A stretch of 50,161 nucleotides of DNA from an uncultured Lachnospiraceae bacterium. GTDB taxonomy: Bacteria > Bacillota > Clostridia > Lachnospirales > Lachnospiraceae. The stretch lies in NCBI GenBank assembly GCA_947626435.1, contig CANQSB010000022.1, positions 1 to 50,161 of the forward strand. Reading direction: 5' to 3'. Both the position numbers and the translations under genes were made by a program. The notes beneath the pieces are model-generated. The model had not been told where the DNA came from. It worked only from the letters and a program-made list of their open reading frames with translations, and did no database searches. This document shows, piece by piece, positions 1 through 50,161 of the stretch (position 1 is the stretch's first letter; each line of letters begins with the position of its first letter).

Positions 1-74
1 TCGAACCCTCGCGCCGGTCGCCCGACCTACACCCTTAGCAGGGGCGCCTCTTACAGCCTCTTGAGTACTTCTCC
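1..74 (-). tRNA. tRNA-Ser(GCU), 3' end cut by the window edge
   Basis: Read on the minus strand, the sequence starts with the acceptor arm GGAGAAG at 74-68. A D-arm, an anticodon stem-loop with loop CTGCTAA, a long class II variable arm and the T-arm GGGTTCGA follow. The anticodon GCT lies at 39-37 and reads serine AGC/AGU codons. The long variable arm, about 15 nt with a GGTCGGG/CCGGC stem, fits serine. The 3' acceptor strand and any CCA lie outside the window, so the gene is incomplete here. A consensus promoter lies about 65 bp upstream. Confidence 0.93.
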
Positions 75-138
75 TCGGTACTGTATTGATCCTCTACCAA
101 TATTTCAATGGTGCGCCGTTTGACTTGACGCAAAAATT

Positions 139-167
139 ATTATACATAACAGGCAAATGATTGTCAA
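139..167 (-). promoter_or_regulatory. sigma-A promoter for tRNA-Ser
   Basis: On the minus strand a perfect -35 TTGACA (167-162) is followed by a 17-nt spacer and a perfect -10 TATAAT (144-139). This is a full consensus promoter, as expected for a stable RNA gene. The predicted start is near 132, about 58 nt before the mature tRNA 5' end. Confidence 0.85.
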
Positions 168-202
168 TCCCTTTTTTCAAAAACTTTTTAAATATTTTCG
201 GG

Positions 203-751
203 TTAGTCAATTATTTCTTTTACTGATGTTTCGTACAGGTCATTTCCTTTGGAATCAATGACTACTATCGCGGGAAAATCCTTTACTTCAAGCTTTCGGA
301 TTGCCTCTGTGCCAAGGTCGTCGTAGGCTACTACCTCTGACGCGATTATTGACTTTGACAGAAGCGCTCCTGCCCCTCCTATGGCTGCGAAATATACGGC
401 TTTGTTTCGCACAATTGCGTCTTTTACATTCTGATTTCGTTTTCCTTTGCCTATCATTCCCTTTAAGCCCAAGTCGAGGAGTTTTGGCGCATACTTGTCC
501 ATGCGGCTTGCGGTTGTAGGACCTGCGGAGCCGATTGGACGTCCTTCTCTTGCCGGAGACGGGCCCATGTAATATATAATATTTTGGCGTATTGGTATAG
601 GAAGTTCTTCATTTCTGCCGAGTGCTTCGTCCATTCTGAGGTGGGCGGCGTCCCGCGCTGTGTATATTGTGCCTGATATGTATACGTAATCTCCTGCTTT
701 TAGATCGTTTATGGTTTCATCTGTGAGCGGAGCTTTTATGTGCTTATCCAT
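203..751 (-). CDS. fumB: Class I fumarate hydratase, beta (C-terminal) subunit
   Basis: This is the C-terminal swivelling subunit of the two-subunit, oxygen-sensitive [4Fe-4S] fumarase, which interconverts fumarate and malate in the cytoplasm. The 182-residue length is normal for the split form (TtdB/FumA C-terminal family). Recognisable blocks are GPTTASRMD at about residues 77-85, the GKG turn at about 101 and the closing block from AYDDLGTEA (142) to FPAIVVID (about 159-166). The ATG has an AAAAAGGAG-type site just upstream. The alpha subunit (964-1806) is upstream on the same strand, but the two genes are separated by 212 bp that hold the structured repeat R-A. That is unusual for a pair normally a few bases apart. 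No terminator is visible before the tRNA promoter downstream. Gene symbols follow the alpha/beta order used for split fumarases. Confidence 0.93.
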   Translation of the reverse strand: MDKHIKAPLTDETINDLKAGDYVYISGTIYTARDAAHLRMDEALGRNEELPIPIRQNIIYYMGPSPAREGRPIGSAGPTTASRMDKYAPKLLDLGLKGMIGKGKRNQNVKDAIVRNKAVYFAAIGGAGALLSKSIIASEVVAYDDLGTEAIRKLEVKDFPAIVVIDSKGNDLYETSVKEIID

Positions 752-780
752 TTTTGCTTCTCCTTTTTATTTTGGTGTAT

Positions 781-924
781 TTAGGTAACTGCGAAATGTG
801 TTCTCAACCGTCCGAATTTAGGCAAAATATATAAAAACGCGGCTAGGCGCTTCGCGAGACGCCGCTTATTTTATATATTTTGCCTAAATTCTACATTGTT
901 GCGTAGAGTTTCGCAAATGCCTAA
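781..924 (-). repeat. R element copy A (structured interspersed repeat) inside fumA-fumB
   Basis: This is a 144-bp unit, read on the minus strand. It has imperfect terminal inverted repeats (TTAGGCATTTGCGAAA at 924-909; the mirror of TTAGGTAACTGCGAAA at 781-796). The inner 88-bp module (803-890) folds into a long hairpin with arms AATTTAGGCAAAATATA and TATATTTTGCCTAAATT, followed by the conserved tail CGGACGGTTGAGAACAC. It sits between fumA and fumB in the direction of transcription, and its right end is 29 nt before the fumB start codon. It matches copies B, C and D and the short copy E. Confidence 0.85.
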
Positions 925-963
925 TGATGTATCTGCTTCTGGCAGTACGCTTTATATTGCCCT

Positions 964-1806
964 TTATATTATCCTAACGGCGTGGCGGTTTACGTGGCAG
1001 CATATGTTTACGGCTACGGGAAGCCCTGCTATATGGGTAGGGTATGTGTTTATGTTTACGGCTAATGCTGTAGTAACGCCTCCCAAGCCTCCCGGACCTA
1101 TGCCTGAATGATTTATTTTGTCGAGGAGTTCTTCTTCCATTTCTTTTATATATGGTATGGGAGAATGTTCGTTTATGGGGCGGGTGAGGGCTTGTTTTGC
1201 AATTAGCGCGCATTTTTCAAAGGTGCCGCCTATGCCTACTCCTACTACCATTGGGGGGCAGGCGTTGGGACCTGCGTCTTTTACGGCTGTGATGACAGCG
1301 TTTTTTACGCCTTCTATGCCATCGGCGGGCTTTAGCATGAATACGCGGCTCATATTTTCACTTCCAAAACCTTTGGGAGCTGCGGTTATTTTTACTTTGT
1401 CGCCTTCTGTTATGTCGTAATGAACAATGGCGGGGGTGTTATCCTTGGTATTTTCACGCAGCAGAGGATCTTTTACTACTGATTTGCGAAGATACCCTTC
1501 TGTGTAGCCCTGACGGACTCCTTCGTTTATTGCGTCGAAAAGGCTGCCGCCTTCAAAATGCACGTCCTGTCCTACTTCCATAAAAATCACTGCCATTCCT
1601 GTGTCCTGGCAGATTGGAATCATGTCCTCGCCTGCTATTTTAAGATTCTCCTGAAGCTGGCAGAGGATTTGCCTACCGAGGGGGCTTTTTTCTGTGTCTG
1701 TTGCCTTTTTTAAGGCGTCTTCCATATCGGATGTAAGGTAATGGTTTGCCTCTATGCACATTTCCTTTATGTTTTTTGTAATTTCTGCGACGTTTATGGT
1801 TCTCAT
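964..1806 (-). CDS. fumA: Class I fumarate hydratase, alpha (N-terminal) subunit
   Basis: This is the catalytic Fe-S subunit of the two-subunit class I fumarase (fumarate + H2O to malate). The 280-residue length is typical. Cys66 in CQDTG, Cys183 in NACPPM and Cys269/270 near the C-terminus fall at roughly the spacing of the three cluster cysteines of single-chain class I fumarases (about 119 and 94 residues apart in E. coli FumA). GIGGTFEKCA (191-200) and SGIGPGGLGG (234-243) are family blocks. The gene starts 16 nt after the ybaK-like stop, so the two are probably co-transcribed. A structured repeat separates it from fumB. The presence of an oxygen-labile fumarase fits an anaerobe. Confidence 0.93.
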   Translation of the reverse strand: MRTINVAEITKNIKEMCIEANHYLTSDMEDALKKATDTEKSPLGRQILCQLQENLKIAGEDMIPICQDTGMAVIFMEVGQDVHFEGGSLFDAINEGVRQGYTEGYLRKSVVKDPLLRENTKDNTPAIVHYDITEGDKVKITAAPKGFGSENMSRVFMLKPADGIEGVKNAVITAVKDAGPNACPPMVVGVGIGGTFEKCALIAKQALTRPINEHSPIPYIKEMEEELLDKINHSGIGPGGLGGVTTALAVNINTYPTHIAGLPVAVNICCHVNRHAVRII

Positions 1807-1822
1807 TTATTTTGTCCTTTCG

Positions 1823-2311
1823 TTATTTTGACATTATTATATCGGCGAACTCTGCCTGCGCGGCTTTTGCCAAATCCTGCGGGGAAAGCTCAAGCTGAGT
1901 GCCTATTCTGCCGCCGCTTACTATTATTTTTTCCAAGAACCGAGCGCTTTGCTCTATGCGGGTGGGATAGGACTTTTTCATTCCTATGGCTGTGCAACCG
2001 CCTCTGATATAGCCTGTGACGGCGTTTATGTCCTTTACGTGAAGCATTGAGACTGATTTTTCGGAGACGGATTTCGCGGCTTTTTTCAGGTCAAGTTCTT
2101 CGGCTATGGGGATTACAAAGACGTAATAATTTCTGCTGCTGCCCTGTGTTACGAGCGTCTTGTACACTTTTTCGTGGGGAAGCCCCAGCATGTCCGCAAT
2201 CTGTATGCCGTCTATAAATTCGTCACATTCGTAGGTGTGGGTTATATATGGGATTTTCTGTGTGTCCAGTATGCGCATTGCGTTTGTTTTGATTTCCTTT
2301 TGTTTTGCCAC
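1823..2311 (-). CDS. ybaK: YbaK/EbsC-type aminoacyl-tRNA deacylase (Cys-tRNA(Pro) editing)
   Basis: This cytoplasmic editing enzyme removes mischarged cysteine (or related amino acids) from tRNA-Pro. The family is recognised from the INXXAXRXLD-type N-terminus (TNAMRILD), the DMLGLPHEKVYKTLV block, the basic patch, and the VTGYIRGGCTAIGMKK signature with the catalytic-site GGC. The start is set to the GTG at 2311. AAAGGAG lies 10 nt upstream of it, and a consensus promoter (2346-2374) lies just beyond that. A longer in-frame reading from 2425 would begin upstream of the promoter and has no ribosome site. The resulting 162 residues match the family length. The gene leads a likely ybaK-fumA-fumB operon. 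Confidence 0.88.
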   Translation of the reverse strand: MAKQKEIKTNAMRILDTQKIPYITHTYECDEFIDGIQIADMLGLPHEKVYKTLVTQGSSRNYYVFVIPIAEELDLKKAAKSVSEKSVSMLHVKDINAVTGYIRGGCTAIGMKKSYPTRIEQSARFLEKIIVSGGRIGTQLELSPQDLAKAAQAEFADIIMSK

Positions 2312-2345
2312 GTCTTTGATGCTCCTTTTTGTCTGATTGTTTTTT

Positions 2346-2374
2346 ATTATAGCAAGGCTTGGCGGATAATTCAA
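2346..2374 (-). promoter_or_regulatory. sigma-A promoter for ybaK-fumA-fumB
   Basis: On the minus strand, -35 TTGAAT (2374-2369), a 17-nt spacer and -10 TATAAT (2351-2346). The -35 overlaps the stop region of the upstream gene. The predicted transcript starts near 2339, 28 nt before the GTG of the deacylase, and this decides that start codon. Confidence 0.75.
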
Positions 2375-2940
2375 CCTGTTTTGGAGGTGTCTTTTGTGAC
2401 TTTTGTGAATCCCCATGAGTTCCAAATCCAGCAGCTTATGTTTCCTGATAAATCGGTTAAAAACAAGCGGTCAGTTACTATCATGGCTGATACGTTCTGT
2501 CCGATATATGATGACATCCATTTTGGCTTGATTTTGCCCGCATTTAGGGAATAGATAAATATGTGCTGTGACCACTGCTTTTCGTCTTTTTTTATCCAAA
2601 ACGGTTTGTTTTCGCCAAAACGCCCTACTTTCCAGCAGAGAAGTATCAGCTCGTCACTGCCGTCTTTGTCTATGTCGGCAAAAGCGGCTGACTGTACTTT
2701 TATGTTTAAGGGCGAGGTCCATATGACATTTGTGTCATAATTCAGTGTGACCTTTTTGCGCTTTAACGTTGCTTTGTATTCGTGTGACGTGTCTGATAAT
2801 GCTGAATTTTCCCAATTAATCCAGCGCGGCAGAAGGCAGCCGCCGTTCCAGAGCAGGTATAATATTCCTGAAACGGCGACTGCTGTTATAACCAGTGTTA
2901 TTGAGGCTGATATTATTTTCTTGCGTTTATTACCATTCAT
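2371..2940 (-). CDS. Membrane-anchored protein with a calcium-binding-like FG-GAP/VCBS segment
   Basis: This 189-residue protein of unknown function has a short basic N-terminus and a single membrane segment at about residues 9-31, then an exported domain. Residues 89-97 read DIDKDGSDE, an EF-hand/dockerin-like DxDxDG loop of the kind found in FG-GAP/VCBS repeat proteins. It is preceded by VQSAAF and followed by LILLCW, as in one beta-propeller blade. The start codon overlaps the end of the upstream DUF3160 gene by 11 nt (ATGAATGGTAA), so translation is probably coupled and the two products likely act together at the cell surface. The fold assignment is an inference from one motif. Confidence 0.7.
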   Translation of the reverse strand: MNGNKRKKIISASITLVITAVAVSGILYLLWNGGCLLPRWINWENSALSDTSHEYKATLKRKKVTLNYDTNVIWTSPLNIKVQSAAFADIDKDGSDELILLCWKVGRFGENKPFWIKKDEKQWSQHIFIYSLNAGKIKPKWMSSYIGQNVSAMIVTDRLFLTDLSGNISCWIWNSWGFTKVTKDTSKTG

Positions 2941-5161
2941 ATTTTAATCTGTAGCTTTCTGTCCAGCTGGGCTTTTGAATTGACGAGTCAATTGAATAGC
3001 TGCCGTCTTCCCCGGGATTTATTCCCATCATCTGACGCCATTTTGCGTCTGTCAGTCTGTCGTCCATAGGCCATGCAAACTGATAGAAGGAGTACACGCT
3101 GCCTCTGGCGATTTTGAGCTTGCCGTCTACCTTCACTATTACATATATATATGAAGGGTTGTCTGTGGCGACTTCAAGGACTTCTCCACTGCCAGGGTTT
3201 GTCGCAATATCCACTACTATCGCGGCGGGACATTCCTGTGTGTACACGTATTCTCCGCCAGTCTGGTCTTTTACGGTTTCTGTCCAGAAGTGCTCTATGC
3301 TGCCGCCGTATGACTTGATAAATTCATACTCGTCGTCTGTAAGGTTCTCCTCCTGAAGCTCTTTTTTGGAAATTTCAAGGAGCATGTCAGCCATTTGTGA
3401 CAGTAGTGTCAGATTTTCTTCGTCAGTCTGGGACAAAATATTGTATGCTTTTAACCCCGACAGGGTTTTGTCGGAGAGCTCGGCAAAGCGGGCGTAAACC
3501 AAAGGCTCGGGCTCGACATAGCCTCTGTCGTCAGGCTCCTGCTGCCATCCGCCGCCGCCCATTTCGGCTATTATCTGCTTTGAATACAGGACTGTATCGT
3601 GTTTTAGCTCGGCAAAGCTGCCTGCGAAGCACTCCAAATCCTTTTTCAGCCATTCCTCGCTTTGCATAAACATTGGATAGCCTTCGCCCTTTGGCTCGAG
3701 CAGCGGGCGCAGGGTGTCAAGCCAGCAAGAATAAAGGCTTGCCGACCATAGTGCTGTGTTGTCGCCTGCAAAGTATGTTTTAAGCTTGTCCATATTCTCA
3801 GAATAATTTTGATAGTCGGCGGCTCCATTTTCATTCAGGATATTGAGCGCTGTGCTGCTGCCAAGAGCGGCGGGCACGTCAAGAGTGTCGGGAAACATCC
3901 GCTTTTCGCCTTGGCTGTTTTCTGCTACTTCGCTGTATATGAGACGCTGCATAATCGCCGCGTCGATTGTGAAACGCTGTCCCATAAAGCGGAAGCCTCG
4001 GATTGTGTTGTCTTCGCCTTGCCCTATTGGTATTGAATTTATATGCGGAAGCGGAAGGGTTGCGGTTTGTTTGTGGAAACGCTCAAATGCCTTGTCGTCT
4101 GAAATGAGCGTGTCTACTGTGGCGTCTTTGCCATATGCGTCCTCCAGTGCCTGCATATATTCATTTACGCCTAAATCGTCGCTTGCTCCTGCAAAAAATG
4201 AGGTGGTTTCATAAATGGCCTTCCACAAATCGTATGATGCCCTGTCCTCTGAAAGCATCAGCACTGTCAGGCAGGCGCATTTGTCCATTTCTTCGTCTTC
4301 CTGCCTGAAATGTATTCTGCCGTACCACATCATTGCCTTGAAATATTGTTCAAGCTGCCTGTCGCCCTCGTAATAGCCGCGCGGAATGTATTGCGTGTAG
4401 TCCTCAAAATCGCCTGTTATGCGGGATTCTTTTATGCCCTCGTGCGCATTTATGCTGTCAAGCTCGGCTGTGACTATGTCCTGCGCTCCCTCGTATATCT
4501 CCGCGCTGTCGTCGAGGAGTTTCAGCGCGACGTTGAAAAAGGCGGCGTCCTTTTGTGCGGCGTTTTCCCATTGGGTGTCTTTTAGCTTTTCGCAGGCTTT
4601 TATGCTGTTGTCAAGCATTTGGCTGCTTAATTGCTTTAAGCTGTCTGCGAGGTAATTTTTTTCTGTGTTTTTCATCAAGTAGCTGAAATATAAGTGGTAT
4701 GTGTGCATTAAGGAATCGACTGTTATAAAGCTTGCAATTTGGTCATAGCGGTTGTATTCGTATACCTCAAAAAATTCGCTGCTTTGATTGCATACCATAA
4801 AGCTGTTTTTGGCAAGCAGCTCCTTTTGTTTATCGTCGAGGTATTCAAACTGCCACAGATTGTCGATATTGCTCAGATCCGGCTCTACCGTGTAGGGTGT
4901 TATGCCGGGATTGACGTTTGTGTTTCTGATGTCTACGGTTGAGCTGTAAGTAAATGATGTTTGGTATAGGTCTTGGGCTTCTGTTTGAGTGGATTCTTGG
5001 CGTTCGGTCGCTGTGGCATCGTCTGATTCTGAGTCTGATTGAGTGGGATTAGTTTGAATTTGCGGCAGAGTTTGGTTGTCCTCCAGACGAACGCCGCAGT
5101 AGCATAGCGTGCTTACTATCAGACTGATTAATGTAAGGGTTTTGGCTGTTTTTTTCATCAT
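2930..5161 (-). CDS. DUF3160 family exported protein
   Basis: This 743-residue secreted or surface protein has a basic, hydrophobic N-terminal export signal (residues 1-21). A Ser/Thr/Glu/Gln-rich linker runs to about residue 75, and a long DUF3160 domain follows. The family signature is visible at about residues 120-165 (FMVCNQSSEFFEVYEYNRY, then ITVDSLMHTYHLYFSYLMK). The signal ends in LCYC, but a strict lipobox (small residue before Cys) is not clear, so lipidation is uncertain. Two ATGs stand at the start. The first, with AAGAAAGG 10 nt upstream, is used here. No enzymatic function is established for this family. It is followed, with overlap, by the 189-residue FG-GAP-like protein. Confidence 0.8.
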   Translation of the reverse strand: MMKKTAKTLTLISLIVSTLCYCGVRLEDNQTLPQIQTNPTQSDSESDDATATERQESTQTEAQDLYQTSFTYSSTVDIRNTNVNPGITPYTVEPDLSNIDNLWQFEYLDDKQKELLAKNSFMVCNQSSEFFEVYEYNRYDQIASFITVDSLMHTYHLYFSYLMKNTEKNYLADSLKQLSSQMLDNSIKACEKLKDTQWENAAQKDAAFFNVALKLLDDSAEIYEGAQDIVTAELDSINAHEGIKESRITGDFEDYTQYIPRGYYEGDRQLEQYFKAMMWYGRIHFRQEDEEMDKCACLTVLMLSEDRASYDLWKAIYETTSFFAGASDDLGVNEYMQALEDAYGKDATVDTLISDDKAFERFHKQTATLPLPHINSIPIGQGEDNTIRGFRFMGQRFTIDAAIMQRLIYSEVAENSQGEKRMFPDTLDVPAALGSSTALNILNENGAADYQNYSENMDKLKTYFAGDNTALWSASLYSCWLDTLRPLLEPKGEGYPMFMQSEEWLKKDLECFAGSFAELKHDTVLYSKQIIAEMGGGGWQQEPDDRGYVEPEPLVYARFAELSDKTLSGLKAYNILSQTDEENLTLLSQMADMLLEISKKELQEENLTDDEYEFIKSYGGSIEHFWTETVKDQTGGEYVYTQECPAAIVVDIATNPGSGEVLEVATDNPSYIYVIVKVDGKLKIARGSVYSFYQFAWPMDDRLTDAKWRQMMGINPGEDGSYSIDSSIQKPSWTESYRLKYEW

Positions 5162-5253
5162 AAAAATTTAACCTTTCTTGATTTTTTATATAGATAATGG
5201 CAGAGCGTGGTCTAAGCGCTCCAAATTTGCACTAAAATGTCTTTTTATATCAA

Positions 5254-5300
5254 GTATTTGCGAAAATCTGCCTAACAAGTCCGAATTACGAGGCAACTAG
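5254..5300 (-). repeat. R element relic F (right end only)
   Basis: Read on the minus strand, this segment carries GAGGC..AATTCGGAC, then TGTTAGG and ATTTTCGCAAATAC. These line up in order with the right half of the full copies (GCCTAAATTCGGACGG, AGAACACATTTCGCA, TTACC). The left half is not recognisable. As with the full copies, the right end points toward the next downstream gene (DUF3160). It is degenerate, so this is a probable but not certain member. Confidence 0.5.
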
Positions 5301-5449
5301 CTATTTTTATATTTTATCATAAGTGTGCTTGTTTTTAAAGCGGGGATGTAATGTATATTTTTATATTGTAGCATGGATTTCTTTAAGCTTTTTCTAATTA
5401 GGCACTTTTGCAAGATGATATATTTGTTTGCCGCTTATTGCAGAATGAC

Positions 5450-5478
5450 TTGTTGAGCTGAGAATAGTGGAGTATAAT
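5450..5478 (+). promoter_or_regulatory. sigma-A promoter for the DUF4015 gene
   Basis: -35 TTGTTG (5450-5455), a 17-nt spacer and -10 TATAAT (5473-5478). The predicted start is near 5485, about 68 nt before the ATG at 5553. Confidence 0.65.
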
Positions 5479-5552
5479 ACAGTAAAGGCGGGCGGGAGTG
5501 GCTTCTGTATACAGAAGCTTGATATACAAGTGATAGGGGGATTAATGCGCTT

Positions 5553-6740
5553 ATGAAAAAATGTTTAGGGCTTTGGGCGGCTGTGTTAGCGGCTGCGGTG
5601 GCTATATGCGCCTGCGGGGCAGGCAGGGAGGCTTTTTCAATGAAGTCCGCGGCGGCGCCTTTTGATAAGACGGTACAATGGGCGTATGAAAAATATGCGC
5701 GGGAAAAAGTCGCGGACATTGCGGAATATGCGCGAAGGGCGGAGCATACCAAGGTGCGCGGGATTTATGTGACAGGTCCGATTGCGGGGAGCGCTTCTAT
5801 GGATAGGCTGATTGAGCTTGTTGACGAAACGGAGCTTAACGCCATGGTTATCGATGTCAAAAATGACGAGGGAATTATTACATATGACGCTGAAATTGAC
5901 AAGGCTTGCGAGCTTGGCGCGTGCGTGCGCTATATTCCCGATATAGAGGGGCTTATGGACAGGCTTAAGGAGCACAATGTTTACACTATTGCGCGGATTG
6001 TGTGCTTTAAGGATTCTTTTCTTGCATCCGTGCCTGAATATGCGCTGAAAAAATCTGACGGCTCGCCTGTTACTGACGCAAACGGCGCTGCCTTTGTCAA
6101 TCCTTATAACCGCGAGGTTTGGGAATATATCGCCGATGTGGCGCAGGAGGCTGTCGAATTGGGGTTTGATGAAATACAGTTTGATTATGTGCGTTTTCCT
6201 GTGGGGAGGGAGGCGGCTGACGCTGAATATGGTGTGGATATATCGGACTATACAAAGGAGCAGGCGATAACGGACTTTCTCGAGTATGCCTCAGAGCGTC
6301 TGCGCGATTCAGACATAATGCTCGGAGCGGATGTGTTTGGCACTATTATCGGCAGCAAGGTTGACGCTGAACAGGTGGGACAGAATTACCATACGCTTGG
6401 GAAAACTGTGGATATTTTAAGCCCGATGATTTATCCTTCTCATTACGCGGCGGGGGTATTCGGATTTGATGTGCCTGACGCGCATCCCTACGAAACAGTG
6501 CTTGCCGCTTTGAATGGCTCGAACAGTGAATTGGCGGATATACCTTTGCTGGAGCGCGCTGTCGTGCGGCCATGGCTGCAGGCGTTTACGGCGACTTGGG
6601 TTGACGGGCATATAACCTATGACGGCGACGCGATAAGGGAACAGATAAATGCCGTGTATGACGCGGGATATGAGGAATGGATATTGTGGAATGCCTCGAA
6701 TCGGTACTCATATGATGGGCTCTTAATGGAAAATGGCTGA
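5553..6740 (+). CDS. Putative secreted glycoside hydrolase (DUF4015 family)
   Basis: This 395-residue exported protein belongs to the DUF4015 'putative glycosyl hydrolase' family, a TIM-barrel group of unproved specificity. The N-terminus is a signal peptide (about residues 1-21) ending in ICAC, a plausible lipobox. Family features are VRGIYVTGPIAG (about 69-80), the strand NAMVIDVKNDEG (about 96-107) and FDEIQFDYVRFP (about 208-219). The acidic D/E residues of the last block are the likely catalytic ones by analogy with barrel hydrolases. ILSPMIYPSHY and EEWILWNASNRYS are further conserved blocks. AGGGGG is 12 nt before the ATG, and a consensus promoter lies upstream. It is a single-gene transcript that converges on the mraY operon through a shared hairpin. 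Confidence 0.82.
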   Translation: MKKCLGLWAAVLAAAVAICACGAGREAFSMKSAAAPFDKTVQWAYEKYAREKVADIAEYARRAEHTKVRGIYVTGPIAGSASMDRLIELVDETELNAMVIDVKNDEGIITYDAEIDKACELGACVRYIPDIEGLMDRLKEHNVYTIARIVCFKDSFLASVPEYALKKSDGSPVTDANGAAFVNPYNREVWEYIADVAQEAVELGFDEIQFDYVRFPVGREAADAEYGVDISDYTKEQAITDFLEYASERLRDSDIMLGADVFGTIIGSKVDAEQVGQNYHTLGKTVDILSPMIYPSHYAAGVFGFDVPDAHPYETVLAALNGSNSELADIPLLERAVVRPWLQAFTATWVDGHITYDGDAIREQINAVYDAGYEEWILWNASNRYSYDGLLMENG

Positions 6741-6817
6741 TACTTTTGAGGAAGCGCTAGCAAATGAAACTCCCCACTGCAAAGCTATGGGGAATTTATC
6801 CTGATGAGAGATTAAAT

Positions 6818-6875
6818 CAGCCTCTAATCCGGCGAAAATCATTGTCATACGGATTTTTGCCGAGTTTAGAGGCTG
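6818..6875. terminator. Bidirectional hairpin terminator between convergent genes
   Basis: CAGCCTCTAA (6818-6827) pairs with the mirror TTTAGAGGCTG ending at 6875. An inner stem (GGCGAAAATC with GATTTTTGCC) extends it to about 24 bp. It lies between the convergent DUF4015 and mraY-like genes. The T-tract is weak on both sides, so termination is inferred mostly from stem strength and position. Confidence 0.55.
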
Positions 6876-6884
6876 TGTCTGTTT

Positions 6885-7850
6885 TCAGCTTATCACGAAC
6901 CAAACCACCGCCGCTGAAATCATTATCTGGATTATCGCGAACTTGAATACTGTCTGCGCGTTTGACCATTTACGGTTTTTACGGACATGGTCGTGGAGAG
7001 GAGTTCTTACTTTGGTGAGTATTTTTATTTTTAGGAAGCGAAGGAGGGCTACCTTTACAAGCCCTATGCCACCGTCCACCATGAGCACAAAGGCTACGAG
7101 CACATAGAGGAACGGGCTTCCCGTCTTCATAATGGCTATCGCTATGAACAAGCCTATCGCGCGCGAGCCCGCGTCACCCATCATAAGGCAGCTTGGCGTG
7201 GCGTTAAACCACAGATATCCCAGTATGCATGCTATAAACAGTAGGATAAGATAGGAAAAATCCGATGCCGTGTCCCAAGAGGTCATTATTAAGTATATCG
7301 TCGCGAGGGTGATTGTCGCAAGCGTACCTGAAAGCCCGTCTACGCCGTCGGCGCAGTTTGTCACGTTTATTGACGCCCATACGAGAATTACCGCGAGCGC
7401 TCCGTAAACTAACGGGTGCAGGTGGATTGTGGCTCCTGTGAGAGCTATATATACGTCGCTGCCATTGAAGTTGACTACCGTGATGGCTGTCATTATGGCA
7501 ATTACCAGGTCGAGGAGACCTTTGCGCAGCTCGCCCCAGGAAACCTTTGCGCAATCGTCGAGAAATCCCGTCATCATTGCGGCTACGGTGAGTATGAGGT
7601 ATATGATTATTTCTCTTTCAAGATTGCCGAATATCAGTGTCGCGGCGACAAATACCAGGATGAATATGAAACCCGCCCCGCGCGGTTTGCCTGCTGAAAG
7701 GATGCCGTCGTGGGCATAGGCGCGTCCATGGTCGCGCGGGAGCTTGTTTATGCCTGTGCCAAGCAGCAGGCAGGTGGCAACATATGCGAAAGCTACTCCC
7801 AGAAAGCCTAATATGCTGTAATCTGAAACAGTTAGATAATTATTAATCAT
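6885..7850 (-). CDS. mraY: MraY-like phospho-N-acetylmuramoyl-pentapeptide transferase
   Basis: This polytopic membrane enzyme of the MraY/WecA family transfers a phospho-sugar from UDP to undecaprenyl phosphate. In MraY this is the first membrane step of peptidoglycan synthesis (lipid I). The 321 residues hold about ten membrane segments and the family motifs: GFLDDCAKV (95-103, the Mg-binding DD), NVTNCADGVDGLSG (162-175), MGDAGSR (224-230) and PLHDH (284-288). The last is a variant of the HHH loop that separates MraY from WecA. No other dcw-cluster gene is nearby. It lies 42 nt behind a heterodimeric ABC exporter on the same strand, so it may be a second or accessory copy. The R-like relic G lies just before its start. 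Confidence 0.85.
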   Translation of the reverse strand: MINNYLTVSDYSILGFLGVAFAYVATCLLLGTGINKLPRDHGRAYAHDGILSAGKPRGAGFIFILVFVAATLIFGNLEREIIIYLILTVAAMMTGFLDDCAKVSWGELRKGLLDLVIAIMTAITVVNFNGSDVYIALTGATIHLHPLVYGALAVILVWASINVTNCADGVDGLSGTLATITLATIYLIMTSWDTASDFSYLILLFIACILGYLWFNATPSCLMMGDAGSRAIGLFIAIAIMKTGSPFLYVLVAFVLMVDGGIGLVKVALLRFLKIKILTKVRTPLHDHVRKNRKWSNAQTVFKFAIIQIMISAAVVWFVIS

Positions 7851-7871
7851 TTCATCACTCTCCTTTTATTT

Positions 7872-7892
7872 TATGGGTAATTACGAAACGGG
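7872..7892 (-). repeat. Possible R element right-end relic G
   Basis: On the plus strand GGGTAATTACGAAAC resembles the outer right end of the R elements (TTAGGTAATTGCGAAAT). It lies in the 42-bp gap between the ABC gene and mraY, 22 nt from the mraY start and in the same orientation to the downstream gene as the full copies. The match is short, so it is only a possible member. Confidence 0.35.
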
Positions 7893-9665
7893 CTAAAACT
7901 GGCTTTGGTACAGGTTTGCGTAGAAGCCGTTTTCTTTTGAGATGAGTTCGTCGTGGCTGCCCTGTTCTATGATGTTGCCGTCTTTCATGACGAGGATTAT
8001 GTCGGCTTCCCTTATGGTGGAAAGTCTGTGGGCCACTATGAAGCTTGTTCTCCCTTTCATCATGGTGTTAAAGGCTTGGGAGATTTTTATTTCGGTGCGC
8101 GTGTCTATTGATGAGGTCGCTTCGTCGAGTATCAGCATGGGAGGAAGGCAGAGCATTACGCGCGTGATGCACAGGAGCTGCTTTTGTCCCTGTGAAAGGC
8201 TGCCGCCGTCTTCTGTGATTACGGTGTCATAGCCCATTGGCAGACGCTTTATGAAGCTGTGGGCGTGCGCGGCGCGAGCGGCGGCTATCACTTCGTCGTC
8301 GGTGGCGTCGGGCTTGCCCATTACTATATTTTCGCGGATTGTGCCTGCGTGCAGCCATGTTTCCTGCAAAACCATGCCGAAGCTGTCGCGGAGGCTCTTG
8401 CGGGTAATGCTTCTTATGTCCGTGCCGTCTATTTTGATGCTGCCGTCATTTACGTCGTAAAAACGCATCAGGAGATTTATGACCGTGGTTTTGCCGCAGC
8501 CTGTAGGTCCTACGATTGCCACGCGCTGCCCTTTTTTCACATTGAGGTTAAAGCTTTGTATAAGCTTCTGCTCGGGGTTGTATGAGAAGCTAACATTGTC
8601 CATATTTACCGCGCCCTGCGTGTCGGTCAGGATAACGGCATCGGGACTGTCGGAGATTTGAGGCTCCTCTTCTATAAATTCAAATACTCTGCCTGCGCAC
8701 GCAAGCGCGGTCTGGAGCTCGGTGATTACTCCGGATATTTCGTTGAATGGCTTCGTATACTGGTTGGCGTAGCTCAAAAAGCTTGTGAGCTGTCCTACGC
8801 TTATGCGCCCCGTTATCGCAAAAAACGCGCCCATTACGCCTACTCCCGCATAAACAAGGCTGTTGACAAAGCGCGTACAGGGATTGGTGAGTGATGAAAA
8901 AAATATCGCTTTTACGCTTGCATTTTGGAGCCGTCCGTTGATTTCGTCAAACTGCCCGATTATCTTCTTTTCGCGTCCAAACGCCTTTACTACTTTTTGA
9001 TTGTCTATTATTTCATTGATGAGCGATGTCTGCTCGCCTCTTATCTCAGACTGGAGCTTTGACATGTTGAAGGTTCTTTTGGCGATAAAGCCTGCTATAA
9101 AAAATGACAGTGGTGTCAGTATTACTACGACTATTGTAGTGGAAACATTGATTGAAAGCATAAACAGCAAGGTGCCGACTATAGTGGCTACTCCTGTAAA
9201 TAGCTGTGTAAAGCCCATGAGCAGACCGTCGGAGAACTGGTCCACGTCCGCTATTATGCGGCTTACTATATCTCCATGCGAATGGCTGTCAATGTATTTC
9301 AGCGGAAGGATTTCGAGCTTCTCAAATGCTTCCTGGCGCACGTCACGCACGACCTGATATGCGATTTTGTTGTTGCTGGTATTCATGAGCCACTGGACAA
9401 TCGCCGTTATAAGGATTACTATCGCCATTGTTTTAAGGATTGCAAATAATTCCGTAAAGTTGACTTTGCCCGCGCCAACTATGCAGTCTACCGCCCTGCC
9501 CGTCAGTATAGGAATATATAAAGTCAGCACTACGGAAGCCGCTGCCATTAAAATCGAAAACAACAGGTAAAATTTGTATTTCCCTATATGAAATAATACG
9601 GTTTTTATTATGTTTTTATTCATGCCTGTGCCTTGATTAATATTTTTTATTCCCGTTTTCTGCAT
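7893..9665 (-). CDS. Heterodimeric ABC exporter subunit with intact catalytic site (TM288/BmrD-like)
   Basis: This 590-residue ABC exporter half-transporter has six membrane helices (about residues 30-310) and a nucleotide-binding domain. Walker A GPTGCGKTT is at about 386-394, the Q-loop at VLQETW, Walker B LILDEATSS at about 511-519 with the catalytic Glu, and the switch His in AHRLS at about 546. The ABC signature is LSQGQ (490-494) rather than LSGGQ, as in subunits that contribute the degenerate half-site. The start is the ATG at 9665, with GGAGG 6 nt upstream. A longer reading from 9737 has no ribosome site. It pairs with the gene ending at 9762. The substrate is not evident (drug, lipid or peptide export are all possible). 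Confidence 0.88.
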   Translation of the reverse strand: MQKTGIKNINQGTGMNKNIIKTVLFHIGKYKFYLLFSILMAAASVVLTLYIPILTGRAVDCIVGAGKVNFTELFAILKTMAIVILITAIVQWLMNTSNNKIAYQVVRDVRQEAFEKLEILPLKYIDSHSHGDIVSRIIADVDQFSDGLLMGFTQLFTGVATIVGTLLFMLSINVSTTIVVVILTPLSFFIAGFIAKRTFNMSKLQSEIRGEQTSLINEIIDNQKVVKAFGREKKIIGQFDEINGRLQNASVKAIFFSSLTNPCTRFVNSLVYAGVGVMGAFFAITGRISVGQLTSFLSYANQYTKPFNEISGVITELQTALACAGRVFEFIEEEPQISDSPDAVILTDTQGAVNMDNVSFSYNPEQKLIQSFNLNVKKGQRVAIVGPTGCGKTTVINLLMRFYDVNDGSIKIDGTDIRSITRKSLRDSFGMVLQETWLHAGTIRENIVMGKPDATDDEVIAAARAAHAHSFIKRLPMGYDTVITEDGGSLSQGQKQLLCITRVMLCLPPMLILDEATSSIDTRTEIKISQAFNTMMKGRTSFIVAHRLSTIREADIILVMKDGNIIEQGSHDELISKENGFYANLYQSQF

Positions 9666-9761
9666 TATTTCCCTCCATGATTCCGCTTGGCGAAACCTCA
9701 AATCATTATGAGAAATGCCGTCATTGGAATTTTTCATTGTACCGTTTAGAAATTCAATGTC

Positions 9762-11522
9762 TTACTGTCGGTTTTGTCCGGGCTTTGCGTCCTTGTATTG
9801 AGAATAATAAATTTCCTGATATATCTCATTATCTGCCAACAGCTCATCGTGCGTGCCGATTCCTGCAACATGTCCGTCGTCCATCACTACTATTTTGTCG
9901 GCATGCTGTATTGATGATGTACGCTGTGATACGATTATTATTGTCAGGTCGTCGCGCATTTGGCGAAGCGCCGCCCTTAACCTTGCATCCGTGGCGCAGT
10001 CCAATGCCGAAGCGCTGTCGTCAAGTATCAGTATGTCGGGGTTGCGCACTATCGCGCGCGCTATCGTGAGGCGCTGGCGCTGACCGCCTGAAAGGTTTTT
10101 GCCGCCCTGCGTTATCATAAAATCAAGCCTGCCTTCTTTTTCGTCCACAAATTCCTTTGACTGCGAGATGTCGAGGGCATTTTCAATATCGTCCGGCGAG
10201 GCGTTTTCATTGCCCCATAGGAGATTTTCCTTTATCGTGCCTTTAAACAACACTGCCTTTTGGGGGACTACGCCAATCTTTTGTCTTAGCGCATGCGTGT
10301 CGTATTCTTTTATATTTTTGCCATTTATAAGGACGCTGCCTGATGTCGCGTCGTAAAAGCGCGGAATGAGGTTTACAAGCGATGTTTTGCCTGAGCCTGT
10401 GCCACCTATTATTCCTACTGTTTCGCCTTTTTTTATTGAAAAGTCTATGTCCGTGAGCGATTCCTCACTGCTTTGGCTGTAGGCAAGTCCTGTGTGTTCA
10501 AATTTTATTATGTCGGTTTCGGGCTGATTTGTGACATTTGTGTCATTTTTTAGAGGCTTTTGAGTGCCGTCTGACATGCTTGGTGTTATTGCAAATACTC
10601 CCTCGACGCGTTTTGCGCAGGCAAGCGCCTTGGTGAGCTGTATTATGAGGTTTGCAAGCTTGACGAGCTCCACCAATATCTGCGACATATAGTTTACGAG
10701 GGCGACTACTTCCCCCTGTGTGATTATGCCGCCGTCAACTCTTATGGCTCCTGTCTGAAGGAGTACGACAAGGGCTATGTTTACGATTATATATGTCACC
10801 GGGTTCATTGCCGCAGATATTTTTCCCACAAATACCTGTAAATCCAACAGGGTTTGATTTTCCTCCGTAAACGAGGCTATTTCCTTGTCCTCATTGCAGA
10901 AGGCGCGGATTACGCGGACTCCCGAGAGGTTTTCGCGTGTCCTGCCGAGTATCCTGTCGAGCGCGGACTGTACCTTTTTGTAGAGGGGTATGCTTGCTAT
11001 CATGATGCCGAACACGACTATGGCAAGGAGCGGTATTGTTACTGCGAATATCAGGGCGGCTTTTGTGTCTACTGTGAATGCCATTATCATCGCGCCGAAG
11101 ACTATGAAGGGTGAGCGCAAAAGCAGGCGGAGCGTGAGGTTTACGCCGTTTTGGAGCTGGTTGACGTCGCTTGTCATGCGCGTGATGAGCGTGTTGGTGC
11201 CGATTGTGTCAAGCTCGGTGTAGGACAGCTCCTGTATGTGTGAAAATAGTGCGTTCCTGAGCTTTGTTGCAAAGCCGACTGCAGCTTTGGCACTGAAATA
11301 CTGCGCTGTGACGGAGCTAATAAGCCCTACTGCTGCCAAAAGAAGTAAAATCGCGCCCATTTTGAAAATATATGGGGGGGCGCTGTTTGCTATGCCTTTG
11401 TCGATTATTGCTGCCATTACGAGGGGCACCATAAGCTCGAAAGATGCCTCAAGCATTTTGAATAACGGCGCGAGTACGCTTTCTTTTTTATAGTCTTTTA
11501 TATATTTGAGCAAGCTTTTCAT
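9762..11522 (-). CDS. Heterodimeric ABC exporter subunit with degenerate catalytic site (TM287/BmrC-like)
   Basis: This 586-residue ABC half-exporter has six membrane helices and then an NBD. Walker A is GGTGSGKTS (about 373-381), the signature LSGGQ (about 477-481), Walker B LILDDSAS (about 498-505) and the switch loop SQRTSS. Two catalytic positions are changed: the Walker B Glu is Asp (about 502) and the switch His is Gln (about 533). This is the known pattern of the non-hydrolysing half in TM287/288 and BmrCD-type heterodimers. The start at 11522 (MKSLLKYIKDYKK) is preferred to the in-frame ATG at 11561, because GAGAGG lies 11 nt before it. It is first in an exporter-exporter-mraY operon, with a promoter at 11680-11708. 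Confidence 0.88.
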   Translation of the reverse strand: MKSLLKYIKDYKKESVLAPLFKMLEASFELMVPLVMAAIIDKGIANSAPPYIFKMGAILLLLAAVGLISSVTAQYFSAKAAVGFATKLRNALFSHIQELSYTELDTIGTNTLITRMTSDVNQLQNGVNLTLRLLLRSPFIVFGAMIMAFTVDTKAALIFAVTIPLLAIVVFGIMIASIPLYKKVQSALDRILGRTRENLSGVRVIRAFCNEDKEIASFTEENQTLLDLQVFVGKISAAMNPVTYIIVNIALVVLLQTGAIRVDGGIITQGEVVALVNYMSQILVELVKLANLIIQLTKALACAKRVEGVFAITPSMSDGTQKPLKNDTNVTNQPETDIIKFEHTGLAYSQSSEESLTDIDFSIKKGETVGIIGGTGSGKTSLVNLIPRFYDATSGSVLINGKNIKEYDTHALRQKIGVVPQKAVLFKGTIKENLLWGNENASPDDIENALDISQSKEFVDEKEGRLDFMITQGGKNLSGGQRQRLTIARAIVRNPDILILDDSASALDCATDARLRAALRQMRDDLTIIIVSQRTSSIQHADKIVVMDDGHVAGIGTHDELLADNEIYQEIYYSQYKDAKPGQNRQ

Positions 11523-11679
11523 TTTGGTGGGAGTCCTCTCTTTGTTTTTAGGGAGATTCATATGTCTGTGCTGAATCTTTGAGGTAGTGCTTACAGCGGT
11601 GTAGCGTGTTTTCTATTTTATATTTTTGACAGAATATGATTTTTTAATTTCGCTTTTCCATTAAATTCCTTCGTACTTT

Positions 11680-11708
11680 AATATATCATTATTACTGCGG
11701 CATTGCAA
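11680..11708 (-). promoter_or_regulatory. sigma-A promoter for the ABC exporter-mraY operon
   Basis: On the minus strand, -35 TTGCAA (11708-11703), a 17-nt spacer and -10 TATATT (11685-11680). The predicted leader is about 150 nt, in the 241-bp region shared with the divergent AAA-ATPase gene. Nothing else is recognised in that region. Confidence 0.55.
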
Positions 11709-11802
11709 GAAGGTTGAGGATAAAGAAATGCAAATAGTAATGACAATAAGCCGTAGGATGTGTTAAACTAGGTGTATAAATGATATTTGTGGAGGTACCT
11801 TT

Positions 11803-13497
11803 ATGGCAAGGACTGTCGGAATCGGTATTCAGGATTTTGAGACGATTATCAAGAGCAACTGCTTTTATATTGATAAGACTGCTTTTATAAAGGAATGGTG
11901 GGAGGGCTGCGACAACGTTACACTTATCACGCGCCCGAGGCGTTTTGGCAAGACGCTTACTATAAGTATGCTTGAAAAGTTTTTTTCCATAAAATATGTG
12001 GGACGGGGCGATTTGTTTGAGGGGCTTTCCATATGGAATGAACAAAAATACCGCGAGCTACAGGGCGCTTATCCTGTTATCAGCCTGAGTTTTGCCAATG
12101 TCAAGGAGGTTTCATATCCAAATACAGTTTACCGTATATGCGAACTGCTAAAAAAGCTTTTCGAGCAAAATCGGTTTCTTCTTGACTGCCCACTTTTGTC
12201 AAGGCAGGAAAAGGAATACTACGAAAGAATGACGGGAGAAATGACGGAGCTTGACGCACCTACGGCAATCAACCAGTTGTGTGATTTTTTGCACAGATAT
12301 TATGGAAAAAATGTTATAATCCTGCTTGACGAGTATGATACGCCTATGCAGGAGGCATATGTCGGCGGATTTTGGAATGAGCTTGTCGCTTTTACCAGAA
12401 GTTTGTTCAACTCCACCTTTAAAACCAATCAATGGCTTGAGCGCGGCATTATGACCGGCATAACCAGAGTTAGTAAGGAGTCAGTATTTTCGGATTTGAA
12501 CAATCTAAAGGTTGTAACCACTACCTCAAATGAATACGCTGGCGCATTTGGGTTTACGGAAGGCGAAGTATTTGCGGCAATGGATGAATATGGGCTTGAT
12601 AAGAAGGAAAATGTCAAATTTTGGTATGACGGTTTTACCTTTGGGAATACGCACGATATATATAATCCTTGGTCAATAATAAATTATCTGGATACCCAAA
12701 AATTTAACACCTACTGGGCAAATACCAGCTCAAACAGTCTTGTTTCAAAGCTGCTACAGAGCGCCGAGGCTGAAATCAAAGAGGAGTTTAATGGGCTGCT
12801 GTTGGGTAAGTCTGTGGTGAGTGAGATTGATGAGCAGATTGTATATAACCAGCTTGACAGTACAAGGGACAGCATTTGGAGCTTCCTGCTTGCAAGCGGG
12901 TATCTGAAAATATTGAATGTGGAGGACTTTGAGGAAATCGGCTTTGAGGAATGGAAGCAACCGCGCTATGAGCTGGCGCTCACAAACTTTGAAGTGCGCT
13001 GTATGTTTGAAAATATGATTAAAAACTGGTTTGCTCCTGCGGCATCCTCGTACAGCCGCTTTATAAAGGCAATGTTTGTTGGAGACATTGAAGCCATGAA
13101 TGAATACATGGGCAGAATGACGCGGGCGGTGTTCAGCTTTTTTGATGTGCCGAAAAGTGATTCGCCTGAACCCGAGCGTTTTTATCATGGCTTTGTGCTT
13201 GGTCTTCTGGTGGAGCTGCGGGAAAAATACAAGGTCACATCAAACCGCGAAAGCGGCTTTGGGCGGTATGATATCATGCTTGAGCCAAAAAATTCATCTG
13301 ATATCGCTGTAATCATTGAGTTTAAGATATATAATGCAAGACGTGATGCCTCACTTGAGGACACTGTTAGGTCGGCATTGCAGCAGATAGCGGATAAGAA
13401 ATATGAGCAGGCGCTCCTTGAAAGCGGTATTTCTGCTGAAAATATACGCAAGTATGGGTTTGCGTTTTGTGGTAAGGAAGTGTTGATTGGAGTATGA
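11803..13497 (+). CDS. AAA-ATPase-like / PD-(D/E)XK nuclease-like protein (PF09820 + PF08011), paralog 1
   Basis: This 564-residue two-domain protein belongs to a family hugely expanded in gut Clostridia and Bacteroidetes, with no proved function. The N-terminal AAA-like domain has a P-loop RPRRFGKT (44-51) and Walker B VIILLDEYD (about 171-179), followed by ITRVSKESVFSDLNN as a sensor-like block. The C-terminal domain carries a PD-(D/E)XK arrangement: GRYDIML at about 487-493 and IIEFK at about 504-508. GGAGG is 9 nt before the ATG. A paralog of the same layout lies at 31441-33147 on the other strand. Mobile-element, defence or toxin roles have been suggested for relatives. None is shown here. 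Confidence 0.85.
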   Translation: MARTVGIGIQDFETIIKSNCFYIDKTAFIKEWWEGCDNVTLITRPRRFGKTLTISMLEKFFSIKYVGRGDLFEGLSIWNEQKYRELQGAYPVISLSFANVKEVSYPNTVYRICELLKKLFEQNRFLLDCPLLSRQEKEYYERMTGEMTELDAPTAINQLCDFLHRYYGKNVIILLDEYDTPMQEAYVGGFWNELVAFTRSLFNSTFKTNQWLERGIMTGITRVSKESVFSDLNNLKVVTTTSNEYAGAFGFTEGEVFAAMDEYGLDKKENVKFWYDGFTFGNTHDIYNPWSIINYLDTQKFNTYWANTSSNSLVSKLLQSAEAEIKEEFNGLLLGKSVVSEIDEQIVYNQLDSTRDSIWSFLLASGYLKILNVEDFEEIGFEEWKQPRYELALTNFEVRCMFENMIKNWFAPAASSYSRFIKAMFVGDIEAMNEYMGRMTRAVFSFFDVPKSDSPEPERFYHGFVLGLLVELREKYKVTSNRESGFGRYDIMLEPKNSSDIAVIIEFKIYNARRDASLEDTVRSALQQIADKKYEQALLESGISAENIRKYGFAFCGKEVLIGV

Positions 13498-13501
13498 AAT
13501 G

Positions 13502-13519
13502 CTAAAAAGGCTGCCGCAT
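13502..13519. repeat. 18-bp direct repeat, left copy
   Basis: CTAAAAAGGCTGCCGCAT at 13502-13519 is repeated without mismatch at 14354-14371. The pair brackets the RelE/Phd-type toxin-antitoxin module. The left copy begins 5 nt after the AAA-ATPase stop codon. Confidence 0.8.
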
Positions 13520-13534
13520 GAATGTGACAACCTG

Positions 13535-13561
13535 AAGGAATCTGTCAAAAACAGATTCCTT
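13535..13561. terminator. Hairpin terminator between AAA-ATPase and toxin genes
   Basis: A perfect 11-bp stem, AAGGAATCTGT (13535-13545) with ACAGATTCCTT (13551-13561), and a 5-nt loop. It lies between convergent genes. The plus-strand tail is A/T-rich (ATATTTAT). Confidence 0.65.
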
Positions 13562-13568
13562 ATATTTA

Positions 13569-13901
13569 TCATATAATAGAAAAACCCTGTCGAAGAATGG
13601 AAGTCCAGTTACATTTTTGATAGAAAAAACGTACTACAATTACTGTCTGTTTATCCTCATCAACTGTGTAAAAAGCAAGATAATTACTTACCGTTATAAA
13701 ACGAATTCCCCAACCAGCTAAAACAGGATCATCCACGAGATGAAACCTTTGCGGCATGTCAGACAGGGAATTGATTTGCTCAGTTACGGCATCCAACAGA
13801 TTATTTGCGGCACTGGGATTTTTGAGGGTAAATTCTATATAATCTGCGGCGTGTATAATGTCGCGTTCTGCCATGAAAGTGATATGAATTTGGCAGCTCA
13901 T
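13569..13901 (-). CDS. RelE/ParE-family toxin
   Basis: This 110-residue protein of the RelE/ParE superfamily would be the toxin half of a type II module. Relatives are either ribosome-dependent mRNA interferases or gyrase poisons. The sequence shows the family fold order: an alpha pair with AERDIIHAADYIEF and AANNLLDAVTEQINSLSDMPQRF, then beta strands with GIRFITVSNYLAFYTVDE and VIVVRFFYQK. It overlaps the antitoxin by 4 nt, which is typical of such operons. RelE and ParE types cannot be told apart from motif reading alone. Confidence 0.85.
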   Translation of the reverse strand: MSCQIHITFMAERDIIHAADYIEFTLKNPSAANNLLDAVTEQINSLSDMPQRFHLVDDPVLAGWGIRFITVSNYLAFYTVDEDKQTVIVVRFFYQKCNWTSILRQGFSII

Positions 13902-14161
13902 TTTTGGCGATGGCTCCTAATGTCTGCCATGGCTTCAGAAAATGGTCTGGTATTGCCTGATGCAATATCATCTAGTCCTTCTTTAAGCTGGCTGTATAAA
14001 TCAAATCGACCGATTAATTCTTCATAGGCTTCAATACTCATAACAGCAAGGTCGCCTTTTCCATTCTTCGTAATAAAAACCGGTTCAGGATAATTGTGGC
14101 AGAATGTAGATATTTCATTGTAATTATTCCTTAAATCAGCGCTTGATCTAATCGCTGGCAT
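13898..14161 (-). CDS. Phd/YefM-family antitoxin
   Basis: This 87-residue DNA-binding antitoxin of the Phd/YefM type autoregulates the operon and neutralises the toxin. IRSSADLRNNYNEISTFC is the N-terminal Phd-like segment, and PVFITKNGKGDLAVMSIEAYE is the characteristic second block. The C-terminal part would wrap the toxin. The start is the ATG at 14161, with GGAGG 7 nt upstream. A longer in-frame reading to 14200 would run into the promoter -10 and is rejected. It is first in the two-gene operon. Confidence 0.88.
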   Translation of the reverse strand: MPAIRSSADLRNNYNEISTFCHNYPEPVFITKNGKGDLAVMSIEAYEELIGRFDLYSQLKEGLDDIASGNTRPFSEAMADIRSHRQK

Positions 14162-14191
14162 AAAACCACCTCCTGCTTGGATAGTAACAAA

Positions 14192-14220
14192 ATTATACAC
14201 AAATTTTAATATGAAGTCAA
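14192..14220 (-). promoter_or_regulatory. sigma-A promoter for the antitoxin-toxin operon
   Basis: On the minus strand, -35 TTGACT (14220-14215), a 17-nt spacer and -10 TATAAT (14197-14192). It lies 31 nt upstream of the antitoxin ATG. Confidence 0.75.
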
Positions 14221-14345
14221 GCTGCTGTTGGTGGAAATAAAATTATCTTATAAACAGGTAATTAATAGTATAATAGCCTTGCAGCTGCTCTGTCTTGACA
14301 TGATGAAGAAGAGAGGCTTTAAGGGTGATTTTTTTGATTAAAAAT

Positions 14346-14522
14346 TTAATTGACTAAAAAGGCTGCCGCATCTATCACAAAAACGACGTCCGCTTTTCTG
14401 TCAACATACAGGTCTGCTGCATCCGCCTCTATAACGCTTGACGGAAAAACCGTTAACACAATCATTACCGCTGCAATAAGCATTGCAATATTTTTAAATA
14501 CTGAATTGATATACTTCCGTAT
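14346..14522 (-). pseudogene. Truncated VWA-domain secreted protein (N-terminal remnant)
   Basis: On the minus strand an open frame of 58 codons reads as a signal peptide (RKYINSVFKNIAMLIAAVMI) followed by LYVDRKADVVFVIDA. That is the start of a von Willebrand A domain, where VFVIDxSGSM (the MIDAS loop) would be expected next. It breaks off after IDA and ends a few codons later. The expected start codon is ATA (14522-14520), 7 nt after AAAGGAG, so the original ATG seems mutated. The break falls inside the 18-bp direct repeat (14354-14371), which suggests a recombination event removed the rest. Confidence 0.6.
14354..14371. repeat. 18-bp direct repeat, right copy
   Basis: Identical to 13502-13519 (CTAAAAAGGCTGCCGCAT). 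Here it forms the last codons and break point of the VWA-protein remnant. Confidence 0.8.
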
Positions 14523-14557
14523 GGCAATTCTCCTTTTCGATGCTCATTCCACTATGA

Positions 14558-14587
14558 CAAAAGAGCGGCAGATGAAACTGCCGCCCT
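14558..14587 (-). terminator. Flagellin terminator
   Basis: On the minus strand GGGCGGCAG pairs with CTGCCGCTC across a TTTCAT loop and is followed by TTTTG. It begins 17 nt after the flagellin stop codon. Confidence 0.75.
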
Positions 14588-14603
14588 ATAACTGCAAACC
14601 TGA

Positions 14604-16178
14604 TTAGCCGAGTAATGAAAGTACACCCTGATTTGACTGGTTAGCCTGTGCAAGCATTGACTGACCTGCCTGTGAAAGGATGTTGTTGTTAGAGTATCTA
14701 ACCATTTCATCAGCCATGTCTGTGTCACGGATTGCTGACTCTGCAGATGTCGTGTTCTCTACAATGTTATCCAAGTTCTTGATTGTATGCTCAAGTCTGT
14801 TCTGGACTGCACCGAGAGCTGAACGCTGCGTAGATACTTTCTGTAATGCCTCTGCAATAACATCAATAGCGTCTGTAGCCTTAGCGCCTGAATCGTCTAC
14901 CATTCCTGCCTCTGAGCTCTTAAGCACGTTAATGCCGAGGCTTGTTGCTGACATAGACTGGATTCTTGTCGTAATCTTGTTTGTAGCTGTAGAGTCTGCG
15001 CCTACATGAAGGCTGAATGTCAAATCGTCTGCAACCATTGAACTTGACTTATTGACATATTTACTTATCGTCGTACTATTAACTGCTATTGCTTTATTAC
15101 CTTGATTGTCATCATAGAGACCGCCCTTGTATATGCCAAACTCGTTGAAATACTCTCTAAGCTTAACGCCTGATACCTTATTGCCTTCTGCGTCATAAAG
15201 CTGGTACTCTGATATATCAGTTTCTACCTTTAACTTATTTACCTTATCACCTGTCATCTCGTCAAGAAGCACATAGCCATCCTTCATTTCCTGATATTTT
15301 GTCTTCCCACTATTTGCTTTATCAACTTCAACGTTCTGCAAGTATTTAGACAAATCCTTACCTTTAGCAATCTTAATTACTTGATTGTTTTCTTTGTCCC
15401 AAATATAAGTATCACCATTTCTTGTAATATTTCCATTATCAGCATCTATAGTTAACTGCTGATTATTTATTGATGTTGTTGCAGTTGTAAACGCTGTGTA
15501 TTTAGTCGTATCTATTCCTGCTTCCTTAGCGCCATTTACCCCCGATGCTAAATACTTGGTAACGTCCTCACCCTTACTTATAGAGTTTGATACAGCCTTT
15601 CCTTCATTGCTTACACTTTTGATAGTTGATGATGTAATTATAAGAGCTTTTGTGTCATTATAGTTAAACTTAGATTTAACTGTTTTCTGATTGCTTCCAA
15701 GGTTCTTTGTGTATGTAACTGTGTAGCTCTCTGTATATACAGTCTTGCCGCTTCCATCCGGCTTACCCTTTAACAGATATGTCTCATTGAACTTACTTGT
15801 CTCTGCTACACGGTCTATCTCTGTTACAAGCTGATCAATCTCGTCCTGAATATACTGGCGGTCTGTAGTAGAGTTTGTACCATTTGCTGACTGTACTGCA
15901 AGCTCATTCATTCTCTGAAGCATATCGTGTACTTCCTGTAGAGCGCCTTCTGCTGTCTGTACAGATGAGATACCGTCCTCAGCGTTTGCAGAAGCTTGAG
16001 TAAGTCCTCTAATTTGTTTTCTCATTTTTTCAGATATAGCCAAACCTGCTGCATTATCAGCCGCGCGGTTGATCTTGTAGCCTGAAGAAAGCTTCTCTGT
16101 AGAGTTTGATAATGTTCCCTGTGTGATGCCTAAAAGCCTGTTAGAGTTCATTGCCTGTAAATTGTGCTGTATTACCAT
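14604..16178 (-). CDS. fliC: Flagellin
   Basis: This 524-residue filament protein is exported by the flagellar type III apparatus and polymerised outside the cell. The N-terminal D0/D1 segment (MVIQHNLQAMNSNRLLG through about residue 140) and the C-terminal segment (about 420-524, ending ANQSNQGVLSLLG) are classical. The middle (about 145-400) is a variable, surface-exposed insert. Residues 87-100 (LQRMNELAVQSANG) match the D1 motif known as the TLR5 recognition site in other flagellins. AAGGAGG is 7 nt before the ATG. The gene follows csrA on the same strand with a 249-nt gap. Upstream of csrA lies the recombinase segment with an outward-facing sigma-28 promoter, so expression is probably orientation-dependent. 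Confidence 0.97.
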   Translation of the reverse strand: MVIQHNLQAMNSNRLLGITQGTLSNSTEKLSSGYKINRAADNAAGLAISEKMRKQIRGLTQASANAEDGISSVQTAEGALQEVHDMLQRMNELAVQSANGTNSTTDRQYIQDEIDQLVTEIDRVAETSKFNETYLLKGKPDGSGKTVYTESYTVTYTKNLGSNQKTVKSKFNYNDTKALIITSSTIKSVSNEGKAVSNSISKGEDVTKYLASGVNGAKEAGIDTTKYTAFTTATTSINNQQLTIDADNGNITRNGDTYIWDKENNQVIKIAKGKDLSKYLQNVEVDKANSGKTKYQEMKDGYVLLDEMTGDKVNKLKVETDISEYQLYDAEGNKVSGVKLREYFNEFGIYKGGLYDDNQGNKAIAVNSTTISKYVNKSSSMVADDLTFSLHVGADSTATNKITTRIQSMSATSLGINVLKSSEAGMVDDSGAKATDAIDVIAEALQKVSTQRSALGAVQNRLEHTIKNLDNIVENTTSAESAIRDTDMADEMVRYSNNNILSQAGQSMLAQANQSNQGVLSLLG

Positions 16179-16427
16179 AATCTTACCTCCTTGTTTTGCC
16201 TTATGCGCCTGATTTTATTTACATTTGCATTAAACCTGCAAATTTTATATTTGCAAATCATGCATCTGCCTATCTGCGCTTTGGCTGTGCCGTGGAAAAT
16301 TCCGTTTCCCACCGTTTGTTTTTTGTTCCTTATTCAGTTTTTAATTTATAATATCCGAAGCTGCCCATATATCGGCGCGCCTGCTTTTACAGACAGCCGC
16401 GGTTATTAACCTTTTCAAAATTTACAT

Positions 16428-16685
16428 TTATCGCAATTCCTGTGTATGATTTGACGGTACTGCCTCGCCTGCAGCTTTTTCTGCTGCTGCCTGCTCTGCC
16501 TCCGCTGCGGCTTTTGCAGCCCTTTTTATTGCACGCTTCTGAATAGCTCTGCCTCTTGCTATATTCACGTCTCTGGGGGCGTCTATCATTACGCGAAGCT
16601 GGTTGTTGTTGCCGCCGAGGAATGTAATCCTGACATCCTTTCCTATCATCAGATACTCTTCCTTGGGTACTGTAAGCATTAGCAT
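16428..16685 (-). CDS. csrA: Divergent CsrA-family RNA-binding regulator
   Basis: This 85-residue protein has a full CsrA core (MLMLT, then YLMIGKDVRITFLG, NQLRVMIDAPRDVNIAR). CsrA homodimers bind GGA motifs near ribosome sites and in Gram-positive bacteria repress flagellin translation, countered by FliW. Aligned with E. coli CsrA, Arg44 and Arg31 are kept. The RNA-contacting Arg6-Arg7 are replaced by Val-Pro, and the His43-Arg44-Glu45-Glu46 segment reads Ala-Arg-Gly-Arg. The Ala/Lys-rich C-terminal tail (about 50-78) is longer than usual. RNA binding may therefore be altered. AAGGAGG precedes the ATG. The gene lies between the invertible-type segment and fliC and would be co-transcribed with fliC. 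Confidence 0.85.
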   Translation of the reverse strand: MLMLTVPKEEYLMIGKDVRITFLGGNNNQLRVMIDAPRDVNIARGRAIQKRAIKRAAKAAAEAEQAAAEKAAGEAVPSNHTQELR

Positions 16686-16766
16686 ATAAAAACCTCCTTG
16701 TTTTATTTACAGCTTTTGCGCCTTGGCGGAGTTCTGCACTCCCTGGCTTATTCTCTAATTTCTTCC

Positions 16767-16798
16767 AAATGCAACTTTTTAGATAAAATGTTGCATTT
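16767..16798 (+). repeat. Left inverted repeat of the recombinase segment (IRL)
   Basis: This 32-bp near-palindrome has arms AAATGCAACTTTTTA and TAAAATGTTGCATTT around a central GA. The other copy (17688-17719) is in inverted orientation and differs at one base (position 10, T here and A there). The identity stops exactly at the 32 bp on both sides. Confidence 0.88.
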
Positions 16799-16825
16799 GA
16801 TATTTGTCGCAAAACAATTTATTAT
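16797..16825 (+). promoter_or_regulatory. sigma-A promoter for the recombinase
   Basis: -35 TTGATA (16797-16802, overlapping the last two bases of the left inverted repeat), a 17-nt spacer and -10 TATTAT (16820-16825). It lies inside the segment, so recombinase expression would not depend on orientation. Confidence 0.6.
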
Positions 16826-16874
16826 TAAAGAAAGGAAATCTGACGAAAGGAAACGTTTAGAGAAGGGAATAATT

Positions 16875-17465
16875 ATGAGTACAATGTCGCCTATAAAGGA
16901 CAAAAAAGAGCTGGAAGCTATGAAAAAATATTTTTTGAAGAAAAACGAGATAAGAAATTATGCGCTGTTCTGCGTCGGAATTAATACCGCACTGCGCATA
17001 AGCGATATTTTAAAGCTGCGCTGGAAAGATGTGTATGACTTTGACAGCCATTCATTTAAAAAGCACTTGAAGATTAAAGAACAGAAAACAAAGAAAAATA
17101 ACGAAATACTTTTAAACAAGGGGGTAATTAACGCGTTAAAAAGGCTGCTCGCATACTGTAACAGAAGCCATACGCCGATAAACGGAGATGATTTTATATT
17201 CACAGGCGGAAAAAACAGGAACAAGCCGCTGAGCCGCTCACAGGCATACCGCATTATAAACGGCGCTGCCAAAGCACTTAAAATAGAGGGAAATATTGGC
17301 TGCCATTCGCTTAGGAAAACCTTTGGCTACTTTGCGGCGAGGAGCGGCATTTCCTCTGTATTGCTCATGCATATCTACAACCATTCATCATTTCCGATAA
17401 CAAGACGCTATCTGGGGATAGACCAGGATGAGTGTGATGAGGTGTTCATGAAGATTGCGCTTTAG
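16875..17465 (+). CDS. Single-domain tyrosine recombinase (FimB/FimE-like DNA invertase)
   Basis: This 196-residue phage-integrase-family recombinase has only the catalytic domain and a short N-terminus, close to the size of FimB (200) and FimE (198), which flip the fimbrial promoter in E. coli. The catalytic set is complete: Arg41 (TALRISD), a Lys in the KIKEQKTKK beta-hairpin (about 66-74), His144 and Arg147 (HSLRKTF), His170 (IYNHSS) and the nucleophile Tyr179 (TRRYLG). The start is the ATG at 16875, with AGAAGGG 8 nt upstream. A longer in-frame reading to 16698 would cross the left inverted repeat and the promoter. It lies between 32-bp inverted repeats, next to csrA-flagellin, and has its own terminator. 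It most likely acts on those repeats. Confidence 0.88.
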   Translation: MSTMSPIKDKKELEAMKKYFLKKNEIRNYALFCVGINTALRISDILKLRWKDVYDFDSHSFKKHLKIKEQKTKKNNEILLNKGVINALKRLLAYCNRSHTPINGDDFIFTGGKNRNKPLSRSQAYRIINGAAKALKIEGNIGCHSLRKTFGYFAARSGISSVLLMHIYNHSSFPITRRYLGIDQDECDEVFMKIAL

Positions 17466-17532
17466 CTCAGGCAGCTTCAGCCGCATAATTCCGGATATTC
17501 AAATATAATACTTTTTTGATTTTAAACGTCTT

Positions 17533-17554
17533 ATGGCATAACTATGCCTTTTTT
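17533..17554 (+). terminator. Terminator of the recombinase gene
   Basis: A short hairpin, GGCAT (17535-17539) with ATGCC (17544-17548), followed directly by six T. It lies between the recombinase and the sigma-28 promoter, so the outer inverted repeat is not needed as a terminator. Confidence 0.6.
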
Positions 17555-17631
17555 CACGCAATTTCTGGTCATTCATAATGTACTTAAAAGTTATTTGCCT
17601 TAAATTTAAAAAAATTTTTTCAAATAAGGGG

Positions 17632-17658
17632 TAAAGTATTTTAAACAATAACCGATAT
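17632..17658 (+). promoter_or_regulatory. sigma-28 (SigD/FliA) flagellar promoter, pointing away from flagellin
   Basis: TAAAGTAT (17632-17639), an 11-nt spacer and ACCGATAT (17651-17658), against the consensus TAAAGTTT-N11-GCCGATAA: 7/8 and 6/8 with exact spacing. The transcript would start near 17665 and run through the right inverted repeat toward the terminator at 17822-17858. If the segment inverted, the same promoter would face csrA-fliC. Confidence 0.72.
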
Positions 17659-17687
17659 ACAGAGTGTAAGAACAAAAACATCGCTAA

Positions 17688-17719
17688 AAATGCAACATTT
17701 TATCTAAAATGTTGCATTT
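17688..17719 (-). repeat. Right inverted repeat of the recombinase segment (IRR)
   Basis: A 32-bp perfect palindrome except for its 2-bp centre: arms AAATGCAACATTTTA and TAAAATGTTGCATTT, centre GA when read on the minus strand. It is the inverted partner of 16767-16798. The centre is the only asymmetric part, and it matches only in the inverted alignment. That favours inversion over deletion. Confidence 0.88.
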
Positions 17720-17821
17720 TTTATATGCGCTAATTGCCTAGCTGTTTTTTACCTATATTTTTGCCATTTCATTATAGATTATAGCAGAAAAACGCTAAAA
17801 TTGGGAAACGCAAATAAAACA

Positions 17822-17858
17822 AGCTGCCGCAGCAATAACAAGGCTATGCGCGGCAGCT
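17822..17858. terminator. Bidirectional terminator right of the inverton
   Basis: AGCTGCCGC (17822-17830) pairs with GCGGCAGCT (17850-17858). Tails are TGTTTTATTT on the minus side and CATTTTATTTTG on the plus side. It ends the minus-strand gene at 17944-18462 and would also stop read-through from the sigma-28 promoter in the present orientation. Confidence 0.75.
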
Positions 17859-17943
17859 CATTTTATTTTGTGTTTGCTTATTTTGTCGATTCATACCTCG
17901 TCGATTTTATCAAATTGCTGTTAAATACCTATTTTATTTATTT

Positions 17944-18462
17944 TTATATCGGTTCTATTCTGCAGTCACATGAAAGCCTTTCGTCACCATCGCCGCTGTC
18001 CGCGTCATAGAGAGCGCACATTCTTGTCACGCGGAAGCTTTCTCCTCTGAAGCTCACTATATCGCCCACTCTTACATAATCGGCGCCTACTATGTCATAG
18101 CCTTTAAATTCCGCGTTATTTTTGTTTTCTATGACGCGGCAGCCGCTTAAATCAACAATTTTTCCCGTCCCGGAATTATCCGGGCTTATATTTTTGAGGG
18201 CAAGGTCAATCCCTGTCGCGGCATTTATTATCAGCCTGCAGCCTTTCCCATCCATGGCGGTCATATCCTGCTCAATCATTCCCTCAAACAGCTTTTCGCC
18301 ATTGTCCGCGTAAATCTCTATGGACTTATCCTCCGTTCTTCTCCCGGCCTCCGCCGCTTTTTCATTTACATATGCGATGACGCTTGCCCTTGAATATGCC
18401 TCGCACTCATAAATGGTAATACGACTTAGCCTGAGTTTTTCGTATTTGCATTTTACTTTCAT
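17944..18462 (-). CDS. Hypothetical protein, 172 residues
   Basis: I do not recognise this protein. It has no signal peptide and no membrane segment, and is rich in predicted beta strands. The N-terminal half (MKVKCKYEKLRLSRITIYEC) is followed by a charged helix (about 28-47) and a block SIEIYADNGEKLFEGMIEQD. The C-terminal half has IVGADYVRVGDIVSFRGE and FRVTRMCALYDADSGD, reminiscent of a small beta-barrel. The cysteines at about 20, 75, 104, 149, 165 and 167 are notable. GGAGG lies 12 nt before the ATG. It stands alone between the inverton terminator and an XRE regulator, and nothing in the context assigns a role. A link to the flagellar switch is possible but unsupported. Confidence 0.7.
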   Translation of the reverse strand: MKVKCKYEKLRLSRITIYECEAYSRASVIAYVNEKAAEAGRRTEDKSIEIYADNGEKLFEGMIEQDMTAMDGKGCRLIINAATGIDLALKNISPDNSGTGKIVDLSGCRVIENKNNAEFKGYDIVGADYVRVGDIVSFRGESFRVTRMCALYDADSGDGDERLSCDCRIEPI

Positions 18463-18711
18463 TGTGCTTCTACCTCCACATTAAAATTTCTGTAAAACAG
18501 CAATTCAATAAACTTATCAGAAACACAGATTGTTTCCTATAAGCTTATTATGAAGTAGTCAAAAAAGATTTTCAATATTCCCAAATACCAAAAATTTGTT
18601 CTGTTATTTAATGCATATCATATGTTGTTTGACAAATGATTTAGGTTTTTAAATTTTTCACTAAAATATATTTGTAAGAATAATTTTTTTCATTATAGAG
18701 GGGGGAAAACA

Positions 18712-18960
18712 ATGGGAAACATTGAAAATCAATTTGATAATTCTAAAAAATTCGTGGAGCTTGGATATAATATAGCTTACTATCGAAAACACGCAAAGCT
18801 GACGCAGGAGGAGCTCGCGGAGCGGGTGAACATAAGCAGACAGCACCTTGGGGCGATTGAGGCGCCTAATATCGTGCGTCCCGTATCGCTTGATTTGCTG
18901 TTTAACCTTGCGGACGCGTTGGGAATTGATGCGTACAAGCTTCTGCAGTTCCGCGACTAG
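18712..18960 (+). CDS. XRE-family helix-turn-helix regulator
   Basis: This 82-residue single-domain DNA-binding protein of the Cro/CI type carries a standard five-helix HTH: KFVELGYNIAYYRKHAKLT, QEELAERVNISRQHLGAIE, then PVSLDLLFNLADALGID. There is no effector or protease domain. GAGGGGGG is 7 nt before the ATG. The target is unknown. It faces the 172-residue unknown gene divergently across 249 bp, in which I see no clear promoter beyond a TTGACA at 18629-18634 without a well-placed -10. Confidence 0.88.
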   Translation: MGNIENQFDNSKKFVELGYNIAYYRKHAKLTQEELAERVNISRQHLGAIEAPNIVRPVSLDLLFNLADALGIDAYKLLQFRD

Positions 18961-18999
18961 CGCGCGCTAAAATATTTTCTTTATCCTGCGCGCAAAGTA

Positions 19000-19008
19000 T
19001 GATATAAT
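19000..19008 (+). promoter_or_regulatory. Extended -10 promoter for thrH
   Basis: TGATATAAT, a perfect -10 (19003-19008) preceded by an extended TG. The -35 region is poor. It lies about 110 nt before the thrH start. Confidence 0.45.
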
Positions 19009-19118
19009 AGCGGAGAAGCGATGAGGTAATCGCGGCGCGGTTAGGCTTGCATGCACACGTCCAAGCTTTTAACCTTACATATTATTATACAAAAAGACGT
19101 GAGCAGATGGAGGAAATT

Positions 19119-19721
19119 ATGTATATAACATGTTTGGATTTGGAGGGCGTACTCGTACCCGAAATTTGGATTGCTTTTGCCGAGGCGAGCGGTATTCCCG
19201 AGCTTAGGCGCACGACGCGCGACGAGCCTGATTATAACAAACTTATGAAATGGCGCATAGGGATATTGAAAGAGCATGGGCTCGGCTTGAAGGAAATTCA
19301 GGAAACAATCGCAAAGATTGAGCCGATGGACGGCGCGAGGGAGTTTCTTGATGAGCTTCGTTCTTTTTCTCAGGTGATTATTATAAGTGATACTTTTACG
19401 CAGTTTGCGACGCCGCTCATGAAAAAGCTTGGCTGGCCCACTATTTTCTGCAATTCGCTTGAAGTGGCTAAAGACGGCGAGATTACGGGCTTTAAAATGC
19501 GCATTGAAAATTCTAAGCTTGCGACGGTTAAAGCGCTGCAGTCTATCGGTTATGACACTATAGCGAGCGGCGACAGCTACAATGACCTTGGAATGATTAA
19601 GGCGAGCAAGGCGGGCTTTTTATTCAAAAGCACTGACAAAATCAAGGCTGACAATCCCGAAATTCCAGCGTATGAAACATATGACGAGCTTATGTCTGCC
19701 ATTAAGGGGGCAATGAACTAA
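19119..19721 (+). CDS. thrH: Phosphoserine phosphatase / homoserine phosphotransferase ThrH
   Basis: This 200-residue HAD-superfamily enzyme matches Pseudomonas ThrH closely over its length (205 residues). ThrH dephosphorylates phosphoserine and can move the phosphate to homoserine. The nucleophile motif is CLDLEGVLVPEIW (5-17, Asp7 and Glu9), with IIISDTF as motif II, a Lys in the middle block and SGDSYNDLGM as the Mg-binding motif. The start at 19119 has GGAGG 6 nt upstream. The 24 extra in-frame codons further upstream lack a ribosome site. The gene's TAA overlaps the TAG of the convergent ABC ATPase by 4 nt, so no terminator lies between them. It links to serine/threonine synthesis. Confidence 0.92.
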   Translation: MYITCLDLEGVLVPEIWIAFAEASGIPELRRTTRDEPDYNKLMKWRIGILKEHGLGLKEIQETIAKIEPMDGAREFLDELRSFSQVIIISDTFTQFATPLMKKLGWPTIFCNSLEVAKDGEITGFKMRIENSKLATVKALQSIGYDTIASGDSYNDLGMIKASKAGFLFKSTDKIKADNPEIPAYETYDELMSAIKGAMN

Positions 19722-20800
19722 GGGCGCATATTAGTAAGTATATTATACAGCTTTTGGTTTCCGCTTTCCCAGTCACCAAAGCGGTCGCGGCAGCATATTA
19801 TATTATTGCACCGTTTGAGCCAGCATTTGGCTTCTTCAAGCTTTTCATCGCTTATGCGGCTAAACGGCGCTTCACATATAATATGAGCCGCCAATGCTTT
19901 TGCTATCGGATAGTCGAGGTCATTTTCGTAGATGATTCCTGTGACGAATGGCACTCCCTGACGCTGAAGTTTCCTGAAGGTGTCCATTCCTGTGCCCATT
20001 CCCGCAAGCACGAAAGTCCTTGGCTCTCCCTTTGGCGGCTCCAGTTCAAGCGCGTCGCCGCTTTCTTCATAGCTTCCTATATCTATACGGAACAGGCTCG
20101 TTATATAGCCGTCTTTAAATATTTCTTCGGGTGCGCCGTACCGCTCCGCCCCGTTTTCACCTATGCACAATATTTTGTCTGAGATTTTCCTTGCCAAGTC
20201 AAGCTCGTGAAGTGACATAATCACTGTGATATTTTTTTTGCGCGTCATTTCCTGCAGGAGTGAGAGAAATTCAAGCTTGTGCTTTATATCGAGGTATGTC
20301 ACAGGCTCGTCGAGAAGGATAAGCTCAGGCTTTTGGCACAATGCCCGCGCCATCATAACGCGCTGGCGCTGTCCGTCGCTTATTTTGTTAAAATCCGTAT
20401 GAGCAAGCTCGGTTATGCGCACAAGCTCCATTGCCTCGTCAACCGTCCTGTGGTCCTCCGCGGAAAGTATTCCAAATTTTCCTGTATACGGATACCGCCC
20501 CATCGCAACGACATCACGACAGGTCATAAGCTCTGTGTTCAGCCTGCCCGTAAAAACCTGCGCCTGTCTGCGCGGAAGCTCATTTCTTGAAATATCGCTC
20601 AGGCTTTTGCCGTCAAGATAGGCTGTCCCTGCGACTAGGTCAAGCTGCTTTGCTATGCTTTTCAAAATCGTGGACTTTCCCGCGCCGTTGGGACCTATGA
20701 GCGTGAGGATTTCGCCGCGCTCCACGCCTATCTCTATATTTTCGAGAATCGGCTTTTTGTCATAGCCCACTGACATTTTTTCTGTGCTGAAAAAGTACAT
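19718..20800 (-). CDS. FecE/BtuD-type ABC ATPase with C-terminal extension
   Basis: This ATPase belongs to an iron-siderophore, heme or corrinoid importer. The 360 residues are about 100 more than the usual 255. Walker A GPNGAGKST, Q-loop, signature ISDGQRQR, Walker B LILLDEP and H-loop SLHELD lie within residues 1-240. The extension (about 250-360) starts GEPRTFVLAGMGTGMDTF and continues with YPIAKALAAHIICEAPF. It is a form seen in other clostridial ATPases of this type and may be a regulatory domain. The start overlaps the permease stop (TAATG). It is the last gene of the surface protein - binding protein - permease - ATPase operon. Confidence 0.88.
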   Translation of the reverse strand: MYFFSTEKMSVGYDKKPILENIEIGVERGEILTLIGPNGAGKSTILKSIAKQLDLVAGTAYLDGKSLSDISRNELPRRQAQVFTGRLNTELMTCRDVVAMGRYPYTGKFGILSAEDHRTVDEAMELVRITELAHTDFNKISDGQRQRVMMARALCQKPELILLDEPVTYLDIKHKLEFLSLLQEMTRKKNITVIMSLHELDLARKISDKILCIGENGAERYGAPEEIFKDGYITSLFRIDIGSYEESGDALELEPPKGEPRTFVLAGMGTGMDTFRKLQRQGVPFVTGIIYENDLDYPIAKALAAHIICEAPFSRISDEKLEEAKCWLKRCNNIICCRDRFGDWESGNQKLYNILTNMRP

Positions 20801-21903
20801 TATTTACCTCTTTTCCGCTGTATCAAAACCGCTATGACTACAGGCGCGCCGAATACCGCCGTAACTGTGCTTATGCTCATCTCTGTCGGCGCAAACAGGT
20901 TTCTTGCCAGCAAATCGCAGAACAGGCAGAAGACCGCGCCGCCCAAAAAGCTTGCGGGTATCATCAGTATTGGCTTTGCGGTTTTTAGCAGGCGCTTTGC
21001 CAGATGTGGAACGGCTATCCCGACAAATGAAACGGGACCCGCAAACGCTGTGACTGATGCCGCAAGAACGCTTGAAAGCAGGACAAGCAGCATACGAAAC
21101 AGCCTTATATCAACGCCCATGCTTTTCGCGTATGCCTCTCCGAGCTGATAGGCGCTTATGGGCTTGGACATGCCAAAAACTATGATTGATGTGATGAATA
21201 CTGTAAATGACATTACTGTCACATTTTCCCATGAGATGCCTGAAAAGCTGCCTTTTGACCAGTTGTGGAGATTTACTATGTCCGCGTCCTGAGCAAATGT
21301 GACAACTATGTCAGTTATCGCGGAGCATATGTAGCCTATCATCACTCCTCCTACGATAAGCATGGACATTTTATCCACAGCTTTTGACATCAGCAGGACA
21401 AAGCCCATTGCCGCCGCAGCTCCGACAAATGCCGCCGCTATGAGCATAAATGAACTGATGTGTGCAAGCTTTTCTGAAAGGAATACCATCACCAGGGCTA
21501 CGGCAAGCTTTGAACCTGAGGATATGCCAAGCACAAACGGTCCCGCTATCGGATTGTGGAAAAAGGTCTGCAGAAGGTATCCGGAAAGTGCGAGTGCGCC
21601 GCCGAGTATCGCCGCCGCAAGCGCCCGAGGCATGCGTATCTGCCAGAGGATATTTCTTGCCGTATCGGATATGTCCGCTCCTGTGAAGCTTCCGATTACC
21701 TCCGGGATTGTAATGTGTACGCTGCCTACGCATATATTGAGCATGAGCAACACAATAAGCAATACGCCCAAAATGACAAAGCTTAATCCAACAGATACAT
21801 ATATTGTGTTTCCGCCGCCTTGTCCTGCGTGAGCATTGCGTTTACATCCGTTATCATGCCCCCGACTGACATCAGCTCCTGATACAGATTTTTTGTCGTA
21901 CAC
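20800..21903 (-). CDS. FecCD-family ABC permease
   Basis: This 367-residue inner-membrane permease belongs to a type II importer (iron-siderophore/heme/cobalamin class). It has about ten helices and the blocks IRMPRALAAAILGGALALSG (about 94-113), NPIAGPFVLGISSG, SFVGIAVPHLAKRL (coupling helix) and the C-terminal GAPVVIAVL. The start is the GTG at 21903, preceded by GGAGGG with 9-nt spacing. This makes a 33-residue extra N-terminus and a 121-nt out-of-frame overlap with the binding-protein gene. No later start codon lies before helix 1, so the overlap appears real. It is co-transcribed with the ATPase. Confidence 0.88.
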   Translation of the reverse strand: MYDKKSVSGADVSRGHDNGCKRNAHAGQGGGNTIYVSVGLSFVILGVLLIVLLMLNICVGSVHITIPEVIGSFTGADISDTARNILWQIRMPRALAAAILGGALALSGYLLQTFFHNPIAGPFVLGISSGSKLAVALVMVFLSEKLAHISSFMLIAAAFVGAAAAMGFVLLMSKAVDKMSMLIVGGVMIGYICSAITDIVVTFAQDADIVNLHNWSKGSFSGISWENVTVMSFTVFITSIIVFGMSKPISAYQLGEAYAKSMGVDIRLFRMLLVLLSSVLAASVTAFAGPVSFVGIAVPHLAKRLLKTAKPILMIPASFLGGAVFCLFCDLLARNLFAPTEMSISTVTAVFGAPVVIAVLIQRKRGK

Positions 21904-22964
21904 CAGACTCTACCCTCCTGTACTGCCTTGAAGTCACCCAGCAGCGGACTTTTTTGCAGCAATGCGTCTATCGAGTCAAGCTCTCCGTCAATGCTGCTGT
22001 TGTATATAAGATAATCGGCGTCCTTTGCGGCCGCATAAAATTCCTCCATCTGCATTGTCATTGAAAAAGAGCTGCCTTCTTCATCGCCCAGCTTATCAAA
22101 TATATATTTTCCACCCGCAAGCTCTATCAGCTTGGGAATGTAGTCGGCTGATTTACGCACATTGACCGCGCCATTGGCAGTGATATAAAAAAAGGCGACA
22201 GTTTTGGCATTGCCGTCATCTGTATTCTGCGCAAGCTTATTTAATGCCGACTGTTGTTCATCAAAAAGCTGCTGCGCAAGCTCATCCTTTCCAAGAAGCG
22301 CGCCGTACACCTTTATCCACTCTACGCGCCCCAGCGGATGCGCTTCATAGCTTGAGTGATCTATGAGAACGGGGATTCCAAGAGTTTTTAGCTTTTCTCC
22401 TACTTCGGGGGAATGGGTTATCATGCCGTTTTCCACTGCAAGACGGCAGCCTTGGGACAAGATAAACTCATAGTCGGGCTCGCTGTATTTGCCTGCGTAG
22501 AGAATATTGCCTGCTTCCATTGCGATGCGCGCCTCCGTTATATACCAATCGTCGGCTTTTGTACCCGAGAAGTGTATGCTGTCCATGCCGTCCAGCGCCC
22601 GGAATATGTCCATAACGGCACTCGCTGCCAGATATATGCCATCCAGAGGCTGATTTATGACAGTTATGTCATTTTGAAGCTGTGTCGGAGTCGGCTTGCC
22701 ATCGGGCACTATAAGGAAACGGCTGCCGTCTGAAATCGTTATCAGGGTGTAGCCTTCCTGATAGCGGTCGATTGCAAATTCTTGCGCGTAGGTAATGGCA
22801 TCACGAGATTTATAGGTGAGGTCGGGACTTATGTTCTGGGGTATTTGTGACATTAGTGTCATTTTTTTGTCATCTGACCCTGTGCCGCCACAGGCAGACA
22901 TGAAAAAAATAATTAAAAGGCTTACTGCCGCGGCAATCAGAATCGGCTTTTGAGTTTTTTCCAT
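21783..22964 (-). CDS. ABC substrate-binding lipoprotein (iron/heme/corrinoid class)
   Basis: This 393-residue lipoprotein has a signal peptide ending in the lipobox MSAC (Cys about 25). It is followed by a TroA/FhuD-like two-lobe fold: LAASAVMDIFRALDGMDSIHF (first lobe), GIPVLIDHSSYEAHPLGRVEWI (linker region) and LIELAGGKYIFDKLGDEEG (second lobe). These blocks mark the periplasmic-binding class III proteins that feed FecCD permeases. No ligand can be deduced. No cobalamin riboswitch is visible upstream, which slightly favours iron or heme. Its last 121 nt encode the start of the permease in another frame. The ribosome site is weak (GGAAC). Confidence 0.87.
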   Translation of the reverse strand: MEKTQKPILIAAAVSLLIIFFMSACGGTGSDDKKMTLMSQIPQNISPDLTYKSRDAITYAQEFAIDRYQEGYTLITISDGSRFLIVPDGKPTPTQLQNDITVINQPLDGIYLAASAVMDIFRALDGMDSIHFSGTKADDWYITEARIAMEAGNILYAGKYSEPDYEFILSQGCRLAVENGMITHSPEVGEKLKTLGIPVLIDHSSYEAHPLGRVEWIKVYGALLGKDELAQQLFDEQQSALNKLAQNTDDGNAKTVAFFYITANGAVNVRKSADYIPKLIELAGGKYIFDKLGDEEGSSFSMTMQMEEFYAAAKDADYLIYNSSIDGELDSIDALLQKSPLLGDFKAVQEGRVWCTTKNLYQELMSVGGMITDVNAMLTQDKAAETQYMYLLD

Positions 22965-23011
22965 AATTTATGCTTCGTGTTCCTTTCAGGTTTGGCAAAA
23001 TAGGTAATTAC

Positions 23012-23611
23012 TTATTTTTTAGAACGCTTTATAAACAGTGTCACAGAGATGGCAGCTATGATTACCGCTATTATCGCCGTCATGATAAGCGCTGCCGTCT
23101 GTATTGACAAGCCTCTGCCGTTTTCAAGCTTTTTTGCCGTATCGGTTTGGAAGGTAATCGTGTACTCTACCTCGTGTGGTTTGCTCATCGCCAATGTGTC
23201 CGCTATAACGGCAAACTCTTTGTCAAACGCGCATACCGGTATCAGAAATTTGGAATTTCCTGTGTCGTTTATTGGAAGGTATTTTGCTCCGTTTACTATC
23301 ATATAGTCATAATTGGGGCTGCTCCACTCTATGACAGCCATTGCCGCGCCGTCAAGAACCGCTATGCGGGCTGAATTTAGTGAGGCTCTGCCGCTGCCGC
23401 CGCTTAGTACGGCTTCTATTGTATATATTCCGTCATCCAAATTTGTCTTTTCCTGTGAAGCGAGGATTAATGCCTGTGAGTAATCGGTACTCTCGGAGGC
23501 GTTTACCGTATGTGATTTCAGGTTTGGTGACGCGAGGGCTGCCAATGCCGACATTAAGACGAGTGACGCTAAAATGGCGGCAGTCAGGCTTGCCTTTAGT
23601 ATTCTTTTCAT
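23012..23611 (-). CDS. Membrane-anchored NEAT-like surface protein
   Basis: This 199-residue exported protein has a signal peptide (about 1-27), a single beta-rich domain (about 60-160) and a C-terminal membrane anchor (about 168-192) with the basic tail KRSKK in place of LPXTG. The domain reads DGIYTIEAVLSGGSGRASL, WSSPNYDYMIVNGAKYLP, FLIPVCAFDKEFAVIADT and HEVEYTITF. That is the strand order of heme-capturing NEAT-like domains, and it suggests a ligand relay to the ABC system. The NEAT assignment is an inference and the heme Tyr motif is not clear-cut. The start at 23611 has AGGGAG 5 nt upstream. It is first in the uptake operon, 47 nt before the binding protein. Confidence 0.7.
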   Translation of the reverse strand: MKRILKASLTAAILASLVLMSALAALASPNLKSHTVNASESTDYSQALILASQEKTNLDDGIYTIEAVLSGGSGRASLNSARIAVLDGAAMAVIEWSSPNYDYMIVNGAKYLPINDTGNSKFLIPVCAFDKEFAVIADTLAMSKPHEVEYTITFQTDTAKKLENGRGLSIQTAALIMTAIIAVIIAAISVTLFIKRSKK

Positions 23612-23683
23612 GTTTTCTCCCTGCCTATTCAACTGCTTTTTTGTCGTTATTTTTAATCAGACTTAGCTATCCGATGACGCAAA

Positions 23684-26248
23684 TCAAGCCTTATCCTTAT
23701 CAAACAGGAATCTTGCAAGCATTTTTGTCACGATTGACATATCTATTGGCTTTGAAATATGCGCGTCCATTCCACATTCTAGGCACTTCTTTACATCCTC
23801 CGAGAATGCGTCCGCCGTCATCGCTATAATGGGGATATGCACATCTGACCTGTCCGTCATGGCGCGTATTTTTTCCGTCGCCTCGTAGCCCGACATTTCA
23901 GGCATACGGATGTCCATTAGTATGACATCATAGTAGCCCGGTTCGGACTTTTCAAACATATCGACGCATATCTGTCCGTTTTCCGCCCACTCTGTCTGTA
24001 TGCCTATTTCGGATAACAGGTCGTTTGCAATCTCGTAATTCAAGTCATTGTCTTCCGCAAGCAGCACTTTTACGCCTGTAAAGTCCCTCTGCTTTGCCTT
24101 TTTTTCTTCTTCCTTGTACTGTATCGGGTCCATAAACTGTATGAGTCCATGGAAAAGCGTCGATTTGAACAGCGGTTTTGAGATGAAGCCGCTTATTCCA
24201 GCCTCGCGCGCCTCCTCCTCGATATCACTCCAATCATATGCGGATATCAGCAGGATGGGAAGTTCGCTGCCGTATGTGCGGCGCAGTTCACGCGCAGTCG
24301 CTATGCCGTCCATGTCGCCCATCTGCCAGTCAAGCAGCACTATCTGGTAGTCATTGTGCTTCTCATAATGCTCGCCTACCATTTTGATTGCCTGCCTGCC
24401 GCTGAGCGCCCAGTCGCACTTGACCGTCATCTCCCTGAGGCTTGCCGCCGTATCCCTGCAGAGCTGCTCGTCATCGTCAACCAAGAGCATATTCCACTCG
24501 GGAAGCACCATGTCGGCTTCCTTTACCATAGCCTTTTCCAAATCAAGCGTGACAACAAACTCTGTGCCTTTGTTGGGCTCGCTGTTTATATCAATCGTGC
24601 CGCCCATAGCGTCAATTATGTGTTTGGTGATTGCCATGCCAAGTCCTGTGCCCTCGGTCTTGTGGACGCGCAGATTGTCCTCGCGCACAAACGCCTCGAA
24701 GATTTTTTCCTTAAACTCGGCTGTCATGCCGATGCCGCTGTCCTTTACGCTAAAGCGCACCTGCACATAATTATCGCCTTTCGACGACGGCGCCTGGCTG
24801 ACTGACATATGAATCCTGCCGCCCTCGGGCGTAAACTTAAACGCGTTTGAGAGGAAGTTAATCAGCACTTGGTTCAGGCGGACGCTGTCGCAATATACAT
24901 CCTCCGATATTATATTGGAAATAAAAATGTCAAACTGTTGGTTTTTTAGCTTTATCTGGGGCTGTATGATGCTCACTATGCTTTCCATCGTCTCGCGCAG
25001 GGAGATGAGCTCTACATTCAGCGTCATCTTGCCGCTTTCTATCTTTGACATGTCAAGAATGTCATTGATAAGCCCAAGCAGGTGGCGGCTTGATAGCGTA
25101 ATCTTTTTCAGGCAGTTCATAAGCTGCTGCTTGTCGTCTATATTTGCCGTCGCAATCGCCGTCATGCCGACTATCGCGTTCATTGGCGTCCTGATGTCGT
25201 GGCTCATGTTTGACAGGAACTCGCTCTTTGCCTTGTTCGCGTTGACTGCCTCGTCGCGCGCTTCGTTCAGCAGCACAAACTGCTTTTTCGTAAAGTTATA
25301 ATAGAATATAAAGAGCAGGAGAAAAATGACAAACACTAAAGCCATTGTCAATGTATAATAGAAGGTACGCATTCCCTCCCCGCTGCTGACTATGTCATCC
25401 AGCGTCGTGTATTCCATAATGGTTACCAGATACCATTCAGAATACGCAAGCGGCGTGGCGTATATGCTTTTGAGGCACTCCTGGGTCTTTAGGGTGTCGT
25501 TGAATATTTCTCCTTTTTCCATCGCGGCGCTAAGCCCGCTGCAGAAATATTCGGCATCTTTGCCGTCATACTCGATGACAATATTTTCAAGGCGGTCAAA
25601 GAAATTGTCTTCCGCCGTTTCTTCTGTCTTCATCAACAGAGTGCCGTTTTTCATCATTATATACGAATAGGTATCTTCCTCTTCGTTGCTTGCCGCGAGC
25701 GTTTCCTTGATGTAGTCTATGCTTACTCCCGCTGCGATTGCCAGGCTCTTTTCCCCATTTGAGAGCTGGTATTCGCAGGGTACGCCTATCAATACCTCCA
25801 GCGCATTGCTGTTTTCGTTCCGCACAAGCGTGAGCTTTTTTTCACCTGCCCTGATTGACGCCATGAAGTTTGTCAGGTCGATCGGCACGAACTGGTCGCC
25901 GTATATCATGTGAAGCTGTTCATCGTCCGTCAAAAACGCTAGGCCGTCAAAGCCGCGTGTCTTTCCGCTTTGGGTCATTTCGTCAACAAGCGCGTCGCCC
26001 TGTATGCTGCCGTCGGGCGGCGTCCTGTCGATTAGGGTGTTTACTTGTGACAGTTTTACATCCATTGCCGTCTGGAAGTGTCTTTTTATCTGGACGCTGA
26101 CTCTTGTCATATAGAAGTCGCCGACTTTGTTTACTGTGCGTTCGTTTATTTTTGATGTTGAGCTTAGCAGAAAGACAAATACGAAAAAGCAGAAGGCAAA
26201 TACAAATGCGAAGCTGCCTATCAGGATTTTTGATGTCTTTTTTTCCAT
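23684..26248 (-). CDS. Hybrid sensor histidine kinase with two receiver domains
   Basis: This 854-residue membrane sensor has TM1 at about 9-29, an extracellular dCache-like sensor (about 35-290) and TM2 at about 298-317. A HisKA domain follows (FLSNMSHDIRTPMNAIVGM, phosphorylated His350), and HATPase_c with the N box NQVLINFLSNAFKF, DSGIGM and GTGLGM. REC1 (LLVDDDEQ, phosphoacceptor in IVLLDWQM) and REC2 (VLLAEDND, phosphoacceptor in VILMDIRMPEMSG) are both intact. No Hpt or output domain is present, so a separate partner is required. The gene has its own promoter (26305-26334). The sensor's ligand is unknown. Confidence 0.93.
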   Translation of the reverse strand: MEKKTSKILIGSFAFVFAFCFFVFVFLLSSTSKINERTVNKVGDFYMTRVSVQIKRHFQTAMDVKLSQVNTLIDRTPPDGSIQGDALVDEMTQSGKTRGFDGLAFLTDDEQLHMIYGDQFVPIDLTNFMASIRAGEKKLTLVRNENSNALEVLIGVPCEYQLSNGEKSLAIAAGVSIDYIKETLAASNEEEDTYSYIMMKNGTLLMKTEETAEDNFFDRLENIVIEYDGKDAEYFCSGLSAAMEKGEIFNDTLKTQECLKSIYATPLAYSEWYLVTIMEYTTLDDIVSSGEGMRTFYYTLTMALVFVIFLLLFIFYYNFTKKQFVLLNEARDEAVNANKAKSEFLSNMSHDIRTPMNAIVGMTAIATANIDDKQQLMNCLKKITLSSRHLLGLINDILDMSKIESGKMTLNVELISLRETMESIVSIIQPQIKLKNQQFDIFISNIISEDVYCDSVRLNQVLINFLSNAFKFTPEGGRIHMSVSQAPSSKGDNYVQVRFSVKDSGIGMTAEFKEKIFEAFVREDNLRVHKTEGTGLGMAITKHIIDAMGGTIDINSEPNKGTEFVVTLDLEKAMVKEADMVLPEWNMLLVDDDEQLCRDTAASLREMTVKCDWALSGRQAIKMVGEHYEKHNDYQIVLLDWQMGDMDGIATARELRRTYGSELPILLISAYDWSDIEEEAREAGISGFISKPLFKSTLFHGLIQFMDPIQYKEEEKKAKQRDFTGVKVLLAEDNDLNYEIANDLLSEIGIQTEWAENGQICVDMFEKSEPGYYDVILMDIRMPEMSGYEATEKIRAMTDRSDVHIPIIAMTADAFSEDVKKCLECGMDAHISKPIDMSIVTKMLARFLFDKDKA

Positions 26249-26304
26249 TCCTTTTCACCTCATGGGGGGCCTTTTACACATATGATTTTTTGCAGTATGT
26301 GTTA

Positions 26305-26334
26305 ATTATATAATACTATTTGTGGTAAAGTCAA
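26305..26334 (-). promoter_or_regulatory. sigma-A promoter for the hybrid sensor kinase
   Basis: On the minus strand, -35 TTGACT (26334-26329), an 18-nt spacer and -10 TATAAT (26310-26305). The predicted leader is about 50 nt. Confidence 0.7.
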
Positions 26335-26375
26335 TGGCGCTTTTATGGGGGCAACTAGACAATTTGGCAACTGGC

Positions 26376-26541
26376 GCCGAGGCAGGAGCATACACCCCAT
26401 TCAGACTCGCTTGCGCTCAGTGGAAAGCGTAGCGGTACTAAGCTCGGCGGCGCTGTAAAAGGAACTGCGCTTTTACAGCTTGCCTCGCTAAGTACCGACG
26501 CTTTCCAACGGTCTTCATGGGGTGTATGCTCCTGCCTCGGC
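26376..26541. repeat. 166-bp fold-back (long inverted repeat) element
   Basis: The left arm starts GCCGAGGCAGGAGCATACAC (26376-26395). The right arm ends with its exact mirror (26522-26541). Inner arms also pair: GTGGAAAGCGTAGCGGTACT with AGTACCGACGCTTTCCAAC, and CTGTAAAAG with CTTTTACAG around a short loop. A 12-nt bulge with TCGCTTGCGCTC interrupts the left arm. It lies in the 575-bp divergent region between the kinase and the cytidylate-kinase-like gene. There is no coding capacity. Confidence 0.8.
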
Positions 26542-26609
26542 TATTGTGTTGGCTTTGACTGCATCATGTTAAGGATGAGAGAAAGTGGTAGGAATGAAAT
26601 GGGAATATT

Positions 26610-26664
26610 TTAGGCATGTGCGAAACTCTATTCGACAATGTAGAACACATTTCGCAATTACTTA
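26610..26664 (+). repeat. R element copy E, short form lacking the inner hairpin
   Basis: About 55 bp: TTAGGCATGTGCGAAACTC, TATTCGACAATGTAG, then AACACATTTCGCAATTAC and CTTAG. It equals the outer parts of copy A joined exactly where copy A has its 88-bp inner module (between GTAG and AACACATTT). GGAATATTTT occurs on both sides (26602-26611 and 26665-26674), a possible 10-bp target duplication. It lies upstream of the promoter of the next gene, so it is not part of that transcript. Confidence 0.75.
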
Positions 26665-26720
26665 GGAATATTTTGATGAAAGAAATGCATTTAGGAGAAT
26701 GTGTGTGGTGTGAAAAAAAT

Positions 26721-26749
26721 CTTGCAATGGATATGGTAATTGAATATAA
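26721..26749 (+). promoter_or_regulatory. sigma-A promoter for the cytidylate-kinase-like gene
   Basis: -35 TTGCAA (26721-26726), a 17-nt spacer and -10 TATAAT (26744-26749). The predicted start near 26757 lies downstream of an in-frame start at 26740. This excludes that codon and supports the ATG at 26824. Confidence 0.72.
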
Positions 26750-26823
26750 TAATATTAGACAAAGCAAGGCTTTGTAAGCAGGAAATTTTATTGAATATGC
26801 ACAAATGGAAGGGAGAGATTAGT

Positions 26824-27423
26824 ATGTATCATATTGTTGCGATTGAACGCTCGTATGCCAGCGGCGGGAATGAGATTGGCGAGAAGTTGGCGAAGGCTCT
26901 TGGGTATAAGCTGTTTGACAGGAATATTCTTATTGAGGCGGCGAAAAACCTTAATATTTCTCCGATTTATATTGAGAATCTTGAGGAAACAAGCTCGGGA
27001 GGCGTTATCTTTAATCTCTCTAAGGCATACAAGAGAAATGACACTGACGAGAACTCGCGTCCGCTTGCCGAAAAGCTTTTTGCGGAGGAGAGGCGCATTA
27101 TCGAGCAGGCGGCTGACGAGGGCGGCTGCGTGATTGTAGGGCGTGCGGCAAGCTATATACTGAGGGACAGGGAGGACTGCCTGCGCGTCTTTGTGAATGC
27201 GGAAAAGGAGCATAGAATACAGCGCGGCATACAGCATGAAAAGCTTGACCGCGCTACGGCTGAAAGCACGATGAAAAAGGTGGACAAGCGAAGGAAGGGG
27301 TTCTTTAATTCAGTCACGAACTGGGAGTGGGGCAGCCCTGATTATTTTGAAATATGCATTGACAGCGGAAAACTTGGGATTGATTTGTCTGTAAAGCTTC
27401 TGGAAGCGGCTGTCAGGGGTTAG
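26824..27423 (+). CDS. Cytidylate kinase-like family protein
   Basis: This 199-residue P-loop-type kinase belongs to the cytidylate-kinase-like group (PF13189), whose members are common in Clostridia and of unproved substrate. The N-terminal nucleotide loop reads ERSYASGGNEIGEKLA (residues 6-21) in place of a canonical GxxxxGKS. EGGCVIVGRAASYILRD (about 99-115) and the basic lid-like segment MKKVDKRRKGFFNSVTNWEW follow, with DYFEICIDSG near the C-terminus. The ATG at 26824 has AGGGAGAG 7 nt upstream. The MATE pump starts 7 nt after its stop, so the two are co-transcribed. Confidence 0.85.
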   Translation: MYHIVAIERSYASGGNEIGEKLAKALGYKLFDRNILIEAAKNLNISPIYIENLEETSSGGVIFNLSKAYKRNDTDENSRPLAEKLFAEERRIIEQAADEGGCVIVGRAASYILRDREDCLRVFVNAEKEHRIQRGIQHEKLDRATAESTMKKVDKRRKGFFNSVTNWEWGSPDYFEICIDSGKLGIDLSVKLLEAAVRG

Positions 27424-27430
27424 ACTGAAA

Positions 27431-28828
27431 ATGGGCTCATTAGTTAAATCTGACGGTAAAAACAATAATATCGAAGTTTTTGAAAGGCTGCCTGTCCCGA
27501 AGGCGGTCATGACAATGGCTGTGCCTACTATTATAAGCCAGCTCATTGTGCTGATTTACAATATTGCCGATACGTTTTTCATAGGGCGCACGAATAATCC
27601 GCATATGGTGGCGGGCGCGTCGCTTATACTGCCGCTTTTTAACATTACGCTTTCGCTGTCGGGGCTTGCGGGCATAGGCGGCGGCGCGCTTATATCGCGG
27701 CTGCTTGGTGAAAAGCGAGCTGACGAGGCAAGGAAGGTTTACAGTTTCTGCGTATATCTGGGAATTTTTTCGGCGGCGCTGTTTGCTGTGCTTGTTTTTG
27801 CGTTTATGCGTCCGCTGATGGGATTTCTCGGCGCGGGGGCTGATACATATGCTTATGCGAGCGGATACGCCTTTATGGTAATTGTCTGTGGCGGCGTGCC
27901 TACTGTGCTTTCAAACATACTTGCCAACCTGATTAGGAGCGTGGGCGAGTCCAAGAAGGCAGGCTTTGGCATTACTATGGGCGGGCTTATCAATATCGCG
28001 CTTGACCCTCTGTTTATGTTTGTCCTGCTGCCTGACGGCATGGAAATTTTTGGAGCGGGGATTGCAACTTGTCTTTCAAACTGTATTGCGTGCGGTTATT
28101 TTATTGTGACGCTGATTAGAATGAAGGGCAATTCTGTATTAAGGCTTTGCGCTCCGTCCAATCTGCCTATGAGGAAAAATCTTCTGGCTGTATTTTCTGT
28201 GGGTGTGCCTTCGGCGATTTCGACACTGCTTTTTGATATGGATTATATCGTGATAGACCGTTTGATGTCGGAGTACAGTGATATTGCGCTGGCGGCTATC
28301 GGGATTGTGCTTAAGGCGGAAAGGCTGCCGCTTAATGTGGGAATTGGCATCTGTCAGGGTATGATGCCGATTATTGCGTATAATTATTCGGCGGGGAATT
28401 TCAAGCGTATGAATGAGACAAGGCTTTACTCGCTGAAGCTGGGGCTTGTCTGCGCGGCTGTGAGCATTGCCTTGTATCAGATTTTTGCGGGGCAGATTAT
28501 GAATGTGTTTATTGATGATGCGCAGACTGTGGCGCTTGGGACTGGTTTTTTGAGGGTGAGGGTACTTGCCACTCCGCTTATGTTTTTGAGCTTTTTCCAT
28601 GTGTATTTGTTTAATGGGTTTGGGAAGGGCGGATACGCGCTGTTTCTTGGTGTTACAAGGTGGCTTGGGTTTAATATTCCGATGTTGTTTCTGCTTAATT
28701 GGATTATTGGTATGCAGGGAATTGTTTGGGCGCAGGTTACGGCGGATATTTTGACGGTGGCTTTGTCGTTAGCTGTGTATTGGAATTTTCAGAGAAAGAG
28801 GTTTGTGGAGGGGGCGGAGGATATTTAG
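27431..28828 (+). CDS. MATE-family multidrug/cation efflux pump
   Basis: This 465-residue membrane protein of the MATE family (NorM/DinF type) has twelve predicted helices in two six-helix halves. The first half shows MAVPTIISQLIVLIYNIADT and FFIGRTNNPHMVAGASL. The second begins with VFSVGVPSAISTLLFDMDYI. Such pumps export cationic drugs or metabolites using Na+ or H+ gradients. The substrate is unknown. It is the second gene after the cytidylate-kinase-like gene. No terminator is seen; the antitoxin RNA promoter begins 10 nt after its stop. Confidence 0.92.
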   Translation: MGSLVKSDGKNNNIEVFERLPVPKAVMTMAVPTIISQLIVLIYNIADTFFIGRTNNPHMVAGASLILPLFNITLSLSGLAGIGGGALISRLLGEKRADEARKVYSFCVYLGIFSAALFAVLVFAFMRPLMGFLGAGADTYAYASGYAFMVIVCGGVPTVLSNILANLIRSVGESKKAGFGITMGGLINIALDPLFMFVLLPDGMEIFGAGIATCLSNCIACGYFIVTLIRMKGNSVLRLCAPSNLPMRKNLLAVFSVGVPSAISTLLFDMDYIVIDRLMSEYSDIALAAIGIVLKAERLPLNVGIGICQGMMPIIAYNYSAGNFKRMNETRLYSLKLGLVCAAVSIALYQIFAGQIMNVFIDDAQTVALGTGFLRVRVLATPLMFLSFFHVYLFNGFGKGGYALFLGVTRWLGFNIPMLFLLNWIIGMQGIVWAQVTADILTVALSLAVYWNFQRKRFVEGAEDI

Positions 28829-28837
28829 AAAAAAACA

Positions 28838-28866
28838 TTGCAATTTCGCAAGGTGTGTGATATATT
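28838..28866 (+). promoter_or_regulatory. Promoter of the antitoxin RNA
   Basis: -35 TTGCAA (28838-28843), a 17-nt spacer and -10 TATATT (28861-28866), starting a transcript near 28873 that converges on the small toxin gene. Confidence 0.65.
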
Positions 28867-28872
28867 GAACTT

Positions 28873-28971
28873 ATAATGGGATTGCCACAGAAGCGGCTAC
28901 CCTATTATAAATATGGCGACTGCCTAAAGGCATAAGCCGTCACTATTTGCGGTAGCGGCGGCTTATTTTTT
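28873..28971 (+). ncRNA. Probable antisense RNA antitoxin of a type I system
   Basis: A transcript of about 100 nt is predicted from the promoter at 28838-28866 to a terminator: TAAGCCG (28933-28939) paired with CGGCTTA (28959-28965) and a run of T to 28971. Upstream parts also fold (ATAATGGG with CCCTATTAT). It is convergent with, and overlaps the 3' end of, the 29-codon toxin gene, the usual arrangement for holin-like type I modules in Firmicutes. Confidence 0.65.
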
Positions 28972-29052
28972 ACCCTGAAAGATTGTGTAGCACAATCCTA
29001 CAAGGGCTACAATGAATATTCCAGTCTGAATAAAATCCGAGTATGTTATCAT
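28963..29052 (-). CDS. Holin-like small membrane toxin (type I toxin-antitoxin)
   Basis: This 29-residue peptide starts MITYSDFIQTGIFIVALVGL and ends with a basic QGKK tail. It is one membrane helix of the 'putative holin-like toxin' type, which depolarises the membrane when overproduced. A strong AAAGGAGGG site lies 6 nt before the ATG at 29052. The mRNA leader of about 80 nt (from the promoter at 29142-29170) has pairing runs such as CCCTC/GAGGG that could mask translation until processing, as in known type I toxins. Its stop codon lies in the terminator region of the opposing antisense RNA. Confidence 0.75.
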   Translation of the reverse strand: MITYSDFIQTGIFIVALVGLCYTIFQGKK

Positions 29053-29141
29053 TGCTATCCCTCCTTTCTTTCGTCCAGAGGGAATAACGCTCCCTCCTGT
29101 AAGAGGGCAGCCGCCTTGCTCTGTGGTTTTCCCGTATGTGC

Positions 29142-29170
29142 ATTATATCGTATTTTTTGACATAATTCAA
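29142..29170 (-). promoter_or_regulatory. Promoter of the small toxin gene
   Basis: On the minus strand, -35 TTGAAT (29170-29165), a 17-nt spacer and -10 TATAAT (29147-29142). Confidence 0.72.
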
Positions 29171-29185
29171 CAAAAAAATTTTTCA

Positions 29186-29239
29186 AATAAATGCCCCATT
29201 GCAAGCCTGATATTCTTAGGCTGCAATGGGGCATTTATT
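29186..29239 (-). terminator. Terminator of the galactanase gene
   Basis: A strong hairpin: AAATGCCCCATTGCA and its mirror TGCAATGGGGCATTT, with a further AGCCT/AGGCT pairing, then a T-rich tail on the minus strand (TTTGAAAAATTTTTTTG). It begins 10 nt after the galactanase stop. Confidence 0.8.
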
Positions 29240-29248
29240 GGCTGGATT

Positions 29249-31345
29249 TTAGTCTGAAATTCTGTTTAATGTAAAGTCGTCTACTGTTCCCCAGCTTTTG
29301 GGATTGCTTTTTATGCGCACGCCGATTGTGAGGATGCCATCGGTGACTTTTATTTCGGGGATTGTCGGCTCCTGCCAGTTGGCGTAGCCTGACAGTGCAA
29401 ATGGCGTTGTCTGTTCGCCTTCGCCTGTGATGGCGTAAAGCTCCATTTCCGCGTCTGGGGTGACGTCGCCGCCCTGGGCGTAGGCTATGAGCTGGTAAGT
29501 GCCTGGCTCTAAGCCTGTAAGCTCCTGCTCGATTGAAAATTCCATGGAAGCCTCCGACCAAAAGTGGAAGGCTATGTCGCCTGAGTGCGCGTCGTCCGTC
29601 TTTTTCTGAAAGTCTGTGGGGTTGTCTGCGCCTTCGTAGGTTACTTTCCACATGGAGGTGTCTGTTTCCTCAAAGCTTGGATTTTTTATATGGTTTAGCA
29701 TTTCCACCTTGACGTGGCAGGTGGTTTTTGTGCCGTCTTCGAGGGTGCCTTCTATCTCGTAGCTGCCGCTTGCGCCTGTGTCGATTGCAGCAAGCTGCGC
29801 TTCGTCCCATTTTACGGCGGCTTGTTCATTTGATGCGCGGTTGTTATATACTACGTCTATTTTTTCGGGCAAAGTGAGCGCGCCGCCTACGTCCGCCGTG
29901 ATGTAGGTGTCGGGTATATAGTCAATTGCAAGCGGGGCTGTTGAGCCGTATTTTAGGTATTTGAATACGTTCAGCGACGCGAGCGGGTGTCCTTCAAAAT
30001 CAAACATTGCCTGATTGTCCCATGAACTGCCGCCGTAATACAATCCTGCGTCATTTGGGTCATAATCGGCGGAATAGCTGCTCGCCCATCCGCTGCCGTA
30101 TTTTTCCCATATGGGGGAGTTGTCCGCGTCTGCTTTGCCGACGGGTATCCATGCACCCTCCCAGTAGAATACGCCCATTACGCCTGCCTCATTTGCGGCG
30201 GCGCATATGTCCCTAATCATTGTCGCCTGACTCTGCACGCTTGCGGCGTAGCCGTCAACCAGATCTCCTTCGCCTGATACGCTGTTGCCCGAGCCGTCGC
30301 CGTCCTCAGAGGTATAGCAATATGAGGTTTCCATGATGGCGACTTTTTTGCCGTAGGTGTCTTGTATGTTTTTTGCTACTTCCTGCATATTTTCCATAGT
30401 GCCATGCCAAAATGGGTAATAGGACATGCCGAAAATATCGTAATCAATGCCATAGCTTAAAAGGTTTAGGGCGATTTTTTTTATATTGTCTGCCTGCTCT
30501 ATGTTTGTATAATGAACAACAATTTGAATGTCTTTACCGTATTGCTGCGATACTTCGCGCACCGCTTTGCTACCTGCGCTTAGTAGGTTCATAACACTTG
30601 GCATAAGCGTTTCGCCTGCCAGCCCATTGTTGATTTCGTTACCAATCTGCACCATGCCTATGTCTACGCCCGCGTCAAGCAGTTGGGCGAGGCTTTCCTT
30701 GGTATAATTATAGAGCGCGTCGCATTTTTCATCTGCGCTCATTTCCTCCCATGCTTTCGGCGCAAACTGCTTTTTCGGGTCTGCCCAAAAATCTGAATAG
30801 TGGAAGTCGATGCATACTTTCATTCCATACTCTGTAGCGCGCTTGCCAAGCTCTATGGCTGTCGCCACATCGTTGTTGCCGCCGCCGTAGCCATTGCCGT
30901 CCGCGTCATATGGATTATTCCACACGCGCAGGCGTATATAGTTTATGCCCGACTGAGCAAGCGTCATAAATATGTCCTGCTCCTCGCCCTCGTAATTGTA
31001 ATAGGTTACTCCGCTGCGCTCCTCCGCAAGCGCCGACGAAACATCCATTCCTCGGATAAAATTATCGGAGATGTCAGGAATCGGCTCTACAAAGATGTCT
31101 GATTCCTCCGAAGCGTTAGGGAGAGGAAACATTGTGTTTAATTCGACTGCGGCTTCCGTTTTTGTGGCTTCCTGTTCCTGTGACTGCTCGTCTGTCTGTA
31201 TCTGCGTTTCCGCCGTCTGTGACTGCTCCTGCGGCTCTGTTTCCGCTGCCGTTTTGTCACCTGTGCCGCCGCAGGCTGATATCAGAGACATGCAAAGAGC
31301 GGATACGGTAAATAGAGCCGTTAATTTTCTGTACGATTTTTTCAT
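29249..31345 (-). CDS. Cell-surface endo-beta-1,4-galactanase (GH53) with Ig-like and galactan-binding-type domains
   Basis: This 698-residue lipoprotein cleaves beta-1,4-galactan side chains of pectin. The signal ends in the lipobox LISAC, followed by an acidic Gln/Glu/Thr linker. The GH53 barrel (about 90-440) starts at FIRGMDVSSALAEE and holds the acid/base Glu in QIGNEINNG (about 237) and the nucleophile Glu in IMETSYCY (about 338). A Big_4-like Ig domain (about 460-535) and a C-terminal CBM61-like module (about 540-698, starting NHIKNPSFEET) follow; CBM61 binds galactan in other GH53 enzymes. The ATG at 31345 has GGAGG 6 nt upstream. The neighbouring GH1 enzyme could take the released oligosaccharides further. 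Confidence 0.9.
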   Translation of the reverse strand: MKKSYRKLTALFTVSALCMSLISACGGTGDKTAAETEPQEQSQTAETQIQTDEQSQEQEATKTEAAVELNTMFPLPNASEESDIFVEPIPDISDNFIRGMDVSSALAEERSGVTYYNYEGEEQDIFMTLAQSGINYIRLRVWNNPYDADGNGYGGGNNDVATAIELGKRATEYGMKVCIDFHYSDFWADPKKQFAPKAWEEMSADEKCDALYNYTKESLAQLLDAGVDIGMVQIGNEINNGLAGETLMPSVMNLLSAGSKAVREVSQQYGKDIQIVVHYTNIEQADNIKKIALNLLSYGIDYDIFGMSYYPFWHGTMENMQEVAKNIQDTYGKKVAIMETSYCYTSEDGDGSGNSVSGEGDLVDGYAASVQSQATMIRDICAAANEAGVMGVFYWEGAWIPVGKADADNSPIWEKYGSGWASSYSADYDPNDAGLYYGGSSWDNQAMFDFEGHPLASLNVFKYLKYGSTAPLAIDYIPDTYITADVGGALTLPEKIDVVYNNRASNEQAAVKWDEAQLAAIDTGASGSYEIEGTLEDGTKTTCHVKVEMLNHIKNPSFEETDTSMWKVTYEGADNPTDFQKKTDDAHSGDIAFHFWSEASMEFSIEQELTGLEPGTYQLIAYAQGGDVTPDAEMELYAITGEGEQTTPFALSGYANWQEPTIPEIKVTDGILTIGVRIKSNPKSWGTVDDFTLNRISD

Positions 31346-31440
31346 GGAAAACCTCCTGTTTTGTGCCATTCAACATTCAATTTATTTTATACCGATATCA
31401 GCGCACTGTAAGGGATAAAAATCAGTAAAAGATATTGAGG

Positions 31441-33147
31441 TCATTCTTCGCCAATAAGCACCTCCTTGCCCTTGAAGGCAAAGCCGTATTTTCGTATTCT
31501 CTCTGCGGGAATACCTTCCGCCGTAAGAGATGAAGCATACTTTTTTTCTTCTATCTGTTTCAGTGCTTCATTTAAAGTGTCGTCAAGGGATTTATCGCGG
31601 CGTTTATTGAAAACTTTAAATTCTATTATGATAGCGTCGTCTTGGTTACTCTGTGGCTTGAGCATCACATCATACCTGCCGAAACCGCTTTCGCGGTTTG
31701 ATGTTATCACATACTTGTCTTTAAGCTCCACTATAAGCCCCAAGATAAGACCATGATAAAAGCGCTCCGGCTGCGTGCGCCCCGAAGCCTTTCCGCCTGT
31801 GTCAAAGCTGCTGAATATTTCCTCCGATATGCTGTTTATATATTCATTCATTGCATCCGTATCTCCGGAAAGCAGTGCTCCAACAAACTCACCATAATCG
31901 GAAGTCGTTCTAAACCACCCTTTTATCATCTTCTCGAACATTATGTGGACTTCGTAGTTTGTAAGCGCAAGCTCATATTCCTGACTGCTCTCTACCGCGC
32001 CTTCTTTATAACCGGTATACTTATTAACACGCAAATAGCCTGATGCAAGCATAAGGCTCCAAAGCGTTTCCGCGCTGCCATCAAGCTGGTTGTATACAAG
32101 CTGCTCGTCTATATCAGTCTTGATAACACCACCGTCGAGCAGCGTCTCGAAGTGTTTCTTGATATCAGCATTCGCCTCACGCACAAGCTTGTTTATAAGG
32201 CTGTTGGCACTGGTATCTGCCCAATAAGAGGTAAATTTTTCCTTGCCAAGGTAATTAAGTATGGACCAAGGATTGTAAATATCCGTCACATTACCAAAAG
32301 TAAAGCCATCATACCACCACTTTACTCCACTTTTGTCCGTCAGCCCAAGTTCGTCCATCGCGCCGAAAACTTCCTGCTCCGTAAAACCGAAGATATCGGC
32401 ATATTTGTCGGATGTCGTTGTAACTACCTCTAAATTATTTAAGTCTGAAAAAATTGATTCCTTGCTCACCCTAGTAATGCCTGTCATTATGCCTCGTTCA
32501 AGCCATGGATTTGTCTTGAATGTGGAATTGAACATGCTGCGCGTGAATGAGACGAACTCATCCCAGTAGCCGTCAACATATGCCTCTTGCATTGGAGTAT
32601 CGTACTCGTCGAGGAGGATTATGACTTTTTTTCCATAATATCTGAAAAGAAATTCCGAAAGCTGCTTTATCGCCATAGTGGCAACACTTTCACTCATATC
32701 GGAAGACACCATGTCAAAAAGTTTCCTATCCATCTCCTCTAATGACGGACTTTCCTTTATGAACGAATATTTTCGATAGAGGCTTACTATTAGCTGGTAA
32801 ATCTTTTCTATGGCGGATTTGCAGCTTTTTTCCTTTATATCGGCAAAACTCAAAAAGATAACAGGATAAGTCCCCTGCAGCTTCTGGTATTTCTCATCCT
32901 TCCAAATGGAGAGTTTATCAAACAGATCACTGCGGTTTGCATAATCTACCGAAAAGAAGCTTTCCACCATGCTCATGGTAAGCGTCTTGCCAAAGCGCCT
33001 TGGACGCGTGATGAGTGTGACACTGTCGCCGCTTTCCCACCATTCCTTTATAAAAACGGTTTTATCCACATAAAAGTAGTTGTTTGATATAATCGTTTCA
33101 AAATTCTGTATGCCTATTCCTACTGTCCTTGCCATACTTATATCCAT
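31441..33147 (-). CDS. AAA-ATPase-like / PD-(D/E)XK nuclease-like protein (PF09820 + PF08011), paralog 2
   Basis: This is a paralog of the protein at 11803-13497, with the same two domains. The P-loop region RPRRFGKTLTMSM lies about 48 residues from the first Met. The Walker B is KVIILLDEYD, and the nuclease-like motif is GRYDVML then IIIEFK near the C-terminus. The closest blocks (ITRPRRFGKT, ERGIMTGITRVSKES, RFYHG) are identical in both. The start is uncertain: ATG at 33147 (GGAG 6 nt upstream), 33165 or 33135. I use 33147. It starts 26 nt after the GH1 stop on the same strand, which may be chance. The function is unknown. Confidence 0.84.
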   Translation of the reverse strand: MDISMARTVGIGIQNFETIISNNYFYVDKTVFIKEWWESGDSVTLITRPRRFGKTLTMSMVESFFSVDYANRSDLFDKLSIWKDEKYQKLQGTYPVIFLSFADIKEKSCKSAIEKIYQLIVSLYRKYSFIKESPSLEEMDRKLFDMVSSDMSESVATMAIKQLSEFLFRYYGKKVIILLDEYDTPMQEAYVDGYWDEFVSFTRSMFNSTFKTNPWLERGIMTGITRVSKESIFSDLNNLEVVTTTSDKYADIFGFTEQEVFGAMDELGLTDKSGVKWWYDGFTFGNVTDIYNPWSILNYLGKEKFTSYWADTSANSLINKLVREANADIKKHFETLLDGGVIKTDIDEQLVYNQLDGSAETLWSLMLASGYLRVNKYTGYKEGAVESSQEYELALTNYEVHIMFEKMIKGWFRTTSDYGEFVGALLSGDTDAMNEYINSISEEIFSSFDTGGKASGRTQPERFYHGLILGLIVELKDKYVITSNRESGFGRYDVMLKPQSNQDDAIIIEFKVFNKRRDKSLDDTLNEALKQIEEKKYASSLTAEGIPAERIRKYGFAFKGKEVLIGEE

Positions 33148-33173
33148 TCCGTTCTCCATCTCCAATGTTTCAT

Positions 33174-35000
33174 TTAACCGAATAAGACGCTCGACACCGT
33201 TATTTTTAGGCTGCCTGTAAATTCTGCCGTTCCAAAGCCGTTTGGAAGTATGAAGCAGTCGCCTTTCTTAATATACTGCCCGTTGATTAGTCCGTCGCCT
33301 TCTATGACATTCATAATAAGGAACGGATATTCCTGCTCAATTTTGGCAGAACCGTCAATTTCAAGCGTCCACTGCTTATACCGCCCGTCGTCAGGATGCG
33401 GGAAAGCGCTGCCAATCGAATTGTCAGAGTTGCCAAAAAGCTCCGGCTTTTCCGTCCACAACGCGCCGAGGCTTTTGCCTGCACAGCGCCCTTCTTTTAC
33501 AATGCATCCGCTATGCCAGCCGACTGCCGCCCCATTACTGCCGTCTGCCTGCTCGGAAGCGCTGCGATTGTTTCTGTCGTCTGCCTCTTGCTTGGACACG
33601 GGATTTACAAACAGGATTTCACCCTTCGTCCTTGTGCCGTTTATACTCAAATTCTTTCCGTTTGTCTCCATGACCTCCTTGTACCAATACGCGGAGTCCT
33701 TGGCAATCCTTTTCTGCGTGGCAAAATCTACATAAACTATGCCGAAACGGTCGCTGTAGCCTTTCTCCCACTCAAAATTGTCAAGGAATGACCAGAGAAA
33801 ATATCCCCTCAAATCAACGCCGTCATCGCTTGCTCGCTGTAGGCTTGAAAGGTATTTGTCCAGAAAATCTATTCTATTGTAATCATGTACGCGCCCGTCC
33901 TCTGAAACCCAATCGTGCGCCGACATTCCGTTTTCCGTAATGTAAAGCGGAATTTTGTAGCGCTCGTACAGGAATTTTGCCCCCCAGTAAAGCGCATCCG
34001 GCGTCACAGGCCAGTTTGTGGCGGTCTTGGGGAAGCCCTCGGGCCTGCCCACATACTCAGGCTTTCCGTCCTTGCCGCACCGCACGAAATAACCGTTGTA
34101 AATATTTTGTCCCATAAAATCTATCGGCTGATAGATGAGCTCCATATCCTCCTTTGTTATCTCGGGAAGATAGTCCTTATACTTTTCCAGCCCCTCCTCG
34201 GGATATTTTCCAAGAAATACAGGGTCAGAAAACCATGGTACATTCCATGTCCAGTTGTTTATAGGCTGGTCAAAGCCAAAGTATATGCTCCTTGCGGCTT
34301 CGATGTCCTCCTTGCTGTCCGTATATGGATATGCTACTCCGCATGTAGGCGCAAAGCCGATTTTTATCGGACGCTTCGCATATTTCCTAAGCTGCTTCAC
34401 TGCCGTCCCATGCGCGCGCAGCACATTGTGCGTTATCTGAAAAACATCCTTTGGAGAAAGCTTCAGCCCCGGAGCGTGCCCTCCTGTGAGATAGCCAAGA
34501 CCGATAAAGCACTGGGGTTCGTTAAAGGTAATAATATGCTCCGACAAATCAGAGAAATTCTCCGCCACTACCCTTGCATACTCGCCAAAATAGCCTATCA
34601 AATCCTCGTTCAGCCATCCACCCTTGTTTTGAAGCGCCTGCGGCAATTCCCAGTGGTACATTGTTATGTAGGGCGTTATGCCGTTTTTTATCATTTCTTT
34701 CATCATATCACGATAGAGAGCTATCGCCTTTTCATTTACCTCATCTGTGCCTGTCGGCATAACCCGCGCCCAGCTTATCGAAAAACGGTACGCCTTTACG
34801 CCAAGCAGACGCATCAAGGCGTAGTCCTCCTTGTACCTGTGAATGTGGTCGCAAGCGACGCTCCCGTCGTGTCCCTCGTACACTCTGCCGCTCTTTGCAA
34901 ACTCATCCCATATGCACACGCCCGCGCCGTCGTCCGCGTCGCGCCCTTCTATCTGATATGCGCTTGTCGCCACGCCCCATACAAAATCATCCTTAAACAT
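33174..35000 (-). CDS. GH1 beta-glucosidase/6-phospho-beta-glucosidase fused to a ManA-like cupin remnant
   Basis: This 608-residue cytoplasmic enzyme has no signal peptide. Residues 1-448 form a complete GH1 barrel with acid/base Glu161 (ITFNEPQ) and nucleophile Glu356 (YITENG). It hydrolyses beta-glucosides, beta-galactosides or fucosides; the exact sugar is not clear. Residues 490-608 are an extra domain: VKEGRCAGKSLGALWTEKPE and LFGN resemble the start of type I mannose-6-phosphate isomerase, while FLIMNVIEGDGLINGQYIKK and GDCFILPNGFG match its C-terminal cupin. The central catalytic part is missing, leaving only FPHPDD between them. The domain is probably a sugar-binding or structural appendage. 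The promoter lies at 35085-35114. Confidence 0.88.
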   Translation of the reverse strand: MFKDDFVWGVATSAYQIEGRDADDGAGVCIWDEFAKSGRVYEGHDGSVACDHIHRYKEDYALMRLLGVKAYRFSISWARVMPTGTDEVNEKAIALYRDMMKEMIKNGITPYITMYHWELPQALQNKGGWLNEDLIGYFGEYARVVAENFSDLSEHIITFNEPQCFIGLGYLTGGHAPGLKLSPKDVFQITHNVLRAHGTAVKQLRKYAKRPIKIGFAPTCGVAYPYTDSKEDIEAARSIYFGFDQPINNWTWNVPWFSDPVFLGKYPEEGLEKYKDYLPEITKEDMELIYQPIDFMGQNIYNGYFVRCGKDGKPEYVGRPEGFPKTATNWPVTPDALYWGAKFLYERYKIPLYITENGMSAHDWVSEDGRVHDYNRIDFLDKYLSSLQRASDDGVDLRGYFLWSFLDNFEWEKGYSDRFGIVYVDFATQKRIAKDSAYWYKEVMETNGKNLSINGTRTKGEILFVNPVSKQEADDRNNRSASEQADGSNGAAVGWHSGCIVKEGRCAGKSLGALWTEKPELFGNSDNSIGSAFPHPDDGRYKQWTLEIDGSAKIEQEYPFLIMNVIEGDGLINGQYIKKGDCFILPNGFGTAEFTGSLKITVSSVLFG

Positions 35001-35084
35001 AAATTTTTCCCTTTCTCCGTATGTTTTTGCCCACCACAGGGCATATGCCGTTCTTACTGCCCTAACGCCGGCTTTTATAGCGTT

Positions 35085-35114
35085 ATTTTACTATAGCTCA
35101 ATTGAGCGTGTCAA
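35085..35114 (-). promoter_or_regulatory. Promoter with built-in palindromic operator for the GH1 gene
   Basis: On the minus strand, -35 TTGACA (35114-35109), an 18-nt spacer and -10 TAAAAT (35090-35085). Most of the spacer is a 12-bp perfect palindrome, GCTCAATTGAGC (35096-35107). A repressor bound there would block RNA polymerase directly. Confidence 0.62.
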
Positions 35115-35133
35115 TTATTTTATGCCCCGCACC

Positions 35134-37026
35134 TTAATCCGCATTGCTTGCGGCAATCTTCACGCGGCTCCACAGGTTGCTGATTGTCTTTCTCGTCTTT
35201 TCGTTGTATTCAAATACCTCGTCCATATCGTTGTCCGTCCTTGGAATATAGGCATCTATTCCCTCGAATTCGCCGCCTTCGCCTGATAGCACCTCCATGA
35301 CCTCTTCATTTGCCGAGGTATAGCCTACATAGCTTGAATTATCATATGCCCCTTCGTAATCGCAAGCATAATTGATGAATGCGTGGGCGAGCGCGGGATT
35401 TTTGGCATTGGCGGGAATAACCATGGCATCAGACCAGATATTTGTGCCCGTCTGAGGCAGATAAAAGCCCATATCTTCATTTTCGGACATCACATATGTG
35501 GCATCTCCCGAATAAATCAGCCCCAAAGCCTTACGCCCCTGTGCCATATTGTCGATAATCTCATCTGTCACAATCTCGGGCTCCATCGTCTGCACGCATT
35601 TCACAAGCCAGTCATACGCCTCCTGAAGCTCGCTTTCATCCTCCGTATTCATAGAGTAACCGAGCGCTTTTAGAGCCATCATAAAGCTGTCGCGCTCCGA
35701 ATCGTACAAATAAATGTCACCTCGATATTTTTCATCCAGGAAAATATTGAAGCCCTCCCGCTCCAAATCCGCTATGTCAACCTTCGTCGTATCGTACACA
35801 ATACCGACAGTCCCCCAGAAATACGGCACTGAATATTCGTTGCCGGGGTCATACGGCAGATTTTTTACGGATGCCGTAAGGTTGTCTAAGCCGCTTATTT
35901 TGGAAGCATCAAGCTTTTGCAGATATCCTTCCATAATCAGCCTCTGTATCATGTAATCACTAGGAACAAGTATGTCAAATGACTCGCCGTTTGCCACCTT
36001 TATGTACATCTGCTCGTTTGAATCAAAGGTTTCCAAAATCACCTTCGCGCCTGTCGCTTCCTCAAAATCTCCGATTATATTCTCTCCTGTGTACTCACCC
36101 CATGTATATATGTGCAATGTCTGTCCTTCAAAAGGACGCTCCTTTGAGCCGCCTCCTGCACGCAGGCAGAGCACAAGCACAGCCGCAGCAGCCACGACCG
36201 CCGCCACAGGCACGAAGACCTTTCGCTTTTTAATCTCGTCCGATGTCTTACGCTTTGCCGCCACGACAGGTATTATATTCACTAGCACCAGCACAAAGGT
36301 GATGATGACCACCATCAGCGTAGATGCCGCATTTATGCTGGGATTGACGCGCTTGCTCATAGTGTAGACCACCATGCTCAAATTTTTCACGCCGCCCCCC
36401 GTAGCAAAATACGATATAATAAAATCGTCTACAGACATAGTGAACGCAATCAGCGCGCCCGCTACGATTCCCGGCGCAATCTGCGGTATGATAACCTTCG
36501 TCATAGCCTGCCATGGCGTCGCGCCCAAATCCATCGCCGCATCCGCAATATTCGGGTCAAGAGAGCGGATTTTCGGCATTACCGACAGTATGACATACGG
36601 TATGCAAAACGCGATATGGGCAAGCAGCATCGTCAGGTATCCCTTGTCCACCCGAAAGGTGATAAACAGCAGCATAAATCCGATAGCCGTCACAATCTCC
36701 GGATTCATCATCGGCAGATTGTCCACCTGCTCCATGATATTGCGCAGCACCTTGTTTGATTTGCTCAATCCTATGGCTGAAATTGTGCCTGCCGCCGTTG
36801 AAACGAGCGTCGCTATCAATGCAACTGAAAATGTCGTGTACAGAGCCTCCATCATAGTCCGCGATTCCAGCATCCGCTTATACCAGCGCAGCGAGAAGCC
36901 TGTGAAGCTTGTCAGCGACCTTCCGTCATTGAAAGAAAACACTATCATATATATGATTGGCAGATAGAAAAACGCAATAATAAAAGCCATAAGAATTTTC
37001 CCGATAGGGCGTCTGCCTTTTTTCAT
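35134..37026 (-). CDS. potCD: Fused spermidine/putrescine permease PotC and binding protein PotD
   Basis: This is one 630-residue chain combining two importer parts. Residues about 1-262 are the PotC permease with six helices and the EAA loop (DAAMDLGATPWQAMTKVIIPQ). One more membrane segment (about 268-288) tethers the PotD-like binding domain (about 298-630) outside the cell, beginning LHIYTWGEYTGENIIGDFEE, with YFWGTVGIVYDTT and LIYSGDATYVM typical of PotD. Such PotCD fusions are known in Clostridia; here the helix replaces a lipid anchor. The gene overlaps potB by 4 nt (ATGA). Polyamine import is the expected role. Confidence 0.93.
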   Translation of the reverse strand: MKKGRRPIGKILMAFIIAFFYLPIIYMIVFSFNDGRSLTSFTGFSLRWYKRMLESRTMMEALYTTFSVALIATLVSTAAGTISAIGLSKSNKVLRNIMEQVDNLPMMNPEIVTAIGFMLLFITFRVDKGYLTMLLAHIAFCIPYVILSVMPKIRSLDPNIADAAMDLGATPWQAMTKVIIPQIAPGIVAGALIAFTMSVDDFIISYFATGGGVKNLSMVVYTMSKRVNPSINAASTLMVVIITFVLVLVNIIPVVAAKRKTSDEIKKRKVFVPVAAVVAAAAVLVLCLRAGGGSKERPFEGQTLHIYTWGEYTGENIIGDFEEATGAKVILETFDSNEQMYIKVANGESFDILVPSDYMIQRLIMEGYLQKLDASKISGLDNLTASVKNLPYDPGNEYSVPYFWGTVGIVYDTTKVDIADLEREGFNIFLDEKYRGDIYLYDSERDSFMMALKALGYSMNTEDESELQEAYDWLVKCVQTMEPEIVTDEIIDNMAQGRKALGLIYSGDATYVMSENEDMGFYLPQTGTNIWSDAMVIPANAKNPALAHAFINYACDYEGAYDNSSYVGYTSANEEVMEVLSGEGGEFEGIDAYIPRTDNDMDEVFEYNEKTRKTISNLWSRVKIAASNAD

Positions 37027-37868
37027 AAGTTTTTTTCCTCCTGTCCGCCCTGATTTCTATTTTCCAGCTTACGCACGACAGCCATAAGCAGCATCATGAT
37101 AAATGCCATAATCATAGAAACCGCGCTGCCAAAATTCCATTCGCCTACAGTAATGAACTGGTTTTCAATCATATTTCCAATAAGGAAATACTGTCCCCCG
37201 CCGAGAAGCTTAGGTATAAAGAAAGAGCTGACCGCGGGCAAAAATACCAGCGTAATGCCGTTTACTACACCCGGGAGCGACAGCGGAAGCGTGACGCGCG
37301 CAAAGGTCTGCATGGGATTTGCCCCCAAGTCCGACCCCGCCTCAAGGAGCGCACCGTCCATTTTGCACAACGAGGTATTAATCTGCAAAATCATAAACGG
37401 CAGGAAATTGTACACCATTCCCAGAAGCACCGCGCCTTCCGTATATAAAAGCTCTTTTTCTCCCGGCATAAAAAGGGACACTATGCGCTGAAGCAATCCG
37501 CCCTCCGTAAGAAGGCCAATCCAGGCATATGTCCTGACCAGCATATTTATCCACATAGGAATCGTGATACAGAGTATCAACTTGCTCTGTAGGCCTTCTT
37601 CGCATCGTGAAATAAAATATGCCGCCGGATATCCAAGCAAAAGGCATATAATTGTCGTCTTAACCGCAATCCACAATGAACGCCACAAAATTTTCAGGAA
37701 ATCCGGGTCAGTGAAAAATGTGACATAATGCTCCAATGTGACTGAAAAAGAGAAAATGCTGTTTCCGGGCTGCGTAATCGAATAAAACGCGATAAGCGCC
37801 ATCGGAAGCACCAGCATAATCACCGCCCATATAATATATGGTATTGCAAGCTGCGAAAATTTTTTCAT
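37023..37868 (-). CDS. potB: Spermidine/putrescine ABC permease PotB
   Basis: This 281-residue membrane permease has six helices and the coupling-loop block ALLEAGSDLGANPMQTFARV, which contacts the PotA ATPase. PNGSI-like RTYAWIGLLTEGG (about 112-124) and the C-terminal KLLGGGQYFLIGNMIENQF are typical of PotB. The start ATG at 37868 lies 19 nt after the potA stop, and the stop overlaps the start of the potCD fusion. The order potA-potB-potCD is the usual importer operon order. Confidence 0.93.
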   Translation of the reverse strand: MKKFSQLAIPYIIWAVIMLVLPMALIAFYSITQPGNSIFSFSVTLEHYVTFFTDPDFLKILWRSLWIAVKTTIICLLLGYPAAYFISRCEEGLQSKLILCITIPMWINMLVRTYAWIGLLTEGGLLQRIVSLFMPGEKELLYTEGAVLLGMVYNFLPFMILQINTSLCKMDGALLEAGSDLGANPMQTFARVTLPLSLPGVVNGITLVFLPAVSSFFIPKLLGGGQYFLIGNMIENQFITVGEWNFGSAVSMIMAFIMMLLMAVVRKLENRNQGGQEEKNL

Positions 37869-37887
37869 TTTTATCCCCCATACCGCC

Positions 37888-39465
37888 TTAATGTTTTGTT
37901 ATCGACATTACATGAATATCCTCCGGGAAGAATGTCAGGCCGACCTTCTCCCCCTCCTCCGTATAGTCCGTCGTATGTATCTTAAATTCGCGTCCCTGTG
38001 TCCAAAACGTAATCGGATATATTCCCTCCGTAATATTGTCCGGCTCAAAATCATAATCTACAGTAATATCCACGCTCTCGTTCTCATCGCTCAGCTTCCA
38101 TGCCTGCGCATTTGCCCATGTTTTGATGTCTATGTCAAGCGCCTGCGACTCTTTAATCTCATCAACCGTCGTCATAAAGTTAAACGCCATCACGCCTTCG
38201 TTTGCCTTTTCATTTCTGACAAAGGGCTGATTGACTACATGTATGGTGCGCTCTATACTCAGACCGTTTGACGTAGAAAACTTTACGGGATAATCGCCTT
38301 CTTTTTCCTCAAGCTCGTACTCGATTTTGGCAATGGAAACATATTCGTCGCTTACAGGATTCCATGCCTGCGCGTTTGAGCGGGCGATAATTTCCTTATC
38401 GTTAAGACCCTTAACGTCCTCGATGTCTACATAGAAATCCGTCGCGCTCATCTTTTCTTTTCCGTCGTCGCTGACCGCATCCCTGTTTTTAGTCACGTGC
38501 ATATTTACCGTCACCTTAGTACCGGCAACCGTTTCCACCATAATCTCATAGTGAACGCCCTTAAACAACACGCTCAGGACTTCCCCTGTCAGCTTGCCGT
38601 CCTTTACGTCAACGATGTCAATATCCTCCGGGCGTATGACCACATCCACAGGTTCATTGGGCTTAAAGCCATAATCCACACAGTCAAACGTAATATCGTC
38701 AAAACGCACCTTATAGTCTTCCACCATCGTTCCCTGAATGATATTGCTCTCACCGATAAAATTCGCGACATAGCGGTTGGCAGGCTCATTGTAAATCTCC
38801 TGCGGTGTCCCTATCTGCTGGATTTCGCCGCCGCGTATCACAACAATCTTGTCAGACATAGTCAGCGCCTCTTCCTGGTCATGCGTGACGAAAATAAAGG
38901 TAATGCCTACCTCCTGCTGAATACGCTTGAGCTCGTACTGCATTTCCTTGCGAAGCTTCAAATCCAACGCCGCCAAAGGCTCGTCCAAAAGCAGCACCTT
39001 CGGCTCATTTACAAGGGCGCGAGCGATAGCGACCCTCTGCTGCTGTCCGCCGGACAGGAGCGTCGTGTTTTTGTTTTCATACCCCTCAAGACCGATAAGC
39101 TTAAGCATTTTCATTACCTTTTGCTCAATGACGTCCTTACCCATCTTTTTGATTTTGAGGCCGAACGCGATATTTTCGTACACATTTAAATGCGGAAACA
39201 GAGCATACTTCTGAAATACCGTATTTACCTCCCTTTTGTAAGGCGGTATGTCATTTATCTCCTGTCCGTCAAAAATCACCTGTCCCTCGTCAGCATTCAA
39301 AAATCCCCCGAGAATGCGGAGCAAAGTCGTCTTGCCGCATCCACTGGGACCCAAAAGCGTCACAAATTCATTTTCATAAATATCAAGACTTACACCCTTC
39401 AGAATAATCTGATTGTCAAAGCTTTTTACTATATTGCGAAATTCTATCAGTTTTTTCCCTTGCAT
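37888..39465 (-). CDS. potA: Spermidine/putrescine ABC ATPase PotA with a duplicated Ig-like insert in its TOBE domain
   Basis: This 525-residue ATPase is much longer than the usual 350-380. The NBD is normal: Walker [10 protein letters not shown] (39-47), signature LSGGQ (137-141), Walker B LLLDEP (158-163) and H-loop FVTHDQ. The regulatory TOBE domain begins at about 240 ([15 protein letters not shown]) but is split. After HVTKNRDAV, an insert of about 160 residues (327-489) carries two repeats built on NAQAW with a following DYP/IYP-type strand. The TOBE end then resumes (EFKIHTT and PEDIHVM). The start at 39465 has GGAG 10 nt upstream; the in-frame ATG at 39522 is not supported. It is the first gene of the polyamine importer operon. 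Confidence 0.92.
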
Positions 39466-39538
39466 TTGCTGCGTTCTCCTCTCCGGGCTGCGTGTGGTTC
39501 CAGCTTGTATTGCCGGCTGCAATTTACAGTTATAATAT

Positions 39539-39567
39539 GTTATACCACAAAGCTGTCATTATTGCAA
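39539..39567 (-). promoter_or_regulatory. sigma-A promoter for the pot operon
   Basis: On the minus strand, -35 TTGCAA (39567-39562), a 17-nt spacer and -10 TATAAC (39544-39539), about 80 nt before the potA start. Confidence 0.65.
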
Positions 39568-39772
39568 ATTATCATATTAAATGGCATTGAGCGCTTGAAA
39601 AGGTATCGGTTTATGGAATATAGTGAATATATAAAATATTGGGAAACGGCACAGAAAATATTTTTGTTTTTCAAATTTTAACTACATTTTATTTTCGGCA
39701 TTTATAATCTATGCAGACGACAAAAATATATGGCGTCCGAACATAAAGAACCGTTAAAGGAGGGACCAAGAT
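39568..39772. other. Divergent region between potA and the response regulator
   Basis: No firm gene is seen. A TATAAT (39703-39708) about 65 nt before the response-regulator start is a likely -10 for it, without a good -35. A 22-codon plus-strand frame from 39613 follows AAAAGG, but nothing else supports it. Confidence 0.4.
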
Positions 39773-40453
39773 ATGCGCATACTTCTTGCCGAAGACGAGC
39801 GCTCGCTCTCGCGTGTATTAGTCACGATATTCCAAAAAAACAATTATTCCGTCGATGCCGTATATGACGGCGAGGAAGCGTTAAGCTACCTCCAGTCAGG
39901 AAACTATGACGCGGCGGTGCTTGACATTATGATGCCCAAGATGGACGGGATAACCGTCTTAAAAAAGACACGCCTGTCAGGAAACCAAATTCCGATTTTG
40001 ATGCTCACAGCAAAAGGCGAGGTTGACGACAAAGTTTTAGGACTTGACAGCGGCGCCAACGACTACCTGCCCAAGCCCTTTGACACCAAAGAACTGCTCG
40101 CGCGGCTGCGCGCCATCACGCGAAGCCATATATCGGCGGACACAAAGCTGCGCATGGGAAACATTTCGCTCGACCGCTCGACCTTCGAGCTTTCCTCGCC
40201 CACAGGAAGCTTTCAGCTCGCCAACAAGGAATTTCAGATGATGGAATTTCTTATGTCAAACCCGCACAGCATCATTTCCTCCGAGCATTTTATGGAAAAA
40301 ATATGGGGCTTGGACTCAGAAGCCGAGATTAATGTCGTATGGGTGTATATCTCATACCTGCGCAAAAAGCTCGCGGCGCTAAACGCGGACATTTGCATAA
40401 AGGCGTCGCGTAATGCAGGTTACTCTTTAGAACAAAACATTAAGAAAGTCTAA
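39773..40453 (+). CDS. OmpR/PhoB-family response regulator
   Basis: This 226-residue transcription factor is half of a two-component system. The receiver domain (1-115) has the acidic pocket AEDER, the phosphoacceptor Asp51 (AVLDIMMPKMDG), Thr at LMLTAKG and Lys in YLPKPF. The winged-helix output domain (about 130-222) includes FQLANKEFQMMEFLMSNPHS and VVWVYISYLRKKL. AAAGGAGGG is 8 nt before the ATG. The cognate kinase is at 40950-42176, but 496 bp of repeats lie between, an unusual gap for such a pair. The stop codon lies inside the first hairpin of those repeats. Confidence 0.93.
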   Translation: MRILLAEDERSLSRVLVTIFQKNNYSVDAVYDGEEALSYLQSGNYDAAVLDIMMPKMDGITVLKKTRLSGNQIPILMLTAKGEVDDKVLGLDSGANDYLPKPFDTKELLARLRAITRSHISADTKLRMGNISLDRSTFELSSPTGSFQLANKEFQMMEFLMSNPHSIISSEHFMEKIWGLDSEAEINVVWVYISYLRKKLAALNADICIKASRNAGYSLEQNIKKV

Positions 40454-40640
40454 GGCGATAAAAGACATCGCCTAAGACTTTCTAAATGTTTAGAAAAACG
40501 CAAGGACGGCGTTTTTCTTGGTGCTTCTCACTAACATTTTTGCTGAAAGCCTATGGCGATGAAAGACATCGCTTATGGTTTTCTATATGTTTGGAAAACG
40601 CAAGGGCGGCGTTTTCTTGGTGCTTTCTACATCTATGGTG
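40444..40640 (+). repeat. Tandem pair of double-hairpin units after the response regulator
   Basis: Two copies of an about 100-nt unit start at 40444 and 40545. Each has a first hairpin (copy 1: GAAAGTCTAAGGCGAT at 40444-40459 pairing perfectly with 40467-40482) and a second one (copy 1: AGAAAAACG at 40492-40500 with CGTTTTTCT at 40510-40518). Copy 2 keeps both with GU pairs and an internal loop. Each unit ends CTTGGTGCTT. The first hairpin of copy 1 includes the stop codon of the regulator. They could be mRNA-processing or attenuation structures, or a duplicated small-RNA unit. Confidence 0.75.
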
Positions 40641-40773
40641 AAGCTCTATTCGATAACATAGAGTTTGTGGGAAATATACAAAACAAACGACGATTCGCAT
40701 CGCGCACCAAGTCGCAGTTTTGTATATTTCACACAAACTCGGACGGTTGAGAACACTTTCCACAATCACATAA
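40639..40773 (+). repeat. R element copy B
   Basis: About 135 bp, with the outer part AAGCTCTATTCGATAACATA. The inner hairpin has arms GAGTTTGTG and GAAATATACAAAAC, matching the mirror arms GTTTTGTATATTTC and CACAAACTC. The conserved tail is GGACGGTTGAGAACAC. The arm sequence differs from copies A, C and D at several sites, but each change is matched on the opposite arm. Confidence 0.82.
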
Positions 40774-40785
40774 TAATTTCAAGAC

Positions 40786-40923
40786 GCATTTACGATATTA
40801 CATTCGACAACATAGAATTTAGTCAAAATATATAAAATAAGCGGCGTCTTGCGTAGCACCTAGCCGCGTTTTTATATATTTTGACTAAATTCGGACGACT
40901 TAGAACACCTATACTAACACCTA
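40786..40923 (+). repeat. R element copy C
   Basis: About 138 bp: GCATTTACGATATTACATT, then CGACAACATAG. A hairpin follows with arms AATTTAGTCAAAATATATA and its mirror (TATATATTTTGACTAAATT), then CGGACGACTTAGAACACC. Its right end is 26 nt before the histidine-kinase ATG, in the direction of transcription. Confidence 0.85.
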
Positions 40924-40949
40924 GATTATTCAGAAAATGGAGGCCCTTT

Positions 40950-42176
40950 ATGATTAAGAAACTACGAATTAAATTTACCGCACTTGCACTAACCGCACTG
41001 TTTGTTTTACTTGCCGTTATCGTCGTCGGCATGAATCTTCTTAATTATAAGTCCGTCATCGCCGAAGCTGACGAAACACTTTCTTTAATGTCGCGCAATA
41101 AAGGCATATTCCCAAACCTTGAAAAAGGCAGACCCAATGACCTCCCACCCGACATGTCGCCAGAAATCCCCTTTGAAAGCAGATTTTTTTCCGTATTCGT
41201 AAACGAATCCGGCGAAATTATCCACACAGACACCAGACATATATTCACCGTAGACGATTCAGCAGCGGCACAATATGCAGAAACAGTCCTCGAAAAAGAC
41301 ACCCCACATGGCTTTACCCAAAACTTCCGTTACATCCTCACCACCGAAACAAACGGCACACGCATCACCTTTCTTGACTGCGGCCGCAAACTCGATTTGT
41401 GCCGCGACTTTGCACTGTCCAGCATTGCCATATCACTTTTGGGATACGCACTTATCGCCATAGCAGTCTGCTTCTTCGTCGGAAAATTTATCCAACCAAT
41501 CGCAGAAAGCTATGAAAAACAAAAGCGCTTCATCACCGACGCAGGGCACGAAATCAAAACCCCGCTCACAATCATCAACGCCAATGCCGATGTCCTGAAA
41601 ATGGATATAGGCGACAACGAATGTCTGGAAGATATACAGCAGCAGACAAAAAGACTCACAAGCCTTACAAACGAGCTCGTGTATCTTGCGCGCATGGAAG
41701 AAACAAAAAATCCCATGCAAATGATAGAATTCCCCGTCTCCGACATCATACACGACACCGCCGCTCCCTTCCAGACACTCGCACAGACGCAAGGCAAGGA
41801 GCTTTCATGCCAAGTGCAGCCCATGCTCTCCATGTGCGGAAATGATAAGGCAATTTCCCAGCTCGTGTCCCTGCTTTTGGACAATGCACTCAAATACTCC
41901 CCGAAAGGCAGCCGTATTCTATTGAATTTTAAAAAGCAAGGCAAAAAGCTCGTGCTGACCGTAAGCAACACCTCCGTCACAGAGCTTTCCAATGAAAATC
42001 TGCGCCATATTTTTGACCGATTTTACAGGGCAGACGCCTCACGCAATTCCGAAACCGGCGGACATGGCATAGGTTTATCCATAGCACAGGCAATAGTGTC
42101 CGCGCACAAAGGCAAAATCAGCGCCGCCGCTTCCGATAATGACACCTTCCTCATCACTGCGACATTTGTTGGATAG
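40950..42176 (+). CDS. Membrane sensor histidine kinase
   Basis: This 408-residue kinase is the partner of the response regulator at 39773-40453. TM1 is at about 12-32, TM2 at about 157-177, with an extracytoplasmic sensor of about 120 residues between. The HisKA H-box is AGHEIKTPLTI (His200). The HATPase domain has the N box QLVSLLLDNALKYSPKG, IFDRFYRADASRN and GGHGIGLSIA. A HAMP domain is not obvious. The start is the ATG at 40950, with GGAGG 6 nt upstream. A longer in-frame reading from 40881 begins inside R element copy C and is rejected. Confidence 0.92.
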   Translation: MIKKLRIKFTALALTALFVLLAVIVVGMNLLNYKSVIAEADETLSLMSRNKGIFPNLEKGRPNDLPPDMSPEIPFESRFFSVFVNESGEIIHTDTRHIFTVDDSAAAQYAETVLEKDTPHGFTQNFRYILTTETNGTRITFLDCGRKLDLCRDFALSSIAISLLGYALIAIAVCFFVGKFIQPIAESYEKQKRFITDAGHEIKTPLTIINANADVLKMDIGDNECLEDIQQQTKRLTSLTNELVYLARMEETKNPMQMIEFPVSDIIHDTAAPFQTLAQTQGKELSCQVQPMLSMCGNDKAISQLVSLLLDNALKYSPKGSRILLNFKKQGKKLVLTVSNTSVTELSNENLRHIFDRFYRADASRNSETGGHGIGLSIAQAIVSAHKGKISAAASDNDTFLITATFVG

Positions 42177-42381
42177 ATAGTTGGAATAGGCGACTTAGAA
42201 GTTATCCATTATTCAAGGGTTTCCAATGCCCCATGAATTTATAATGGATATCGTTGAGTTTTCTGCCGTCTATCTCTACGAGTTAAGAAGCAAACTGCTC
42301 ACTGTCCGCTATGGTGCTTTTTCCCTTTACAAAAAAAGACGGCTACAAACTTCGCGTTCATAACCCCCTTGCACTGTGTTG
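42177..42381. other. Intergenic region, possible gene remnant
   Basis: About 205 bp after the kinase stop. A 39-codon plus-strand frame (from the ATG at 42244, MDIVEFSAVYLYELR...) has no ribosome site and no family I recognise. On the minus strand this would have been the body of the PIN toxin, but no PIN motif remains. Confidence 0.35.
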
Positions 42382-42450
42382 CTATTTAATTTGATTGTGG
42401 TAATTCAATGCTGCGGATATGAGAACATTGGTGTCAATCAGTACCCTCAC
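42382..42450 (-). pseudogene. Truncated PIN-domain (VapC-like) toxin
   Basis: The frame begins with a GTG (42450-42448) that overlaps the antitoxin stop (GTGA). It reads RVLIDTNVLISAALN, the classical start of a PIN ribonuclease domain with its first catalytic Asp. A stop follows after 22 codons. The remaining roughly 110 residues with the other acidic residues are absent, so the toxin is inactive. Overlap with the antitoxin gene shows they were one operon. Confidence 0.75.
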
Positions 42451-42722
42451 TCACCATCATCCTCATTTCGCAATTCTTTGACAAGCGCCATTATGTCATC
42501 ATCAGAAGTAAGTCCTGCCTTCTCTGCTTCTCCCGCCATCTCGCTTTGCAATACCTGCATGGCGTAAATTGCAGAATTTACAATGCGGACAGAATTTCCC
42601 TCAACAATAAAGGAAATACGGTCTCCGCTTGCCACACCAAGCACTTCCCGAACATCTTTTGGAATAGTGACCTGCCCCTTTGCCATGACTTTTGCATTAT
42701 CAACAAAGGCTTTTGCTGACAT
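42447..42722 (-). CDS. AbrB/SpoVT-type antitoxin, partner toxin lost
   Basis: This 91-residue DNA-binding protein has an N-terminal swapped-hairpin AbrB domain: AKVMAKGQVTIPKDVREVLG, then GDRISFIVEGNSVRI. The C-terminal tail (about 55-91) would bind the toxin. Such MazE/VapB-like antitoxins pair with PIN toxins. Here the toxin is cut to 22 codons directly downstream, leaving an orphan antitoxin that may still act as a repressor on its own palindrome (42751-42774). GGAGG is 8 nt before the ATG. Confidence 0.9.
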   Translation of the reverse strand: MSAKAFVDNAKVMAKGQVTIPKDVREVLGVASGDRISFIVEGNSVRIVNSAIYAMQVLQSEMAGEAEKAGLTSDDDIMALVKELRNEDDGE

Positions 42723-42750
42723 TTCTCATACCTCCTTATTGCTCGACAAA

Positions 42751-42802
42751 AAAAGTAGGGATTTCCCTACTTTTATTATACTCAAAATAACCAGAATATC
42801 AA
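42751..42802 (-). promoter_or_regulatory. Promoter and palindromic operator of the antitoxin gene
   Basis: On the minus strand, -35 TTGATA (42802-42797), a 16-nt spacer and -10 TATAAT (42780-42775). A perfect 24-bp palindrome directly follows at the transcription start (42751-42774; arms AAAAGTAGGGA and TCCCTACTTTT around TT). This is the expected place for autoregulation by an AbrB-type antitoxin. Confidence 0.62.
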
Positions 42803-43068
42803 CTGTAAAAAATGGAAACGCACATTTTCTCAGAAATATTTGAAAAATGCAACCTCGCTCCCAAAATTTATTTTACAACATGGGATGACTACGCTATTAT
42901 TTCAATGGTCGAAAATTCTTTTTTATTCTTTTTCTTTAAGTCCATTTAAGGTTGCGCTCTTATAATCTCAATAGTGACAGCTAAAACAGCTTAAAAAGCT
43001 GCAATACAGCCTGTCTTTATGCTTGTCCGCGGTTACTTTATCCGCGTGGCGGAAAGGAGAATCAGAAA
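42803..43068. other. Upstream region of the VTC-DUF4956-CotH cassette
   Basis: No gene is seen. TATAAT at 42961-42966 is a possible -10 for the cassette, without a convincing -35. A small hairpin (TCCGCG 43026-43031 with CGCGGA-type pairing near 43042-43047) lies close to the ribosome site. No known riboswitch is recognised. Confidence 0.35.
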
Positions 43069-43740
43069 GTGGTTTATCGGCATGAACTGAAGCACGAAAT
43101 CAATAATGCGGACTTGCTGACGCTGCGGCTGCGGCTGCGGAGCATTATGCAGTGTGACCCCTATGCCATTGACGGAAAATATACTATACGCAGCCTCTAC
43201 TTTGATACGCCGTCAGACACCGCACTGCGTGAAAAGCTGGACGGCGTAAGTGTCCGCGAAAAATTCCGCATACGCTACTACAACGGAAATATTCAGGATA
43301 TTCATCTGGAGAAAAAAAGCAAGCTGAACAGCCTCGGCAATAAGCAATCCGCCACAATTACAGCTAAAGAGGCGCAGGCGATTGTTGACGGAAACCTTGA
43401 CTGGCTGAAGGAGCACCCCCATGGACTTGTCCGCGAATTGTACGCAAAAATGCAGACAACAGGACTGTGCCCAAAAACAATCGTGGATTACACGCGGGAG
43501 CCCTTCGTATATGCCCCCGGAAATGTCCGCGTCACCTTTGACTATAACATACGCACAGGGCTTAGCTGTACAGACTTTTTAAATTGGGACTGTATCACGA
43601 TTCCCGCGGGCGATGCTCCGATTATTATGGAAGTAAAGTGGGACAATTTTCTTCCCGACATAATCCGCGACGCAGTACAGCTTCCCGGCAGACGCGCAGG
43701 CGCTTTTTCAAAATATGCACAATGCCGTATATACGGCTAA
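43069..43740 (+). CDS. VTC-domain polyphosphate polymerase-like protein
   Basis: This 223-residue protein carries a bacterial VTC domain (PF09359), the catalytic tunnel fold that makes polyphosphate in yeast. Visible blocks are YRHELKHEIN (3-12), YTIRSLYFDTP (about 38-48), REKFRIRYYNG (about 64-74), LEKKSKLNSLGNKQS, and PIIMEVKWDN near the end. These carry the basic and acidic residues that line the tunnel. The start is the GTG at 43069, 12 nt after AAAGGAG. It heads a VTC-DUF4956-CotH set that recurs across bacteria. R element copy D separates it from DUF4956. The biochemical product of this bacterial set is not established. Confidence 0.88.
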   Translation: MVYRHELKHEINNADLLTLRLRLRSIMQCDPYAIDGKYTIRSLYFDTPSDTALREKLDGVSVREKFRIRYYNGNIQDIHLEKKSKLNSLGNKQSATITAKEAQAIVDGNLDWLKEHPHGLVRELYAKMQTTGLCPKTIVDYTREPFVYAPGNVRVTFDYNIRTGLSCTDFLNWDCITIPAGDAPIIMEVKWDNFLPDIIRDAVQLPGRRAGAFSKYAQCRIYG

Positions 43741-43759
43741 ATTTATGTTTACATAAAAA

Positions 43760-43923
43760 ATGCAAAGCTCTATTCGACAACATAAAATTTAGTCAAAATA
43801 CATAAAATAAGCGGCGTTTCGCGGAGCGCCCATGTACTTTATCTGTGATACAGTACATTGACGCGATTTTTATATATTTTGACTAAATTCGGACGGTTTA
43901 GAACACATTTCACAATTACCTAA
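43760..43923 (+). repeat. R element copy D
   Basis: About 164 bp: GCAAAGCTCTATTCGACAAC, then a hairpin with AATTTAGTCAAAATACATA and its mirror TATATATTTTGACTAAATT, then CGGACGGTTTAGAACACA and TTTCACAATTACCTAA. The loop holds an extra small inverted repeat (ATGTACT 43832-43838 with AGTACAT 43852-43858). The right end is 33 nt before the DUF4956 start. Confidence 0.87.
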
Positions 43924-43956
43924 ATAATACTAACAACTAAAAGGAGATTAAAAACT

Positions 43957-44628
43957 ATGAATTTCAACGACATCTTCAAATCAAGCTTTATGGAAAATGT
44001 AACTGCAGTAAGCCTTCTTGATATGGCTATCGCTCTGGTTTTGGCTTTCTGCATAGGACTGTTTATTTTTATGGTATACCAAAAGACATACCAAGGCGTG
44101 ATGTATTCATCAAGCTTTGGCGTGACACTCATTGCTATGACTATGATTACGACCGTCGTAATCCTCGCCGTTACCTCCAATGTGATTTTGTCCCTCGGCA
44201 TGGTCGGCGCGCTGTCTATCGTCCGCTTCCGCACCGCAATCAAGGAGCCTCTTGACATCGCGTTTCTGTTCTGGTCGATTGCTGTAGGAATAGTACTTGC
44301 GGCGGGCTTTATCCCCCTTGCCGTTATCGGCAGCGTTATTATCGGCGTGATTCTTCTCATTTTTGTAAACAAGAAATCTCACTGCAATCCATATATCGCA
44401 GTCCTGTCTTGCGATGGCAGCGAAAGCGAAAAGGCGGCAAAGGAATACCTTAGCAAAATGACAAAGCGCTGCACAGTCAAAAGCAAGAGCGCGCAAAAAG
44501 GCATGGTGGAGGTCAATTTTGAAATCCGACTGAAAGACGATAATACGGACTTTATCAATGAGCTTTCTGAAATGCAGGGCATAAAAAGCGCAGTGCTTGT
44601 AAGCTACAACGGCGACTACATGGGATAG
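43957..44628 (+). CDS. DUF4956 membrane protein
   Basis: This 223-residue membrane protein has four predicted helices in residues about 18-140 and a cytoplasmic C-terminal domain (about 145-223). Family blocks are LSLGMVGALSIVRFRTAIKE (about 77-96) and DIAFLFWSIAVGIVLAAGF. AAGGAG is 10 nt before the ATG. It is the middle gene of the VTC-DUF4956-CotH cassette, 11 nt before the CotH gene. It is likely the membrane component of that system; no activity is known. Confidence 0.9.
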   Translation: MNFNDIFKSSFMENVTAVSLLDMAIALVLAFCIGLFIFMVYQKTYQGVMYSSSFGVTLIAMTMITTVVILAVTSNVILSLGMVGALSIVRFRTAIKEPLDIAFLFWSIAVGIVLAAGFIPLAVIGSVIIGVILLIFVNKKSHCNPYIAVLSCDGSESEKAAKEYLSKMTKRCTVKSKSAQKGMVEVNFEIRLKDDNTDFINELSEMQGIKSAVLVSYNGDYMG

Positions 44629-44639
44629 GGGGCAGAACA

Positions 44640-46484
44640 ATGTCAACCAGCAGACATATGGGCAAAATCTGCATTACCGCCATTATAATATCACTCGCGC
44701 TTACCATTTTTATTTTATGCGGCGCAGCCCTTAACTCCTCCGCGGAAGGCAGGACAATGGGCTATGAGGACATGATTTTTGACACAGCTTCTGTACATAC
44801 TATCGACATCGTGATGAACGACTGGGATGAATTTATTGAAACCTGTGAAAGTGAGGAGTACAGCCCCTGCGCGGTCGTTATTGACGGCGAAAGCTATAAA
44901 AATATAGGCATACGCGCAAAGGGAAATACATCGCTTAGCTCAGTCCGCTCTATGGACAGCACGCGCTACAGCTTTAAGCTTGAATTTGACCATTACGAGG
45001 ACGGAAAAACCTACCATGGGCTTGACAAGCTGTGCCTGAACAATTTAATCCAGGACAACACAATGATGAAAGATTACCTTGTCTATCAAATGATGGGCGA
45101 TTTCGGAGTGGACGCGCCGCTTTGCAGCTACGCCTATATTACGGTCAACGGCGAGAACTGGGGGCTATATCTTGCTGTCGAAAGCGTGGAGGACAGCTTT
45201 TTGCAGAGAAATTATGGAAATAACAGCGGAAATCTGTATAAGCCTGACAGCATGAGCTTTGGCGGCGGGCGCGGCAACGGCAAGGACTTTAATTTTGATG
45301 ACTTTGATTTTGATGATGATACAAATTCACAGAATGTGCCGCAAAAAGACTTGAATGATGAAATGGCGGGCGAAGACTTCCCCGCACCTCCGGATAACCA
45401 AGACAGCGATTTTCCCGCACCGCCAGACGGACAGAGCGGAACCGGGCAAGAGCAGGATGGTGACAACGACACCTTTGGGGAAAGAGGAAATGGCTTTGGC
45501 GGTGAAATGCCAAATGGCGATGAAATGCCAAATGATGATGAGATGCCAAGCGACGCTGAAATGTCAGATGGTGGTGGAATGCCAAATGGCAATGGGATGC
45601 CAAACGATGGCGAAATGCCAAATGACAGTGAGATGCCAGGCGGCGGTGGAATGCCAAACGGCGGCAGAATGCCAAATGGTGGCGGAATGAACGGCGGCGC
45701 CAGAGGAAGCGATGATGTAAAACTGAAATATATCGACGATAACGCTGAAAGCTACAGCAATATTTTTGACAACGCCAAAACGGATATTACATCTGCCGAC
45801 AAAATGCGCCTAATCTCGTCCCTCAAAAACCTCAGCGAATACACAGACCTTGAAAATACTGTAGATATCGACGAGGTAATCCGCTATTTTGTAGTACACA
45901 ATTTCGTGTGCAACGGCGACAGCTATACAGGCTCAATGATTCACAACTATTATCTGCATGAGCAGGATGGACAGCTTGCTATGATTCCATGGGACTACAA
46001 CCTCGCCTTTGGCTCTTTCCAAGGCGGCAACGCCGACAGCTCGGTAAATGCGGACATTGACAATCCCGTTTCGGGAGGCAGCGCGGACGACCGTCCGATG
46101 GTTGGGTGGATATTTTCCGATGAAAAATATACGCAGGAATACCATGAGCTTTTTTCCGAATTTGTCGAGCGATGGTTCTCCAACGGACAGCTTGCGCGGA
46201 TGATTGAGGACACACAGGCGCTTATAAGACCTTATGTTGAAAAAGACCCGACAAAATTCTGCACAACAGAGGAATTTGACGACGGCGTACAGGCTCTTGA
46301 AACTTTTGTGACGCTTAGGGCTGAGGCCGTAAGCAGACAGCTTTCGGGCGACACCTCCGCTGTAGACACATCAGGGCTTGACATCTCCGCTATGGGAAAT
46401 ATGGGGATGGGCGGAGGCTTTGGCGGCAAGGACGGTGAAGGCGGTGAAAAGCACAGCCGCCGCAATGCTCAATTTTCACATTAA
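44640..46484 (+). CDS. cotH: CotH-family (protein kinase-like) exported protein with low-complexity insert
   Basis: This 614-residue exported protein has an N-terminal membrane/signal segment (about 11-31) and a split CotH domain. The first part (about 45-205) has IGIRAKGNTSL, YSFKLEFDHY and CLNNLIQDNTMMKDYL. The second (about 360-560) has VVHNFVCNGDSYTGSMIHNY and the active-site block MIPWDYNLAFGSF. CotH of Bacillus spores is an atypical kinase that phosphorylates coat proteins. Between the halves lies a Gly/Asn/Pro/Met-rich insert (about 205-358) of near-tandem EMPN/GMPN-type repeats, exceptionally hydrophilic. The gene ends at a strong terminator. It is third in the VTC-DUF4956-CotH cassette. 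Confidence 0.9.
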   Translation: MSTSRHMGKICITAIIISLALTIFILCGAALNSSAEGRTMGYEDMIFDTASVHTIDIVMNDWDEFIETCESEEYSPCAVVIDGESYKNIGIRAKGNTSLSSVRSMDSTRYSFKLEFDHYEDGKTYHGLDKLCLNNLIQDNTMMKDYLVYQMMGDFGVDAPLCSYAYITVNGENWGLYLAVESVEDSFLQRNYGNNSGNLYKPDSMSFGGGRGNGKDFNFDDFDFDDDTNSQNVPQKDLNDEMAGEDFPAPPDNQDSDFPAPPDGQSGTGQEQDGDNDTFGERGNGFGGEMPNGDEMPNDDEMPSDAEMSDGGGMPNGNGMPNDGEMPNDSEMPGGGGMPNGGRMPNGGGMNGGARGSDDVKLKYIDDNAESYSNIFDNAKTDITSADKMRLISSLKNLSEYTDLENTVDIDEVIRYFVVHNFVCNGDSYTGSMIHNYYLHEQDGQLAMIPWDYNLAFGSFQGGNADSSVNADIDNPVSGGSADDRPMVGWIFSDEKYTQEYHELFSEFVERWFSNGQLARMIEDTQALIRPYVEKDPTKFCTTEEFDDGVQALETFVTLRAEAVSRQLSGDTSAVDTSGLDISAMGNMGMGGGFGGKDGEGGEKHSRRNAQFSH

Positions 46485-46492
46485 TTGAAACG

Positions 46493-46544
46493 CGGTCTAA
46501 ATACAATGCCCCGCAGCACTATGCTCGGGTATTGATTTAGACCG
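46493..46544. terminator. Strong bidirectional terminator after cotH
   Basis: CGGTCTAAAT (46493-46502) pairs with the mirror ATTTAGACCG (46535-46544). The inner CAATGCCC/GGGTATTG pairing extends it to about 18 bp, with T/A-rich flanks on both sides. It lies between convergent genes. Confidence 0.78.
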
Positions 46545-46569
46545 TATTATTCATTTTGCATGAACATTA

Positions 46570-46797
46570 TTAAGCATAACCGCAGCCGCTTCGTTCCGGC
46601 CTGTTATCAGCCTTTATATACCGAGAGTTAAATTCCATATTAATCTCACGAAGCTCTTTTCTGCCGTCTATGTAATCCTGATACATTTCCGCGAGCCCAG
46701 CCATACAGCCGTCGCAGTTTGCGCTGATGTTTCCAAGCGATTCCGATATGATTTTCTCTCGTTCTTCCTTTGTAGTCTCGCTTATTAAATATCCCAT
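46570..46797 (-). CDS. Small Cys-containing protein of unknown function
   Basis: This 75-residue protein has no membrane segment. It is mostly charged and helical: MGYLISETTKEEREKIISES, then GNISANCDGCMAGLAEMYQD with a CxxC pair (Cys31 and Cys34), and a C-terminal SGCGYA. The three Cys may bind a metal. I know related short proteins only as hypothetical in Clostridia. The ATG at 46797 has AAAGGAG 8 nt upstream; an in-frame reading to 46866 would overlap the preceding gene. It starts 13 nt after the 66-residue gene, so the two form a small operon. Confidence 0.7.
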   Translation of the reverse strand: MGYLISETTKEEREKIISESLGNISANCDGCMAGLAEMYQDYIDGRKELREINMEFNSRYIKADNRPERSGCGYA

Positions 46798-46810
46798 AAT
46801 GCCGTCTCCT

Positions 46811-47011
46811 TTATTCCGCTGACAAATTCCCGTCCTCAGTCCAGACAGAACCGATGTCAAGCCCATTTTTTACCAGAAAGTTGTCATCTACGCTCAAATA
46901 TCGGCGCGCGCCGTTTTCGTCTTCCAATGTCACAGTGACTTTGGGCTTTTCGCCGGGCATTAATTCCTCACAGCCATAATCACCGTCAAATATCCGCGTT
47001 ATTTTCCACAT
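46811..47011 (-). CDS. Small conserved hypothetical protein
   Basis: This 66-residue protein begins MWKITRIFDGDYGCEELMPG and continues with a beta-rich segment (VTVTLEDENGARRYLSVDD) and NGLDIGSVWTEDG. I recognise the type as a short hypothetical of Clostridia without known function. The start is the ATG at 47011; a TTG three codons earlier (47020) is an alternative. The ribosome site is weak (AAAGAAAG). TATAAT at 47031-47036 on the minus strand, at the end of the esterase gene, is a plausible -10. Confidence 0.65.
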   Translation of the reverse strand: MWKITRIFDGDYGCEELMPGEKPKVTVTLEDENGARRYLSVDDNFLVKNGLDIGSVWTEDGNLSAE

Positions 47012-47056
47012 GTTTTTCAATTCTTTCTTTATTATACTACATTAATTATGACCGTT

Positions 47057-48798
<1,742 letters not shown>

Positions 48799-48818
<20 letters not shown>

Positions 48819-49278
48819 CATATACATCCTTTCCTTTTTTTAATGCCTGCTCCGTCCGTTCCAGGTTGGAAACGATACGGTCAAGATATTGTTCCAGTTC
48901 TTTGATTTCTTTTTCCTCAAAATCCTGAAAAAATAAAACATTCATCTGTTGGGAAATCTGATCATATCGCTCTTTTAGTGCATGTGCCTTGGGGGTAAGG
49001 CTGATAAGGCTTTGGCGCCTGTCGGTGGGTGAAGCCCCGCGGCATATCAAGCCTTTTTCTTCCATTCTGCCAAGCATAGCGGTAAGCGTGTTTTTCGCCA
49101 ATCCCGTTTTTTGCGCAAGCTCCACGATAGGTATACCCTCGCTTTTCCACAGCACATAAAGAATATGTCCCTGCGGCCCGTTAAATTCCTCTACGCCGCA
49201 TGACTGCAAAAGCCTGTCAAAAATTCTCCCTTGAATCTGTTTAATATGAGAAATCAAAAAACCTGTCCGTGTTTCCAA
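48799..49278 (-). CDS. MarR-family transcriptional regulator
   Basis: This 159-residue winged-helix repressor has GPQGHILYVLWKSEGIPIVE (helices 2-3), LAQKTGLAKNTLTAMLGRME as recognition helix, EKGLICRGASPTDRRQSLIS as wing (with the conserved DxR) and a C-terminal dimerisation helix pair. The start is a TTG at 49278, 13 nt after GGGAG; no better codon is available. It overlaps the flavin reductase gene by 20 nt, so the two are translationally coupled. A 12-bp palindrome at 49333-49344 downstream of its promoter is a candidate operator. Confidence 0.9.
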
Positions 49279-49332
49279 ATTTATTTCACATCTCCCTGAC
49301 TGACCGCTTCTCAGGGGTGAAGCGGCATTTTT

Positions 49333-49399
49333 TACTGTACAGTATCAAGAGGACGTCTCCTCCTGCAAATATGGTACTATATAGAACTTATTTTGTCAA
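49333..49399 (-). promoter_or_regulatory. Promoter and palindrome upstream of the MarR operon
   Basis: On the minus strand, -35 TTGACA (49399-49394), a 17-nt spacer and -10 TACCAT (49376-49371, weak). Downstream in the leader is the perfect palindrome TACTGTACAGTA (49333-49344), a plausible MarR binding site. Confidence 0.5.
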
Positions 49400-49441
49400 G
49401 CTGCAAATTTCAACTGACGCGCAAACAATTTAAAATCACAA

Positions 49442-49470
49442 CTGACAAAGCGGCAGAACTATGCTATAAT
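49442..49470 (+). promoter_or_regulatory. sigma-A promoter for the Rpn-type nuclease gene
   Basis: -35 CTGACA (49442-49447), a 17-nt spacer and -10 TATAAT (49465-49470), 18 nt before the ATG. Confidence 0.7.
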
Positions 49471-49487
49471 TTAAAAGAGGTGAATTT

Positions 49488-50108
49488 ATGTCAAACACAG
49501 TAAAAAGCATTAAACAGTTAAATCTTGAGGACGATTTTCTTTTCGCAAAGGTAATGAGCGATACGGAAATATGTAGAAAAGTTTTAGAAAAAATACTTGG
49601 TGTTTCCATACGGGAGGTTTCCATTCCTGCTACACAGAAGACAATAAATATGCTGTATGATGGCAAAGGAATTCGTCTTGACGTATATCTTAATGACGAC
49701 GAGGGAACGGTATACAATGTAGAAATGGAGCGCGGCCGGCACAAAAAAGCCATACTTCCCAAAAGGTCAAGATACTATCAGGGAAATATCGACCTTGACA
49801 TCATTTCTGCGGGTGAAGATTACAGGGAGCTGAAAAAATCTTTTGTCATATTCATATGCACCTTTGACCCTTTTGGGGAGCAGCGACATATGTACACCTT
49901 TGAAAACAGGTGCATTGAAATCCCTTCCCTTAAACTTGGAGATGAAACCACAAAGATTTTTCTGAACACAAAAGGCAATATGCAGGGTGTCGATTCGGAA
50001 ATGCAGGAATTTCTTTCTTATGTGGAAAATACAACAGACGACTTTGCGGCACAGGCAAAAAGCCCGCTCATAAAAGAAATCCACAATATAATGTACCCTA
50101 TAAGGTAG
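49488..50108 (+). CDS. Rpn-family PD-(D/E)XK nuclease (transposase-like), shortened
   Basis: This 206-residue protein belongs to the recombination-promoting nuclease / 'PD-(D/E)XK nuclease family transposase' group. It begins LNLEDDFLFAKVMSD (10-24). The nuclease core is GIRLDVYLNDDEGTVYNVEM (about 61-80, motif D-x15-ExE in place of the usual ExQ/ExK), followed by RSRYYQGNIDLDIISAGEDY and KKSFVIFICTFDPFG. Relatives of about 280-300 residues carry a further C-terminal helical segment. Here a TAG at 50106-50108 ends the chain after MYPIR, with the frame continuing TRQEKGIA before another stop. It may be naturally short or decaying; the window ends 53 bp later. GAGGTG is 5 nt before the ATG. Confidence 0.8.
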   Translation: MSNTVKSIKQLNLEDDFLFAKVMSDTEICRKVLEKILGVSIREVSIPATQKTINMLYDGKGIRLDVYLNDDEGTVYNVEMERGRHKKAILPKRSRYYQGNIDLDIISAGEDYRELKKSFVIFICTFDPFGEQRHMYTFENRCIEIPSLKLGDETTKIFLNTKGNMQGVDSEMQEFLSYVENTTDDFAAQAKSPLIKEIHNIMYPIR

Positions 50109-50161
50109 ACACGGCAAGAAAAAGGGATTGCTTGAAATGTTTATTACCGCTAGGGGAAACA

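Follow-up and report, generated by a model that had tools for sequence, protein, structure and literature searches.

A probable self-contained flagellin switch with its own tyrosine recombinase, present as an array of loci in an uncultured Lachnospiraceae bacterium

In Salmonella, the Hin recombinase gene and a flagellin-operon promoter lie inside one invertible segment (hixL, hixR, fljBA; excerpts of PMC9368917), and the part of PMC2784873 dealing with hin likewise locates the gene within the inverted DNA. The locus analyzed here is nearest to this system in behaviour but does not belong to the Hin family: its recombinase also lies inside the flipped segment beside a flagellin gene, but the enzyme is a Phage_integrase-type protein with R-H-R-H-Y residues. 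Hin is a serine recombinase. The Salmonella H segment is of similar size. Salmonella carries one such switch whereas seven were found here, and the second gene of the Salmonella operon, fljA, acts on the other flagellin gene whereas the first gene of the operon here is csrA. A preliminary description of this DNA had presented the recombinase inside the flipped DNA as a contrast with known tyrosine-recombinase switches; the placement stands, but hin, a known counterpart of the serine type, had been missed.

Other described switches share single features with this locus. The E. coli fim switch (FimB/FimE) combines a small tyrosine recombinase with a promoter in the inverted segment (as summarized in PMC2784873), but its recombinases are encoded beside the flipped DNA, not within it, and its target is fimbriae. 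Invertible DNA and a tyrosine recombinase, RecV, also underlie the flagellar and cwpV switches of Clostridioides difficile in the sections of PMC5386303 and PMC2784873 that treat them, and in the first of these the target is flagella as well. However, RecV acts in trans from elsewhere in the genome (same section of PMC5386303), the segments of 154 and 195 bp given there are too short for the RecV gene, and the flagellar switch takes effect once transcription has begun and on the early flagellar operon, not on flagellin alleles. The cwpV OFF state has been modelled as an intrinsic terminator (PMC2784873, in the portion on cwpV), which is a precedent for the OFF state proposed below, but the cwpV promoter is placed there outside the segment. 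Bacteroides fragilis Mpi, as portrayed in part of PMC5386303, serves many scattered switches for surface variants; there a single recombinase acts on all of them, whereas here each switch has one. Among the literature matches listed (titles and abstract starts, open-licence, preprints excluded) the present arrangement was not described.

The segment and its copies

The window, meaning the whole 50,161-nucleotide stretch that was analyzed, corresponds to contig 22 in a draft genome of 3.70 Mb and 98 contigs. Its relevant features are as follows.

14604-16178, minus strand: fliC, encoding a flagellin of 524 aa, the putative switch target (Flagellin_N/C Pfam matches)
16428-16685, minus strand: csrA, leading gene of the putative switched operon (PF02599, E 1.4e-16)
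16767-16798, no strand: left recombination site, csrA side, near-palindrome
16780-16787, plus strand: 8-bp centre TAGATAAA of the left site, proposed strand-exchange overlap (no mismatch there in 33/33 pairs)
16839-16861, plus strand: hairpin in the recombinase-mRNA leader, its loop containing GGA, a putative CsrA site
16875-17465, plus strand: tyrosine recombinase, 196 aa, catalytic domain only (Phage_integrase, E 1.1e-26)
17632-17659, plus strand: sigma-28-type promoter, TAAA-N16-CCGATATA, directed away from csrA (OFF)
17688-17719, no strand: right recombination site on the far side, a near-palindrome predicted to fold as an RNA hairpin of -13.7 kcal/mol
17699-17706, minus strand: 8-bp centre of the right site, reading TAGATAAA on the minus strand
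17717-17722, plus strand: T-tract at and just past the outer edge of the right site, terminator-like together with the site in OFF

The segment 16767-17719 (953 bp) is bounded by two 32-bp inverted near-palindromes that are complementary at 31 of 32 positions (97%) over a spacing of 889 nt, in agreement with the one-base difference described earlier. Each had also been called a palindrome with a 2-nt centre, which is true of the right site with its perfect arms, while the left site has one arm mismatch. The arms read ATGCAAC/GTTGCAT. Because the 2-nt centres, GA on the left and TC on the right, are mutually inverted, the pair is inverted and not direct. A single gene is enclosed, as reported before, and the remaining ORFs between the repeats are only short or overlapping.

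The enclosed gene had been described as a 196-residue tyrosine recombinase with all catalytic residues, and both the Phage_integrase match and a residue check bear this out (R41, H144, R147, H170 and Y179, in the pattern R..HxxR..H..Y), which places the protein in the tyrosine recombinase family. The nearest solved chain by sequence is XerA (5hxy), with query residues 15-190 on chain residues 144-309. The protein matches the NCBIfam models PRK09870 and PRK09871 (tyrosine-type DNA invertase), which we take to be FimE and FimB, only weakly, and it falls far below the curated cut-offs of the FimB/FimE invertase family (44.9 of 221 bits and 35.1 of 222 bits, respectively). The enzyme is presumably catalytically active in this strain.

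The switch is much as first described, but it is one of seven loci in the draft genome, which the preliminary description had missed. Six are complete and one is cut by a contig end. In every complete locus the recombinase lies within its site pair and adjoins csrA-flagellin genes transcribed away from the recombinase; the seventh csrA-flagellin locus, at the end of contig 5, begins precisely with a site. The recombinase is represented by six copies in all, which share 69-100% identity with that of the window. Of the eight csrA genes in the genome, seven belong to the switch loci and the eighth is on contig 16, where it stands beside the sole fliW found in the genome and an unswitched flagellin. 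The six switched flagellins that were aligned (the interrupted flagellin of contig 20 was left out) are 85-98% identical over their first 140 residues and 80-97% over their last 90, but in the middle 13 of 15 comparisons give 21-35% identity, the exceptions being 41% and 52%. The middle is the part of a flagellin expected to be surface-exposed.

Some further features were noted around these loci. The contig-20 flagellin (L020, about 7767-9282) is in two reading frames, split near residue 52, and could represent either a pseudogene or a misassembly. Closely similar AAA-ATPase/PD-(D/E)XK genes (MARTVGIGIQDFETIIK...) adjoin three of the seven switched flagellin loci (window 11803-13497; L017 2499-4190; L021 2223-3923), and genes for a ParE-type toxin and a Phd/YefM-type antitoxin lie downstream of the window flagellin (13569-14200).

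We read the segment, at a probability of roughly 0.88, as an invertible promoter switch with its own recombinase, belonging to a seven-locus repertoire of phase-variable flagellins; confidence that it is an invertible promoter switch is high, and the conserved, self-contained switch and its occurrence as an array are real. The 196-aa recombinase would join the two inverted sites through a central overlap of about 6-8 bp and flip the 953 bp. In the ON orientation the internal sigma-28-type promoter would read into csrA-fliC, whereas in the OFF orientation, that of the window, the promoter would point outward and its transcripts would be stopped by the site hairpin and the T-tract in the flank. 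The seven switches and the unswitched flagellin locus with its similar promoter would together form the repertoire, and CsrA made from ON loci may repress the recombinases through the leader hairpin. Gut Lachnospiraceae flagellins are targets of host immunity, and the reason for the many flagellin genes in these bacteria is poorly explained. If this reading is true, flipping would change which flagellar surface protein is made, and a self-contained switch array would be a mechanism of flagellar variation in commensals and a tyrosine-recombinase counterpart of the Hin system.

Orientation in relatives and the recombination sites

Inversion had been proposed in the preliminary description, which looked to related genomes for the flipped form and named a single orientation in all relatives, or repeats not kept along with the recombinase, as evidence against it. 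Neither was observed. Sixty genomes including the source genome were searched, of which 49 had some recombinase match, many of them distant, and flipped forms in which the element is opposite to csrA-fliC were found at two loci (L075 and L177). The first is on contig 14 of a genome placed in the same genus (G028), where recombinase, promoter, site, csrA and fliC follow in order on one strand. When this ON locus was aligned with the OFF locus on contig 10 of the present genome (G000, L017), csrA-fliC and the stretch beyond matched on the minus strand (L017 4283-6409, 86%; also 1676-4183, 88%) whereas the site-to-site segment matched on the opposite, plus strand (L017 6380-7355, 84%). The outer-arm variant TATGCAAC is on the csrA side in both orientations, consistent with a precise flip. 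Beyond about 20 bases, no homology was seen between the far flank of this flipped locus and that of contig 10, so synteny is limited to the csrA-fliC side. The second ON locus (L177) is in a genome of another family (G223) that also has three complete OFF loci; its recombinase, site, csrA and fliC are in line, with a promoter-like sequence recognized by eye.

The orientation count started from 42 recombinases already beside csrA or flagellin, of which L116, L189 and L137 gave no pair by the anchor test although repeats are visible there; for L177 the csrA side was assigned manually. Among the 39 loci with a site pair and a known side, 37 are OFF and two are ON. ON loci make up one of seven readable loci in G028 (one of them read from the flank only), one of four complete loci in G223 and none of the six complete loci here. 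Both orientations thus occur between related genomes only, and the flipped relatives, along with the matched site centres described below, are what is expected of an invertible switch; inversion in this strain is probable. The exact start of contig 5 at a site is only suggestive of mixed orientation in the population, and contig ends near sites were rejected as proof of it because the copies are repeats and can break assemblies. Three other candidates did not enter the ON count: L171, with flagellin in line downstream, had no site of the switch kind; L172, with a downstream promoter motif in line, had no switch site and only an unrelated 14-base repeat; and at L173 csrA-flagellin is further off and there is no site pair.

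The preponderance of OFF loci could mean that flipping is rare, or that it has been lost at many of them. If it had been lost generally, the loci would be locked relics with inactive recombinases and palindromes that now serve only as terminators, and a decayed locus (L088) does exist. Against this stand the two ON forms in two families, the matched centres that are kept while diverging between loci, and the recombinases themselves, all six of which are intact (the other five are 69-89% identical to the window copy) and evolve under purifying selection, with dN/dS near 0.1 (0.07-0.16 in 13 of 15 comparisons, those estimable). Locked relics are therefore improbable.

A functioning switch makes a further prediction on the sites: if strands are exchanged through a matching overlap, the centres within a pair should be matched. 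Recombinases above 43% identity were found at 41 places, and 33 of them yielded a site pair (the eight others being L070, L079, L083, L088, L089, L107, L108 and L109). The best-matching pair with no fewer than 22 identical bases out of 30 was taken, a choice biased towards matched pairs in general and not specifically towards matched centres. The 8-bp centres were identical within the pair in all 33, with 26 distinct centres overall: positions 13-20 of the aligned 30-mer had zero within-pair differences, whereas between pairs seven of these eight positions vary, in up to 73% of comparisons. Random re-pairing, in which a site could also draw its own partner, gave on average 1.5 identical pairs and at most 8 in 20,000 shuffles. 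Recent duplication does not suffice to explain the matched centres, since the outer arms show differences within pairs. Within-pair mismatches fall from 5/33 at position 12 to 0/33 at position 13, which suggests the outer edge of the strand-exchange region; the inner edge is blurred because the inner arms also match well, and by symmetry the overlap would be 6 bp, at 16780-16785 in the left site. Over ten positions per arm, 52 within-pair mismatches are in outer arms and 12 in inner arms, a difference that could reflect unequal half-site strength.

The sites might instead serve mainly for recombination between loci, shuffling flagellin cassettes or promoters, rather than for local inversion. 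The arms are near-identical at all loci, and one centre is shared by the loci on contigs 22 and 38 and another pair of loci shares one in G028, so the idea that shared centres are avoided within a genome is not supported. But most centres differ between loci of one genome (six among the seven here) and each of the six complete loci keeps a matched inverted pair, making inter-locus exchange a quite improbable main role. With its differing centres, the array would also be a natural set of recombinase sites suited to orthogonality tests.

The distribution of sites bears on a third alternative. The 32-bp pattern with up to three mismatches occurs at 10 places in the whole genome, all adjoining csrA-flagellin, and at none in a reversed control, so its occurrence is no chance. 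A looser 28-bp pattern found 17 places, namely 13 switch sites and four in a different repeated sequence that is coding where checked (L192). That the segment is a small IS-like mobile element with a tyrosine recombinase and palindromic ends, near flagellins by chance, is very improbable, for although six similar copies with terminal repeats lie at different places in one genome, no insertions at unrelated places were seen (13/13 switch-type sites are at csrA-flagellin loci), all seven loci are equally placed relative to a csrA-fliC pair duplicated along with them, the divergence and low dN/dS of the copies do not fit recent insertions, the inverted sites point to inversion rather than excision, and the internal promoter motif is conserved.

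The decayed switch L088 (5364-6359) retains one site, the first residues of its recombinase are unmatched, and a C-terminal piece of flagellin lies just beyond; no csrA or flagellin N-terminal match was found in the 11.5 kb covered. A 19-kb contig of G223 (L191) has switch ends at both termini (1-268 and 18979-19037), with matching inverted centres and similar flanks, which suggests further loci cut by assembly.

Transcription signals and a possible CsrA circuit

The preliminary description, which placed the recombinase's own promoter in the segment, had not singled out the sigma-28-type promoter at 17632-17659, the part that would be switched. This sequence, TAAAGTATTTTAAACAATAACCGATATA, is inside the segment near the far-side repeat and agrees in form with the sigma-28 consensus given for Butyrivibrio fibrisolvens in a passage of PMC3720852, TAAA(N16-17)MCGATAa. 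A sigma-28-type motif is at the equivalent position in all six complete switches of the genome, and the unswitched flagellin of contig 16 is preceded by a similar motif, TAAAGTATTAACGATAAGAGCCGATA, at a distance of about 230 bases. In the G223 switches no promoter next to the recombinases was picked up by the motif script, and sequences with ACGATATA were seen by eye at the corresponding place. Plain motif counting was uninformative: a loose sigma-28 pattern showed no enrichment genome-wide (61 against 60 in a reversed control), and the case for the promoter thus rests on position and conservation. Additionally, the gap from csrA to the left site, about 80 bases in the window and about 35 in one contig-19 copy, leaves scant space for another promoter. 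By motif and position there is thus a promoter between inverted repeats, as in an inverton, and it is presumably active; in the window it is directed outward from csrA-fliC, which is the OFF state.

An outward transcript would meet the far-side site, and in the six complete loci here these sites are predicted to form RNA hairpins of -11.9 to -13.7 kcal/mol. The eight bases past the site contain a mean of 5.8 T on the far side and 1.6 on the csrA side, and the far side is richer in 39/39 loci (Wilcoxon p 3.7e-8, for loci that are not independent). T richness is strongest in the first bases past the far-side site: with distance the T fraction declines from 0.72 to 0.47, 0.38 and then 0.33-0.36 beyond 40 bases, in a profile with sides set by hand (L075 and L177 as ON, all others as OFF). 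Of the 39 loci, 27 have a longer unbroken T-run directly past the site on the far side than on the csrA side and 12 have runs of equal length, so the tract in the more distant group is T-rich and not pure T. The tract belongs to the flank, as it stays on the far side in both ON loci. With the tract fixed there, the promoter in OFF would meet a hairpin and a U-tract, whereas in ON it would meet a hairpin only, and with moderate confidence the site may be a one-way terminator that acts in OFF only. A terminator inside the segment had been reported earlier; this is the right repeat itself, but the T-run continues outside the segment.

The leader of the recombinase mRNA may carry a second control element. 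The preferred target of CsrA is a GGA within a hairpin loop of six bases, and from there the protein can also bridge to another GGA at the ribosome site, as set out for glgC in part of PMC7652899. In the leaders of the window group a short stem closes an AAGGAA-type loop, with GGA 24-27 bases before the start codon, while more distant leaders have a different stem and a similar loop type. A short hairpin with GGA in its loop thus precedes the ribosome site, as in CsrA-regulated mRNAs. The CsrA-repressed glgC leader described in that part of PMC7652899 is alike in having a hairpin-loop GGA and, further downstream, another site at the ribosome-binding sequence, but here the mRNA encodes a recombinase, csrA is within the switched operon and the CsrA site is putative.

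Thirty-seven recombinase leaders of at least 60 nt were compared with 127 control leaders. A strict GGA hairpin was present in 21/37 against 4/127, by a rule set post hoc and with leaders that are not independent; one of the four control leaders was that of the unswitched flagellin. A looser score was passed by 26/37 leaders, against 5.9 expected from shuffles of the same leaders, and the hairpin was absent even at this score from 11/37. However, 46/127 controls also passed, and the looser score was rejected as evidence, so the argument is carried by the strict form and by covariation. Covariation was scored on 15 of 18 distinct leader windows anchored on the loop motif, omitting L081, L093 and L094, which were shifted by the aligner. 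In these 15 windows 88.3% of cells are paired, a value reached by 0/500 shuffles, as is the covariation score, which sliding the partner lowers from 0.724 to at most 0.393. Both-side changes occur in all four stem pairs, though their count is not unusual (171/500 shuffles reach it). Since the switched operon begins with csrA, feedback by CsrA on the recombinases through this hairpin is plausible, with low to moderate confidence. If it occurs, flagellin homeostasis would be linked to DNA inversion.

These elements could be joined into one antigenic-variation circuit of local exchange, one-way terminators and a CsrA lock on flipping, although we consider this doubtful. The recombinases would use the arms common to all loci, and the locus-specific centre would keep exchange mostly local. 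OFF loci would be silent, and an ON locus would read through because of the T-tract in the far flank. CsrA from the canonical locus and from the ON switched locus would repress the recombinase mRNAs, so that in a cell settled on one flagellin variant further flipping would stop. The orientation data are compatible with such a circuit but do not prove it, and confidence that it yields one flagellin variant at a time is low to moderate.

Similar recombinases of other genera (L174 and L179-L188) gave no csrA or flagellin match in the search applied and were left out of the counts. Multi-copy relatives among them (L180, L182 and L184, and L179, L181 and L183 at contig ends) have no csrA or flagellin matches nearby; the latter three contigs end 33-45 bases before the gene, and L182 and L184 are beside large proteins with signal-peptide-like starts. 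These multi-copy relatives may switch other surface genes.
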